Source of the DNA: Gammaproteobacteria bacterium
Lineage (GTDB): Bacteria; Pseudomonadota; Gammaproteobacteria; Thiohalospirales; Thiohalospiraceae
Length of the DNA stretch: 50,843 bases
Reading direction: 5' to 3'
Assembly (NCBI GenBank): GCA_015491735.1
Contig: WFVH01000067.1
Span: forward strand, 1 to 50,843
The notes beneath the pieces are model-generated. The model ran no database searches, had not been told where the DNA came from, and saw nothing but the letters and a program-made list of their open reading frames with translations. Made by a program: the position numbers and the translations under genes. Positions 1-50,843 of the stretch are shown here, piece after piece. The number at the start of each line of letters is the position of its first letter. The first letter of the stretch is position 1.

Positions 1-150
1 AACTATTCAGCTCACCCCTGAAATCCGCCATTTCTGCGTTGAAAAAGGGTCATTTACACGCGTAAACTCCCATTTTTCGCCTTGAACTGACGAATTTCAG
101 GGGCAATCTGAACAGTTACCGGCTTGTTTTATACTATGCTGAATAGTTAC
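1..150 (+). mobile_element. MITE-like palindromic element, copy 1 (left end cut by window)
   Basis: Almost complete copy of a 152-bp non-coding element; only the first two bases of the left terminal repeat (GTAACTATTCAGC) fall outside the window. It ends with the inverted repeat GCTGAATAGTTAC at 138-150. The interior is a long imperfect palindrome centred on TTTACACGCGTAAA. It matches the copies at 3853 and 5293 almost base for base. The target duplication cannot be checked because the left flank is missing. It lies just beyond the stop codon of the NRAMP-like gene, where its hairpin might stop transcription (inference). Confidence 0.88.
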
Positions 151-172
151 AAAAAGGGTTAATCAATATGAG

Positions 173-1468
173 CTACTTCAATACGATCAGCCACAGATAG
201 GCCAGACTGAAAAGCGTCATGACCGCTATGCCTACCCGGCTCCACAAATTCATCAGGCGGCTAGGCCGGTCCGCCTCGCTGACGGTATCACCATACATTA
301 CCCGGTAGTTGATGTAGGCTATGATCGGCGCCGAAACAAAAGATACAACCGTCGCGGTAGTAACAACCAGGCCCATGGCGCCAGAGATGTTTTTAATCAC
401 GATAAACGTAATAATGGTGCCAATTACTGCCGCCACCAGCATGGCATGATAAACCGTTTTTGTGGCCCCCTGGCGAGACTCGTAATCCCCCTTGCCTTTC
501 CAGATGAAATAACTCTCTTCCAGCGTTCTGGGGTAGGCATCCAGGCAGGTCAGGGTGGTGCTGAACATGGTGGCCAGGGCGGCAATGCCAATGAGAGGAT
601 AGGCCCAGTCACCCAGTGATTCCGTATACATGTTAACCAGCTGACCGGCGAATATCGCTCCGTTGGCCGAGAGTTGTTCACCACTGCCAAACATAACCAA
701 CGCGCCCAGGGACAAAAAGGCCATTGCCAGCAGAGCCGTGCCGAAAAAACCCACCTTGAAGTCCAGCATCGCCCTGGACAGCGGGACACGTGCCTCCTTG
801 CCGCGATTGGCCTCTTCCGACCATACCGAATGCCAGACGCTGATGTCCATGGGGGCCGGCATCCAGCCAAGAAACGCCGCTATGAATATGATATCCGCAT
901 GTTCAGCCAGACTGAACTGCACCGGAGCACCCGGATGAAAACCGCCTGGAGCGGTCATCAGCACAATGGTCAAGGCCGCAATCGTGGTCAGGGTCAGAAT
1001 GATTATGATCACTTTCATCACCCGGTCCAGCGCGCCATACTGCCCCACATACAAAATGATCGCGGCGGCGATGAGGACCATAATGGCGGGAATATGGGGC
1101 ATGTATTCCGCCGGCAGTTTCAGGCCAAAAAAATAGATGGCGATCGAGCTGGTAACAATTGTAACGGCAGCCTGAATGAGACACATGGACAGCAGCGTCA
1201 TGATGATATAGAGCGCCAAGGCCCACCTCCCCAGAGCATGGTAGCCGTGCAGAATATTGCGTCCGGTCAAGGCAGTGTATTGCGGCCCGTACATGAAAAA
1301 CGGATATTTGATCAGGTGGATCAGCGGAATCAGCAACAGGAAAAGAAACTCATAAGCTGCCCCTGCCCTGGTTGACATCACCAGATGCGAGACCCCCACC
1401 GCCGCACCCGCATACAGCAGGCCGGGACCAAGATCGGATAGTATTTTTGTTGGCCTGGATAAGCTCAT
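173..1468 (-). CDS. NRAMP-like (Nramp-related) transporter
   Basis: Predicted inner-membrane transporter of 431 residues with about eleven hydrophobic segments, related to the NRAMP divalent-metal transporter family. The first segment has the family's GPGLL start but reads AAVGVSHLV where true metal transporters carry the metal-binding DPGN motif. The sixth-segment region reads GWMPAPMDISVW instead of a canonical MPH motif. Metal ions may therefore not be the substrate, and the cargo is unknown. I start at the ATG at 1468; an upstream in-frame start at 1570 would encode residues from a degenerate repeat relic and is less likely. A TATAAA-like -10 lies at 1606-1611 on the minus strand. The gene is monocistronic, with MITE copies on both sides. 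Confidence 0.8.
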   Translation of the reverse strand: MSLSRPTKILSDLGPGLLYAGAAVGVSHLVMSTRAGAAYEFLFLLLIPLIHLIKYPFFMYGPQYTALTGRNILHGYHALGRWALALYIIMTLLSMCLIQAAVTIVTSSIAIYFFGLKLPAEYMPHIPAIMVLIAAAIILYVGQYGALDRVMKVIIIILTLTTIAALTIVLMTAPGGFHPGAPVQFSLAEHADIIFIAAFLGWMPAPMDISVWHSVWSEEANRGKEARVPLSRAMLDFKVGFFGTALLAMAFLSLGALVMFGSGEQLSANGAIFAGQLVNMYTESLGDWAYPLIGIAALATMFSTTLTCLDAYPRTLEESYFIWKGKGDYESRQGATKTVYHAMLVAAVIGTIITFIVIKNISGAMGLVVTTATVVSFVSAPIIAYINYRVMYGDTVSEADRPSRLMNLWSRVGIAVMTLFSLAYLWLIVLK

Positions 1469-1510
1469 CGTAACGACTCGGCAAATTGCAAATGTTGGTG
1501 GTATCCGCCC

Positions 1511-1600
1511 GGCCTGCCCTGAAAGCCGGCAGTTCAAAGCGAAAGATACCCTTCCGGTGTGAACGGCCACTTTTTCTGACAGAGCAGCGGTGTTCGCGGC
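1511..1600 (-). repeat. degenerate relic of the MITE family
   Basis: This stretch aligns with copy 2 in the same orientation: CCCTGAAA, then CAGTTCAA-GCGAAA, then GTGTGAACGGCCACTTTTTC are recognisable blocks in the same order and spacing, with many substitutions. The terminal repeats are no longer clear. It is probably an old insertion in the leader of the NRAMP-like gene and explains the spurious upstream reading-frame extension there. Confidence 0.55.
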
Positions 1601-1783
1601 GCTATTTTATACCTATACGGTTACTGTTCACAGAAATAGCATGGCCGCAAGATGCAAAGCACCCCACCTGGCCCGTTTTCCGGCTTGTGGATGGTGTCTG
1701 CCGCCATCGAGCAAGCGCCGGTGCGACCTTGCGCGCAGCCGGTAATTATTGACCTGGTACTCTTTCAAGGTAATAAATCAGGA

Positions 1784-1935
1784 GTAACTATTCAGCATGG
1801 TATGAAACAAGCCGGTAACTGTTCAGATTGCCCCTGAAATTCGTCAGTTCAAGGCGAAAAACGGGAGTTTACACGTGTAAATGACCATTTTTCAACGCAG
1901 AAATGGCGGATTTCAGGGGTGAGCTGAATAGTTAC
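1784..1935 (-). mobile_element. MITE-like palindromic element, copy 2 (inverted)
   Basis: Complete 152-bp copy in the opposite orientation to the other three. It is bounded by GTAACTATTCAGC and GCTGAATAGTTAC and flanked by a perfect 8-bp direct repeat AATCAGGA at 1776-1783 and 1936-1943, the signature of transposition. It has no coding capacity. It sits between the divergent NRAMP-like and histidine kinase genes, about 180 bp upstream of the kinase. Confidence 0.93.
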
Positions 1936-2112
1936 AATCAGGATTCATATTCAGCCATCGTGTGATGCTCCAGCTATTGACGTGGACTCATGGACTCCGG
2001 CGGCGGCGCCGGGGCATCCACATGAGCTTATGTTTTTGACATTGAATGCATAATCTGCGTCAATACTAACCTGCTTGCTCCCTTCACCCTTTTGCTGAAT
2101 CTACCTTCAAAT
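1936..2112 (+). promoter_or_regulatory. leader of the histidine kinase gene with a weak promoter candidate
   Basis: A perfect TTGACA lies at 2036-2041. The hexamer 17 bases further on (GTCAAT) is a poor -10, so the promoter is only tentative. A GC-rich palindromic patch (GGCGGCGCC) lies near 2003-2013. I see no other feature between copy 2 and the kinase gene. Confidence 0.25.
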
Positions 2113-2916
2113 ATGCTTACGGAAAAACAGCGCCTGGAAATTCAAGCTTGCAGTAAAGATGAAAAAAGCTTCGATACCATCATGGAGATCATTTCATTCC
2201 AACACAAGATGCTGGAAAAGACAAAAACGGAGCTTTTTTCAGTTATCGGGCATGAATTGAGAACACCCCTGACAGCAATTCAGGCAAGCCTTACCCTGCT
2301 TGCAAGAAAGGGGGACGAGCTGCCGCCGGGCAAAGCCAGGCAGTTGTTCGAGATCGCAATAGAGAACAGCGTCCGGTTGCGCGATCTGATCAACCATTTT
2401 CTGGATCTTCAGATGCTGGAAAGTGGCGAGATCAAACTCCAACTGCAAACAGTGGAACTCAAACCACTGCTCAATCAGGCAGTTAACAATCTGAAGCTTC
2501 TTGCTGCAAGCAAACAGATTGAACTCGTACTCTGTGAGAAAGTCCGGCATATCCGGGTCAAGGCCGATCCCGAACGGTTAATGCAGGTGATCAGCAACCT
2601 GCTATCCAACGCCATCAAGTTCTCCCCCACCTCTTCCAGAATCACCATCACAGTCGACAAGTCCGGAACCAGGGGGCGTTTCTCCATCGCGGATCAGGGT
2701 CCCGGCATCGATGAATCGCTCCAGCCCTTTATCTTTGACAAATTTGTCCAGGCAGACGTTACCGATGGCCGGAGATCAGGGGGGACAGGACTTGGATTGA
2801 GCATCTGCAAAGCCATTGTCGCGCAGCTGGAAGGAGAGATTGGATTTAGCACAGCAACCAATGCCGGCACAACATTCTACGTTGAGCTACCCGCTGACCC
2901 GCAAAGCACCGCTTAA
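2113..2916 (+). CDS. soluble sensor histidine kinase
   Basis: Two-component histidine kinase of 267 residues. A short coiled N-terminus leads into the dimerisation/phosphoacceptor helix, with the H-box GHELRTPL and phospho-accepting His47. The ATPase domain follows, with N-box (NLLSNAIKF), G1 (DQGPGID), F (FDKFVQ) and G2 (GGTGLGLSI) boxes. There is no membrane segment and no PAS or other sensor domain, so the signal is unknown and it may act with a partner. No response regulator gene is adjacent. I use the ATG at 2113; a TTG at 2092 would add seven residues, and neither start has a clear ribosome binding site. Confidence 0.85.
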   Translation: MLTEKQRLEIQACSKDEKSFDTIMEIISFQHKMLEKTKTELFSVIGHELRTPLTAIQASLTLLARKGDELPPGKARQLFEIAIENSVRLRDLINHFLDLQMLESGEIKLQLQTVELKPLLNQAVNNLKLLAASKQIELVLCEKVRHIRVKADPERLMQVISNLLSNAIKFSPTSSRITITVDKSGTRGRFSIADQGPGIDESLQPFIFDKFVQADVTDGRRSGGTGLGLSICKAIVAQLEGEIGFSTATNAGTTFYVELPADPQSTA

Positions 2917-2974
2917 AGCCCTTTCTGATTCCAGTCGATAGGACTGTATAGGTTTTCACTGGATTCCGTGATAA

Positions 2975-3826
2975 ATGCTCATCCACCGACTGGTAGCTCT
3001 TGTCATCTGCGTTGCATCCCCCTTACCGCCCCTCCTGGCAGGTGAGCTGCGTTACGGGGTGACCGCAGATGAATCACAATGGTCCAGCTCCGGCAACCGG
3101 TTGGCCTGCCGCCTGTCACAAAAAATCCCCTACTTTGGTCAAGCGCTGTTTACGAGCCAGGCCGGTGGCGGCCTAACACTCTCTTTCCAGTTGGAGAGGG
3201 AGCCGGTAAAAAAAAGGCGCGTGGCCCATCTGCGGGCCACCCCACCGCCCTGGAAACATGATATCCCTGACGTGGATATTGCCAAAGTTACCCTCAACAC
3301 CGGGAAAACACTGGTCGTCTTTGGCCGTAGCGCTGCGCTGCGCACACTTTACGAGCTGGAAAAGGGGATGTCTCCCCAGCTTACTTTCCAGGATTGGGCC
3401 GATGGCCGTGATCGAATCAGCGCAAGAATCTCTCCGGTCAAGCTTCGTTCCGCCCTGTCTCTTTTCCAACAGTGCAGCGGAGCACTGCACCCGGACAGTT
3501 TTGACGACATTCGGAACATGGATATCCGTTTCAGCAACGACAGCTACCAACTGACCAGGAAAAGCAAAACAATTTTAAAGCGCATCATCGCCTATCTGAA
3601 AGTGGATCCAGCCATCTCCCGCATTATTTTGACAGGGTACGCCAACAGAGACAGCAACGAACTCTATAACCAGGAGCTATCCCAGATGCGTCTGGATACA
3701 GTGCAGGAGTATTTGACAAACAGCGCTGTGCCAGCGGAACTCATCGTAAGCATCAACTTAAACGACAGAACAAAGAACAGCCGCAAAACGAAGAGAGGCG
3801 TCCATATCCGCCTGGAAAAAGAATAG
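2975..3826 (+). CDS. MotY-like OmpA-family protein
   Basis: Exported protein of 283 residues with a signal peptide of about 23 residues (LVALVICVASPLPPLLAG). The N-terminal half carries the pattern SQW....CRLSQ.IP.FG.A.F...AGG.L, typical of MotY, the T-ring protein that holds stator units of sodium-driven polar flagellar motors. The C-terminal part (about residues 180-283) is an OmpA/MotB-like peptidoglycan-binding domain (IILTGYANRD, NQELSQMRLDTVQEYL). No other flagellar gene lies in the window, which is normal for scattered motY genes. It could also be a general OmpA-like envelope protein. It is followed at once by MITE copy 3. Confidence 0.72.
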   Translation: MLIHRLVALVICVASPLPPLLAGELRYGVTADESQWSSSGNRLACRLSQKIPYFGQALFTSQAGGGLTLSFQLEREPVKKRRVAHLRATPPPWKHDIPDVDIAKVTLNTGKTLVVFGRSAALRTLYELEKGMSPQLTFQDWADGRDRISARISPVKLRSALSLFQQCSGALHPDSFDDIRNMDIRFSNDSYQLTRKSKTILKRIIAYLKVDPAISRIILTGYANRDSNELYNQELSQMRLDTVQEYLTNSAVPAELIVSINLNDRTKNSRKTKRGVHIRLEKE

Positions 3827-3852
3827 CCCTCCCACAAAAGGATTCCTCCTGT

Positions 3853-4004
3853 GTAACTATTCAGCTCACCCCTGAAATCCGCCATTTCTGCGTTGAAAAA
3901 TGGTCATTTACACGCGTAAACTCCCATTTTTCGCCTTGAACTGACGATTTTCAAAGGCAATCTGAACAGTTACCGGCTTGTTTCAGACTATGCTGAATAG
4001 TTAC
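3853..4004 (+). mobile_element. MITE-like palindromic element, copy 3
   Basis: Complete 152-bp copy with 13-bp terminal inverted repeats and a perfect 8-bp target duplication CCTCCTGT at 3845-3852 and 4005-4012. The core palindrome runs to the internal repeat CTGAACAGTTAC (3962-3973), followed by a 31-bp tail that ends in the outer repeat. The element ends 49 bp upstream of the argG start codon, so it probably lies within or next to the argG control region. Confidence 0.93.
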
Positions 4005-4053
4005 CCTCCTGTTAGAATTGTTCATCAATCCGGGAGCAGGGATCTGAACAGAT

Positions 4054-5277
4054 ATGAAGAAAAAAGTCGACAAGGTAGTGCTGGCCTACTCGGGAGGACT
4101 TGATACCTCCATAATCCTCAAATGGCTGCAGGATGAGTATGACTGTGAAGTCGTTACCTTCACCGCCGATATCGGGCAGGGAGAAGAGGTGGAACCAGCC
4201 CGCACCAAAGCCCGGGCACTGGGAGTGGAGCAGGTCTTTATCGAGGATTTGCGAGAGGAGTTCGCCAGGAACTACGTATTCCCCATGTTCCGCGCCAATG
4301 CGATTTACGAGGGCGAATACCTTCTCGGCACATCAATCGCCCGCCCACTGATAGCCAAACGGCTGGTAGAGATTGCCGACTTGACCCAGGCCGATGCTAT
4401 CTCCCACGGAGCAACCGGAAAAGGCAACGATCAGGTGCGCTTTGAACTGGGCGCCTACGCTCTGAAACCGGATATCCACATTATCGCTCCTTGGCGGGAG
4501 TGGAACTTGAACTCCCGTGAAAAACTGCTCCATTACGCTGAACAGCACGGAATTCCCATTGAGCAAAAAAGAGGCAACAAATCACCTTACTCCATGGATG
4601 CCAATCTGTTGCACATATCCTACGAAGGAGACCGCCTGGAAGACCCGTGGGCCGAGCCGGAAGAGGAGATGTGGCGCTGGAGTGTATCACCCGAACAGGC
4701 GCCGGACAGAGCCACCTATATTGAATTGAGCTACCAAAATGGTGATATCGTCGCCATCAACGGTGAGCGGAAAACCCCTGCGCAAATCATGCGCCACCTT
4801 AACAGGGCGGGCGGCGCAAACGGTATCGGCCGTAGCGATATCGTAGAGAACCGGTATGTGGGCATGAAGTCCCGCGGCTGCTATGAAACCCCGGCAGGCA
4901 CCATTATGCTAAAGGCCCACCGCGCTATTGAATCCATCACCCTAGATCGTGAAGCAGCCCACCTCAAGGATGAGCTGATGCCACGCTACGCCACGTTGAT
5001 ATACAACGGCTACTGGTGGTCGCCGGAACGGCAGATGCTGCAGCAGATGATTGACGCTTCCCAGGCCCCGGTAAACGGCAAAGTACGCCTCAAACTCTAC
5101 AAGGGGAACGTCACCGTGACAGGACGGGCCTCAGAACACAACAGCCTGTTCGATACAAGCATCGCCACCTTCGAAGATGATGCTGGCGCCTACGACCAAC
5201 AGGATGCGGAAGGCTTTATCAAGCTCAACGCCCTGCGGCTGCGCATCGCCGGGCGCCTTGGGAAGAAATACCTGTAG
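4054..5277 (+). CDS. argG: argininosuccinate synthase
   Basis: Full-length enzyme (407 residues) that joins citrulline and aspartate with ATP to form argininosuccinate, the penultimate step of arginine synthesis in the cytoplasm. The nucleotide-binding PP-loop SGGLDTS is at residues 13-19. Family blocks such as [40 protein letters not shown] and YNGYWWSPE are all present. The start is the ATG at 4054, and a purine-rich GGGAGCAGGGA stretch lies upstream at a rather long distance. No other arginine gene is adjacent. MITEs flank the gene on both sides, and the upstream one probably displaced or modified the original promoter. Confidence 0.96.
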
Positions 5278-5292
5278 GAATGTTGTTTTCAA

Positions 5293-5444
5293 GTAACTAT
5301 TCAGCTCACCCCTGAAATCCGCCATTTCTGCGTTGAAAAATGGTCATTTACACGTGTAAACTCCCATTTTTCGCCTTGAACTGACGAATTTCAGGGGCAA
5401 TCTGAACAGTTACCGGCTTGTTTCATACCATGCTGAATAGTTAC
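5293..5444 (+). mobile_element. MITE-like palindromic element, copy 4
   Basis: Complete 152-bp copy with perfect 13-bp terminal repeats. The flanks GTTTTCAA (5285-5292) and ATTTTCAA (5445-5452) form an 8-bp target duplication with one later mismatch. It lies between the convergent argG and sfsA genes, 15 bp after the argG stop and 13 bp after the sfsA stop, where its hairpin could serve as a two-way terminator (inference). Confidence 0.92.
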
Positions 5445-5457
5445 ATTTTCAATTTTT

Positions 5458-6222
5458 TCAGGGCAGGCCCGGAAAGTTTGAACCTGTATCCGCGGTACTT
5501 GCCAACCTGCAAAACCCGGAAACTTTCGTTTCCAAGGGAGCGATCAACCTGATTTCCTGTATTGAAATGCTCGTTTGGTAAGCAATAATTTCAACGCCAC
5601 TTGCCACCGCCTCCCGCAGCATGCGGCCATATTCGGGGTCGATGTGATCAGCCGGACGAACGGCACGCACGTCTGCCCGTTGCACACAGAAAAACAGCAC
5701 CGCCCGGTTCCCCTGCTTCACCATCTCCATCAGTTCGTGCAGATGTTTGATACCACGAAGCGTCGGAGCATCGGGGAAAAAGGCAACAGCACCTTCAGCG
5801 GCCGTTACATTTTTTACTTCCACATAGCAGTTTGGGCGGTCCTCTTTTTCCAGCAACAGATCGATGCGGCTGCGCCCGGAACCGTAACTGACTTCGCTGC
5901 GGATGGCATCGTAACCCCCCAGCTCGGGTATCGCGCCGGTCTCGATCCCTTCCCGCACCAGGTGATTGCTCAACAGGGTATTGATCCCCACCTTCACTCC
6001 GCCGGCGGTTTCGCTGATCTCCCAGGACCAGGGGTATTTGCGCTTCGGGTTACCGCTGTCACGAATCCACACCCGGCTGCCCGGCTCGGCACACCCCAGC
6101 ATGGAGCCGGTATTGGGGGTATGTGCTGTGATCACCTCGCCGTCCGGAAGGCGCACATCGGCCAGAAAGCGTTTGTAGCGCCGGATCAGCTCCCCCTCCA
6201 CCAACGGTGTGGCAAATCGCAT
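5458..6222 (-). CDS. sfsA: DNA/RNA nuclease SfsA family protein
   Basis: SfsA homologue of 254 residues, first named as a sugar fermentation stimulation protein and now placed among nuclease-fold DNA-binding proteins. The N-terminal OB-like part shows RYKRFLADVRLPDG and HTPNTGSMLGC. The nuclease-fold core has GSGRSRIDLLLE and YVEVKNVT, whose Asp and E-x-K pattern fits a PD-(D/E)xK-like site. I choose the ATG at 6222, which matches the usual start and overlaps the relA stop as TGATG; an ATG five codons earlier is possible. The C-terminus carries about 20 residues more than the E. coli protein. Likely co-transcribed with relA. Confidence 0.93.
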   Translation of the reverse strand: MRFATPLVEGELIRRYKRFLADVRLPDGEVITAHTPNTGSMLGCAEPGSRVWIRDSGNPKRKYPWSWEISETAGGVKVGINTLLSNHLVREGIETGAIPELGGYDAIRSEVSYGSGRSRIDLLLEKEDRPNCYVEVKNVTAAEGAVAFFPDAPTLRGIKHLHELMEMVKQGNRAVLFFCVQRADVRAVRPADHIDPEYGRMLREAVASGVEIIAYQTSISIQEIRLIAPLETKVSGFCRLASTADTGSNFPGLP

Positions 6223-8417
6223 CAGCGCTGCCGCCATGCTTCCAGCACATTGGGCAGCTGGGCTATCCGGTTCAGCACCTTGCTAAGCTGGGCGGTATCG
6301 CGAATGCTGAGGGTCAGCTTCATGGTGGCGATACCCTGTTTCGGATCGGTGGCAGTGTTGACGGCCAGTACGTTGACCTCTTCCGCCGCCAGAATGGTGG
6401 TGACGTCCCGCAACAGTCCAGAGCGATCCACGGCCCGCAGATTGACGTCCACCTGATAGCTATCACCCGGCTCGGAACTGCGCCACTCCACCTCGATGAG
6501 CCGCGAACGCTTGTCGCTGTCCAGATTGAGGATGTTGGGACAGTCACGGCGGTGAATGCTGACCCCCCGGCCCAGGGTTATGTAGCCGATCACGGCGTCC
6601 CCCGGCACCGGCTTGCAGCAGCGGGCGATATGGGTCAGCAGATTACCGACACCGTGGATGCGGATATCACCGCCGCTCTGCTCCCGCACGCTGCGCGGCC
6701 GCTTCACCACTGGCGGTTGCCGCTCCTCCAGCGGCTGCAGACGATGCACCGCACCGGCGATCTGGGCGGTGGTCACCTCACCCCGGCCAATCGCCGCCAG
6801 CAGTTCGTCCTGCTCCTGAAATTTGAGTTCGGTCACCAGCGTGCCCATGTCCAGGCCAGCGGCGCCCAGGCGGCGCAGCTCCCGCTCCAGCGCCAGCTTC
6901 CCTTCGCTGATATGTTTCTCCTGATCCTGCTGTTTGAACCAGGTAAGAATCTTGGAGCGGGCCCGGGAGCTCTTTATGTAACCCAGCTGCGGATTGAGCC
7001 AGTCCCGGCTGGGCGCGCCATGGCGGGTGGTCATGATCTCCACCTGTTCACCGCTCTTCAGCTCGTAGGTCAGCGGCACGATCCGCCCGTCCACCTTGGC
7101 GCCGCGGCAGCGATGCCCCACTTCGGTATGCACCGCATAAGCAAAATCCAGCGGCGTCGCCCCCTGGGGCAGATCCAGAATATCCCCCTGGGGGGTCAGC
7201 ACGTAGACCCGATCCTCGAACAGCTCCGACTTGAAGCGGTCGATGAAGTCACCGGCGTCGTGAGACTCATCCTTCCACTCCAGCAGTTGGCGCAACCAGG
7301 CGATCTTCTGTTCGAAGCCGCCGTCACGCGCACCACCCCCCTCCTTGTAAACCCAGTGGGCCGCCACCCCCAGCTCGGCATGGCGGTGCATCTCATGGGT
7401 GCGGATCTGCACCTCCAGCGTCTTGCCCTGGGGTCCAATCACTGCTGTATGGATGGATTGATAGTGGTTCTCCTTGGGAGTGGCGATGTAGTCGTCGAAC
7501 TCACGGGGTATATGCCGCCACAGCGTGTGCACGACTCCCAGCGCGTGATAACAATCCGCCACTTCATTGACCAGAATGCGCACCGCCCGCAGATCGTAGA
7601 GCTGATCCAGCCCCACCCCCTTGCGCTGCATCTTGCGCCAGATGCTATAGATGTGCTTCGGACGGCCGGTCACCTCCGCCTCGATACCCGCCTCTTTCAG
7701 CGCCCCGGTGAGCCGGGCGATAACCTGTTCAATATACTGCTCCCGCTCCACCCGGCGCTCATCCAGGCTGCGCGCCAGCTTGCGGTAACTCTCCGGCTCC
7801 AGGTAGCGGAAGGCGAGATCCTCCAGCTCCCACTTGAGCTGCCAAATCCCCAGGCGATTGGCCAGCGGCGCATAGATCTCTTGCGTCTCACGGGCGATAC
7901 GACGCTGCTTTTCCGGCGGCAGGTGTTTCAGGGTACGCATATTATGCAGCCGATCCGCCAGCTTGATCAGCACCACCCGTACATCCTCCGCCATCGCCAG
8001 CAGCAGCTTGCGCAGGCTTTCGGCCTGATGTGCTCCGCTGCCCGAAACGGAGTGGATGAACTCGATCTTGGTCACCCCGTCCACCAGCCGGGCGATGGAG
8101 CTGCCGAACGCCTGCTCGATCATCTCCAGGGTAATCTCGGTATCCTCCACCGTATCGTGCAGCAGGGCCGCGGCGATAGTTTCATAGTCCAGCCGCAGAT
8201 CGACCAAAATGTCCGCCACCGCCAGCAGATGAAGCAGGTAGGGTTCACCGGAGGCACGCAACTGCCCGCCATGCGCCCGCTGCGCCATTTCACAGGCGCG
8301 ACGCAACACCGCCAGTGACTTCTCCGGATAATGCCCGGACAACGTGGCCAACCAGCCCTCCGTATCCGGCTCCACTGAGCCGACTGGAGTCTTCAGTCTG
8401 TTTTCAACATAAACCAT
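6222..8417 (-). CDS. relA: RelA/SpoT-family (p)ppGpp synthetase, RelA type with intact HD hydrolase motif
   Basis: 731-residue alarmone enzyme with HD hydrolase domain, synthetase domain, TGS domain (VYVLTPQGDILDLPQG) and C-terminal zinc-finger/ACT regulatory domains (GVSIHRRDCPN, then the terminal ACT). The synthetase region has EFDD at 306-309, the acidic signature of RelA rather than the RXKD of SpoT, so strong GTP/GDP pyrophosphokinase activity is expected in the stringent response. Unusually for a gammaproteobacterial RelA, the hydrolase residues are all kept: His63, His87-Asp88, Glu91-Asp92, Asp155 and Asn159. The usual NGYQSIHT reads NHYQSIHT (residues 317-324). The start is the ATG at 8417; no good ribosome binding site is seen. 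Confidence 0.93.
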   Translation of the reverse strand: MVYVENRLKTPVGSVEPDTEGWLATLSGHYPEKSLAVLRRACEMAQRAHGGQLRASGEPYLLHLLAVADILVDLRLDYETIAAALLHDTVEDTEITLEMIEQAFGSSIARLVDGVTKIEFIHSVSGSGAHQAESLRKLLLAMAEDVRVVLIKLADRLHNMRTLKHLPPEKQRRIARETQEIYAPLANRLGIWQLKWELEDLAFRYLEPESYRKLARSLDERRVEREQYIEQVIARLTGALKEAGIEAEVTGRPKHIYSIWRKMQRKGVGLDQLYDLRAVRILVNEVADCYHALGVVHTLWRHIPREFDDYIATPKENHYQSIHTAVIGPQGKTLEVQIRTHEMHRHAELGVAAHWVYKEGGGARDGGFEQKIAWLRQLLEWKDESHDAGDFIDRFKSELFEDRVYVLTPQGDILDLPQGATPLDFAYAVHTEVGHRCRGAKVDGRIVPLTYELKSGEQVEIMTTRHGAPSRDWLNPQLGYIKSSRARSKILTWFKQQDQEKHISEGKLALERELRRLGAAGLDMGTLVTELKFQEQDELLAAIGRGEVTTAQIAGAVHRLQPLEERQPPVVKRPRSVREQSGGDIRIHGVGNLLTHIARCCKPVPGDAVIGYITLGRGVSIHRRDCPNILNLDSDKRSRLIEVEWRSSEPGDSYQVDVNLRAVDRSGLLRDVTTILAAEEVNVLAVNTATDPKQGIATMKLTLSIRDTAQLSKVLNRIAQLPNVLEAWRQR

Positions 8418-8513
8418 CTGTGTGCCGATAGAGAAAAAAGGGCAATAACTATTATTGCCGGGTTATTAATAAATAAGTCGTTGCCACAGCAGAAAAGTTC
8501 AAGGAGCAACCAC

Positions 8514-8792
8514 GTGCGTTCAATATACCTTTTTTTGTTATCCCTGGTTTTGATCCCTGTCACGACAGCACAGGGCGATGTACTGACCCTGCCCACCGTT
8601 GCTCCGGTAAAGCACGGAACAAAGCTGCCGGTTCGCGGCATGAGCATGCAGCAGGTGATAAAGCAGTTTGGTCAGCCGCTAACCAAACTCCCCACCATCG
8701 GAGATCCACCGATCAGCCGCTGGAACTACAAACACTACTCCGTCTATTTCGAGGGGCCGTATGTCATCCATTCCGTCCACCACAAAAGGTGA
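8514..8792 (+). CDS. small secreted protein of unknown function
   Basis: 92-residue exported protein with a signal peptide (SIYLFLLSLVLIPVTTAQG). The mature part contains RGMSMQQVIKQFGQP, resembling the helix of SmpA/OmlA-type small envelope proteins, then ISRWNYKHYSVYFE and VIHSVHHKR. I use the GTG at 8514 because AAGGAG lies 7 bases upstream (8501-8506) and the hydrophobic signal begins directly after it. It diverges from relA across 96 bp. I recognise it as a conserved type of gammaproteobacterial periplasmic protein but know no function. Confidence 0.75.
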   Translation: MRSIYLFLLSLVLIPVTTAQGDVLTLPTVAPVKHGTKLPVRGMSMQQVIKQFGQPLTKLPTIGDPPISRWNYKHYSVYFEGPYVIHSVHHKR

Positions 8793-8838
8793 CAGGGTCC
8801 GTCTCTCCGGCGGGGCAACCTTCTGACAGAACAGCGTA

Positions 8839-10716
8839 ATGGCCAAAATTATTCCCGCACTAAACAGACGAACGCTTGCACGCATGACAGCGGGCGAAAA
8901 GCGTGTCGCACGTCGTCTCGAGGCGCTGCTGGAGGATGATTATCTGATTTGGTATGACATCCCCGTCGGTTCACAACGGCGCTACCCCGATTTCATTATT
9001 CTGCATCCGTCACGGGGTTTGCTGTTTCTCGAAGTCAAGGACTGGAAGCCCGATACCATTAAAAAAATGGACAAATCCACCGTAACCCTGCATACCGACA
9101 AAGGCATGGTGACAAAAACTCATCCACTCGAACAGGTCCGCCAGTGCACCTACGCCGTGCTTCAAAAACTGGAGCAGGATCCGCGGCTTTGCCAGATGAC
9201 AGGAAAGTACAGAGGCAATCTGGTTATGCCCTATGGATGGGGGGTGGTATTTACCAACATTACTCGCAATCAGGCGGAAAAAGCGCTCCCTGAGGGGATA
9301 CGGGAGAGCCTGCTGCCGGACCATCTCATCATCTATAAAAACGAGATAACTGAAAATGCAGATGCAGAGACATTCCAAACACAGTTATGGAACATGTTCC
9401 ATTATCAGTTTGGAAATCCACTCACTGTTCCGCAAATTGATCGAATACGCTGGCATCTGTTTCCGGAGATACGAATAGATGAAAACCCTCAGCAGGATCT
9501 GTTCAGCGATGGGGATGGCAGTACTCATCAATCGCAGCAGCGGTTACCGGACATTATCAAAATCATGGATATCCAACAGGAGCAGCTGGCGCGCAGCCTG
9601 GGAGAAGGACATCGTGTCATCCACGGCGTTGCGGGTTCAGGTAAAACCATGATACTGGGATACCGCTGTCTGTATCTCAGCCAGACCACAACCAAACCGA
9701 TACTGGTGCTCTGTTTCAATATAACCCTTGCAGCACAGCTAAAGTCATTTATCAGCTCAAGAGGGATTGGGGATCAGGTACAGGTTTATCATTTTCATGA
9801 CTGGTGCAACCAGCAGATAAAAACCTACCATGTGGAGTTGAAGCAGTCAGATAAACATGTTTACGAACGGAAGGTAGAGACCGTCATTGATGCCGTGGAA
9901 AAAAAGCGTATTCCAAGAGCACAGTACGGCGCTTTGCTAATTGATGAAGGGCATGATTTTGAAGCCGACTGGCTAAGGCTTGTTGTCCAGATGATTGACC
10001 CGGAAACCGACTCCATGTTACTTCTTTACGATGATGCGCAGTCTATTTATAAAAACCGCTCCGGTCTGGGTTTCAGCCTGTCCAGCGTTGGCGTGCAGGC
10101 AAAAGGAAGAACAACTGTTTTACGATTGAACTACCGCAACACCCGCGAAATATTGAGCTTTGCGTATGCCTTTGCCTGTCACTATTTTTCTCCACAAAAC
10201 ACCGATGACGATCATATCCCTCTCATCGAACCAGAAGCTGCAGGAAACAATGGTCCTGCCCCGGAAGTGCGGGTATTCAACACCTCCCGGGAGGAAATTG
10301 ACTACACATCGAAATGCTTGATCAAATGGCATGAGAGAGGCGTGCCATGGGGCGATATGGCAGTATTATGTGCAGCCTCCTGGCAGTGCAGGAGGATTGC
10401 CATACAGCTAAAAAAATCCGCGGTTCCCCACCTGCTGATAAATGACAAACAGAGCAAAAAAAGCTATAGCGCTTCCAAAGACCGGGTGACGATCTCAACT
10501 ATCCACAGCAGCAAGGGTCTGGAGTTTCCGAGAGTTATCATATCGAGTATCGGAAAAATGAAAGATCATGAAACGCATAACGCCCGCCTTCTTTATGTTG
10601 GCATGACAAGAGCCCAGCAATGTCTGCTACTTACCACCTCCACACATAACGAATTCAGCCGCAAGCTGATGAAGCTGTCGGCAACGGCCGCTTACCCTTG
10701 CGCAGCCTCTGGATAA
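8839..10716 (+). CDS. NERD-domain nuclease fused to UvrD-type helicase
   Basis: 625-residue protein joining an N-terminal NERD (nuclease-related) domain to a superfamily 1 helicase. The NERD part shows GEKRVARRL (Glu20), PDF (Asp51) and LEVKDW (Glu65, Lys67), an intact PD-(D/E)xK-like site. The helicase has Walker A GVAGSGKT at 263-270, Walker B LLIDEGHDF at 366-374, LRLNYRNTREIL, STIHSSKGLEF and LYVGMTRAQQ. It probably unwinds and cleaves DNA, in repair or in defence against foreign DNA; the sequence does not decide which. It stands alone, convergent with the WYL regulator gene. The start ATG at 8839 has only a weak ribosome binding site. Confidence 0.87.
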   Translation: MAKIIPALNRRTLARMTAGEKRVARRLEALLEDDYLIWYDIPVGSQRRYPDFIILHPSRGLLFLEVKDWKPDTIKKMDKSTVTLHTDKGMVTKTHPLEQVRQCTYAVLQKLEQDPRLCQMTGKYRGNLVMPYGWGVVFTNITRNQAEKALPEGIRESLLPDHLIIYKNEITENADAETFQTQLWNMFHYQFGNPLTVPQIDRIRWHLFPEIRIDENPQQDLFSDGDGSTHQSQQRLPDIIKIMDIQQEQLARSLGEGHRVIHGVAGSGKTMILGYRCLYLSQTTTKPILVLCFNITLAAQLKSFISSRGIGDQVQVYHFHDWCNQQIKTYHVELKQSDKHVYERKVETVIDAVEKKRIPRAQYGALLIDEGHDFEADWLRLVVQMIDPETDSMLLLYDDAQSIYKNRSGLGFSLSSVGVQAKGRTTVLRLNYRNTREILSFAYAFACHYFSPQNTDDDHIPLIEPEAAGNNGPAPEVRVFNTSREEIDYTSKCLIKWHERGVPWGDMAVLCAASWQCRRIAIQLKKSAVPHLLINDKQSKKSYSASKDRVTISTIHSSKGLEFPRVIISSIGKMKDHETHNARLLYVGMTRAQQCLLLTTSTHNEFSRKLMKLSATAAYPCAASG

Positions 10717-10800
10717 ATTTAATCCGGATATCTGTCAAACCCGGTCAATCAATTTTTTATCAGAACAACCCACACACTCCAGCATCCTGGCGCACACTGT

Positions 10801-11490
10801 TCACTGGTCATCCTGACATCGCACCTGTTCCAGATAGTCGCTCAAACGCTGTCCCGGCCGTGTGGTAAATATCTCTTTTTGCAGCAGGATGTTTTTCATT
10901 CTGTCCAGCCGGAAGTGGCGGAATTCATCACGAAGTTCACACCAGGCCACCAGGGTCCAGACCTTTCCCCAGTAAAACAGACCGAGAGGCCACACGGTAC
11001 GCGACGAGTGCTGACCATCCTCACGTGTGTAGTTACACTGAATCTTTTGTCGCTGTTTGACCGCACTGCGCAACAAGGCCAGATGTTTTTTGGTGACGGG
11101 ATCACTGTTGAAATCGGGAACCAGAAGCTCCTGCCGTTCCAGTTCCGGTTTGAGCCGCTCGGGAACAATATTTTTTATTTTACGAATCGCCTGGTGGGCG
11201 GCGCGCGCCAACTCCCTGTCCGTCCAGGCCTGGATCATGCGCGCCCCCAACATTAATGCCGCCAGCTCATCCTCATCAAACATCAGGGGAGGAAGATGAA
11301 ACCCTTTCATAAGACGATAGCCGACACCGGCCTCCCCCTCGATGGGTACACCCGAGAGGGACAGATCCTGAATATCCCTGTAGATGGTACGCCGGGAGAC
11401 CTCCAGCTCCTCGGCAAGATCATGGGCGGTTGTTACCCGATCATGACTCAGCAGCCCAACAATCCGGAACAGTCGATCCGCGCGGCGCAT
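10801..11490 (-). CDS. YafY-type WYL-domain transcriptional regulator
   Basis: 229-residue regulator with an N-terminal helix-turn-helix of the HTH_11 type (DLAEELEVSRRTIYRDIQDLS) and a WYL ligand-sensing domain (Y-G.V-WTLVAWCELRDEFRHFRLDRM). Family members are usually repressors that respond to nucleic acids or small molecules. It is the last gene of a three-gene operon: its ATG directly follows the stop codon of the DUF2461 gene. It may control its own operon (inference). Confidence 0.88.
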   Translation of the reverse strand: MRRADRLFRIVGLLSHDRVTTAHDLAEELEVSRRTIYRDIQDLSLSGVPIEGEAGVGYRLMKGFHLPPLMFDEDELAALMLGARMIQAWTDRELARAAHQAIRKIKNIVPERLKPELERQELLVPDFNSDPVTKKHLALLRSAVKQRQKIQCNYTREDGQHSSRTVWPLGLFYWGKVWTLVAWCELRDEFRHFRLDRMKNILLQKEIFTTRPGQRLSDYLEQVRCQDDQ

Positions 11491-12177
11491 CTAGAAACGC
11501 AGCTCCAGCGCCCTGCATAAAAAACGCATGATCGGTGCCGCCTGGGAGAACCGCCCGACCAGTTCGCCAGGAAGGTCACTGGAGGTAATACGCCGGTCAC
11601 CGATGGGGGCGATTGCGATAAAGTCCTTGCGTTTCAGATCCGAAATCAGCGGATGATCCCGGGCATAGCCCCGCGGTGCATTTTTCAGCGAATCACCTTC
11701 GAAGGCAAACTGTTTTCTGAAAGCACTGTTGTCACGCGCAGCAATCCAAGCATCACTCTTTTCTATAATTGCGTCACGGATTTTTCCCAGTGTTGCAGAG
11801 TCGGGGCGCCAGATGCCGGCACCGATAAAACACTCACTTTTTTCGATGTGCAGATAGAATCCCGGCGCATGGATATCCCGGCCCATCTCGTGACGGAACT
11901 GAATTCCAATATTGGTTTTGTAGGGACTTTTGTCCCTGCTGAAACGAACATCACGATGTATCCGCAACAGGGATCCCCCCACTTTTTTTGGCAGCGCCAG
12001 AAAGTGGGGGGAGATCATGGCCAGATCAGCGGCAATATCGCTGATCAGATTCAGGGCGGGCGTGCGGATCGTCCGTTCATACCGCTGCCGGTTTTCCATA
12101 AACCAGTCGCGATTGTTATTCGCGGCCAGATCCACCAGAAAATCGAAGCTCTCTGGAGTGAAACAGCGCCCCCGCAT
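11491..12177 (-). CDS. DUF2461 (TIGR02453) family protein
   Basis: 228-residue cytoplasmic protein of the DUF2461 family. Typical blocks are FDFLVDLAANNNRDWFMENRQRYE near the N-terminus, RIHRDVRFSRDKSPYKTNIG in the middle and GFYLHIEKSECFIGAGIWRP further on. No biochemical function is established for the family. The gene begins 5 bases after the VOC-protein stop and ends directly against the WYL regulator start, so the three are almost surely co-transcribed. Confidence 0.88.
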   Translation of the reverse strand: MRGRCFTPESFDFLVDLAANNNRDWFMENRQRYERTIRTPALNLISDIAADLAMISPHFLALPKKVGGSLLRIHRDVRFSRDKSPYKTNIGIQFRHEMGRDIHAPGFYLHIEKSECFIGAGIWRPDSATLGKIRDAIIEKSDAWIAARDNSAFRKQFAFEGDSLKNAPRGYARDHPLISDLKRKDFIAIAPIGDRRITSSDLPGELVGRFSQAAPIMRFLCRALELRF

Positions 12178-12182
12178 GCCAA

Positions 12183-12572
12183 CTATTTTTTGTCGAAATA
12201 GGTGATCAGCATCAGCACTGCTCCCTGCGGATCCTGCATCACCATAAAACGCCCCACATCGGGAATATCCTGTGGTGGCAGGATCACCTTGCCGCCAAGA
12301 GACTCGACCCGGGCCGGCATGGCATCCACATCATCGACAGTCACGTAGGCGCCCCAGGCGGGCGGCATCCCCTGGGCCTCTGGCGGAGTGGCCATAATAC
12401 CTGCCACTTCGGTATCCCCCGCCTTGGCCATGGTGTAGGAGCCGCAGCTTGACTCCATGTCTGTCAGCACCCATCCCAGCAGCTCACTATAAAAGGCTTT
12501 CGCTCCGGGTACATCGTTGGTCATCAGCTCATTCCAGCTGAACGCACCATGCAGTTTCATCGCTTCTGTCAT
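12183..12572 (-). CDS. VOC-family (glyoxalase/bleomycin-resistance fold) protein
   Basis: 129-residue vicinal-oxygen-chelate protein. Two beta-alpha-beta-beta-beta units are visible: FSWNELMTNDVPGAKAFYSELLGW at the start, then WGAYVTVDDVDAMPARVESLGGKVILPPQDIPDVGRFMVMQDPQGAVLMLI. It resembles the glyoxalase-like subgroup found near DUF2461 or stress regulators; the substrate is unknown. A clear ribosome binding site (GGAGCAGGAG) precedes the ATG at 12572. It is the first gene of the operon with DUF2461 and WYL genes. Confidence 0.85.
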   Translation of the reverse strand: MTEAMKLHGAFSWNELMTNDVPGAKAFYSELLGWVLTDMESSCGSYTMAKAGDTEVAGIMATPPEAQGMPPAWGAYVTVDDVDAMPARVESLGGKVILPPQDIPDVGRFMVMQDPQGAVLMLITYFDKK

Positions 12573-12625
12573 TGTCTCCTGCTCCTTGTTTGTTGAACGA
12601 CACGGTAAGTGTAGCAGGGGGCTGC

Positions 12626-12641
12626 TGACACCATTGTGTCA
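12626..12641. promoter_or_regulatory. 16-bp inverted repeat upstream of the VOC operon
   Basis: TGACACCATTGTGTCA is a near-perfect palindrome with 6-bp arms, 54 bp upstream of the VOC gene start. Its size and place would suit an operator, perhaps for the WYL regulator encoded at the end of the operon, but nothing in the sequence proves this. Nothing else stands out in the 200 bp between the VOC and narK genes. Confidence 0.3.
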
Positions 12642-12772
12642 GGAGAAAAACCTGATGGGGGAACGTAGTGAACAAACGGGCGGTGAAGACCACTCCTCCT
12701 TTCCCGCCCGCCGACCGGATATTTCATCGACCGGCGACCAGGTTCCTGGCTGCCGAGTCGATAACGCTTGCG

Positions 12773-14245
12773 CTATCTGGTTTCGAAGGCCTGCACCGCC
12801 CCATCCGGTATGGCCTCAACCTTCTCCGTCTCCGGCTCTTCAAGATAGAACAGGATCAAGGCGAACACGATCCCGGCGATGATACCGATCAGCATAAAGA
12901 ACTGATCATAGTCCACCAGTGAGTTCACGGTCAGAAACATCACCGCTCCCACATTGCCAAATGCCCCCGCCATACCTGCAATCTGACCGGTCATGCGCCG
13001 CTGGATCAGGGGCACCATAGCATACACCGCGCCGGAACCCGCCTTGGAGAAGATCCCGGCAACAATGGTGATAGCCACCACCAGCCACACCGGCCAGCTC
13101 CGTTCCACCAGCCCCAGTATGAGGAAACTGGCGGTGATTCCGGCGAAGATGACAATCAGGGTCAGCTTGCGGCCAAACCGGTCACTGAGCCAGCCGCCGC
13201 CAGGCCGCGCCACCAGGTTGATGAACGGGTAGATCCCGGCCAGCAGCGCCGCGGTCACCTTGGGGATATCGAACCAGGACACATAGAACATGGCCAGCAT
13301 GGAGACCACCGCCAGCTCGGTGCCGAAGGTAACCAGATAGGCCCAGTCCAGGATCGCCACCTGCTTGAACTTGTAGCGCTCCCCTTCCGGAACCGGCTTC
13401 TTGAGAACGTGCCCGTTGATATGCCAGATCTTCCACACCTTGACCAGATAGATGGCCGCAAGCACCCCGTAGATCAGGTAGGTGGTGGTCTGTCCGAACA
13501 GGTTCATCTGCGCCGGCGAGAGCTTCCATGCCAGCAGCGCCAGCGCCAGAAACAGCGGGATGTTCATCAACGTGTAGAGCACCAGATCGAAGCCGCTGGT
13601 GACCTCCATTGCACCGCTCCTCTTTGGCCGGTGATAGGTGGAGCCCTTCGGCGTATCGGTGACGATGAAGAAATAGAGCAGCCCGTAGCCGATGGCGGCG
13701 AGGCTGGCGAAGGTGATGGCGTAGCGCCAGCCGTCGCTGTCCCCCATCGCTACCGCGATAAAGGGCAGGGTCATGGCTGCGCCGGCAGAGCCGAAGTTAC
13801 CCCAGCCGCCGTAGATCCCCTGCGCAATACCGGTCTGCCGGGCCGGGAACCACTCGCCGATCATGCGGATCCCCACCACGAAACCAGCGCCGATAAACCC
13901 GGACAGAAAGCGCAGCAGCGTGAGCTGCTCATAACTCTGCGCCCAGGCAAAAGCGATACTGATCAGCCCGCCCAGCACCAGGATGATGGTGTACATGATG
14001 CGCGGCCCGAAGCGATCCACCAGCATCCCCACCACGATACGCGCGGGGATGGTCATGGCCACATTGAGAATCAGCAGCACCTTGGCCTGCTGGTCACTCA
14101 GCCCCAGCGCCTCCTTGATAAAGGGCATCATGGGGCCAAGCCCCAACCAGACCACAAAGGTCATGAAGAAGGCGAACCAGGTGTAGTGAAGAATACGGAT
14201 ATTCTCCCGGCCCAGCCTGAAGATGTTGAAGTTGCTCTCGGTCAT
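12773..14245 (-). CDS. narK: nitrate/nitrite transporter, NarK family (MFS)
   Basis: 490-residue major facilitator of the nitrate/nitrite porter family with twelve predicted membrane helices. The nitrate-porter signature is visible in GAGFVVGIRMIGEWFPARQTG and the following GIYGGWGNFGSAGA, and again as the glycine-rich GIFSKAGSGAVYAM with AGMAGAFGNVGA in the second half. It imports nitrate for the NasA reductase encoded divergently. I start at the ATG at 14245, which has GGGAG 6 bases upstream and lies 30-40 bases below a sigma-54 promoter; a longer frame beginning at 14302 would run through that promoter. Confidence 0.93.
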   Translation of the reverse strand: MTESNFNIFRLGRENIRILHYTWFAFFMTFVVWLGLGPMMPFIKEALGLSDQQAKVLLILNVAMTIPARIVVGMLVDRFGPRIMYTIILVLGGLISIAFAWAQSYEQLTLLRFLSGFIGAGFVVGIRMIGEWFPARQTGIAQGIYGGWGNFGSAGAAMTLPFIAVAMGDSDGWRYAITFASLAAIGYGLLYFFIVTDTPKGSTYHRPKRSGAMEVTSGFDLVLYTLMNIPLFLALALLAWKLSPAQMNLFGQTTTYLIYGVLAAIYLVKVWKIWHINGHVLKKPVPEGERYKFKQVAILDWAYLVTFGTELAVVSMLAMFYVSWFDIPKVTAALLAGIYPFINLVARPGGGWLSDRFGRKLTLIVIFAGITASFLILGLVERSWPVWLVVAITIVAGIFSKAGSGAVYAMVPLIQRRMTGQIAGMAGAFGNVGAVMFLTVNSLVDYDQFFMLIGIIAGIVFALILFYLEEPETEKVEAIPDGAVQAFETR

Positions 14246-14286
14246 GTTGCTACTCCCGTCGATGTCATTGCGCTGCGGGACCTTTA

Positions 14287-14301
14287 GCAAATCCAATGCC
14301 A
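14287..14301 (-). promoter_or_regulatory. sigma-54 promoter of narK
   Basis: On the minus strand TGGCAT-N5-TTGC matches the sigma-54 consensus TGGCAC-N5-TTGC with one change; the -24 GG (14300-14299) and -12 GC (14288-14287) are correctly spaced. Transcription would start near 14275, giving a leader of about 30 bases before the narK ATG. It needs an activator of the NtrC type, for which sites lie upstream. Confidence 0.7.
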
Positions 14302-14363
14302 CACAAAAAACAGGCTAACTATCAACCAGTTAACCGGAATCTGCTCCCATCCAGCCGGAAAAA

Positions 14364-14380
14364 AGGACCAAAATGGTGCA
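14364..14380. promoter_or_regulatory. NtrC-type binding site, imperfect
   Basis: AGGACCAAAATGGTGCA fits the 17-bp NtrC pattern TGCACC-N5-GGTGCA with a perfect right half and a 4-of-6 left half. It lies about 63 bp upstream of the narK sigma-54 promoter and about 160 bp upstream of the nasA one, suitable for an enhancer. Confidence 0.5.
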
Positions 14381-14425
14381 GATCGCGGGCGGGGGAACAC
14401 GCCGCCATATATTAAGGAGGACCGG

Positions 14426-14509
14426 ATGCACTCCATCGGTGCACCCTTTCACCCTCTGAATTTCAGCAGCGAGGGTAAGATGCGACAAAAAAAGACGCCA
14501 GTTCAATAA
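14426..14509 (+). CDS. candidate 27-residue small ORF between narK and nasA
   Basis: An ATG at 14426 preceded by a near-perfect ribosome binding site AAGGAGG (14414-14420, 5-base spacing) opens a 27-codon frame ending in TAA at 14509. The peptide is basic at its C-terminus (GKMRQKKTPVQ) and matches nothing I know. The frame overlaps an NtrC-type palindrome and lies upstream of the nasA sigma-54 start, so it would need its own promoter. It may be a chance frame. Confidence 0.22.
   Translation: MHSIGAPFHPLNFSSEGKMRQKKTPVQ
14427..14443. promoter_or_regulatory. NtrC-type binding site
   Basis: TGCACTCCATCGGTGCA is a 17-bp dyad that matches the NtrC consensus TGCACC-N5-GGTGCA with a single change. 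It is centred about 107 bp upstream of the nasA sigma-54 promoter and about 135 bp from the narK one, where an NtrC enhancer is expected. Confidence 0.65.
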
Positions 14510-14541
14510 GTTAAGAACTTACTACATCGAAATAACCGCGC

Positions 14542-14556
14542 TGGCACGCCGTTTGC
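14542..14556 (+). promoter_or_regulatory. sigma-54 promoter of nasA
   Basis: TGGCACGCCGTTTGC is a perfect match to the sigma-54 consensus TGGCAC-N5-TTGC, with -24 GG at 14543-14544 and -12 GC at 14555-14556. Transcription would begin near 14568, giving a leader of about 30 bases before the nasA ATG at 14598. Confidence 0.82.
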
Positions 14557-14597
14557 CATATCTGCAGGCCAGCGATCGGCAGCAAAACGGATTGACC

Positions 14598-17249
14598 ATG
14601 AACAAGACACAAACCACCTGTCCCTACTGCGGCGTCGGCTGCGGCCTGATCGCCAGCCACCGCAGCGACGGGATCATCGAACTGCAGGGTGATCCGGAGC
14701 ATCCCGCCAACCGGGGCAGGCTCTGCTCCAAGGGCTCCGCGCTGGAGCAGACCCTCGATCGGGAGGGACGGTTGCTCCATCCCCGGCTCGACGGCCGGCG
14801 CACCGACTGGGATACCGCCCTGGCGGCGGTGGCCAAAGGTTTTCGCCGGGTGATCGAACAGCATGGCCCCGACGCAGTGGCCTTCTACGTCTCCGGACAA
14901 CTGCTTACCGAGGACTACTATGTGGCCAACAAACTGATGAAGGGGTACATCGGTTCGGCCAACATCGATACCAATTCACGACTCTGCATGTCCTCCGCAG
15001 TGGCGGGCCACAAGCGGGCGTTCGGCTCCGATACGGTGCCCGGCTGCTACGAGGATCTGGAGCGGGCCAAGCTGATCGTACTGGCCGGCAGCAACACCGC
15101 CTGGTGCCATCCGGTACTCTACCAGCGCATCGTACAGGCCAAAAAGGAGCACCCCGATCTGGCTATCGTGGTGATCGATCCACGCCGCACCCCCGGTTGT
15201 GACATTGCTGATCTCCATCTCCCCCTGCGGCCCGGCAGCGATGCCATTCTGTTCAACGGCCTGCTGGTTCATCTGGAGCGGCAGGGAGAGAGGAGTGAAC
15301 TGTTCCTGGAGTACTGCACCGAAGGATACCGGCAGGCACTGAACATGGCCGAGGCCACCGCCCCCACCATCGAAAGCGTGGCGGCACGCTGCGGACTGGA
15401 ACAGCAAACGGTGGCCGAATTCTACCGTCTGTTCGCCCGCACCGAGCGGGTGGTCACCCTCTTCTCCCAGGGAATTAACCAGTCCAGCAGCGGCACGGAC
15501 AAGGTCAATGCCATCCTCAACTGCCATCTGTTCACCGGCCGTATCGGCCGACCCGGAATGGGCCCCTTCTCTCTTACCGGCCAGCCTAACGCCATGGGCG
15601 GCCGGGAGGTGGGGGGATTGGCCAACCAGCTCGCCGCCCACATGGAACTCGCCAATCCCCAGCACCGGGAACTGGTGCAGCGCTTCTGGAACTCCCCGAA
15701 AATAGCCGACAGGGCAGGGCTGATGGCCATGGATCTGTTCCAGGCCATCGACGCAGGAGAGGTGAAGGCGCTGTGGGTGATGGCCACCAATCCAGCGGTA
15801 AGCCTGCCCGACGGTGAACGGATCCGCACCGCCATGAGCAAGTGCCCGCTGGTGGTGGTCTCCGACTGCGTCGCCGACACCGACACCACTGCACTGGCCC
15901 ATATTCTGCTGCCTGCCGCCGGCTGGGGGGAAAAGGATGGCACGGTGACCAACTCCGAGCGGCGCATCTCCCGCCAGCGCCGCTTCCTGCCAGCGGCCGG
16001 CGAGGCCCGGCCCGACTGGTGGATCATCTGCGAAGTGGCCAAACGAATGGGGTTCAAACAGGGCTTCGACTACCCCGGCAGCGCCGCCATCTTCCGCGAA
16101 CATGCCGCCCTCTCCGGGTTCGGAAACGGCGGGGAGCGGGACTTCGACATCTCCGGCCTGCAAAATCTGGGCGACCGGGAATACGAACAACTTGCCCCCA
16201 TCCAGTGGCCTGTAACTCAAACCGGGCAGGGCACCACGCGGATGTTCCAGCGGGGCCGTTTTTTCACCGCTTCCGGCAAGGCACGGCTGGTACCGGTGGA
16301 ACCACGGCAGCCGCAGAATATCCCCGACGAGGCCTATCCCCTGGTACTCAACACCGGCCGGCTGCGCGACCAGTGGCACACCATGACCCGCACCGGCAAG
16401 GCGCCACGGCTCACCGAGCACAGCCCGGAACCCACCGCCACCCTCCATCCCGAAGATGCCGCAGAACTCGGCATTGCCGACGGCGTACTGGTCAACCTCT
16501 CCAGCCACTGGGGTGAAGTGGTGGTCCGCGCCCGGGTCAACGAAGAACAACGCCGCGGCAGCGTATTTGTTCCGATCCACTGGAGCGACCAGTTCGCCAG
16601 CTCCGGCCGCATCGGCGCCGTAGTCAATCCGAACACCGACCCTGTCTCCGGTCAGCCGGAATTCAAACACACGCCCGTGCGGATAACTGTCTATCAGCCG
16701 GTCTGGCACGGTTTCCTTATCTCCCGGCGCCAGCTGGATCTCTCCGCTACCAGCTACTGGGTGATGGCCCGTGGCGACGGGTGCTATCACTACGAGATCG
16801 CCGGCGAGCAACCTCCCGCCGACTGGCCGGCCTGGGCGCGCAACCTCCTCTGCGCCAGTGATGATGCCGACTGGGTGGAGTACCTCGACCGTGGTCAGCA
16901 CCGTTACCGGGGCATACGCATGGTAGGCGGGCAAGTGGAAAGCTGTCTCTTTATCGCCCCCGACCACGCACTGCCAGCACGCAGCTGGCTCGCCGGCCTG
17001 TTCGCCAAGCAGAAACTCGCCGAGGCCGAACGCAAGGGGCTGCTGCAGGGTACTCCCCCCGCGGGAGAGACAGAGGCTGGCCATACCGTCTGCGCCTGTT
17101 TCTCCGTGGGTATCAACACATTGACCGAAGCCATCCGCACCCACCACCTGCCGTCGGTGGAGGCAATCGGCGAGCTGTTGAAGGCCGGTACCGGTTGCGG
17201 CTCCTGTGTGCCGGAACTAAAGGGGCTGTTGCAGCAGCGTTCCGGTTAA
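14598..17249 (+). CDS. nasA: assimilatory nitrate reductase catalytic subunit
   Basis: 883-residue cytoplasmic molybdenum enzyme that reduces nitrate to nitrite for nitrogen assimilation. An N-terminal [4Fe-4S] site is formed by Cys8, Cys11, Cys15 and Cys43. The large Mo-bis-MGD domains follow (SNTAWCHPVLYQR, NQSSSGTDKVNAI, GRIGRPGMGPFSLTGQPNAMGGREVG), then a molybdopterin-dinucleotide-binding domain. A BFD-like [2Fe-2S] domain lies at the very C-terminus (Cys832, Cys834, Cys867, Cys870), as in Klebsiella-type NasA. No Tat signal is present, which argues against periplasmic NapA. The ATG at 14598 is chosen because it follows the sigma-54 promoter. No nitrite reductase gene is adjacent. Confidence 0.94.
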   Translation: MNKTQTTCPYCGVGCGLIASHRSDGIIELQGDPEHPANRGRLCSKGSALEQTLDREGRLLHPRLDGRRTDWDTALAAVAKGFRRVIEQHGPDAVAFYVSGQLLTEDYYVANKLMKGYIGSANIDTNSRLCMSSAVAGHKRAFGSDTVPGCYEDLERAKLIVLAGSNTAWCHPVLYQRIVQAKKEHPDLAIVVIDPRRTPGCDIADLHLPLRPGSDAILFNGLLVHLERQGERSELFLEYCTEGYRQALNMAEATAPTIESVAARCGLEQQTVAEFYRLFARTERVVTLFSQGINQSSSGTDKVNAILNCHLFTGRIGRPGMGPFSLTGQPNAMGGREVGGLANQLAAHMELANPQHRELVQRFWNSPKIADRAGLMAMDLFQAIDAGEVKALWVMATNPAVSLPDGERIRTAMSKCPLVVVSDCVADTDTTALAHILLPAAGWGEKDGTVTNSERRISRQRRFLPAAGEARPDWWIICEVAKRMGFKQGFDYPGSAAIFREHAALSGFGNGGERDFDISGLQNLGDREYEQLAPIQWPVTQTGQGTTRMFQRGRFFTASGKARLVPVEPRQPQNIPDEAYPLVLNTGRLRDQWHTMTRTGKAPRLTEHSPEPTATLHPEDAAELGIADGVLVNLSSHWGEVVVRARVNEEQRRGSVFVPIHWSDQFASSGRIGAVVNPNTDPVSGQPEFKHTPVRITVYQPVWHGFLISRRQLDLSATSYWVMARGDGCYHYEIAGEQPPADWPAWARNLLCASDDADWVEYLDRGQHRYRGIRMVGGQVESCLFIAPDHALPARSWLAGLFAKQKLAEAERKGLLQGTPPAGETEAGHTVCACFSVGINTLTEAIRTHHLPSVEAIGELLKAGTGCGSCVPELKGLLQQRSG

Positions 17250-17419
17250 CGGACATTCACTCTTGCCGGGTTGATAACGGGGCAAAACAGCTACAAAGCC
17301 GATGGGAAAACAGGTTTTTTTGTGTTGCAGATCTCATTGTGAAAAAAAAAAATTGACATCTGCTGCTATCTCGGCAGACCATTAGGCCTTCGTAAAATTA
17401 CAATAAGGATATCGGGAAT

Positions 17420-19195
17420 ATGGTCAGCAACAAACTGGTGCGCTGGGGATTGTGCTTGGCTGCAGTCTGGATGTTGACAGGCTGCAAGACCGGGGATGTA
17501 ACGGATATCGCAAATCCGGGCGAGGAGTCTCCGTCTGAAGAGGAGGTCGCCGATGACTCATCCGCCGATATCGTCAAGGTCGCTTCAGCCCAAAGCGCAT
17601 CAGCTTTTCTCTCACGGGCGACCTTTGGCCCCAGGATGGAGGAGATCGATGCGCTGGTAAAAGCGGGGAACTACAATCAGTGGCTCGAATCCCAGTTTGC
17701 AAAAAAACCATCTTACCATCTGGCGTGGGCGAAAAACCGGCTCAAGGGCGTAAGCAGAAAAGGGTACCTGCGGGACAACCCGGAAGACTGGAGAGAGTAC
17801 AGCAGCCAAATGGACGATGTGCAACGGGACGCCTGGTGGGACATCGTGGTCAACGGCCAGGATCAGCTGCGGCAACGGGTGGCTTTCGCACTGAGCGAGA
17901 TAATGGTCATTTCCCGGATTGGGGTACTCGAGACCTCGCCGGACTCCCGGATGTCCTATTACGATCTTCTGGTAAAGAACGCCTTCGAAAATTTTGAAAC
18001 ACTGCTGCAGGAGGTCACCTATCACCCTGCGATGGGCCGGTATCTCACCTACCTGGGCAATGCAAAGGCAGATCCGGAAGAGGGAAACCACCCGGACGAG
18101 AATTTTGCCCGGGAGGTGATGCAACTGTTCACCATTGGCCTTTACGAACTCAACCTCGATGGCAGCCAAAAACTGGATGCCCAAGGCAAACCGATCCCCA
18201 CCTACTCGCTGCAAGATGTGGAGCAGATGGCCAAGGTGTTCACGGGCCTCACGGATCAGAATGGAGCTTTCTTTTCAGGTGACGGTGACTCCTCGCACGA
18301 ATCCCGAACCAAACCGATGATCCCCCATGAGGAGTATCATGATACCAGCGAGAAGATCATCATGGGGCACACCCTCCCGGCAGGCAGGGATACCCGGACC
18401 GATATCGATGATGCCCTCAATCTCCTTTTCAATCACCCCAATACCGGGCCATTCATCTCCCGGCAGCTGATTCAGCGGCTGGTGACCAGTAACCCGTCGC
18501 CAGGATATATCAGACGGGTGGCATCCGCCTTCAACGACAATGGCGAAGGGGTGAGGGGAGACATGAAGGCGGTTATCCAGGCAATCCTGCTGGACAGGGA
18601 GGCGCTGGAAGGCGCCACCACCCGGCCCCAGGTTTTCGGAAAGGCCAGGGAACCGCTGCTGTTTGTCTCCCATCTGTTCCGGGCCTTCCACGCTCGAAAC
18701 GAGGAAAACATCCTCACGCAGGGGAGTTACAGACTCTACCGCTACAACTCCTACAACTTCAATGGCACGGGCTACACGAAGCAGGAGGGACCGCTCGAGT
18801 CGCTAACCGTATTCAGCCACTTCACCCCGGACGATGCTCCATACCGCCTCAAGAAAGAGGGGCTGGTCGCGCCCGAGTTTGAGGTGTTTGGTACACACGG
18901 CGTTCATCAGCAACTGCTGGGCCTCATCAACAAGGATGGCTTCATCTACAGAACATTTGACATAACCGCTGAACTAAAGCTCAATGCTGAAATAGCGCTC
19001 GCACGCGCTGGCAAGCATGATGAACTGCTGGATCGTCTGGACATATTGCTGGTGGGTGGCGGAATGAGCCAAGTCACCCGGAATACCATAGCGGATTATA
19101 TCGAACAGCAACAGGATCTCCTCTCTGACGAAGAACGGGTTCGCCATGTAATCAGCCTGGTAATGGCCTCGCCAGATTATGCGATTCAAAGATAA
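17420..19195 (+). CDS. DUF1800 family lipoprotein
   Basis: 591-residue protein with a lipoprotein signal (LCLAAVWMLTGC, lipidated Cys22) and an acidic linker, followed by a DUF1800 domain: FLSRATFGPRMEEIDAL, FALSEIMVIS, then the hallmark ENFAREVMQLFTIGLYEL and later FGKAREPLLFVSHLFRAF. The function of DUF1800 is not established; genes of this family are regularly paired with DUF1501 genes, as here. The start ATG at 17420 has AAGGA upstream. A TTGACA at 17353-17358 may be the -35 of its promoter, although the -10 is weak. Confidence 0.88.
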   Translation: MVSNKLVRWGLCLAAVWMLTGCKTGDVTDIANPGEESPSEEEVADDSSADIVKVASAQSASAFLSRATFGPRMEEIDALVKAGNYNQWLESQFAKKPSYHLAWAKNRLKGVSRKGYLRDNPEDWREYSSQMDDVQRDAWWDIVVNGQDQLRQRVAFALSEIMVISRIGVLETSPDSRMSYYDLLVKNAFENFETLLQEVTYHPAMGRYLTYLGNAKADPEEGNHPDENFAREVMQLFTIGLYELNLDGSQKLDAQGKPIPTYSLQDVEQMAKVFTGLTDQNGAFFSGDGDSSHESRTKPMIPHEEYHDTSEKIIMGHTLPAGRDTRTDIDDALNLLFNHPNTGPFISRQLIQRLVTSNPSPGYIRRVASAFNDNGEGVRGDMKAVIQAILLDREALEGATTRPQVFGKAREPLLFVSHLFRAFHARNEENILTQGSYRLYRYNSYNFNGTGYTKQEGPLESLTVFSHFTPDDAPYRLKKEGLVAPEFEVFGTHGVHQQLLGLINKDGFIYRTFDITAELKLNAEIALARAGKHDELLDRLDILLVGGGMSQVTRNTIADYIEQQQDLLSDEERVRHVISLVMASPDYAIQR

Positions 19196-19208
19196 CCCGG
19201 AGCCAGCA

Positions 19209-20591
19209 ATGAAAAAACAACAGATGAACAGAAGAGAGTTTCTAAAAACCGCCCTGGCAGCCGCCAGCATCCCGCCGTTGGCATCCTTTCTCGGCCCTGC
19301 TGCTCTCCGGGCAGCAGAAAGTGGTGGCTACAAGGCGCTCGTTTGCATCATGCTTGAAGGGGGAGCAGATGTTTGCAACATGATCATACCGGCGCAGGAG
19401 AGCAGTTACGCCGACTACCGTTCCATGCGAAAAAATGTCGCGGTCTACAAGAACGAACTGCTCCCCTTCTCCCATGCCAACCGCAATGGCCGAAACATGC
19501 TCAAGTACGGCATGCGCAACAGCATGTCCGCCATGCACCGCCTGTTTGGCGAGGGGAAACTCGCCATTATCGCCAATGCCGGAACGATGGTAGCCCCCGC
19601 AACTGCGGAAGACATCCTCAATGGCGCGCCGGTACCCCCCCAGCTTTTTTCCCATAACACGCAGCGGGCCCTGTGGATGATGGGCAATGGCAGGCGTGTT
19701 GAACAGACAGGCTGGGCGGCAAGAGCGGCAAATGCATTCTACCCCTCGTCGAACCCCTACTTCAACATCACTGTCGGGGGGAACAACATTATGCAGTCGG
19801 GAGGCATTTCCGAAGCGCTTCCATTCAGTGAAGCTTCCGTTTCTCCCAACACCATGACAACGTATGGATTTGGTCCCCAGTCAGGGGGAGGAGAGTTGGG
19901 AACGGCGTACCACCACATCTACCAGCAACAGCAGTCTGCCAGCAACAAATTGCTTTCCGTTTTTGCAACCCGCCGCATGGAAGAGCTCGATCAACAGGTA
20001 TCGCTGCAGAATCTTTTCGAGAATGTGGAGGAGTTCGAAGGTTTCGGCAAGGGGGAGCGCCAGGAAGGCGTTCCCTTGGGCGATCAGTTGAAACTGGTCG
20101 CACAGCTGCTCTCCGTAAGAAACAACTTCCCCGCACAGCCTGGCAGGCAGATCTTTTTCGTTAACCACCACGGCTGGGATACCCACCACAGTGACAACAA
20201 ACATCTGTCCGCGCACCTGAGCGACTCCTTGGGAGCATTCCAGGCCGCGCTGGAGAGGATGGGAATCGAAGATCAGGTGACCACCTTGACCCTGTCCGAC
20301 TTTGGACGGACACTGGGAGCCAACAAAAGGGGAACCGACCACGGCTGGGGTGCACATACGTTCGTCATGGGAGGCGCGGTGAGAGGTGGAGACATTTTTG
20401 GAACCATGCCGGCCATACACCGGGACTCGCCCGATGCTTGGAGAAGCCGCCTGGTGCCGACCACCGCCATGGAACAATATCTGGCAACCATCGTGAAATG
20501 GTTCGGCGCAACCGATGCGGAGTTGGACACTATCTTCCCGAATCTGGCGACGTTCTCCACCAGGGACATGGGATTCATGCAACAGGCATAG
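19209..20591 (+). CDS. DUF1501 family protein, Tat-exported
   Basis: 460-residue protein with a twin-arginine signal (NRREFLKTALAAASIPPLASF) and a DUF1501 domain: LEGGADVCNMIIP, VNHHGWDTHH, LSDFGRTLGANKRGTDHGWGAHTFVMGG. These His/Asp-rich blocks recall metal-dependent sulfatase or phosphatase folds, but no activity is proven for the family. It begins 13 bp after the DUF1800 stop with GGAG as ribosome binding site, so the two form an operon; together they are probably an exported pair. It converges on ftsZ. A start at the next Met (19224) is also possible. Confidence 0.88.
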   Translation: MKKQQMNRREFLKTALAAASIPPLASFLGPAALRAAESGGYKALVCIMLEGGADVCNMIIPAQESSYADYRSMRKNVAVYKNELLPFSHANRNGRNMLKYGMRNSMSAMHRLFGEGKLAIIANAGTMVAPATAEDILNGAPVPPQLFSHNTQRALWMMGNGRRVEQTGWAARAANAFYPSSNPYFNITVGGNNIMQSGGISEALPFSEASVSPNTMTTYGFGPQSGGGELGTAYHHIYQQQQSASNKLLSVFATRRMEELDQQVSLQNLFENVEEFEGFGKGERQEGVPLGDQLKLVAQLLSVRNNFPAQPGRQIFFVNHHGWDTHHSDNKHLSAHLSDSLGAFQAALERMGIEDQVTTLTLSDFGRTLGANKRGTDHGWGAHTFVMGGAVRGGDIFGTMPAIHRDSPDAWRSRLVPTTAMEQYLATIVKWFGATDAELDTIFPNLATFSTRDMGFMQQA

Positions 20592-20699
20592 AAAAGATGT
20601 TGGGACGACGGCCCCGCCGTCCTGCCGAAACCAATACAATTGACCCGGGCGCCGGAAACAGCTCCGAATGCCAGTACGTGCCAATATCACGAAAAGAGT

Positions 20700-20752
20700 G
20701 TGCACTTCCCCGGCTCCTGCCTGCAAAAGGGGCCGGAACCGGGGAAGCGCAC
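20700..20752 (-). terminator. strong hairpin after ftsZ (end of the dcw operon)
   Basis: Arms at 20700-20713 (GTGCACTTCCCCGG) and 20739-20752 pair over 14 bp with a single mismatch around a 25-base loop. On the minus strand the stem is followed by ACTCTTTTC, a weak T-rich tail, so it most likely ends the dcw transcript; it could also slow the convergent DUF1501 transcript. Confidence 0.6.
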
Positions 20753-20786
20753 GTAGATGGCCGCATTTACCAGCCGGATCAGCTGG

Positions 20787-21950
20787 CTAGTCGGCCTGGC
20801 GGCGCAGAAAGGCGGGAATATCCAGATAGTCCATTGAATTTTCCTCGGCCGTGGCTCCGTAACGGGCGGCGGGCGCCGCAGCAGATTTATTGCGAATGAT
20901 CGTTGGGCGTTCCAACTTGCTGTAGTCCATCTCTCCGGTCTTGCTGTTCTGTACCAGCTTGACCTTCTTGTCGAGCTCCTGTTCGGCGGCCTGCTGCTGC
21001 CCCAAACCGGTGGCCACAACGGTAACCCGCATCTCACCCTCCATTTCGGGTTCAAGAACAGTGCCTACGACTACGGTTGCGCTATCCGAAGCAAACTCCT
21101 TCACGGTGTTACCCACCTCTTCGAACTCCCCGATGGACATGTCCATGCCCGCGGTAACATTGACCAGAATACCGCACGCACCCAACAGATTCACATCTTC
21201 CAGCAGCGGGCTGGAGACCGCCGCTTCAGCCGCCAGCCGGGCACGATCCTCTCCAGAGGCAATTCCGGATCCCATCATCGCCATGCCCATCTCCGACATC
21301 ACCGTGCGCACGTCGGCAAAATCCACATTGATCAGGCCAGGCCGGGTAATCAGCTCGGAAATGCCCTGTACCGCGCCAAGCAGAACATCATTGGCCGACT
21401 TGAAGGCATCGAGCAACGTCATGGTCTTGCCCAATACCTGAACCAGTTTTTCATTGGGAATGGTAATCAACGAGTCCACATACTCCCGAAGTTCGGCAAT
21501 ACCCTTATTTGCGATCTCGGCCCGTTTCCTCCCTTCGAAAGGGAACGGTTTGGTTACCACCGCAACGGTCAATATACCCATCTCCCTGGCGATCTGGGCC
21601 ACCACCGGCGCGCCGCCGGTTCCGGTTCCGCCACCCATGCCGGCAGTGATGAAAAGCATGTCCGCGCCGTCGATGACCTCCATGATGCGCTCCCGATCTT
21701 CCAGCGCAGATTCACGGCCAATATCCGGGTTGGCCCCGGCCCCAAGCCCCTTGGTAATATTGTTACCCAACTGCAACACGGTACGAGCCGACGAACCACG
21801 CAGGGCCTGGGCATCGGTATTGGCGCAAACGAAATCCACACCCTCAAGATTTTGCTGCACCATATGCTCTACGGCATTACCACCACCTCCACCAACGCCA
21901 AGCACCTTGATCACCGCACTCTGACTGAAAGAGTCCATTAATTCAAACAT
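20787..21950 (-). CDS. ftsZ: cell division protein FtsZ
   Basis: 387-residue tubulin-like GTPase that forms the Z-ring at midcell. The tubulin signature appears as AGMGGGTGTGGAP. The glycine-rich KVLGVGGGGGNAVEHM is at the N-terminus, and the conserved C-terminal tail MDYLDIPAFLRRQ binds FtsA and ZipA. A good ribosome binding site (GAGGAG) precedes the ATG. Last gene of the dcw cluster, 46 bp after ftsA. No lpxC follows, unlike E. coli. Confidence 0.98.
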   Translation of the reverse strand: MFELMDSFSQSAVIKVLGVGGGGGNAVEHMVQQNLEGVDFVCANTDAQALRGSSARTVLQLGNNITKGLGAGANPDIGRESALEDRERIMEVIDGADMLFITAGMGGGTGTGGAPVVAQIAREMGILTVAVVTKPFPFEGRKRAEIANKGIAELREYVDSLITIPNEKLVQVLGKTMTLLDAFKSANDVLLGAVQGISELITRPGLINVDFADVRTVMSEMGMAMMGSGIASGEDRARLAAEAAVSSPLLEDVNLLGACGILVNVTAGMDMSIGEFEEVGNTVKEFASDSATVVVGTVLEPEMEGEMRVTVVATGLGQQQAAEQELDKKVKLVQNSKTGEMDYSKLERPTIIRNKSAAAPAARYGATAEENSMDYLDIPAFLRRQAD

Positions 21951-21996
21951 GATGTTTCTCCTCTCTGAAAATTAAAAACCAACAAATCCGATCCCG

Positions 21997-23232
21997 CTAG
22001 AAATTACCCGTGAACCAACTCTTCATCCGCTGCCATATCCCCTTCACTCCCGTATCCAATGGTTGCTCTTCCCGGCTGCTGTTCCAGTGCTCATGCCCGA
22101 ACAGCAGCAACCCGACACCGGTGGCATGAATCGGGTTGCGCACCACATCAGCCAGCCCGGTGGTTGCCTGCGGCACGCCAAGACGTACCGGCATGTGAAA
22201 AATCTCTTCCGCCAGCTCGGCAGCGCCCTCCATTTTCGAGCAGCCGCCGGTGAGCACGATTCCCGAGGCGCAGATCTCCTCGAAACCACTGCGCCGCAGC
22301 TCCGCCTGAATAAGCATGAACAGCTCTTCATAACGTGGTTCCACCACCTCTGCCAGAACCTTGCGCGCCAGCCGCCGCGACTCGCGCTCACCCACACCCG
22401 GCACCTCGATAGTCTCGTCCGAGGTGGCGAGCTGGGTCAGGGCGCAGGCGTACTTGAGCTTGATCTCTTCGGCGTACTGGGTGGGCGTCCGCAGCGCCAC
22501 GGCAATGTCGTTGGTTACCTGATCACCGGCGATGGGAATCACCGCGGTGTGGCGGATTGCACCCTCGGTGAAGATGGCGATATCCGTGGTGCCGCCCCCG
22601 ATGTCCACCAGGCACACTCCCAGCTCTTTCTCGTCATCGGTCAACACCGCGTAACTGGAGGCGAGCTGCTCGAGAATGACATCATCCACCTCCAGGCCAC
22701 AACGGCGTACGCATTTGACAATGTTCTGTGCCGCGCTGACCGCGCCGGTGACCATATGCACCTTGGCCTCCAGACGCACGCCAGACATCCCGATGGGCTC
22801 CCTGATCCCCTCCTGGTTATCGATGATGAACTCCTGCGGCAGGGTATGCAGCACCTTCTGGTCCGCCGGAATGGCGACCGCCCGCGCAGCATCCAGCACC
22901 CGGTCGATATCACCCTGACCCACCTCCTTGTCCCGAATCGCCACGATTCCATGGGAATTCAGACTGCGGATGTGGCTGCCGGCAATACCGGCATAAACCG
23001 AGTGTATCTGGCAACCGGCCATCAGCTCCGCTTCCTCCACGGCGCGCTGAATGGACTGCACGGTCGACTCGATGTTGACCACCGTACCCTTTTTCAGCCC
23101 GCGGGATGGATGAGAACCAATACCGATAATCTCCACACCACCTTCCGGATTGATCTCGCCTACGATCGCCACCACCTTGGAGGTTCCGATATCCAGCCCA
23201 ACAATCAGGTTCTTTTCTACTTGTCTAGACAT
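21997..23232 (-). CDS. ftsA: cell division protein FtsA
   Basis: 411-residue actin-like ATPase that tethers FtsZ to the inner membrane and recruits later divisome proteins. Phosphate-binding motifs include VGLDIGTSK near the N-terminus and CLVDIGGGTTDIAIF in the middle, and the adenosine-binding region is GIVLTGGCSKMEGA. The C-terminal amphipathic helix IWQRMKSWFTGNF is the membrane anchor. Its start overlaps the end of ftsQ. Confidence 0.97.
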   Translation of the reverse strand: MSRQVEKNLIVGLDIGTSKVVAIVGEINPEGGVEIIGIGSHPSRGLKKGTVVNIESTVQSIQRAVEEAELMAGCQIHSVYAGIAGSHIRSLNSHGIVAIRDKEVGQGDIDRVLDAARAVAIPADQKVLHTLPQEFIIDNQEGIREPIGMSGVRLEAKVHMVTGAVSAAQNIVKCVRRCGLEVDDVILEQLASSYAVLTDDEKELGVCLVDIGGGTTDIAIFTEGAIRHTAVIPIAGDQVTNDIAVALRTPTQYAEEIKLKYACALTQLATSDETIEVPGVGERESRRLARKVLAEVVEPRYEELFMLIQAELRRSGFEEICASGIVLTGGCSKMEGAAELAEEIFHMPVRLGVPQATTGLADVVRNPIHATGVGLLLFGHEHWNSSREEQPLDTGVKGIWQRMKSWFTGNF

Positions 23233-24022
23233 TGTTCATTTCCTTGCTAACCCCTTCCCCAACCGGTCTCCAGCGCACTGCAAATCCGTTGGTGTAACGC
23301 AGATCGATCTGCTCAATCTGCTCGGCCCTGGCGGCCAGAGCACCGTTATATGTCTGTACAAAACGCAGCAACCGCTCATGACTTGCCTCCTGTTGACCCA
23401 GCACCAGCACCACTCCATTGCCCAGCGCCAGCCGCCAGGCGTGGCGTGGATCCATCTCCAGGCGGGCCACGGAAAGATGCAGCGGCGCGAGGATACGCTG
23501 CATCTCCCGATAGCGCCGTACCATTGCGAGCTGCATCGCTTCCGGCCCCCGGAACAGCGGCAGATCCGCCGGATAACTGGCCGGATCCGGGGCAAACAGC
23601 TCACCGGCAGGATTCACCAGACCGCCCTTCTCCCAACGAGCCACCGCCTGCTGCTCCGTTACTGAAACACGCAAGGCGTCCGGCCACACCCGGTAAACAT
23701 CTGCGCTTTTAACCCAGGGTAGTGATTCGATTTTTCTCCTGACCGCCCCGGTATCCACATACACGAAGCCCTGATGGGCAAATGACGCCATTACCGCCCG
23801 GATCGCTGCCGGCCTCACATGAGTAAACGTTCCATCCACCTGCACTGACCGCAGCGGCAGAATATCCGGCTGCATCATCTTCCCGGTCGCCCAGCCGGCA
23901 GCCGTCACACCCCCGGCAACCATCACCAGCCCGATCAGCAGGCGGATGTTAATCGAACGCCGCCTCCGCCCTGCAAGGGCGTGACTGGCCTGACGCTTTC
24001 CGTTATCTCGCCTGAACAACAT
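23225..24022 (-). CDS. ftsQ: cell division protein FtsQ
   Basis: 265-residue bitopic membrane protein of the divisome that links FtsA/FtsK to FtsB-FtsL. A basic cytoplasmic N-terminus (RRDNGKRQASHALAGRRRR) is followed by one membrane helix, then the periplasmic POTRA domain (LRSVQVDGTFTHVRPAAIRAVM) and the FtsQ domain. I start at the ATG at 24022, which overlaps the ddlB end in another frame; a longer frame from 24085 would read through ddlB codons and is unlikely. Confidence 0.93.
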   Translation of the reverse strand: MLFRRDNGKRQASHALAGRRRRSINIRLLIGLVMVAGGVTAAGWATGKMMQPDILPLRSVQVDGTFTHVRPAAIRAVMASFAHQGFVYVDTGAVRRKIESLPWVKSADVYRVWPDALRVSVTEQQAVARWEKGGLVNPAGELFAPDPASYPADLPLFRGPEAMQLAMVRRYREMQRILAPLHLSVARLEMDPRHAWRLALGNGVVLVLGQQEASHERLLRFVQTYNGALAARAEQIEQIDLRYTNGFAVRWRPVGEGVSKEMNNV

Positions 24023-24956
24023 GCATCTCCTCCCTGGAGCGATACTCCAGGCTCTCCGCCAGAATCCGCACCACCAGATCGTCAAAACCGATACCCGCCG
24101 CCTGCGCCGCCATCGGCACCAGACTGTGATCAGTCATACCCGGCAAGGTATTGTTCTCCACCAGCCAGGCTTTGCCCTGCTCATCCAGCAGAAAATCGAC
24201 CCGTCCCCAGCCGGCCGCTCCCACGGCACGAAATGCCCGCAACGCAATCTGCCGGAGTTCCCGCTCACGCTCCACCGGCAGGCCCGAGGGGCAGTAATAG
24301 CAGGTATCCTGCGCCTGATACTTGGCATGGTAGTCATAGAACTCACCCGCCGCCTCAATCCGGATAAGAGGTAACTCCTCGTCGCCCAGTATGGCAGCGG
24401 TGTACTCCCCGCCATCCAGCCATGGCTCCACCAGCACCTGTGTATCGTAGCGAGCCGCCTCGCGCCAAGCCGGCAGCAGCTGAGCCGGCTGTGTCACCTT
24501 GCTGATGCCGATGCTGGAGCCTTCCCGGGCCGGCTTTACCGCCAGCGGCAGTCCCAGGCGCTCAACCACACTGGCCGGATTACTCTCTTCCAGCAGCAGC
24601 TCAAAGGGCAGCGCGGGCAGACCCGCTGCCTGCCAGATCTGTTTACTCTTCACCTTGTCCATGCTCAATGCCGAACCCAGCACCCCACTGCCGGTATAGG
24701 GGATTCCCAACGACTCCAGCACCCCCTGGATAACACCATCCTCGCCCCCTCGCCCGTGCAGCATCACGAAGGCGCGCTGGTAATCCCCCTCGCTCAACTG
24801 CCGGGCGACCCCGGGGCCAACATCAATCCCGTGTGCATCCACCCCCCGGCGGAGCAGCGCCTGCAGTACCGCTGAGCCGCTATTCAACGACACCGCGCGC
24901 TCACTGGACCAACCGCCCATCAGCACCGCCACCTTGCCAAACCGGGTCACGCTCAT
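24003..24956 (-). CDS. ddlB: D-alanine--D-alanine ligase
   Basis: 317-residue ATP-grasp enzyme that joins two D-alanines for the peptidoglycan stem peptide. Recognisable blocks are KVAVLMGGWSSERAVSLNSG, HGRGGEDGVIQGVLE, GSGVLGSALSMDKVKSK, KPAREGSSIGISKV and the metal-binding end ENNTLPGMTDHSLVPMAA. Its ATG overlaps the murB stop codon (ATGA), consistent with translational coupling. Confidence 0.96.
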   Translation of the reverse strand: MSVTRFGKVAVLMGGWSSERAVSLNSGSAVLQALLRRGVDAHGIDVGPGVARQLSEGDYQRAFVMLHGRGGEDGVIQGVLESLGIPYTGSGVLGSALSMDKVKSKQIWQAAGLPALPFELLLEESNPASVVERLGLPLAVKPAREGSSIGISKVTQPAQLLPAWREAARYDTQVLVEPWLDGGEYTAAILGDEELPLIRIEAAGEFYDYHAKYQAQDTCYYCPSGLPVERERELRQIALRAFRAVGAAGWGRVDFLLDEQGKAWLVENNTLPGMTDHSLVPMAAQAAGIGFDDLVVRILAESLEYRSREEMHVVQAR

Positions 24957-25855
24957 CGCCGCCTCTCCCCCACAATATGCACCTCCCGCTGCAGCGCCAC
25001 CCCATGCCTCTCCAGCACCGTGGCGGCCACCTGTTCAATCAGCGCCTCGATATCCGCCGCCGTGGCGCCGCCGGTATTGATGATGAAATTGGCATGCTTC
25101 GGCGACACACAAGCACCGCCCACACAGGCGCCCTTCAAGCCTGCCGCCTCGATCAGCCGTGCGGCGTAGTCACCGGGCGGGTTGCGGAACACCGAACCGG
25201 CGTTGGCCTGACCGGTGGGTTGGGTCGCGGCGCGCCGCTGTAGCAGTTGCCGGATACGTTGCTGCCCCTGTTCCGTATCACCACTGCGCAGCTGCAAGAT
25301 AGCTGTGGTGAACCACTCCTCCTCAGGCCCACGCACACAGCGATAGCCGATACGGTAGTCTGCCGCCGTGCGCCTGTGGCATACGCCACTTCGTTCGACA
25401 CTCTCCACCTCGGCTACCAGCGGCCAGGTCTCGCCACCGAAGGCGCCGGCATTCATCTTCAACGCTCCGCCCATGGTGCCGGGAATACCGGCCAGAAATT
25501 CCGCACCGGTCAAGCGCTCACGGGCGCAGAACCGAGCCACCTTGGCGCACGGCACCCCGGCTCCGACACGAATCCGGTCGCCATCCAGGCGATCCAGCGC
25601 GGCCAGCCGGTTGGTGGTATGGATCACGGTGCCGCGAATACCACCATCACGCACCAGCAGGTTGCTGCCCATTCCCAACCAGAACAGCGGCTCGTCTGCC
25701 GGCAGTGTCTGCAGCAATGCAGCAAGATCGGCGCTGTCTGCCGGCTCGTAGAAACGTTGCGCCGGACCACCCACCCGCCAGGTGGTGTGTCGCGCCATCG
25801 GTTCCTCCTCCCGCAGAATGCCCCGCAGCGCCGCCCGGGAGGTCGCAGCCATCAT
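24953..25855 (-). CDS. murB: UDP-N-acetylenolpyruvoylglucosamine reductase
   Basis: 300-residue FAD enzyme that reduces UDP-GlcNAc-enolpyruvate to UDP-MurNAc. Visible are the FAD-binding stretch [43 protein letters not shown] and the late [26 protein letters not shown] with the catalytic Ser in GSVFRNP. A short type without the E. coli-like insertion. Overlaps the murC stop by four bases. In E. coli murB lies elsewhere; its place between murC and ddlB is common in other gammaproteobacteria. Confidence 0.96.
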
Positions 25856-27291
25856 GTCGGCTGCTCCCCGAGCTGGCCCGGCAGCCGTCCGGCGGCGGCG
25901 CCAATGCTGCCGGCTCCCAAGGTCAGCAGAATGTCACCGTCCTGCAGAATCTCCTTCAGCAGCGGTGCCAGATCATCGATCCGCTCCACGAATACCGGTT
26001 CCACCCGGCTTCGGCTGCGGATGGCCCGGCACAGGCTGCGGCCGTCCGCTCCGGCGATGGACTTCTCCCCTGCCGGATAGACCTCCAGCACCAGCAGGGC
26101 ATCGACCGTAGAGAGCACCTGGGCAAAATCATCCAGCAGATCGCGGGTGCGGGTATAGCGGTGTGGCTGGAAGGCAACCACCAGACGGTGCTGTGGCCAA
26201 CCGTGGCTGATAGCATCGATGGTCGCCTCGATCTCGCGAGGGTGGTGACCGTAGTCATCCACCAGCATGATACTGCCGCCGGGGATGGCAACGTTCTCGT
26301 GAATGACGAAACGCCGCCCAATCCCCTGAAAAGCGGCCAGCGCCTGGCTGATGGCCACGTCACCCACACCCAGCTCGCTGGCCACGGCGATGGCTGCCAG
26401 CGCATTGAGTACATTGTGGCGGCCGGGCATATTGAGGGTGATCTCCAACGGCCGCCGCCGGCCCGGCAGGATCACCTGGAAAATACTAAGCGCCCCTTGC
26501 TGTTTCAGGTCGAATGCGTGGACATCCGCCGCCTCATCGAAGCCGTAGGTCAACACCGGCTTGGCCACCTCCGGCAGCAGGGCGTTCACCACCGGATCAT
26601 CGATACACAGCACCGCCAGCCCATAGAAGGGAAGATGGTGCAGAAACTCGATGAAGGTCTGGCGCAGGCGCTCGAAATCACCCCCGTAGGTCTCCATGTG
26701 ATCCGCATCGATGTTGGTCACCACCGCCATCATCGGCTGCAGGTGGAGGAAAGAGGCATCACTTTCGTCCGCCTCCGCCACCAGATAACGGCTGGCTCCA
26801 AGGCGGGCGTTGACACCGGAGCTGTTCAACTGACCACCAATCACATAGGTGGGATCCAGCCCCCCTTCGGCCAGCAGGCTGGCGATCAGGCTGGTGGTGG
26901 TGGTCTTGCCGTGGGTGCCGGCCACCGCGATTCCAAACCGGAAACGCATCAGCTCCGCCAGCATCTCCGCCCGGCGCACCACCGGAATGCGCAGCTCACG
27001 GGCTGCGGCCACCTCGGGATTGTCCGCCGCCACAGCGGTGGATATCACGACCACATCGGCCCCGCGCACGTTGCCACCGGCATGGCCAAGATCGATCCGT
27101 ACTCCCAGCTCCGCCAACCGCTTCACCGTGGCGCTCTCCCGCAGATCAGAGCCGGAAACCTTGTATCCCAGGTTCTGCAGCACTTCGGCAATTCCGCTCA
27201 TGCCGACACCGCCGACGCCGACAAAATGGATCCGGCGGATCCGGCCCAGGCCGCTCTCGGCCTCATGCGCCACATCCATCATCTCAACCAC
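25852..27291 (-). CDS. murC: UDP-N-acetylmuramate--L-alanine ligase
   Basis: 479-residue Mur ligase that adds L-alanine to UDP-MurNAc. The N-terminal UDP-binding loop [17 protein letters not shown], the ATP loop [11 protein letters not shown] and the central [14 protein letters not shown] are present. I use the GTG at 27291 because GGAGG lies 6 bases upstream; an ATG three codons later is an alternative. The frame overlaps the murG end by 8 bases. Confidence 0.95.
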
Positions 27292-28378
27292 GGGCCACCT
27301 CCAGACACTGCTCCATCACCTGCCGGGTCGCATCGGGCTTGGCCAGTCGGCGCGCGGCGACCGCCATTTCACCGAGCCGTTTGCGGCCCTGGGCGGCATC
27401 ATCCACAAACTCCCGCAGCAGATCAGCCAACCCCTCCACCGTCAGACGGGACTGGGGAATCGTCACCGCTGCGCCGCTATCTTCCAGATACATTGCATTG
27501 TGGGTCTGGTGGTCATCTACCGCGTAGGGATAGGGAACCAACAGCGAGCCAACGCCGACTGCCGCCAGCTCCGATACGGTCAGGGCGCCGGCGCGGCAGA
27601 TAACCAGATCGGCCCAGCCATAGGCTTCCGCCATATCAGTGACAAAAGGCTCCACCTGTGCATCGACTCCACTCTCGCGGTATGCGATGCGGGTCGCCCC
27701 ATCCTTGCCCTTACCCGCTTGGTGCCGGAGTTGGGGGCGGCGCTGCCGCGGCAACAAGGCCACCGCCTGCGGCACCATCTCGTTGAGCACCTGGGCACCG
27801 AGACTGCCGCCGATCACCAGAATCCGCAGCGGCTGTTCCGTACGCCGCCGGAAGCGTTGCTCCGGATCAGGGACAGCAGTAATCTCCCGCCGGATCGGAT
27901 TGCCGGTATGCACCGCCTGAAAACGGGTCAGACAGGCATCGGGGAAAGCCTCCAGCACCCGCGAGGCAAGGCGCGCCAGCAGCTGGTTGGTCACCCCCGG
28001 AATGGCGTTCTGCTCATGGATCACCAGCGGCCTGCGCAACAGCCAGCTCGCCACCCCGCCCGGACCGGTGACGAACCCCCCCATTCCCAGCACAACGGCC
28101 GGGCGCCGCCGTAACAGGATGCGTATGGCCTGGACCGTCGCCACCGACAGCTTGAACGGGGCCAGCAGCCATCCCCGCAGCCGCTTGCCGCGCACCCCGC
28201 TGATGGCGACGAAATCAATTTCGAATCCGGCGGCCGGCACCACAGCCGCCTCCAGACCGCGCCGGGTACCCATCCAGCTCACCTCGATCCCCTGCTCACG
28301 CATGGCGTCCGCCACCGCCAAGGCGGGAAACACATGTCCCCCGGTTCCACCCGCCATGATCAGCACCCGCTCTACCAT
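27284..28378 (-). CDS. murG: UDP-GlcNAc transferase MurG (lipid II synthase)
   Basis: 364-residue peripheral membrane glycosyltransferase that adds GlcNAc to lipid I on the cytoplasmic face. The N-terminal loop [17 protein letters not shown] and the second loop [17 protein letters not shown] are the two glycine-rich signatures; the UDP-GlcNAc site appears as [16 protein letters not shown]. Start ATG overlaps the ftsW end by 7 bases. Confidence 0.96.
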
Positions 28379-29574
28379 GGCTCACCCTCACGCGGCTTGC
28401 CACTCTCATCGAAGCGGTTTTCATGCTCGGCCCGCAGCAGCAGCGCTACCGCCACGCAGGTGGCAACAATGCTGCTGCCGCCGTAGCTCATCAGCGGCAG
28501 GGTCAGCCCCTTGGTGGGCAGAATCCCCATGTTTACCCCTATGTTGACAAACACCTGCAAACAGATGCCCAAACCGATACCGTATGCCAGAAATGCTGCA
28601 AAGAAACGGCCATCCAGCCAAGCCGCCCGGCCAACCAGCAGCGCCCGCCAGATCAGCAGCGAGAACAAGGCGACTACCACGATTACCGCCACCAGACCCA
28701 ACTCTTCCGCCATTACAGCAAACAGAAAATCCGTATGGGCCTCCGGCAGATAGAACAGCTTCTGCACGCTACCCCCCAAGCCAACACCAAACCACTCGCC
28801 GCGGCCAAATGCGATCAGAGCCTGGGTAAGCTGGAACCCGCTGTCATAGGGATCCGCCCACGGGTTCAGAAAAGCTGTCATTCTCTCCAAACGGTAGGGC
28901 GCGGAGATGGCCAGCAAAACCGCCAGACCACCCACCACAAAAACCAGTACGCCAAACAGCCACCAGTGGACGCCGGCCAGAAACAGCACTCCCAACACGG
29001 TCACCGTCAACACGGCGGCAGCGCCAAAATCCGGCTCCAGCAACAGCAGCAGACAGGCTGCGCCCAGCAGCGCCATCGGCTTCAGGAAACCCGCGACGCG
29101 GGTGCGGACCTGCTCCTCATGCCGCTGGATGTAACCGGCCAGGTAGATCACCATAAACAGCTTGAAAAACTCCGATACCTGCAAGTTGAGTGGCCCCAGC
29201 GATATCCAGCGGGTACTGCCGTTGACCTCCCGGCCAATGATCAGCACCAGCACCAGCAGCATAAACCCGAGCAGCAGCAGTACCGGCCCGGCCTGTTCCC
29301 ACACCTTGAGTGGAACCTGTATCACCAGCCACGCGGCCCCCAGCCCGGCCAGCACAAACAGGCTCTGGCGCAACAGATAGTGGAACGGCATCCCGAAATC
29401 CCGATCCGCAATACCGATGGAAGAGGAGCCAACCATGACCAACCCCAACCCCAGTAACGCCAGCGCTACCGTCAGGATGAATGGATCGTACTTCGGCTGC
29501 GGCTTCGGCCGGACGATCCGCCCGGCAACGGGCCGGTTTCGGGGGGGGGGTCCGCTGATCACCTGCGCCATCAC
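28372..29574 (-). CDS. ftsW: peptidoglycan glycosyltransferase FtsW
   Basis: 400-residue SEDS-family membrane protein with about ten helices that polymerises lipid II at the septum together with FtsI. Conserved stretches include STRWISLGPLNLQVSEFFKL, LLEPDFGAAAVL with the catalytic Asp, PEAHTDFLFAVMAEELG, and the C-terminal GLTLPLMSYGGSSIVA. A run of ten G (29541-29550; C on the coding strand) near codons 9-12 encodes a proline stretch before the first helix and is a possible slippage site. Confidence 0.95.
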   Translation of the reverse strand: MMAQVISGPPPRNRPVAGRIVRPKPQPKYDPFILTVALALLGLGLVMVGSSSIGIADRDFGMPFHYLLRQSLFVLAGLGAAWLVIQVPLKVWEQAGPVLLLLGFMLLVLVLIIGREVNGSTRWISLGPLNLQVSEFFKLFMVIYLAGYIQRHEEQVRTRVAGFLKPMALLGAACLLLLLEPDFGAAAVLTVTVLGVLFLAGVHWWLFGVLVFVVGGLAVLLAISAPYRLERMTAFLNPWADPYDSGFQLTQALIAFGRGEWFGVGLGGSVQKLFYLPEAHTDFLFAVMAEELGLVAVIVVVALFSLLIWRALLVGRAAWLDGRFFAAFLAYGIGLGICLQVFVNIGVNMGILPTKGLTLPLMSYGGSSIVATCVAVALLLRAEHENRFDESGKPREGEPW

Positions 29575-30938
29575 CCCTCCTGCCGTATCTGGCGGTTCAC
29601 CGCGGCGATAAACGCCTCGCCCCGCTCTTCAAAGCCACTGTACATATCGAAGCTGGCACAGGCTGGAGAGAGCAGCACGTTGTCACCCGGTTCTGCCCAG
29701 CGCCGCGCCCGGGCCACGGCATCATCCATCCGGCTGGCATACTCCACGGGCGCCATGCCCTCCAGAACCCGGGCCATCAGCGAGGCGTCACGCCCCATCA
29801 GGATCACCGCACGCGCCTTGACCGCAATCGCCTGGCACAGCGTGGAAAAGTCGGCCCCTTTCCCTTCACCTCCGGCGATCAGCACCACCTGCCCCTCCAG
29901 GCCGTTGAGAGCGGCCAGCGTGGCTCCGACGTTAGTGGCCTTGGAATCGTTGTACCAGTTCACGCCACCGATTTCGGCCACCCATTCGGTTCGGTGTGCC
30001 AGTCCGCGAAAACTGCGCAGCGCATCGGCCATTGCCACCCGCGGCAACCCCATCGACTCACCAAGCGCCAGTGCGGCCAGGGCATTGAGTTGATTGTGCC
30101 GGCCGGGAATGCGCAGCTCACGCACCGGCAGAATCAGCTCATCCCCCTTGGCCAGCCACGTTTCACCGCTGGAGCTGCGCAGACCATAATCAGCCGCCCG
30201 GGGTTTGCCAGTGCCAAACCGCACCGATGGGCGGCGGTGATCCACCATATTCATCACCCGTTTGTCATCCGCATTGACGACCATAAGGCCGTCACCTTGG
30301 TATATGCGCTGTTTGGCGCGGCTGTATTCGTCCAGATCGGCATAGCGATCCTGGTGATCAGCACTGATATTGAGCACCACCGCAGCATGGGCACTCAGAC
30401 GGCGGGTTGTCTCGAGCTGAAAACTGGATAGCTCCAGCACATAGAAGTCAGGCGGCTCGTCCACCAGCAGATCCAGCGCCGGAGTACCGAGATTGCCCCC
30501 CAGCCGCACCCGCTTTCCGGCTTGACGAGCCATCTCCCCCACCAGTTCGGTAACGGTGCTCTTGCCGTTGGAGCCGGTAATCGCAATGACCGGGGCGTTG
30601 GCATTGCGGGCAAACAGCTCGATATCACCCTCCACTGCGACCCCTCTGTTAATGGCGGCGGCAATAGCCGGTTCGCTCAACGCAACACCGGGGCTAATCA
30701 CCAGGCGGGCAGCACGGCTCAGCAACGCCGCGTCGAAGCCGCCGGCAATTACCTCGGCATCGGGCAACTCTTTACGCAACTGCGCCAGAGCGGGAGGCTG
30801 GCTGCGGCTGTCCATCACTGTTACCGTTTCACCACGCCGGGCCAGAAAACGGGCGCACGCCAGACCAGTCTTGCCAAGACCGATTATGACTGTCTGCTGC
30901 CGTAGAGGATGCGGTTGCTGGCGGTTTTCCAGTGTCAT
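29571..30938 (-). CDS. murD: UDP-N-acetylmuramoylalanine--D-glutamate ligase
   Basis: 455-residue Mur ligase adding D-glutamate to UDP-MurNAc-L-Ala. The UDP-binding VIIGLGKTGLACARFLARRGE is near the start, the ATP loop is ITGSNGKSTVTEL, and VNWYNDSKATNVGATLAAL and LIAGGEGKGADF follow. I use the ATG at 30938; a GTG at 30947 overlaps the mraY stop and is possible. The frame stays open further upstream only through mraY codons. Confidence 0.95.
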   Translation of the reverse strand: MTLENRQQPHPLRQQTVIIGLGKTGLACARFLARRGETVTVMDSRSQPPALAQLRKELPDAEVIAGGFDAALLSRAARLVISPGVALSEPAIAAAINRGVAVEGDIELFARNANAPVIAITGSNGKSTVTELVGEMARQAGKRVRLGGNLGTPALDLLVDEPPDFYVLELSSFQLETTRRLSAHAAVVLNISADHQDRYADLDEYSRAKQRIYQGDGLMVVNADDKRVMNMVDHRRPSVRFGTGKPRAADYGLRSSSGETWLAKGDELILPVRELRIPGRHNQLNALAALALGESMGLPRVAMADALRSFRGLAHRTEWVAEIGGVNWYNDSKATNVGATLAALNGLEGQVVLIAGGEGKGADFSTLCQAIAVKARAVILMGRDASLMARVLEGMAPVEYASRMDDAVARARRWAEPGDNVLLSPACASFDMYSGFEERGEAFIAAVNRQIRQEG

Positions 30939-30943
30939 AACGC

Positions 30944-32026
30944 TCACCGAATCTTCAAACTGGCCAGCCCGACCAGCACCAGAATGATAGTGATGATCCA
31001 GAACCGTACAATCACTCTCGGTTCCGGCCACCCTTTCAGCTCAAAATGATGATGCAGGGGCGCCATGCGGAAGATGCGCCGCCCGGTGAGTTTGTAGGAG
31101 GCTACCTGCAAAATCACCGAGACGGTCTCCATGACGAACACGCCGCCCATGATCATCAGCGCCAGCTCCTGACGCACCAGCACCGCGATAACCCCCAGCG
31201 CCGCACCCAGCGCCAGCGCTCCCACATCACCCATGAATACCTGGGCCGGATAGGTGTTGAACCAGAGAAAGCCGAGGCCGGCCCCCATCAATGATCCGCA
31301 CAGCACCACCATCTCTCCCACACCCGGAACGAAAGGAATACCCAAATACCTGGCAAATACGGCATTGCCCGCCAGATAGGCGAAAACCCCCAGCCCGCCG
31401 GCCACCATCACCGATGGCAGGATCGCCAGACCATCCAGCCCGTCGGTAAGATTGACCGAGTTGCTGCTTCCCACGATCACGAGATAGGTAAGCAGGACAT
31501 AGCCGAACCCCAGATCGATCACCACATCCTTGACGAACGGGATGATAAGCTGCGTCTCCACCGGATTCTCTGCTGTGTAGTACAGAAACAGCGCTGCCGA
31601 CAAGCCGGCTACCGACTGCCACAAATACTTGTAACGGGCGATCAGACCGCGCGGATCCTGCTGCACCAGTTTTTTGTAATCATCCACGAAACCGATGGCG
31701 CCGAAGGCAAAGGTCACCAGCAGCGCCACCCATACATAGCGATTGCCGAGATCCGACCACAACAGGGTACTGATACCGATGGCCACCAGAATCAATGCCC
31801 CCCCCATCGTTGGCGTCCCGGCCTTGCTGAGGTGGCTCTCCGGACCATCATCGCGCACCATCTGCCCGATCTGATAGCGGCTCAGGCGGCGAATCATCAA
31901 TGGCCCCACGACGAAGGAGATGACCAACGCGGTCAATACCCCAAGGATTGCGCGCAGGGTAAGGTACTGGAACACATTGAAACCGCTGTGGAACTGGGCC
32001 AGATACCCGGTCAGATAGAGCAGCAT
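30944..32026 (-). CDS. mraY: phospho-MurNAc-pentapeptide translocase
   Basis: 360-residue polytopic membrane enzyme that transfers phospho-MurNAc-pentapeptide to undecaprenyl phosphate, making lipid I. The Mg-binding VDDYKKL, the substrate loop [28 protein letters not shown] and the C-terminal [18 protein letters not shown] are intact. Its ATG abuts the murF stop with GGAGGAG just upstream. Confidence 0.97.
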
Positions 32027-33382
32027 CTAATCTCCTCCCCCGGTTTTCAGCAGCGCATTCACCACCCGCTCCATCCGCATGATGCGCGACCCCTTTACCA
32101 GTAGTGTCACCTCCGCTCCCAGCTCCCCCTGCAAGGCGGAAATCAGCTGCTCCTGGTCGGAAAAATGGTACCCGCCTGCGCCGAATGCCCTGGCCGCCGC
32201 ACGGCTCAGCTCGCCCACGGCATAGAGCCGTTCGATACCCTTTGCACGCGCCGCACCTCCAATCTGCTCATGCATCCGCTCTGCATCGCTGCCCAACTCT
32301 GACATGTCGCCCAGAACCAGGCAGCGCGTGCCTTTTGCCGTCGACAGCACCTTCAGAGCAGCCTCCAGAGAGGCCGGGTTGGCGTTGTAACTGTCATCGA
32401 TAACGCGAATGCCGGAGGCGCCCTGTTTGCTCTCCAGCCGCCCCGGCACCGGAACCATGCTCTCCAGGCCGTTCCGGATAGCGTCCCGTTCGACCCCCAT
32501 TGCCAGGGCCGCCGCCGTCGCTGCCAGTGCATTCATCACATTGTGTTGCCCGGACAGGCGCAGATTCAATTCGATACCGCCCCGGGGAGTCTCGATCGCC
32601 AGTTGGCTGCCGTTCACGCCGCCTTCCCACTGCGCAGTCACGTCGGCATCCCGTTCCAGGCCGAAGGTGGTAACCCTTCTCTCCCGGTTCATCGTCAACC
32701 ACAGCTCTGCGAATGTATCGTCAGCATTAACAATCGCCGCTCCATCACTCCCCAGTCCGCTGTAGATCTCACCTTTCGCCTGCGCTACGCCCTCAAGGGA
32801 GCCAAAGCCTTCCAGATGCGCCGCCGCTGCGTTGGTTATCAGCGCAACCGCAGGCCGGGCCAGCCCGGTCAACAACGCGATCTCCCCTGCACGGTTGGCC
32901 CCCATCTCGATCACGGCGGCCCGGTGTTCCGGTCGCAGCCGCAGCAGGGTCAGCGGCACACCGATATCATTGTTGAAATTGCCCCGGGTCGCCAGCACTG
33001 ATCCCCGCTGCGCCAGGATTGCCGCCAGCATCTCCTTGACCGTGGTCTTGCCGTTGCTCCCGGTGACCGCCACCAGTGGCAGCTCGAACTGGTTGCGCCA
33101 CGCCGAGGCAAAACCTCCCAGCCCGATCCGGGTGTTCTCCACCTCGATGCGGGGCAGCGCAATATCCAGCGGCCGATCCACCATCAACGCAGCAGCACCC
33201 TTCGCCTGAACCTGTCCGGCAAAGGCGTGGCCATCGAAACGGGGACCTCGCAGAGCGACAAACAGGTCACCCGGCTGCAGGGAGCGGCTGTCTGTGCTGA
33301 CCCCGCGGAAAGGGAGATCCTCCCCCTGATAACGGGCGCCAATCCGGTTCGCGAGGGCCGCCAGCGTCATCATCTCAGCCAT
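32027..33382 (-). CDS. murF: UDP-MurNAc-tripeptide--D-Ala-D-Ala ligase
   Basis: 451-residue Mur ligase that adds D-Ala-D-Ala to the UDP-MurNAc tripeptide. The N-terminal FRGVSTDSRSLQPGDLFVALRG, ATP loop VTGSNGKTTVKEM, NFNNDIGVPLTLLRL and VIDDSYNANPASLEAAL are typical. I start at the ATG at 33382, which overlaps the murE end by 8 bases and matches the family start; the frame open upstream reads through murE. Confidence 0.95.
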   Translation of the reverse strand: MAEMMTLAALANRIGARYQGEDLPFRGVSTDSRSLQPGDLFVALRGPRFDGHAFAGQVQAKGAAALMVDRPLDIALPRIEVENTRIGLGGFASAWRNQFELPLVAVTGSNGKTTVKEMLAAILAQRGSVLATRGNFNNDIGVPLTLLRLRPEHRAAVIEMGANRAGEIALLTGLARPAVALITNAAAAHLEGFGSLEGVAQAKGEIYSGLGSDGAAIVNADDTFAELWLTMNRERRVTTFGLERDADVTAQWEGGVNGSQLAIETPRGGIELNLRLSGQHNVMNALAATAAALAMGVERDAIRNGLESMVPVPGRLESKQGASGIRVIDDSYNANPASLEAALKVLSTAKGTRCLVLGDMSELGSDAERMHEQIGGAARAKGIERLYAVGELSRAAARAFGAGGYHFSDQEQLISALQGELGAEVTLLVKGSRIMRMERVVNALLKTGGGD

Positions 33383-34889
33383 TGCGGCTACCCCGCTCCG
33401 CCAGCACGCGCTGAACCACATCCCGATCACAAAATGGGTATTTCTGATTGCCGATCTGCTGGAACTGTTCGTGCCCCTTGCCTGCCACCAGCACCACATC
33501 GCTCGCGGACGCCCGTCGGATGGCTTCCGTGATCGCTGCGGCCCGATCGTGACAAATCTCGACATCGATATAACCGGGAACGCCGGCAAGAATATCATTG
33601 ACGATCGCCGCAGCCTCCTCGCTGCGTGGATTGTCATCAGTGATCACCACCTGATCGGCATGCCGGCCGGCAACAGCGCCCATCAGCGCGCGCTTGCCCC
33701 GATCCCGTTCCCCACCGCAGCCAAAGACACACCACAAGCGTCCGCCGTGTTCGCGCAGCGCAACCAGTACCTGCTCCAGCGCATCAGGGGTGTGGGCATA
33801 GTCCACGACTACCAGCGGAACCCGTCCACCACCAAAAGACTCCATCCGCCCGGGAACCGGAGCAAGCCGCGACAACCGGAGCAGTGCCCTTTCCAGCGGC
33901 ATATCCAGCATCAACAACGTGGCCAGAACGGCCAGCAGGTTGCTGGCGTTGAAACGCCCCAGCAGGGAGCTGGTCAATACGCCATCCCCCCACGGGGTCC
34001 GTATCTTCATCTGCAGGCCTGTGGAATCCAGATGCAGCTCGGATCCCGCCACCATCCGTGCCGCCGTCTGTCGCCCTTCCAGGGTATAACCACACACCTT
34101 CATCTTTTTCGCCAGATCGCCAAGCATTTCCCGGCCAAACTTGTCATCGGCGTTGATGATCGCTCTGCGCAAACCCGGCATGCTGAACAACTTGCGCTTG
34201 GCCGCGCCGTAACGGGCCATGCTCCCGTGGTAGTCCAGATGATCACGGCTCAGATTGGTGAACAGCGCTGCTGCAAAACAGACACCCTGCACCCGCCCCT
34301 GCTCCAGGGCGTGAGAAGAGACCTCCATGACGACATCATTGACCTCCTGATCACGGAACCGCGCCAACCAGGACTGCAAGCTCACCGGATCCGGAGTAGT
34401 GTTGCCACTCTCTTCCAGATCGCCGAACAGGCCGTTACCGAGTGTCCCGATCACGCCGGTGGGTGACAGGTCATCCAATGCCTGGGCGAGAAAATGGCTG
34501 CAGGAGGTCTTGCCATTGGTGCCGGTTATCCCTATCACCCGCATGGCGGCAGAGGGGTTGCCATGGAAACGGGCGGCAATCTCCCCTGCCCGTTGGCGAA
34601 GATCCGGCATCGCAATCAACGGAACCCGCTGGCGGATCTCCATCCGCGCACCGGTCAATGACTCCCCGATCACCGCCACAGCACCCTTGCCAATAGCCGC
34701 GTCGATAAACTCCCGGCCATCGGCGCGACTGCCACGCAAAGCAAGAAACAGGTCGCCCGGCTGAACCATGCGGCTATCCAGGGCAATACCGGTAACAACC
34801 GGATCATGCGCCGCGGGCAGCGCCACACCGCCAGCAAGCAGATGGCTCAGATGAAGTTCCGGTTGAATCTGCCGGGCCGCCATCATCAT
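33375..34889 (-). CDS. murE: UDP-MurNAc-dipeptide--diaminopimelate ligase
   Basis: 504-residue Mur ligase. GIALDSRMVQPGDLFLALRG, ATP loop ITGTNGKTSCSHFL, NLSRDHLDYHGSM and VDYAHTPDALEQVL are visible. The third-residue specificity motif reads DNPRSEEA, the DNPR form that selects meso-diaminopimelate, as expected in Gram-negative bacteria. Start ATG overlaps the ftsI stop by four bases. Confidence 0.96.
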   Translation of the reverse strand: MMMAARQIQPELHLSHLLAGGVALPAAHDPVVTGIALDSRMVQPGDLFLALRGSRADGREFIDAAIGKGAVAVIGESLTGARMEIRQRVPLIAMPDLRQRAGEIAARFHGNPSAAMRVIGITGTNGKTSCSHFLAQALDDLSPTGVIGTLGNGLFGDLEESGNTTPDPVSLQSWLARFRDQEVNDVVMEVSSHALEQGRVQGVCFAAALFTNLSRDHLDYHGSMARYGAAKRKLFSMPGLRRAIINADDKFGREMLGDLAKKMKVCGYTLEGRQTAARMVAGSELHLDSTGLQMKIRTPWGDGVLTSSLLGRFNASNLLAVLATLLMLDMPLERALLRLSRLAPVPGRMESFGGGRVPLVVVDYAHTPDALEQVLVALREHGGRLWCVFGCGGERDRGKRALMGAVAGRHADQVVITDDNPRSEEAAAIVNDILAGVPGYIDVEICHDRAAAITEAIRRASASDVVLVAGKGHEQFQQIGNQKYPFCDRDVVQRVLAERGSRNG

Positions 34890-36607
34890 CCTTTCTCCAT
34901 GAGGGCTGCCATCTGCCGCTCAGCGGAGGGCAGCGCATCAGGAGGAACAGCGAGCAGCCGCAACGCGCCGGTCATGATTCTCGCGAAAACCGGAGCGGCC
35001 ACCTCTCCCCCATAAAAAGCTTTACCGCCAGGTTCATCGATCACCACCACCATCACCAGACGCGGATCGCTGGCCGGCGCCATGCCGGCAAACAGGGACA
35101 GATAGCGGTCCTCGGAGTAGCCACCGGCCACGGACTTCCTCACCGTGCCGGTCTTCCCGGCCACGCGGTATCCTGGAATGCGCGCCTTGACGGCCGTGCC
35201 CTCCCGGGAAACCACCCGCTCCATCATGGTGCGAACCTGGGTGAGAACCCGGTGGCTGAAGACCTGGGGTTCAGCTTCTGGGATCACATCCTGCTCACCT
35301 TCCACAACGGAGACCGGCCGCAAGCGCCCATCTCCGGCCAGCACGGTATAGGCGCGAGCCAGTTGCAGGGGAGTCACCGCCACCCCGTAACCGAAGGAAA
35401 GGGTGGCCCGCTCCAGATCACTCCAGCTATCATAATCATTGAATACGCCACTGGACTCCCCCGGAAACCCGACCCCCGCCAGCTCGCCAAAACCTACCTG
35501 ATGGAACGTCTGCCAAATCTGCTCCGGCGGGAGAGTAAGGGCGATTTTGCTGGCCCCGACATTGCTCGACTTCTGAATGACGGTCGATACATCGATCAGG
35601 CCATAGTTGCGGTTGTCCCTTACGGTATGCCCACCCACCCTGAAATAGCCGGGCGCCGTGTTGATCGGTGTTCCAGGCGTGTAGGAACCGGACTGAAGAG
35701 CGGCAGCGATAGTGAACGGTTTCATGGTTGATCCCGGCTCAAACATATCGGCGACTGCCCGGTTGCGGTAACGATCGCTACTCAGTTTCTGCCTGTTGTT
35801 TGGGTTGAACGCGGGCTGATTGACCATCGCCAGCACATTGGCGGTCCGCGCATCCAGGATCACGACGGAACCCGAACGTGCGTTATGCCGCCTGACTGCG
35901 GCCAACAACTCCCGGTAAGCCAGGTATTGAACACGCCGATCGATGGTAAGCTGCAGATCCCGGCCCGGCTGCGGCCGGCGGATGCGCTCCACATCTTCGA
36001 CGATATGCCCCAGCCGATCCTTGATTACCCGCTTGGCGCCCGATACTCCGCGCAGCCATTTGTCATAGGCAAGTTCAATCCCTTCCAGGCCGATATCGTC
36101 TACATTGGTAAAACCGAGCAGGTGGCCGGTCACCTCGCCGGCAGGGTAATACCGGCGGTATTCACGCTGCAGCGATACGCCCGCGATCTCCAGCGCCATC
36201 ACTTGGGCGGCCAGCGACGGAGCGATGCGCCGCTTGATATAGACAAAACCACGCTGCTCACGTCCTGCCATGATTTTGTGCAGCTGATTCAAGGGCATAT
36301 TCAAAAGCCCGGCCAGTTGGGGCCACTGTGATTTGGCTGTGAGAAATTCGCGGGGTTCCACCCATACAGAGTCTACCGGTGTACTGACGGCAAGCGGTTC
36401 GCCGTTCCGATCGAGGATACTTCCCCGGTGGGCGGCTATGGAGACCACCCGGAGATGGCGGGCAGTTCCCTCCTCCTGCAGAAAATCCTTGTCCAGCACC
36501 TGGAGTTCCACACCGCGCGCCATCAATACCGCCATGGCGCACCCTACCGCCACCATCACAAGCAGAATTCGCCCCCGAAGCAGGGAGTTTGTCTGGCTGG
36601 TCTTCAT
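34886..36607 (-). CDS. ftsI: septal peptidoglycan transpeptidase FtsI (PBP3)
   Basis: 573-residue class B penicillin-binding protein that cross-links septal peptidoglycan. A short cytoplasmic N-terminus and one membrane helix (LLVMVAVGCAMAVLMA) lead to the pedestal domain. The transpeptidase motifs are STMK at 293-296 (catalytic Ser293), SSN at 346-348 and KTG at 484-486. It works with FtsW and overlaps ftsL by four bases. Confidence 0.96.
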   Translation of the reverse strand: MKTSQTNSLLRGRILLVMVAVGCAMAVLMARGVELQVLDKDFLQEEGTARHLRVVSIAAHRGSILDRNGEPLAVSTPVDSVWVEPREFLTAKSQWPQLAGLLNMPLNQLHKIMAGREQRGFVYIKRRIAPSLAAQVMALEIAGVSLQREYRRYYPAGEVTGHLLGFTNVDDIGLEGIELAYDKWLRGVSGAKRVIKDRLGHIVEDVERIRRPQPGRDLQLTIDRRVQYLAYRELLAAVRRHNARSGSVVILDARTANVLAMVNQPAFNPNNRQKLSSDRYRNRAVADMFEPGSTMKPFTIAAALQSGSYTPGTPINTAPGYFRVGGHTVRDNRNYGLIDVSTVIQKSSNVGASKIALTLPPEQIWQTFHQVGFGELAGVGFPGESSGVFNDYDSWSDLERATLSFGYGVAVTPLQLARAYTVLAGDGRLRPVSVVEGEQDVIPEAEPQVFSHRVLTQVRTMMERVVSREGTAVKARIPGYRVAGKTGTVRKSVAGGYSEDRYLSLFAGMAPASDPRLVMVVVIDEPGGKAFYGGEVAAPVFARIMTGALRLLAVPPDALPSAERQMAALMEKG

Positions 36608-36873
36608 GGCTTCACAAACACGACCGCGCCGACGGGTGGCATGATCATATCCAGTTTACTTCGCGCTATCCCTTCCACCCGCGCGTTTGTACCCCAGGTG
36701 CTCTGTTCCAGCTGCAGCTGTCCCCACTCCACGTTTCTCTCATCCCGGATTTTTTGCAGGGTTTGCAGCTCCACGAACAGTTTTCTCGTCTGATATTTGG
36801 CGTAGACCACGCCCAATGCGCTACCCATCACTGCGATCGCCAGCATGACTACCAACAAGCCGCGGCCACTCAT
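36604..36873 (-). CDS. ftsL: cell division protein FtsL
   Basis: 89-residue bitopic membrane protein. One N-terminal helix (LLVVMLAIAVMGSALGVVYA) is followed by a periplasmic coiled coil (KYQTRKLFVELQTLQKIRDERNVEW), which pairs with FtsB and contacts FtsQ. Identified by size, topology and its place between rsmH and ftsI, with overlaps on both sides. Confidence 0.93.
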   Translation of the reverse strand: MSGRGLLVVMLAIAVMGSALGVVYAKYQTRKLFVELQTLQKIRDERNVEWGQLQLEQSTWGTNARVEGIARSKLDMIMPPVGAVVFVKP

Positions 36874-37805
36874 CCCAATCGCTCCGCGATTCGGAGTACG
36901 GCGCTCCGGGCGCGGGGGTTGTCCGCCACTTCAGCAGGAGCCGCCCGGCAGGCCTTCCCAACCAACCGCAAACGGGGCTGTAACTGTGCCTGGGTAACCG
37001 GCAAATCCGGTGGGTACCCATCCCCCCTCATCTGTTCGCGCATGAATCGCTTCACTATCCGGTCTTCCAGCGAATGGAAACTGAGTACTGCCAGCCGTCC
37101 ACCGGGAGCCAGTACCTGTAAAGCCTGTGGAAGCATCCTGCGCAGTTCACTCAGCTCCTGGTTCAGATAGATCCGGATAGCCTGGAAGCTCCGCGTTGCC
37201 GGATCCTTGCCCGGTTCCCGGCGCGGGATGCTGTCTGCGACAAGCTTGGCGAGCTGTGCCGTACGAACCACCGGCGTGCCGGAACGGGCCGCAACGATAC
37301 TGCGGGCAATACGCCGGGAGTAGCGCTCCTCTCCATACTCCCGCAGTACGCGGGCAATCTCCTTCTCCTCCGCCGTTGCCAACCATTGGGCGGCGGTCAT
37401 GCCGGTTGCAGGATCCATCCGCATATCCAATGGCCCATCCCGGCGAAAACTGAACCCCCGATCGGCGTCATCCAGTTGCGGCGACGAAACCCCCAGATCC
37501 AGTAATATCCCGTTGACCTTTCCGAGCCAGCCGCATTGCCGCGCCACTTCGTTCAGCATCGTGAAAGAGCCTTGCCGTATGGAAAAACGCCGCTCCTCCC
37601 CGAAACGCTCTTTCGCCACCCGGATAGCCTCCGGATCCTTGTCAATAGCCAGCAGCCGCCCTTTCGGCCCCAGTTTTTGCAATATCATGCCCGCATGCCC
37701 CCCCCGGCCGAACGTGGCATCAATGTAGTTACCGTCTGTCTGGATGTTCAAGCCATCCAGTACCTCATCCAGCAATACCGGATGATGTCCAAAACCATTC
37801 CTCAT
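36870..37805 (-). CDS. rsmH: 16S rRNA (cytosine(1402)-N4)-methyltransferase
   Basis: 311-residue SAM-dependent methyltransferase (MraW) that modifies C1402 in the ribosomal decoding centre. It starts with HHPVLLDEVLDGL, has the SAM-binding YIDATFGRGGHAG and DLGVSSPQLDDADRGFSFR, and ends with LSFHSLEDRIVKRFM. The other methylation of the same base is made by RsmI, also encoded in this window at 39102-39998. It starts 3 bases after the mraZ stop. Confidence 0.97.
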   Translation of the reverse strand: MRNGFGHHPVLLDEVLDGLNIQTDGNYIDATFGRGGHAGMILQKLGPKGRLLAIDKDPEAIRVAKERFGEERRFSIRQGSFTMLNEVARQCGWLGKVNGILLDLGVSSPQLDDADRGFSFRRDGPLDMRMDPATGMTAAQWLATAEEKEIARVLREYGEERYSRRIARSIVAARSGTPVVRTAQLAKLVADSIPRREPGKDPATRSFQAIRIYLNQELSELRRMLPQALQVLAPGGRLAVLSFHSLEDRIVKRFMREQMRGDGYPPDLPVTQAQLQPRLRLVGKACRAAPAEVADNPRARSAVLRIAERLG

Positions 37806-37808
37806 ATA

Positions 37809-38258
37809 TCAAAGAGACAGCGTTTCCAGGTCGGCAGCCAGCTCGCTGTCATCCTCCGCCAGCCACTGCTCCCGGCACTCACTCCAACGAAGTTCGTCCC
37901 ACAATTCAAACTTGTTGCCCTGCCCCACCAGCATCACCCGTTTTTCCAAACCGACAAACTTGCGCAACAAGGGCTGCAGCAGTACCCGGCCAGCACCGTC
38001 CATCTCCACTTCCGTTGCGTGACCCAGCAACAGGCGTTGAAGTTTCCGGGTCTGTTTGTTGAGCGCGGGCAAACGCACCAGCTTTCGCTCTATCACTTCC
38101 CATTCAGGCTGGGGATACAGCAGCAAACAGGGATCATTCGGATCCACTGTAACGACCAGTTGACGGTCACCGTTATCCTGTAGCTGCTCACGATACTTGG
38201 TAGGGATAGCCATCCGCCCTTTACCGTCCAGCGTGAGCGCGTTCAGTCCCCGTAACAA
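37809..38258 (-). CDS. mraZ: transcriptional regulator MraZ
   Basis: 149-residue DNA-binding protein with two AbrB-like swapped-hairpin domains, each with the DxxGR pattern ([13 protein letters not shown] and [14 protein letters not shown]). It represses the dcw operon by binding repeats ahead of the operon. The start codon is TTG at 38258, supported by AAGGGGA about 8 bases upstream and by the conserved MLRG-type N-terminus. First gene of the cluster. Confidence 0.95.
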
Positions 38259-38290
38259 ATTTTGTTCCCCTTAGTCTGAATCGATACGGA

Positions 38291-38315
38291 TCCATTTTCT
38301 CCCACTTTGATCCAC
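38291..38315 (-). promoter_or_regulatory. MraZ operator: three direct repeats
   Basis: On the minus strand the boxes GTGGA (38315-38311), GTGGG (38305-38301) and ATGGA (38295-38291) recur every 10 bp with A/T-rich 5-base spacers. This matches the known arrangement of MraZ boxes. They lie just after the predicted transcription start and before the mraZ start codon, so bound MraZ would block its own operon. Confidence 0.75.
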
Positions 38316-38334
38316 TTTGTTACTCCTTTGTCAC

Positions 38335-38363
38335 ACTATAGGAGCACAAACCATTCAGGTCAA
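38335..38363 (-). promoter_or_regulatory. promoter of the dcw operon (Pmra), sigma-70 type
   Basis: On the minus strand TTGACC (38363-38358) and TATAGT (38340-38335) are separated by exactly 17 bases, giving a start near 38328, about 70 bases ahead of the mraZ start codon and just before the MraZ boxes. Confidence 0.75.
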
Positions 38364-38711
38364 GAGAAAATCAGCAGGAAAAAGCAAAAAATCTTGCTTT
38401 GCACACAAAGACTTAGCTGACCAGAGAGTCTCGATGGGGGACACGCGGACAGGCAAAAAATTGGCGGTGTTTAAAAACAGAAAGTTAGTGATAAAAGGTG
38501 CAGTAGAATCTAGAGAAGTTTCTTCAACAGGCGATTGCGGTGAAACCGGCGGGGAAAAAAGATTTTTCGGCTTCCGAGACGAGCGGCCGGGCAGACAGTA
38601 CAGAAAAAAGGCGCCCGTTACCTCTTGCCGACCTGGGCCGGTACGGTACCCATTGCTGTTCGATAGCCAGTAAACAGCGCGATCTTTCGCGGCAAACATT
38701 CACACAAGGAA
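38364..38711. other. AT-rich intergenic region between dcw promoter and rnpB
   Basis: I see no convincing gene here; open frames on both strands lack ribosome binding sites and recognisable content. A small hairpin with 7-bp arms (38381-38387 and 38394-38400) is followed on the minus strand by a T-run and could be a weak terminator. A run of six A at about 38605 (T on the minus strand) behind a GC-rich patch is another possible end for the rnpB transcript. Confidence 0.4.
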
Positions 38712-39076
38712 AGCGAGAGCCAGCCGATAAGCCGGGTTCTGTCTCGGACAGTCATTCATCTAGGATACACGTCACCATGCACCTCAAGCAACCTACCCGG
38801 GAACTGCGCGGGCCACGCATCGCAAAGCTCGTTCCCCTATTTGGTCTTGCTCCAGGCGGGGTTTACCCTGCCACCGGTGTTACCACCGGCGCGGTGCGCT
38901 CTTACCGCACCATTTCACCCTTACCGGCACCAATCAAAGATGCTTAGGCGGTATCTTTTCTGTGGCACTTTCCGTAGGCTCTCGCCCCCCAGGGGTTACC
39001 TGGCGCCTCGCCCTCTGGAGCCCGGACTTTCCTCCCTGCCCTTGCGGACACAGCGACTGCCTGGCCGACTCTCCTT
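38712..39076 (-). ncRNA. rnpB: RNase P RNA
   Basis: Catalytic RNA of ribonuclease P, which trims tRNA 5' ends. On the minus strand the 5' part contains the universally conserved GAGGAAAGTCCGGGCTCC (39034-39017), the middle has CAGGGTAAACCC, and the 3' end has ACAGAACCCGGCTTATCGG. The ends GGAGAGTCGGCCAG and CTGGCTCTC pair as the P1 helix, which fixes the boundaries within a few bases. Type A by its length and parts. Its place between mraZ and rsmI is known from other gammaproteobacteria. Confidence 0.95.
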
Positions 39077-39080
39077 CGCT

Positions 39081-39086
39081 ATTATA
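39081..39086 (-). promoter_or_regulatory. -10 box of the rnpB promoter
   Basis: A perfect TATAAT on the minus strand, about 7 bases before the RNA start. The -35 region, 17 bases upstream (ATCAAT), is weak and overlaps the last codons and stop of rsmI. Confidence 0.6.
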
Positions 39087-39101
39087 GCGCAGAAAACCGG
39101 A

Positions 39102-39998
39102 TCATTGATCTTTTTCATCAAGGCTGCCTGTATCTGCACGCCGATTCTGTCCAAGCAGGTGGCGATATAACCGGCTCTTCTTTTCACCGGTGATTTTCGC
39201 CGCCAGCGCCGCCGCCTGTCCGGGGGGTAGCTCCAAGGACAGGATCTCCGCCACTCTTGACGCCTCGGCAGCGGGTTCCCGGGTAGTCGCTTGTTTCTGC
39301 GCTCCCTCCACGAGCAGCACAAATTCGCCACGGCGCTGATTATCGTCCGCGGCTATCCACAGGAGCAGATTTTCCAGAGAGTCACTATGGATGGTTTCAA
39401 AGGTTTTGGTCAGCTCACGGGCAACGACGCCCCGCCGTTCGCCACCAAAAACGGTTTTCATCTGTTGCAGCGCAGCGGTGATACGGTGAGGGGATTCATA
39501 AAATACCAGGGTTCGTGACTCACTGTTCAGCTCTTGCAACCGTTTCCTTCGGGCGCCGGATTTGGCCGGCAGAAACCCCTCGAAACAGAACCTGTCGACA
39601 GGTATCCCCGCCACTGACAAAGCGGCTAGAACAGCGCTTGGCCCGGGTACCGGGACCACGGGCAACCCCCGTTCACGCGCCGTTTTCACCAAACCAAAGC
39701 CGGGATCGCTGATCAACGGCGTTCCTGCGTCGGATATCAAAGCAATGGCGTCCCCTCTCTCCAATCGCTCTATCAGCTTTGGCGTCCGCTGCCGTTCATT
39801 GTGGTCATGCAAGGCAATACAGGGCGTTTTGATACCATAGTGCTGCAGCAAGCGCATGCTGTGACGTGTATCTTCGGTCGCAATGAGTTGCACCTCCGCT
39901 AATATGGCGACGGCCCGGTACGTGATATCGGCGAGATTACCGATAGGGGTGGCTACCACGTAGAGCGTACCTGGCAAGGGGATGGTCTCGGAAGTCAT
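39102..39998 (-). CDS. rsmI: 16S rRNA (cytidine(1402)-2'-O)-methyltransferase
   Basis: 298-residue tetrapyrrole-methylase-fold enzyme that methylates the ribose of C1402. The N-terminal TLYVVATPIGNLADITYRA, IATEDTRHSMRLL, LISDAGTPLISDPGF and PVPGPSAVLAALSVAGIP blocks are diagnostic, and VFYESPHRI appears in the second half. It diverges from lpoA across about 106 bp, as in E. coli. Its 3' end runs into the rnpB promoter. Confidence 0.96.
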   Translation of the reverse strand: MTSETIPLPGTLYVVATPIGNLADITYRAVAILAEVQLIATEDTRHSMRLLQHYGIKTPCIALHDHNERQRTPKLIERLERGDAIALISDAGTPLISDPGFGLVKTARERGLPVVPVPGPSAVLAALSVAGIPVDRFCFEGFLPAKSGARRKRLQELNSESRTLVFYESPHRITAALQQMKTVFGGERRGVVARELTKTFETIHSDSLENLLLWIAADDNQRRGEFVLLVEGAQKQATTREPAAEASRVAEILSLELPPGQAAALAAKITGEKKSRLYRHLLGQNRRADTGSLDEKDQ

Positions 39999-40104
39999 TC
40001 TTGCTTACAATGGGCGAGCGATGGATTTCAACCCGGCATAACAACGCCATCGGGCTAACAACAACTATTTTGTCGCCAATTTAACAAGTTATCGTATTCA
40101 AGTC

Positions 40105-42012
40105 ATGCCGAATTACTATATTGCCTTCTCATTTCTCCTTGTTGTGCTGGGACTGAGCTCCTGCGCAACGACACCCCCACCCCTGTCACAGCCGGAGCAG
40201 GCCGACCCGGTTACTCCAGCCGAAACGGTAGCAGAGCGCCAGCGTTACTTTGAATTGGCCCGTGAATATATCCAGCTCGCCACCAAATCTTCTGCTCCTG
40301 CGCGGCAAGATTACCAGTTGAGAGCCGCCAACATCCTGGCACTGGGCAGTTTCACCTGGCATGCCCGGCAAATTCTCGAGGCTATTCCTGAAGCCTCGCT
40401 GAATGCATCTCAGCGACTGCGCAGACGTTTGACAAGCGCCTATATTGCGATTCTCGAACGCAAACCCGGGGAAACGCTGCAACTCCTTGCCTCCCCACTC
40501 CCCGCAGGCACAGCGGCTGACAGACAAGCGGATTACCACCGTTTGCGGGCTACCGCTTTCGCCATGGAAGGAAAACATCTGCTCAGCGCCCGGGAGAGGG
40601 TCGCACTGGAGCATTTGCTCACCGGATCCGATGCCATTGACAACAATCACCAGGCGATTTGGCAGTCACTGTCCAAAACCGATAAACAGGCACTCGATGA
40701 TACAAGAAACCTGCCGCTCCCCATTGAACTGAGAGGCTGGATTGAGCTGATGCGAATCTCCAAGGCCGTCCGCTTCAATCCTCTCCAAATGCGCAAGCAG
40801 CTGGATCAGTGGCGGACGAAATACCCCAATCATCCGGCCGGAGGCGCAATCCTGAACGCGCTGTACGACCAGAGCAGCCAGGCAGTCGCCCTGCAGCCGG
40901 CAACCATCGCACTGCTTTTACCGCTAAGCGGAAATCTGAAACCAGCCGGGGAGGCGGTACAAAACGGCTTTATCGCCGCTTACTATGCGGGTAATCAGCC
41001 GGAGCAGGGTCGCCAGCAGTCGATACGGATCTATGATTCAAACGGCGCGGCTGATATCCACGCAGTATATCAGCAGGCAGTAGCCGATGGCGCCGAGCTG
41101 ATTGTCGGTCCGCTGAGCAAAACACATCTTGCCCGGCTAGCGAGTTCGGGGGCCATCTCCATCCCAACGCTGGCCCTGAATTATCTGGATTCCAATCATC
41201 ATCCGGATCTGACCGGAAACCTGTTCCAGCTCGGGCTCGCTCCTGAAGACGAAGCGCGGCAGGCTGCAAGACGCATGTGGGCAGATGGGCATAACCGGGT
41301 TGGCGTCATCTACCCTGATATCCCTTGGGGAGAGCGGGTAGCCAACGCCTTCATTTCCGAGTGGGAGAAGAACGGCAGCCAGATCGTGGCTGTTCAGACG
41401 TATGACAACGGTGGACAGGACTTCTCTACCCCCGTTGCCCGGATGCTCAAAACCGCAGTAGACAGCATGCCAGCCATCGACGCGGTTCCAAGCACCGTCG
41501 TCCCGGAAGACGAAGAGGAAAATACGGAAACCGAACCACCCATCGGGGTCGATGCTGTATTCATGGCGGGGTACCCGGCCCAGTTGCGTCAACTCCGCCC
41601 GCAGATGCGCTTCCACGACGCTGGAGAGATACCGATCTACTCGACATCGAACGCCTACACGGGCAAACCGGATCCATCGAAAGATAGCGACCTGAATAAC
41701 ATCCTGTTTTGTGATATGCCCTGGATTCTGGATATTGACAACGGCAACAGGAAACTGAGAAAGCGCGTTAGAAAAGGTTTTTCCATTTCGCGTGGCTCCC
41801 AGATCGACCGCCTGTACGCACTGGGTGTCGATGCCTATAATGTCATTCCGGTACTGGCTTCATTGCAGAGTCAACCTTATGAGCGCTTTGCTGGAGAAAC
41901 CGGCATGCTGATGATGGATGAAAACGGCCGCCTTCACCGGCAGCTATTGTGGGCCCTATTTGAGCGTGGTATTCCCCGCCTTTTACCGGCATCTGCTACC
42001 CTCACCGAATGA
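40105..42012 (+). CDS. lpoA: penicillin-binding protein activator LpoA
   Basis: 635-residue outer-membrane lipoprotein (lipobox LGLSSCA, Cys20) that activates a bifunctional peptidoglycan synthase (PBP1a). The N-terminal half is a helical TPR-like domain (about residues 40-260). The C-terminal half resembles a periplasmic binding-protein fold (IALLLPLSGNLKPAGEAVQNGF, LIVGPLSKTHLARL, RVGVIYPDIPWGERVANAF, VDAVFMAGYPAQLRQLRPQMRF). It lies opposite rsmI and overlaps yraN, the usual arrangement. The start ATG has no strong ribosome binding site. Confidence 0.93.
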   Translation: MPNYYIAFSFLLVVLGLSSCATTPPPLSQPEQADPVTPAETVAERQRYFELAREYIQLATKSSAPARQDYQLRAANILALGSFTWHARQILEAIPEASLNASQRLRRRLTSAYIAILERKPGETLQLLASPLPAGTAADRQADYHRLRATAFAMEGKHLLSARERVALEHLLTGSDAIDNNHQAIWQSLSKTDKQALDDTRNLPLPIELRGWIELMRISKAVRFNPLQMRKQLDQWRTKYPNHPAGGAILNALYDQSSQAVALQPATIALLLPLSGNLKPAGEAVQNGFIAAYYAGNQPEQGRQQSIRIYDSNGAADIHAVYQQAVADGAELIVGPLSKTHLARLASSGAISIPTLALNYLDSNHHPDLTGNLFQLGLAPEDEARQAARRMWADGHNRVGVIYPDIPWGERVANAFISEWEKNGSQIVAVQTYDNGGQDFSTPVARMLKTAVDSMPAIDAVPSTVVPEDEEENTETEPPIGVDAVFMAGYPAQLRQLRPQMRFHDAGEIPIYSTSNAYTGKPDPSKDSDLNNILFCDMPWILDIDNGNRKLRKRVRKGFSISRGSQIDRLYALGVDAYNVIPVLASLQSQPYERFAGETGMLMMDENGRLHRQLLWALFERGIPRLLPASATLTE

Positions 42013-42365
42013 GTTCGGCAAGCCTGAAGCAGGGACAACTGGCCGAAGAGCGCGCCTGCAGCTATCTGCAATCGAAGGGGTTGGCGCTATATACCACCAA
42101 CTACCGCTGCCGATACGGTGAAATCGACCTGATAATGGGAGACAACGGTACGCTGGTGTTCATCGAAGTCCGTTACCGCTCCCGCAGCCGGTTCGGCTCC
42201 GGAGCCGAAACAGTGGACTCCCGCAAACAGGCCCGAATTATCGCAGCCGCAGGCCATTACCTGCAAACCAATCCGCGGCAAGCAAACCGCCCCGCCCGGT
42301 TTGATGTCATCACCCTGCAGCCGGCATGCAATATCCGGTGGATAAAAGATGCCTTTCGAACCTGA
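42009..42365 (+). CDS. yraN: UPF0102 family protein YraN (putative endonuclease)
   Basis: 118-residue protein of the UPF0102 family with a restriction-endonuclease-like fold. The core GEIDLIMGDNGTLVFIEVRYRSRSRFG holds the Asp and E-x-R/K residues of the site, and QARIIAAAGHYL follows. The role is unknown. Its ATG overlaps the lpoA stop (ATGA), and its end overlaps the next gene by 17 bases, so the three are co-transcribed. Confidence 0.92.
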   Translation: MSSASLKQGQLAEERACSYLQSKGLALYTTNYRCRYGEIDLIMGDNGTLVFIEVRYRSRSRFGSGAETVDSRKQARIIAAAGHYLQTNPRQANRPARFDVITLQPACNIRWIKDAFRT

Positions 42366-43755
42366 GCACGCCGATCATCATCTACCTTCACCGTTTCTCG
42401 AACAGTTGGCGCGCGCACTTCGCCACGGCAAACTGCTTACCGATCCGGCCGACACCTGGGTGTACGGCTACGATAACAGCCGCCGCCAGGTACCCCCTTC
42501 CGCCGTAGCGCTCCCCACCTCCCACCGGGAGGTGAGAGATATCATCCGTCTATGTAACCGGTTTTCTGTTCCACTGACACCAAGAGGCCGGGCAACAGGA
42601 ACCCCGGGAGGAGCCGTTCCCCTGTATCATGGCGTTGTACTTTCTTGTGAACGGATGGACCGCGTTCTGCACTACGCTCCTGAAGATCGTTACATACAGG
42701 TAGAACCGGGCGTCATCAATGCCGCTGTGCAGGATAAAGCCGGGCAAGACGGTTTTTTCTGGGCTCCCGATCCAACCAGCGCCGCTTTTTGCACCGTGGG
42801 CGGAAATCTGGCCTATAACTCCGCCGGCCCACGTGCCGTCAAGTACGGAACGCCGCGGGAAAATGTTCTCGGCTTGCGTGCTGTCACGGGAGCCGGCGAA
42901 GAGATCCGCACCGGCGTCCGCACCAGCAAGGGGGTCGTTGGTTATGACTTGACACGGCTTATCGTCGGTTCTGAGGGGACACTGGCGATCATTACCGAAG
43001 CCACGCTTAAACTGCTTCCGCTGGCGCAAACCAAGCGCACCATGCGCGCCATTTATCAGGACATCCGGTCAGCTGCCGCAGCAGTATCGCGTATCATGGC
43101 GCAACCGATTACACCCTCGGCACTGGAGTTCATTGATGCCAATGCCCTCAACATGATCCGCAATCACAGCAACATCGCCATGCCGGCAGACGCCGGCGCC
43201 CTGTTAATGATAGAAGTGGATGGAATAGAGGCCGGTATCGATGCCGCCAGCGAATTGGTGACCAACGCTGCCAGCGGAACGGGACTCATAGAGTTCATGA
43301 CAGCGCGCAACCACCAGGAAACTGCCTCACTATGGGCAATGCGGAAAGCACTGTCTCCCGCCCTGCGCACCGTGGCGCCGAAAAAGATAAATGAAGACGT
43401 GGTAGTACCCGTATCGCGGATGGCGGAACTTGTCACAGGGCTGGATCAACTCGCGCGGAAGTTCGATATCACCATTATCAATTTTGGGCACGCAGGAAAT
43501 GGCAACATCCATGTCAATCTGCTGATCGATCCGGCGGATCAGCAACAACTCACGCGCGCCAAATCCTGTCTCGATGAGATATTCGATCTCGTGTTAAAAG
43601 TTGACGGTACGTTATCCGGAGAGCATGGGATTGGGGTCGATAAAAGAGCATTCATTACCAAAGAGATATCCCCTGCCACGTTGACGCTGATGAAACAGAT
43701 CAAAAAACAGTTCGACCCAGGCGGCATTCTCAATCCGGGCAAGTTATTTCCCTAA
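42349..43755 (+). CDS. FAD-linked 2-hydroxyacid dehydrogenase, GlcD-like
   Basis: 468-residue flavoprotein of the GlcD/D-lactate dehydrogenase type. The FAD-binding (PCMH) domain covers about residues 40-220 (VPLTPRGRATGTPGGAVPL, CTVGGNLAYNSAGPRAVKYG, GYDLTRLIVGSEGTLAIITEATLKL). The C-terminal cap domain has INFGHAGNGNIHVNLL, DGTLSGEHGIGVDKRAF and FDPGGILNPGKLFP. It probably oxidises glycolate or D-lactate and passes electrons to a GlcF-like Fe-S protein; a candidate partner is encoded at 49113-50372. No glcE is present. Confidence 0.88.
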   Translation: MPFEPEHADHHLPSPFLEQLARALRHGKLLTDPADTWVYGYDNSRRQVPPSAVALPTSHREVRDIIRLCNRFSVPLTPRGRATGTPGGAVPLYHGVVLSCERMDRVLHYAPEDRYIQVEPGVINAAVQDKAGQDGFFWAPDPTSAAFCTVGGNLAYNSAGPRAVKYGTPRENVLGLRAVTGAGEEIRTGVRTSKGVVGYDLTRLIVGSEGTLAIITEATLKLLPLAQTKRTMRAIYQDIRSAAAAVSRIMAQPITPSALEFIDANALNMIRNHSNIAMPADAGALLMIEVDGIEAGIDAASELVTNAASGTGLIEFMTARNHQETASLWAMRKALSPALRTVAPKKINEDVVVPVSRMAELVTGLDQLARKFDITIINFGHAGNGNIHVNLLIDPADQQQLTRAKSCLDEIFDLVLKVDGTLSGEHGIGVDKRAFITKEISPATLTLMKQIKKQFDPGGILNPGKLFP

Positions 43756-43814
43756 TCGGAAAAAGGGAAGAGCCGCTATTTCAATAACTACCCAGCAGGC
43801 AACAGAATCTGAAA

Positions 43815-43925
43815 GGAACTGCTCGGCTTGCCCCTGAAATCCACCATTTCTGTGCTGAAAAATGGCACGGATCCAACTTGTAAGCGCAACTCGAACTGAC
43901 GGTTAGAGGGAAGCTGGGCAGTTCC
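43815..43925 (+). repeat. diverged short member of the MITE family
   Basis: 111-bp palindromic element with ends GGAACTGCTCGGC and GCTGGGCAGTTCC. Inside it the block CCCCTGAAATCC-CCATTTCTG-GCTGAAAAATGG matches the 152-bp elements near the window start. It corresponds to their core and lacks the extra 31-bp tail. No target duplication is left. It ends directly against the stop codon of sspB. Confidence 0.65.
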
Positions 43926-44321
43926 CTATTTAATCACTTTAAGGTGGGATCGGGAGGAGGGTTCCGGGCCTTCCGGCGCCACGTCATCCCCATCCCCACT
44001 CCTGTCCGTCTCATTGAACATCATGCCCTGCCCGTTCTCCCGCGCATAGATCGCCAGTACCGCCGTTACCGGTATCATCAACGCAGTAGCAACGCCTCCA
44101 AAGCGGGCGCCAAACTCGATAAATTCCTTTCCAAGCGAAAGCGAGCTAACCGCACCGGGGGCAATGTTCAATACGATTTTACCGTTGTCAACGTACTGCT
44201 GCGGAACACTAACCCCTTCGCCATCGGCATTCACCAGCAGATAGGGGGTCATGCCATTATCCACGACCCAGTCGTAAATCGCTCTTATCAGATAAGGACG
44301 GCTCGAGGTCATCTTGCTCAC
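43926..44321 (-). CDS. sspB: ClpXP protease specificity-enhancing factor
   Basis: 131-residue adaptor that delivers ssrA-tagged proteins from stalled ribosomes to the ClpXP protease. The folded domain (RPYLIRAIYDWVVDNGMTPYLLV, LNIAPGAVSSL, FGGVATALMIPVTAVLAIYARENGQGM) is followed by a flexible acidic tail and the C-terminal ClpX-binding motif LKVIK. The GTG at 44321 overlaps the sspA stop; an ATG three codons later is an alternative. Its TAG stop directly adjoins a MITE relative. Confidence 0.94.
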   Translation of the reverse strand: MSKMTSSRPYLIRAIYDWVVDNGMTPYLLVNADGEGVSVPQQYVDNGKIVLNIAPGAVSSLSLGKEFIEFGARFGGVATALMIPVTAVLAIYARENGQGMMFNETDRSGDGDDVAPEGPEPSSRSHLKVIK

Positions 44322-44947
44322 CCCCCTTGCATCTCTTTCTCGGCCTCGGTCAGGCTTCGCTGAAAACTTTCCCGGGCAAACAGCTTCTCAGCATAATCCA
44401 TCAACGGTTTGGCCTGTGGAGGCAGAGAAACACCAACAAAGGGGAGGCGCCACAATAGCGGGGCAATGGCGCAATCCACCAGCGAATACTCTTCGCTGAG
44501 AAAAAAGGGCTGCCGACTGAAAAGCGGAGCGATCGCGGTCAGACTATCCCTTAGCTCCTTGCGCAGTTTGGCGGCAAGTTTGTCATTCGTAGCAGACAGC
44601 CTCCGAACGGTTTCGTCCCAATCATTTCTGATACGATAAAACATCAACCGGCTCTGAGCGCGCGACACAGGGTCAACAGCCATCAAAGGCGGATGAGGAA
44701 AACGTTCATCCAAATACTCCACAATCACGGCCGGCTCGAACAATACCAACTCCCGGTCGACCAGCGTTGGCACTGAATTATAGGGGTTCAGATCAATCAA
44801 GTCCTCTGGCAAGTCATCCGGAGTCACATCGGTAATGTCGACGCTGATACCTTTTTCCGCCAGTACGATACGCACCCGATGGCTATCGATATCTGTATCG
44901 CCGGAAAAAAGGGTCATTATAGTACGCCGGTTGGCAATCGCCGTCAT
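44318..44947 (-). CDS. sspA: stringent starvation protein A
   Basis: 209-residue glutathione S-transferase-fold protein that binds RNA polymerase and supports stationary-phase and acid-stress expression. The thioredoxin-like N-terminal domain contains TLFSGDTDIDSHRVRIVLAEKGI and NPYNSVPTLVDRELVLFEPAVIVEYLDERFPHPPL, and the helical C-terminal domain follows. I start at the ATG at 44947, which has AAGGAG upstream. Forms an operon with sspB. Confidence 0.94.
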   Translation of the reverse strand: MTAIANRRTIMTLFSGDTDIDSHRVRIVLAEKGISVDITDVTPDDLPEDLIDLNPYNSVPTLVDRELVLFEPAVIVEYLDERFPHPPLMAVDPVSRAQSRLMFYRIRNDWDETVRRLSATNDKLAAKLRKELRDSLTAIAPLFSRQPFFLSEEYSLVDCAIAPLLWRLPFVGVSLPPQAKPLMDYAEKLFARESFQRSLTEAEKEMQGG

Positions 44948-45060
44948 ATCAATGATTCTCCTTGTATCCGTTGCAAACACCCGTCGCGGCAAACGGCATC
45001 ATCAACCGTGCTCCTGCAAAGCCTGCATGACAACGTACGAGCACTGCCACATCAACCCAA

Positions 45061-45092
45061 AAAGCAAAGGGGGTTTCCCCCCCCTTTGCTTT
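45061..45092. terminator. perfect 13-bp hairpin between sspA and petC
   Basis: Arms AAAGCAAAGGGGG (45061-45073) and CCCCCTTTGCTTT (45080-45092) pair perfectly around a 6-base loop. It lies after the petC stop on the minus strand and ahead of sspA, so it most likely ends the petABC transcript. The A/T-rich base of the stem replaces a separate T-run. Confidence 0.8.
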
Positions 45093-45159
45093 GGACCTTC
45101 TGTTTTAACAAAATACAAAATTGTGAGACCGGCCGCAGGATCCCACCCGGACAATACGG

Positions 45160-45891
45160 TCAGTGAACATCTTTCCAGTACTCTTTCTTCAACAGGTAGG
45201 CTATCACGAAGAAGAACGCAAGGAAAAGCAACACCTTGACCCCAAGCCGTTGACGCTCCAGCTTGTAGGGTTCTCCAACATAGTCGAGAAAATTGACCAG
45301 ATCGAGCAGCGCACCATCAAACTGTTCAGGGGTCATGGCGCCCGGCTTGACCAGCTCGAAACGCTCAAATACGGGCTCCCCCCCATGCTCATTTTCCCTG
45401 AAGACAGCCTTCTGCCACCCTTGCAAATCCAGCATGACATGAGGCATGCCGACATCTTTGAATACAATGTTATTCACCCCGAAAGGCCGCGACTCATCAA
45501 TATAGAAGCTTCGCAGATAGGTATAGAGCCAATCCACGCCCCGCGACCGGGCTATCAAACTCAGATCGGGCGGTGTGGTGCCAAAATACCGGTTGGCGGC
45601 ATCGGGACTCATCGCTATCTCCATCGTGTCGCCAATTTTGTCTGTAGTAAACATCAAATTGGCCTTCACCTGCTCTTCCGTCAGGCCGATATCCTGCGCC
45701 ATGCGATTGTAGCGTTGATACTTGGCCGAGTGACAACCCAGGCAGTAGTTGACAAAGAACTTGGCACCCCGCTGCAGCGACGCTTGATCGGTTGGATCAA
45801 TGTCCGCCTCCTCAAGATGGACGTTGCCACCGGCCGCCAGCCCGAGAGCCGGCATCACCACCATCAGAAACAAAACAATCAGCTTCTTCAT
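45160..45891 (-). CDS. petC: cytochrome c1 of the bc1 complex
   Basis: 243-residue c-type cytochrome, the electron exit of the cytochrome bc1 complex. It has a signal peptide (LIVLFLMVVMPALGLAAG), the covalent haem site CLGCH, a later MPHVMLDLQG region that should hold the axial Met, and a C-terminal membrane anchor (VLLFLAFFFVIAYLL). Its ATG overlaps the petB stop. Confidence 0.95.
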   Translation of the reverse strand: MKKLIVLFLMVVMPALGLAAGGNVHLEEADIDPTDQASLQRGAKFFVNYCLGCHSAKYQRYNRMAQDIGLTEEQVKANLMFTTDKIGDTMEIAMSPDAANRYFGTTPPDLSLIARSRGVDWLYTYLRSFYIDESRPFGVNNIVFKDVGMPHVMLDLQGWQKAVFRENEHGGEPVFERFELVKPGAMTPEQFDGALLDLVNFLDYVGEPYKLERQRLGVKVLLFLAFFFVIAYLLKKEYWKDVH

Positions 45892-47117
45892 TTGGTCACC
45901 CTCTCTGGTACTGGTTTCGTCTTGTCCATCTTGCTATAGATCGGCATCAGCAGGAAGAACGCGAAGTACAGGATAGTACAAATCTGCGCAAGCAGCGTCT
46001 TGCCGGGCGTCGATGGCTGCACGCCCAGATACCCGAGTATGATGAAAGAGACCACAAAGATGGCAATCCAGGCCTTGAAGATAATACCCTTATAGCGGAT
46101 CGACTTTACCGGGCTGCGATCCAGCCACGGCAAGAAGAAAAACAGCGCTATGGATGCCCCCATCGCTACGACCCCCGGGAACGCTGAACCGGCGATGGAA
46201 GGCACCGCCCTCAATATGGCGTAGAACGGGGTAAAGTACCAAACAGGCGCAATATGCTCTGGCGTCTTCATCGGATTGGCTGGCTCAAAATTGGGGTACT
46301 CCAGGAAAAAGCCGCCCATTTCCGGCGCAAAGAACAGCACCAGTGCGAAGAGAAACAGAAAACCTACGACCCCCACGATATCTTTGACAGAGTAATAGGG
46401 ATGAAATGGAATCCCGTCAGCCGGTGCCGAGTCACTCCATTTGTTTCCTTTGGGTCCCTTTTTGATCTCGATACCGTCGGGATTATTGGAGCCAACCTTA
46501 TGCAGGGCTACGATATGAATGAATACAACGGCCGCCAGTAAAAAGGGTAACAGGAAATGCAGGGCGAAAAAGCGATTCAAGGTGGCATCGGAAATAACAT
46601 AGTCACCCCGGATCCAGACGCCCAGATCCTCTCCCACGACCGGAACGGCGGTAAACAGGTTAACGATGACCTGCGCCCCCCAGAAAGACATCTGCCCCCA
46701 TGGCAGCAGATAGCCCATAAAAGCAGTAGCCATCATCAGGATGTAGATGATTACGCCGATTATCCACAACAGCTCACGGGGCTGACGGTATGAACCGTAT
46801 ATCAGGCCACGGAACATGTGCAGGTAGATGACGATAAAGAAGGCCGAGGCTCCGGTAGAGTGCATGTACCGAATCAGCCAGCCCCAGTTTACATCACGCA
46901 TGATGTATTCTACCGAGCCGAAAGCCAGATTGGCATCGGGCTTATAACTCATCGCCAGCCAGACGCCGGTGAGGATCTGGTTGACCAGCGCCAACATGGC
47001 CAAAGAGCCGAAAAAATACCAAAAATTAAAGTTTTTCGGCGCGTAGTATTGGGCCAGGTGCTCATTCCACACCTTGAGCAACGGGTAACGTTCATCGATC
47101 CAGGATAGTAAGCTCAT
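45888..47117 (-). CDS. petB: cytochrome b of the bc1 complex
   Basis: 409-residue membrane protein carrying two b-haems and the quinol oxidation and reduction sites. Single-chain bacterial cytochrome b with about eight helices. Seen are the NFWYFFGSLAMLALVNQILTG start, the haem-ligand stretches MHSTGASAFFIVIYLHMFRG and LHFLLPFLLAAVVFIHIVALH, the Qo-site loop with PEHIAPVWYFTPFYAILRAVP, and GQMSFWGAQVI. Abuts petA and overlaps petC. Confidence 0.96.
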   Translation of the reverse strand: MSLLSWIDERYPLLKVWNEHLAQYYAPKNFNFWYFFGSLAMLALVNQILTGVWLAMSYKPDANLAFGSVEYIMRDVNWGWLIRYMHSTGASAFFIVIYLHMFRGLIYGSYRQPRELLWIIGVIIYILMMATAFMGYLLPWGQMSFWGAQVIVNLFTAVPVVGEDLGVWIRGDYVISDATLNRFFALHFLLPFLLAAVVFIHIVALHKVGSNNPDGIEIKKGPKGNKWSDSAPADGIPFHPYYSVKDIVGVVGFLFLFALVLFFAPEMGGFFLEYPNFEPANPMKTPEHIAPVWYFTPFYAILRAVPSIAGSAFPGVVAMGASIALFFFLPWLDRSPVKSIRYKGIIFKAWIAIFVVSFIILGYLGVQPSTPGKTLLAQICTILYFAFFLLMPIYSKMDKTKPVPERVTK

Positions 47118-47711
47118 TTAGGCAGCCTCCCCGTCTTCACCAACCAGTATTCTGGTATCGGACAGATAGTAATAGGGTGGGATTTCCAGATTTTTAGGTG
47201 CGGGAAAACCCAGATAGACCCGCGTGGCGAGATCGAAGCGCGAACCATGGCAGGGACAGAAAAACCCCCCCTTCCAATCAGCACCCAGATCGTCAGGAGC
47301 CATCTCCGGGCGGTAGGTAGGAGAACAACCCAGATGAGTACATATACCGACAGCCACCAGATACTCCGGCTTGCGTGAGCGATACTCGTTCTTGCAATAC
47401 TCTGGCTGCTGCGGCATTTCGGAGGCCGGATCCAGCAGCTGGTCATTGAGGGTAGGCAGATCTTTCAGGTTCTGTTCTGTCCGATGGACAATCCAGATGG
47501 GTTTTCCGCGCCACTCGACGGTCATCATCTGGCCCGGTTCAAGCTTGCTGATGTCCGCTTCTACCGGAGCACCTGCAGCCCTGGCCTTGGCACTGGGACT
47601 CCAGGCAGATATAAAAGGAACCAGTACAAAAGCGGTTCCGACACCACCCACCACAGCCGTGGCAGCGGTCAAAAACCTGCGTTTGCTGGTATCAACAGCG
47701 TCTGCACTCAT
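47118..47711 (-). CDS. petA: Rieske iron-sulfur subunit of the bc1 complex
   Basis: 197-residue [2Fe-2S] protein. A Tat-type N-terminus ([17 protein letters not shown]) gives the membrane anchor. Cluster ligands are Cys124 and His126 (CTHLGC) and Cys152 and His155 (CPCHGS), with Cys129 and Cys154 for the disulfide. I choose the ATG at 47711 because GGGAG lies about 9 bases upstream; the ATG two codons earlier is too close to it. Confidence 0.94.
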
Positions 47712-47832
47712 AATCATCGTCTCCCGGTTCTGCCTGGATTGTGTCGTTATCCAAATCGAAGTGGCCAATTACCCGTGACGCACAGAACGTTTACTGTATC
47801 GACGCCAGGCCCGTCTCGTCACTCGCCATCAA

Positions 47833-47855
47833 AACCCCGTTGATTGCGCGGGGTT
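47833..47855 (-). terminator. terminator of the ferredoxin-hydrolase operon
   Basis: On the minus strand AACCCCG pairs with CGGGGTT over 7 bp around a 9-base loop and is followed by further T residues. It follows the minus-strand hydrolase gene and precedes petA. A second hairpin with 8-bp arms (GGCAAGGT and ACCTTGCC, 47874-47898) lies just ahead of it. Confidence 0.6.
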
Positions 47856-47969
47856 AGTTTCATATAAAGTCCTGGCAAGGTCAAGGTCTAACCTTGCCTC
47901 ACTCCAATATCCATCTGTTCAGACGGGATAAAAGCCCGGATCTGGCACTTGTAAACCGGGCATCTGTAT

Positions 47970-48650
47970 TCAGGACTGCCGGCCCCAGACAGCCCTTATC
48001 GTCTTTCGAAGGCGATTCAGTCTACCATGAAAAAAGTGATCCGTATCCGCCATTAAACGAAACAGGGGCCGGCAGGGGTGCAACCGGACCCACTCCTTGA
48101 CCAGATGGACATCGACAACCTCGTCACGATCGCCCTGAATGACCATCCAGGGTACCGTGACGGGAGGCAGATTTTCAAAATCGAACAGTGATACGGGTGG
48201 CGCGACCAGCAAGAGACGCTGCGCGCTGACAACTGGCTGAGCACGCATGGCCACATAAGCACCAAAGGAGAAACCAGCAACCCACAGGGGTGCGGAAGGA
48301 TAGCGCGTCCGCACCCAGCAGGCTATGGCCCGGAGATCTTCGGACTCCCCCCTCCCTTCATCAAACCGCCCGTCGCTCTGGCCCACACCCCGAAAATTGA
48401 AGCGCAGTGCGGGCACTCCCATACTGTTGAAGGTTTCGCAGAGGGTGCCCACCACCTTGTTGGCCATGCTGCCACCGTGGAGTGGATGCGGGTGGCAGAT
48501 TACAACGGTAGCGGCTTTCTCGGCAGTGGTGTCGGGATAAGATAGGGATGCCTCAAGATTCCCCTGCGGGCCAGACAGCAGCAGATTCTCTCTCGAAACG
48601 TCTGGCGAGCGCCCTGGCAGCGGGCCAGAAACCTCAAGTTCGTTGGCCAT
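47970..48650 (-). CDS. alpha/beta hydrolase
   Basis: 226-residue cytoplasmic hydrolase of the dienelactone/COG2945-like type. The oxyanion region is VVICHPHPLHGGSM, followed by RFNFRGVGQSDG, the nucleophile elbow GFSFG with Ser128, and candidate triad partners in VIQGDRDEVVD and ADTDHFFHG. The substrate is unknown. Its ATG overlaps the ferredoxin stop as TGATG, so translation of the two is coupled. Confidence 0.88.
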   Translation of the reverse strand: MANELEVSGPLPGRSPDVSRENLLLSGPQGNLEASLSYPDTTAEKAATVVICHPHPLHGGSMANKVVGTLCETFNSMGVPALRFNFRGVGQSDGRFDEGRGESEDLRAIACWVRTRYPSAPLWVAGFSFGAYVAMRAQPVVSAQRLLLVAPPVSLFDFENLPPVTVPWMVIQGDRDEVVDVHLVKEWVRLHPCRPLFRLMADTDHFFHGRLNRLRKTIRAVWGRQS

Positions 48651-48964
48651 CAGATCTTCAATCGCGCCACTGCACGTCCTTTACACAGATGCTCCGAAAT
48701 AATCTCTTCAAGATCTTCCCATGTCTCGTAGCGGTACCAGACTCCTTGAGGATAAACCACCAATACAGGACCCTCCCCACAGCGGTTTAGGCAGCCCGCA
48801 ACATTTACACGCACGTTCCCGGTTATAGCGCTACCCAGCTCCTTGACCCGCTGCTTGGCCCGATCCCTGAACTCGCGCGCTGAATGGTCGCCACAGCAAG
48901 GCATTCCATCATCACGTCTGTTTGTACAAAAAAAGAGATGATACTGAAAATAACTCTCTTTCAT
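48650..48964 (-). CDS. thioredoxin-like [2Fe-2S] ferredoxin
   Basis: 104-residue ferredoxin of the thioredoxin-like (Shethna/NuoE-like) type. Cys residues at 13, 23, 24, 58 and 62 include the family pattern FFCTN, then CC and VAGCLNRCGEGPVLVVYPQG. It probably carries electrons or has a structural role; the partner is unknown. The ATG at 48964 has GGAGG 7 bases upstream. It heads a two-gene operon with the hydrolase and diverges from the GlcF-like gene. Confidence 0.87.
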   Translation of the reverse strand: MKESYFQYHLFFCTNRRDDGMPCCGDHSAREFRDRAKQRVKELGSAITGNVRVNVAGCLNRCGEGPVLVVYPQGVWYRYETWEDLEEIISEHLCKGRAVARLKI

Positions 48965-49112
48965 CACTCATCCTCCGCCAGAACAAGCATTCTGGAGACC
49001 ACCATGTTTCTGGAGTCATGGCACACCTTCTCTTGTCTATTGTTCCGGGTATATCCAATAATGATAGAATCGGAAATCAGTCTGTAGCGAGGCGCGCAAC
49101 CCATTCTACTTC

Positions 49113-50372
49113 ATGAATGAATCATCACCAACCGAATTTCCCCTGGATAAGGCCGATCAATGTGTCATGTGCGGCCTGTGTCTGCCGTCGTGCCCCACCT
49201 ACAGACTGTTCAATGAAGAAAACGAATCGCCACGAGGCCGCATTGCCCTGATGCAAGCCGTGGCGGCAGGCAAACTTTCACTGACATCCCGACTGGAATC
49301 GCACCTCGATAACTGCCTGGTGTGCAGAGCGTGCGAGTATGCCTGTCCCGCGGGTGTTCCCTACGGGGAACTCATTGATGCAGCAAGGGAGATGACAAGC
49401 AAAAAAGGAGCATTCTCTCCCCTCTCCCAAGCGGATACCATCCTGGACAATCTCGCACGCCTGCGGCGCTGGCGTCCCCTCATATCTCTCTACCAGCGCA
49501 GCGGACTACAAACATTTGTCCGCACCTGCTCACTGCCCAGACCAACCGCGCTCCGCCAGTTGGAACAGTTTGTACCAAAACTGCCGCGTAGACGGCGATG
49601 GCGGCAACACTATCCGGCGTTGAAGCAAGAACGGGGCAAGATCGCGCTGTTTACGGGGTGTACAGGAAAAATAATAGAAGAAGATACAGTGGCTGCCGCC
49701 CTAAAACTACTGACCCATCTTGGCTATAGCGTAACCATTCCAGCAGAACAAGAGTGCTGCGGGATTATGCATCTCCATGGTGGCGATATCAGAAAGGCGC
49801 ATATGCTGGCGCATCGTAATCTGAAAAGCTTCCAGTCAAACCAGTGGGATGCAATTATCTATTTCGCCAGCGGCTGCGGAACACAGCTTCTGGAATACAA
49901 GAAGCTGCCGGGGCTAACCAGGGAGCAACAAGAACAGGCACGGCACTTCTCTGACAATTCACATGAAATTTGTCAGTTCATAGACCGGGTTGCAGAACAC
50001 AATGATATTCCGATGAAACCATTGAGAAGAACTGTGGCAGTTCATACTCCATGCAGCATGAAACATCCCCGGCATCAACCGGATAAAACCATAACGCTGA
50101 TAAAAAGAATTCCTCAGGTGAAAATCAGGGAACTACCAGGAAATCAACACTGTTGTGGTGCCGCTGGAGAGTACCTGCTACGCCATCCCGATATCTCCGA
50201 CGCCTTGATCACACCCAAAACAGACGCCATTAAACAACTCAATCCCGATATCATAACAACCACGAATATCGGTTGCGCCCTGCATTTTATGGCTGCCTTT
50301 CGAAAGAAAAATATTACTGCAGAAGTTATTCATCCGATTACGTTACTTGCTCAACAGTTGATCAAGCGATAG
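49113..50372 (+). CDS. Fe-S oxidoreductase, GlcF-like subunit
   Basis: 419-residue iron-sulfur protein like the GlcF subunit of glycolate oxidase. Two [4Fe-4S] motifs lie at the N-terminus (CVMCGLCLPSCPTYR and CLVCRACEYACPAGVPYGELID), followed by two cysteine-rich CCG domains (EQECCGIMHLHGG and GNQHCCGAAGEY with TTNIGCALHF). It should accept electrons from a GlcD-type flavoprotein and pass them to the quinone pool; the nearest candidate is at 42349-43755. The start at 49113 has only a weak ribosome binding site. Confidence 0.9.
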   Translation: MNESSPTEFPLDKADQCVMCGLCLPSCPTYRLFNEENESPRGRIALMQAVAAGKLSLTSRLESHLDNCLVCRACEYACPAGVPYGELIDAAREMTSKKGAFSPLSQADTILDNLARLRRWRPLISLYQRSGLQTFVRTCSLPRPTALRQLEQFVPKLPRRRRWRQHYPALKQERGKIALFTGCTGKIIEEDTVAAALKLLTHLGYSVTIPAEQECCGIMHLHGGDIRKAHMLAHRNLKSFQSNQWDAIIYFASGCGTQLLEYKKLPGLTREQQEQARHFSDNSHEICQFIDRVAEHNDIPMKPLRRTVAVHTPCSMKHPRHQPDKTITLIKRIPQVKIRELPGNQHCCGAAGEYLLRHPDISDALITPKTDAIKQLNPDIITTTNIGCALHFMAAFRKKNITAEVIHPITLLAQQLIKR

Positions 50373-50376
50373 GAAC

Positions 50377-50405
50377 TTGCTCTCTCTCAGGCAAACTCAT
50401 AGAAT
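50377..50405 (+). promoter_or_regulatory. sigma-70 promoter of tRNA-Arg
   Basis: TTGCTC (50377-50382) and TAGAAT (50400-50405) are separated by exactly 17 bases. Transcription would start near 50412, giving a 15-base leader before the mature tRNA. The promoter begins immediately after the glcF-like stop codon. Confidence 0.6.
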
Positions 50406-50426
50406 GCTTCCCTTCTGCTCGAGACG

Positions 50427-50503
50427 GCCCCAGTAGCTCAGCTGGATAGAGCGTCCCCCTCCTAAGGGGAAGGTCACACGTTCGAATCGTGTCTGGGGCG
50501 CCA
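50427..50503 (+). tRNA. tRNA-Arg (anticodon CCT)
   Basis: 77-base cloverleaf including encoded CCA. Acceptor arms GCCCCAG and CTGGGGC pair fully. The D-arm is AGCTCAGCTGGATAGAGC. The anticodon stem TCCCC/GGGGA encloses the loop CTCCTAA with anticodon CCT, reading AGG codons. The T-arm has GTTCGAATC. Confidence 0.97.
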
Positions 50504-50843
50504 TTTAGCGTATTGCTGCTCCAAATAGCCGGCGCTTACAGGGGATTGTTAACCCGGCAACAACAATTTACATCCTACATATACTCTATTCAGCAGACTG
50601 TCACACGACGTTCTCTCTTCTGGAGTCGCATGGCCAGGGGTTTCAATAACAGGCTGGTCCGGTGTTGGTGCTCTTGCCAACGGAGCAGTCTTTTTTTGTT
50701 TCCGGCGGCTATTACCTCTCGCATTATAGGCGTATAAAAAGCACGCGAATAGCCGGAGAATTCTACATCAAAGCGCAAAAAAAATCTTTTGCCAAATGTC
50801 AACAAACCGCCCGCCTCGCCCCTTTTCGAAAGAAGGGGTGATG
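50504..50843. other. intergenic region after tRNA-Arg to the window end
   Basis: I find no convincing gene here. A palindrome CCCCTTTTCGAAAGAAGGGG lies at 50819-50838; its right arm also reads as a ribosome binding site (AAGGGG) for the ATG that forms the last three bases of the window, so a gene may begin there. Confidence 0.35.

Follow-up and report, generated by a model that had tools for sequence, protein, structure and literature searches.

A RelA-lineage long RSH with an intact hydrolase site and its place among proteobacterial and Chloroflexota relatives

The window gene and its partner

The window, a stretch of 50,843 nucleotides of gammaproteobacterial DNA (Thiohalospiraceae), carries at 6222–8417 on the reverse strand an ATG-initiated gene for a long RSH of 731 amino acids, identified from its ORF, Pfam and NCBIfam matches and trees as a RelA-lineage protein with an intact hydrolase site, RelA[HS]. 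The HD (hydrolase) domain (Pfam HD_4, residues 41–192, 195 bits) occupies 7842–8297, coordinates computed from the residue numbers. Within it we read from the sequence His63 (codon at 8229–8231), the histidine of the hydrolase metal site in Rel and SpoT structures, the HDxxED motif from His87-Asp88 to Glu91-Asp92 (8142–8159), and Asp155 and Asn159 (7941–7955). The Pfam synthetase domain RelA_SpoT (residues 251–360, 147 bits; 7338–7667) contains EFDD at residues 306–309 (7491–7502) and NHYQSIHT at residues 317–324 (7446–7469), together with D275 and E335, which are 100% conserved across all groups compared. Pfam also finds a TGS domain (residues 404–463; 7029–7208), an ACT/RRM domain (residues 652–729; 6231–6464) and a weak match to RelA_AH_RIS. 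All these features lie on the reverse strand, as does the downstream neighbour sfsA (5458–6237), given here for context, with which relA shares its last 16 bases; in the neighbour survey, sfsA lay beside relA only in the window and at one other locus (L148). An AlphaFold model of the protein (26 rows) had a mean pLDDT of 77 and a pTM of 0.52. Its best structural matches were catalytic fragments of bifunctional Rel proteins, over that part only, and the match to S. aureus Rel (TM 0.95 by target length, rmsd 1.7) is uninformative on activity.

The RelA-type assignment made in the preliminary description holds. The protein scored 800.2 bits against the NCBIfam RelA equivalog NF008124 (cut-off 728), fell short of the SpoT model NF008303 (644.9 against a cut-off of 947), and was placed in the RelA clade in both a 99-row tree (33 RelA rows, support 100/99) and a 367-row tree (202 RelA rows); by phylogeny and NCBIfam, the window gene is RelA. 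With the RelA[hS] proteins of E. coli and P. aeruginosa it shares the clade, an NF008124 score over the cut-off, domain order, synthetase residues and the EXDD-type motif EFDD, and RelA[hS] is the class given to RelA by Atkinson 2011 (PMC3153485). It departs from them in its complete pocket, where RelA[hS] has a degenerate HD domain, hence the variant designation RelA[HS], and in having neither rlmD nor mazG as a neighbour. Those two genes were considered as a general relA context and discarded, since they adjoin 15/99 and 8/99 HD-broken loci (a set that includes L022, whose N-terminus is cut off) and 0/23 intact ones. The intact HD residues are also those of Rel[HS], but the window protein is not the sole long RSH of its genome. 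SpoT[HS] of Beta- and Gammaproteobacteria likewise has an intact HD site and an identical order of domains, and differs in its RXKD motif (RFKD, not EFDD), its rpoZ neighbour and its position on another branch of the tree.

A separate spoT, for which a check had been proposed, is present. The genome (2.43 Mb in 101 contigs, completeness 100) has exactly two genes with a RelA_SpoT domain, and the other one (L002, at locus L411) encodes a SpoT of 740 amino acids with RFKD and an intact HD domain, which scores 984 against the SpoT cut-off of 947 and has rpoZ upstream and recG downstream. Adjacency to rpoZ was observed for 7/7 SpoT, 15/15 zeta Rel and 13/16 alpha-set Rel genes, for 0/159 RelA and 0/5 zeta RelA genes, and for 1/37 Chloroflexota Rel genes, the exception being the odd L045. 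We therefore regard SpoT as the resident Rel, still at its original location. The location of RelA away from rpoZ fits a transfer, and would also fit a duplicate that had moved.

Conservation and distribution of the hydrolase pocket

In textbooks, RelA and SpoT exemplify a gene duplication whose products came to share out the work, RelA being regarded as a synthetase without hydrolase activity. The claim that the window RelA keeps a complete hydrolase site, lost from RelA of E. coli and Pseudomonas, is borne out on both counts: H63, H87, D88, E91, D92, D155 and N159 are all present (7/7), and the same seven positions read RFPDAEH in E. coli and TYRREEA in P. aeruginosa. We scored a RelA as intact when it had all seven residues; because this definition is circular for those seven, we examined other residues that line the pocket. 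In intact RelAs (n = 62), R54 (98%), S56 (98%), G57 (98%), E58 (90%), P59, Y60 (97%), T116 (98%), K117 (97%), K152, R156, H158 (97%), M160, R161 and T162 (98%) were all 90–100% conserved, the level seen in Chloroflexota Rel and SpoT, whereas in broken RelAs (n = 138) most of them collapse, with R54 lost and G57 and E58 down to 43% and 31%. The mean entropy of the HD domain was 1.28 bits in intact RelA (62 rows) versus 2.40 in broken RelA (138), with 1.41 in Chloroflexota (72) and 1.00 in SpoT (13); that of the synthetase domain differs little (1.01 intact versus 1.30 broken). The number of residues lost per RelA was two-peaked over 202 rows, with none lost in 62, one to three in 8 and four to seven in 132. 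Because pocket residues that had not been scored are conserved in intact RelAs and collapsed in the others, selection presumably still maintains the pocket. Within the genus, the dN/dS of the HD domain was 0.08–0.16 in 20/21 pairs; the remaining pair (L088/L089, dS 0.04) gave 0.44. Taken from sequence conservation, these results support a maintained function for the HD pocket, which would most simply be hydrolysis. A same-genus locus, L091, has H63Y with the other six residues kept, and the site is therefore dispensable in that species.

The length of the loop between HD helices 6 and 7 was rejected as a marker of hydrolase loss. A long loop is linked to hydrolase-dead RelA by Sinha 2021 (PMC8012599), but it is not peculiar to broken RelA, being equally long in intact RelA (median 24 versus 23).

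Hydrolase-intact RelA is commoner than first supposed. In an even class sample of 240 genomes, 43 of the 117 RelA genes read carry all seven residues and are in the same state as the window RelA, spanning 27 gammaproteobacterial families; the 74 broken genes fall in 61 families, and three families (f36, f102 and f110, the codes being arbitrary working labels) contain both kinds. This proportion, 43/117, probably overstates the frequency in the class as a whole: roughly 160 RelA genes were listed or implied in the sample, and for most of those left unread the alignment begins at residue 37 or beyond. We also took the 80 nearest loci from a collection of 84,980 species' genomes; there, intact EFDD proteins came from gammaproteobacterial MAGs and from Chloroflexota, and broken proteins from other Gamma- and Betaproteobacteria. 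The RelAs read from the window's own family, among 30 relatives, were all intact except L091. Intact RelA occurs on single-contig chromosomes in several genomes (e.g. G044, G117, G030, G082, G084 and G120), so that bin contamination is not the cause. The window gene is not a lone oddity but one member of this 27-family set.

A genome with an HD-intact RelA and no SpoT was sought as genetic evidence of function; the count was 0/43, all of these genomes having two long RSHs, and hence none depends on hydrolysis by RelA. In Acidithiobacillus, SpoT is present and RelA absent (PMC6416229).

RelA among the Rel proteins of Chloroflexota

Two motif readings in the preliminary description did not survive comparison. 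EFDD, taken as RelA-specific, is also found in 34/72 Chloroflexota Rel rows, and QFDD, AFDD or SFDD in another 25/72; within the 367-row set, xFDD is confined to RelA and Chloroflexota. NHYQSIHT, thought unusual, is an ordinary variant: position 318 is variable, and the His found there in 11/202 RelA rows occurs alongside G (82), N (53), M (13), L (12), D (12), R (8) and others.

FastTree phylogenies were built from 275 rows (L102b left out) and from 367 rows, with the HD domain and the EXDD columns removed. The outgroups in the larger tree were Chloroflexota, Bacillota and single rows of Actinomycetota, Fusobacteriota and Bacteroidota, the last of these (L408) serving as root. The 99-row tree, on rows chosen by script for diversity from the 367 and without L408, was computed with IQ-TREE (LG+C20 PMSF) after removal of the same columns. 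Desulfobacterota, Acidobacteriota, Nitrospirota, Cyanobacteriota, Actinomycetota and Deinococcota are missing, or nearly so, from these trees.

In both FastTrees all RelAs form one clade within a Chloroflexota grade, and SpoT groups with alpha and zeta Rel. On the 367-row tree the basal Chloroflexota have RFKD and later branches QFDD and EFDD; the hydrolase site is intact in 72/72 Chloroflexota rows. The 99-row tree places RelA in the same way, with Anaerolineae as the nearest group. From the outermost node, RelA + 28 Chloroflexota, inwards to RelA + 6 Anaerolineae, the bootstrap/SH-aLRT values were 98/93, 91/95, 81/80, 100/97, 100/97, 100/92 and 99/92, the last four belonging to RelA with 10, 8, 7 and 6 rows respectively; the ultrafast bootstrap of this tree was not fully settled. 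RelA joined 6 Chloroflexota with support of 83 in a tree of the synthetase domain only and 5 with support of 87 in a CTD-only tree. The best HD-only tree agrees with the 99-row tree in grouping RelA with Anaerolineae (94/77), and in it the HDs of intact RelAs are monophyletic (100/95), with Anaerolineae as closest neighbours and SpoT on a separate branch. Identity to the window HD was 63% for Azospirillum Rel, 57% for Thermoflexus and 50% for the genome's own SpoT.

The Rel[HS] proteins of Chloroflexota (Anaerolineae, Thermoflexus) are thus the nearest non-proteobacterial relatives of the window RelA and have EFDD and an intact HD in common with it, but each is the sole long RSH of its genome, whereas the window RelA sits beside SpoT. 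By match pattern, 24 genomes (23 Chloroflexota and 1 Limnochordaceae) have one full-length long RSH each, four of them with extra short or odd synthetase matches. Being the sole full-length long RSH of its genome, the EFDD Rel of Chloroflexota is presumably bifunctional. The phylogeny with motif mapping that had been called for upholds the RelA identity and tells against a proteobacterial duplicate as ancestor.

On the tree, broken and intact RelAs intermingle, and every member of the closest outgroup is intact. Without regain, the FastTree topology implies 18 losses, or 14, 10 and 7 after collapsing branches below 0.9, 0.95 and 0.99, for the 200/202 RelA rows scored (L022 and L248 were treated as unknown, although L248 is in fact broken). 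Unweighted Fitch parsimony on RelA only gave 13 changes and a 'broken' root, which we discount, since it is implausible that some twenty pocket residues were regained many times over, and since no outgroup row is broken. The earlier suggestion that the window enzyme preserves an older state fits the interleaving and the outgroup; the state is not a rarity, and the ancestor it points to is probably not a duplicate of a proteobacterial Rel.

Proposed origin and predicted activity of hydrolase-intact RelA

Judged from its sequence, the window RelA is most likely a bifunctional enzyme, ancestral in the RelA lineage, that works beside SpoT; the fuller reading, that this RelA[HS] is in addition derived from Chloroflexota, we consider probable. 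Like other RelAs, it would synthesise (p)ppGpp on a starved ribosome through its EFDD-type synthetase domain; once off the ribosome, it would use the HD domain, whose metal- and ppGpp-binding pocket is complete, to remove the 3' pyrophosphate, operating alongside a normal SpoT. The intact site would be the ancestral condition of the RelA lineage, a bifunctional EFDD-type Rel having presumably moved laterally from a Chloroflexota (Anaerolineae-like) donor into Beta- and Gammaproteobacteria. SpoT would be the resident proteobacterial Rel, left beside rpoZ, and the pseudo-hydrolase of E. coli and Pseudomonas RelA would have arisen later and repeatedly. The residues, their constraint, their distribution and the position in the trees are observations; hydrolysis, the switch on the ribosome, the donor and the direction of transfer are inferences.

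With slightly less assurance, we favour the same account for RelA of Beta-, Gamma- and Zetaproteobacteria as a whole: it may be a foreign, bifunctional EFDD-type Rel of Chloroflexota (Anaerolineae-like) origin, not a duplicate, that joined an rpoZ-linked SpoT. Many gammaproteobacteria would then still run two bifunctional alarmone enzymes that differ in origin, and synthetase-only RelA would have arisen repeatedly, with 7 to 18 losses in the sample. The Chloroflexota origin is the bolder and the better tree-supported part of this account, within a limited set of outgroups. A search of the open-licence literature, with subscription papers outside its reach, turned up no paper that describes a RelA with an intact hydrolase site or traces RelA to Chloroflexota.

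Atkinson 2011 derives RelA and SpoT from a duplication after the alpha split, and Tamman 2022 (PMC9974481) has RelA turning synthetase-only relatively soon after the duplication. If RelA and SpoT were duplicates of a proteobacterial Rel, the HD site would have survived in the deep branches of RelA and disappeared from others, and the likeness to Chloroflexota would be a tree artefact or the result of reverse transfer. We think this unlikely. A RelA + SpoT clade was rejected (93.6 log units worse, AU p = 0.00138), as was plain duplication, with a proteobacterial long RSH clade and a Chloroflexota clade (85.9 worse, AU p = 0.00295). Monophyly of Chloroflexota alone was rejected only at p = 0.044 (56.2 worse), and a tree that keeps all proteobacterial long RSHs together while leaving Chloroflexota free was not rejected (AU p = 0.193 and 0.121); but in that tree RelA stays within Chloroflexota, and SpoT and the proteobacterial Rel proteins are drawn in to join it there. 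Duplication also sits poorly with the restriction of xFDD, a motif kept out of the tree, to RelA and Chloroflexota within the 367 rows, and with the count of 0/159 RelA genes next to rpoZ.

The pocket might be intact without being hydrolytic, as an allosteric (p)ppGpp sensor or a structural element in an enzyme that is a synthetase only, and we hold this to be about as improbable as duplication. The pseudo-hydrolase domain of E. coli RelA regulates synthesis, according to Sinha 2021; SpoT always accompanies intact RelA, and L091 keeps six residues without H63. Metal and catalytic residues are nevertheless kept together with binding residues across 27 families, and a structural role needs none of them, as the 138 RelAs lacking some or all attest. 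Far less probable still is that recombination, with SpoT or some other Rel as partner, restored the HD domain. HD-only AU tests leave room for it, since none of three alternative placements of the RelA HD was rejected: beside SpoT (p = 0.10), beside alpha and zeta Rel (p = 0.28), or in one group with SpoT and both kinds of Rel (p = 0.054). The best HD-only tree agrees with an Anaerolineae placement, but these tests are not significant; L045 may be a SpoT-HD chimera, and the Fitch root is 'broken'. Yet the intact RelA HDs form a single clade away from SpoT, the window HD is less like its own SpoT than like Thermoflexus, and a broken root without any loss would require 24 separate restorations.

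The finding of many RelAs with a complete hydrolase site shifts where specialisation happened, and f36, f102 and f110 offer natural before-and-after pairs inside single families. The automatic name 'GTP diphosphokinase' conceals what is, from its residues, a probable hydrolase. Transfer of long RSHs was judged rare by Atkinson 2011; if the Chloroflexota origin is true, the two-enzyme stringent response of E. coli would have begun with just such a lateral transfer of a long RSH.

RelA within the genus and long RSH gene arrangement

In a RelA from the genus of the window organism (L091, genome G006), H63 is replaced by Tyr and the remaining six hydrolase residues are kept; this substitution may represent hydrolase loss under way. 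The window also encodes a 625-aa protein (8839–10716, forward strand), assigned by domain match as a fusion of a NERD nuclease-related domain with a UvrD-like helicase.

In genome G023 (locus L102; contig C6, 13619–17866), a relA-type gene whose product does not keep all seven hydrolase residues adjoins a spoT-type gene on the same strand. An HD-broken RelA was the sole long RSH found in genomes G015 (L099) and G027 (L101), a second being absent from assemblies that may lack contigs. L101 has an in-frame TAA stop.

Long RSHs and synthetase-domain pairs in Chloroflexota

The HD domain of a long RSH from an Anaerolineae MAG (L045, JAHCIE010000186.1) clusters with gammaproteobacterial SpoT, and the rest of the protein with Chloroflexota/RelA; rpoZ lies close to its gene. 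L045 is either a chimera that exists in nature or a product of misassembly. Three Chloroflexota genomes (G413, G422 and G431) each encode two large synthetase-domain proteins spaced ∼3 kb apart, one of which has a divergent synthetase domain.

HD-broken RelA outside the Gammaproteobacteria

Genomes of a non-gamma proteobacterial family, f163, which we take to be zetaproteobacterial, carry an HD-broken EFDD RelA in addition to their own Rel (L227, L229–L232, L241, L244, L245, L250–L253 and L256). Because the tree places these proteins inside gammaproteobacterial RelA, f163 is likely to have gained RelA by secondary transfer.
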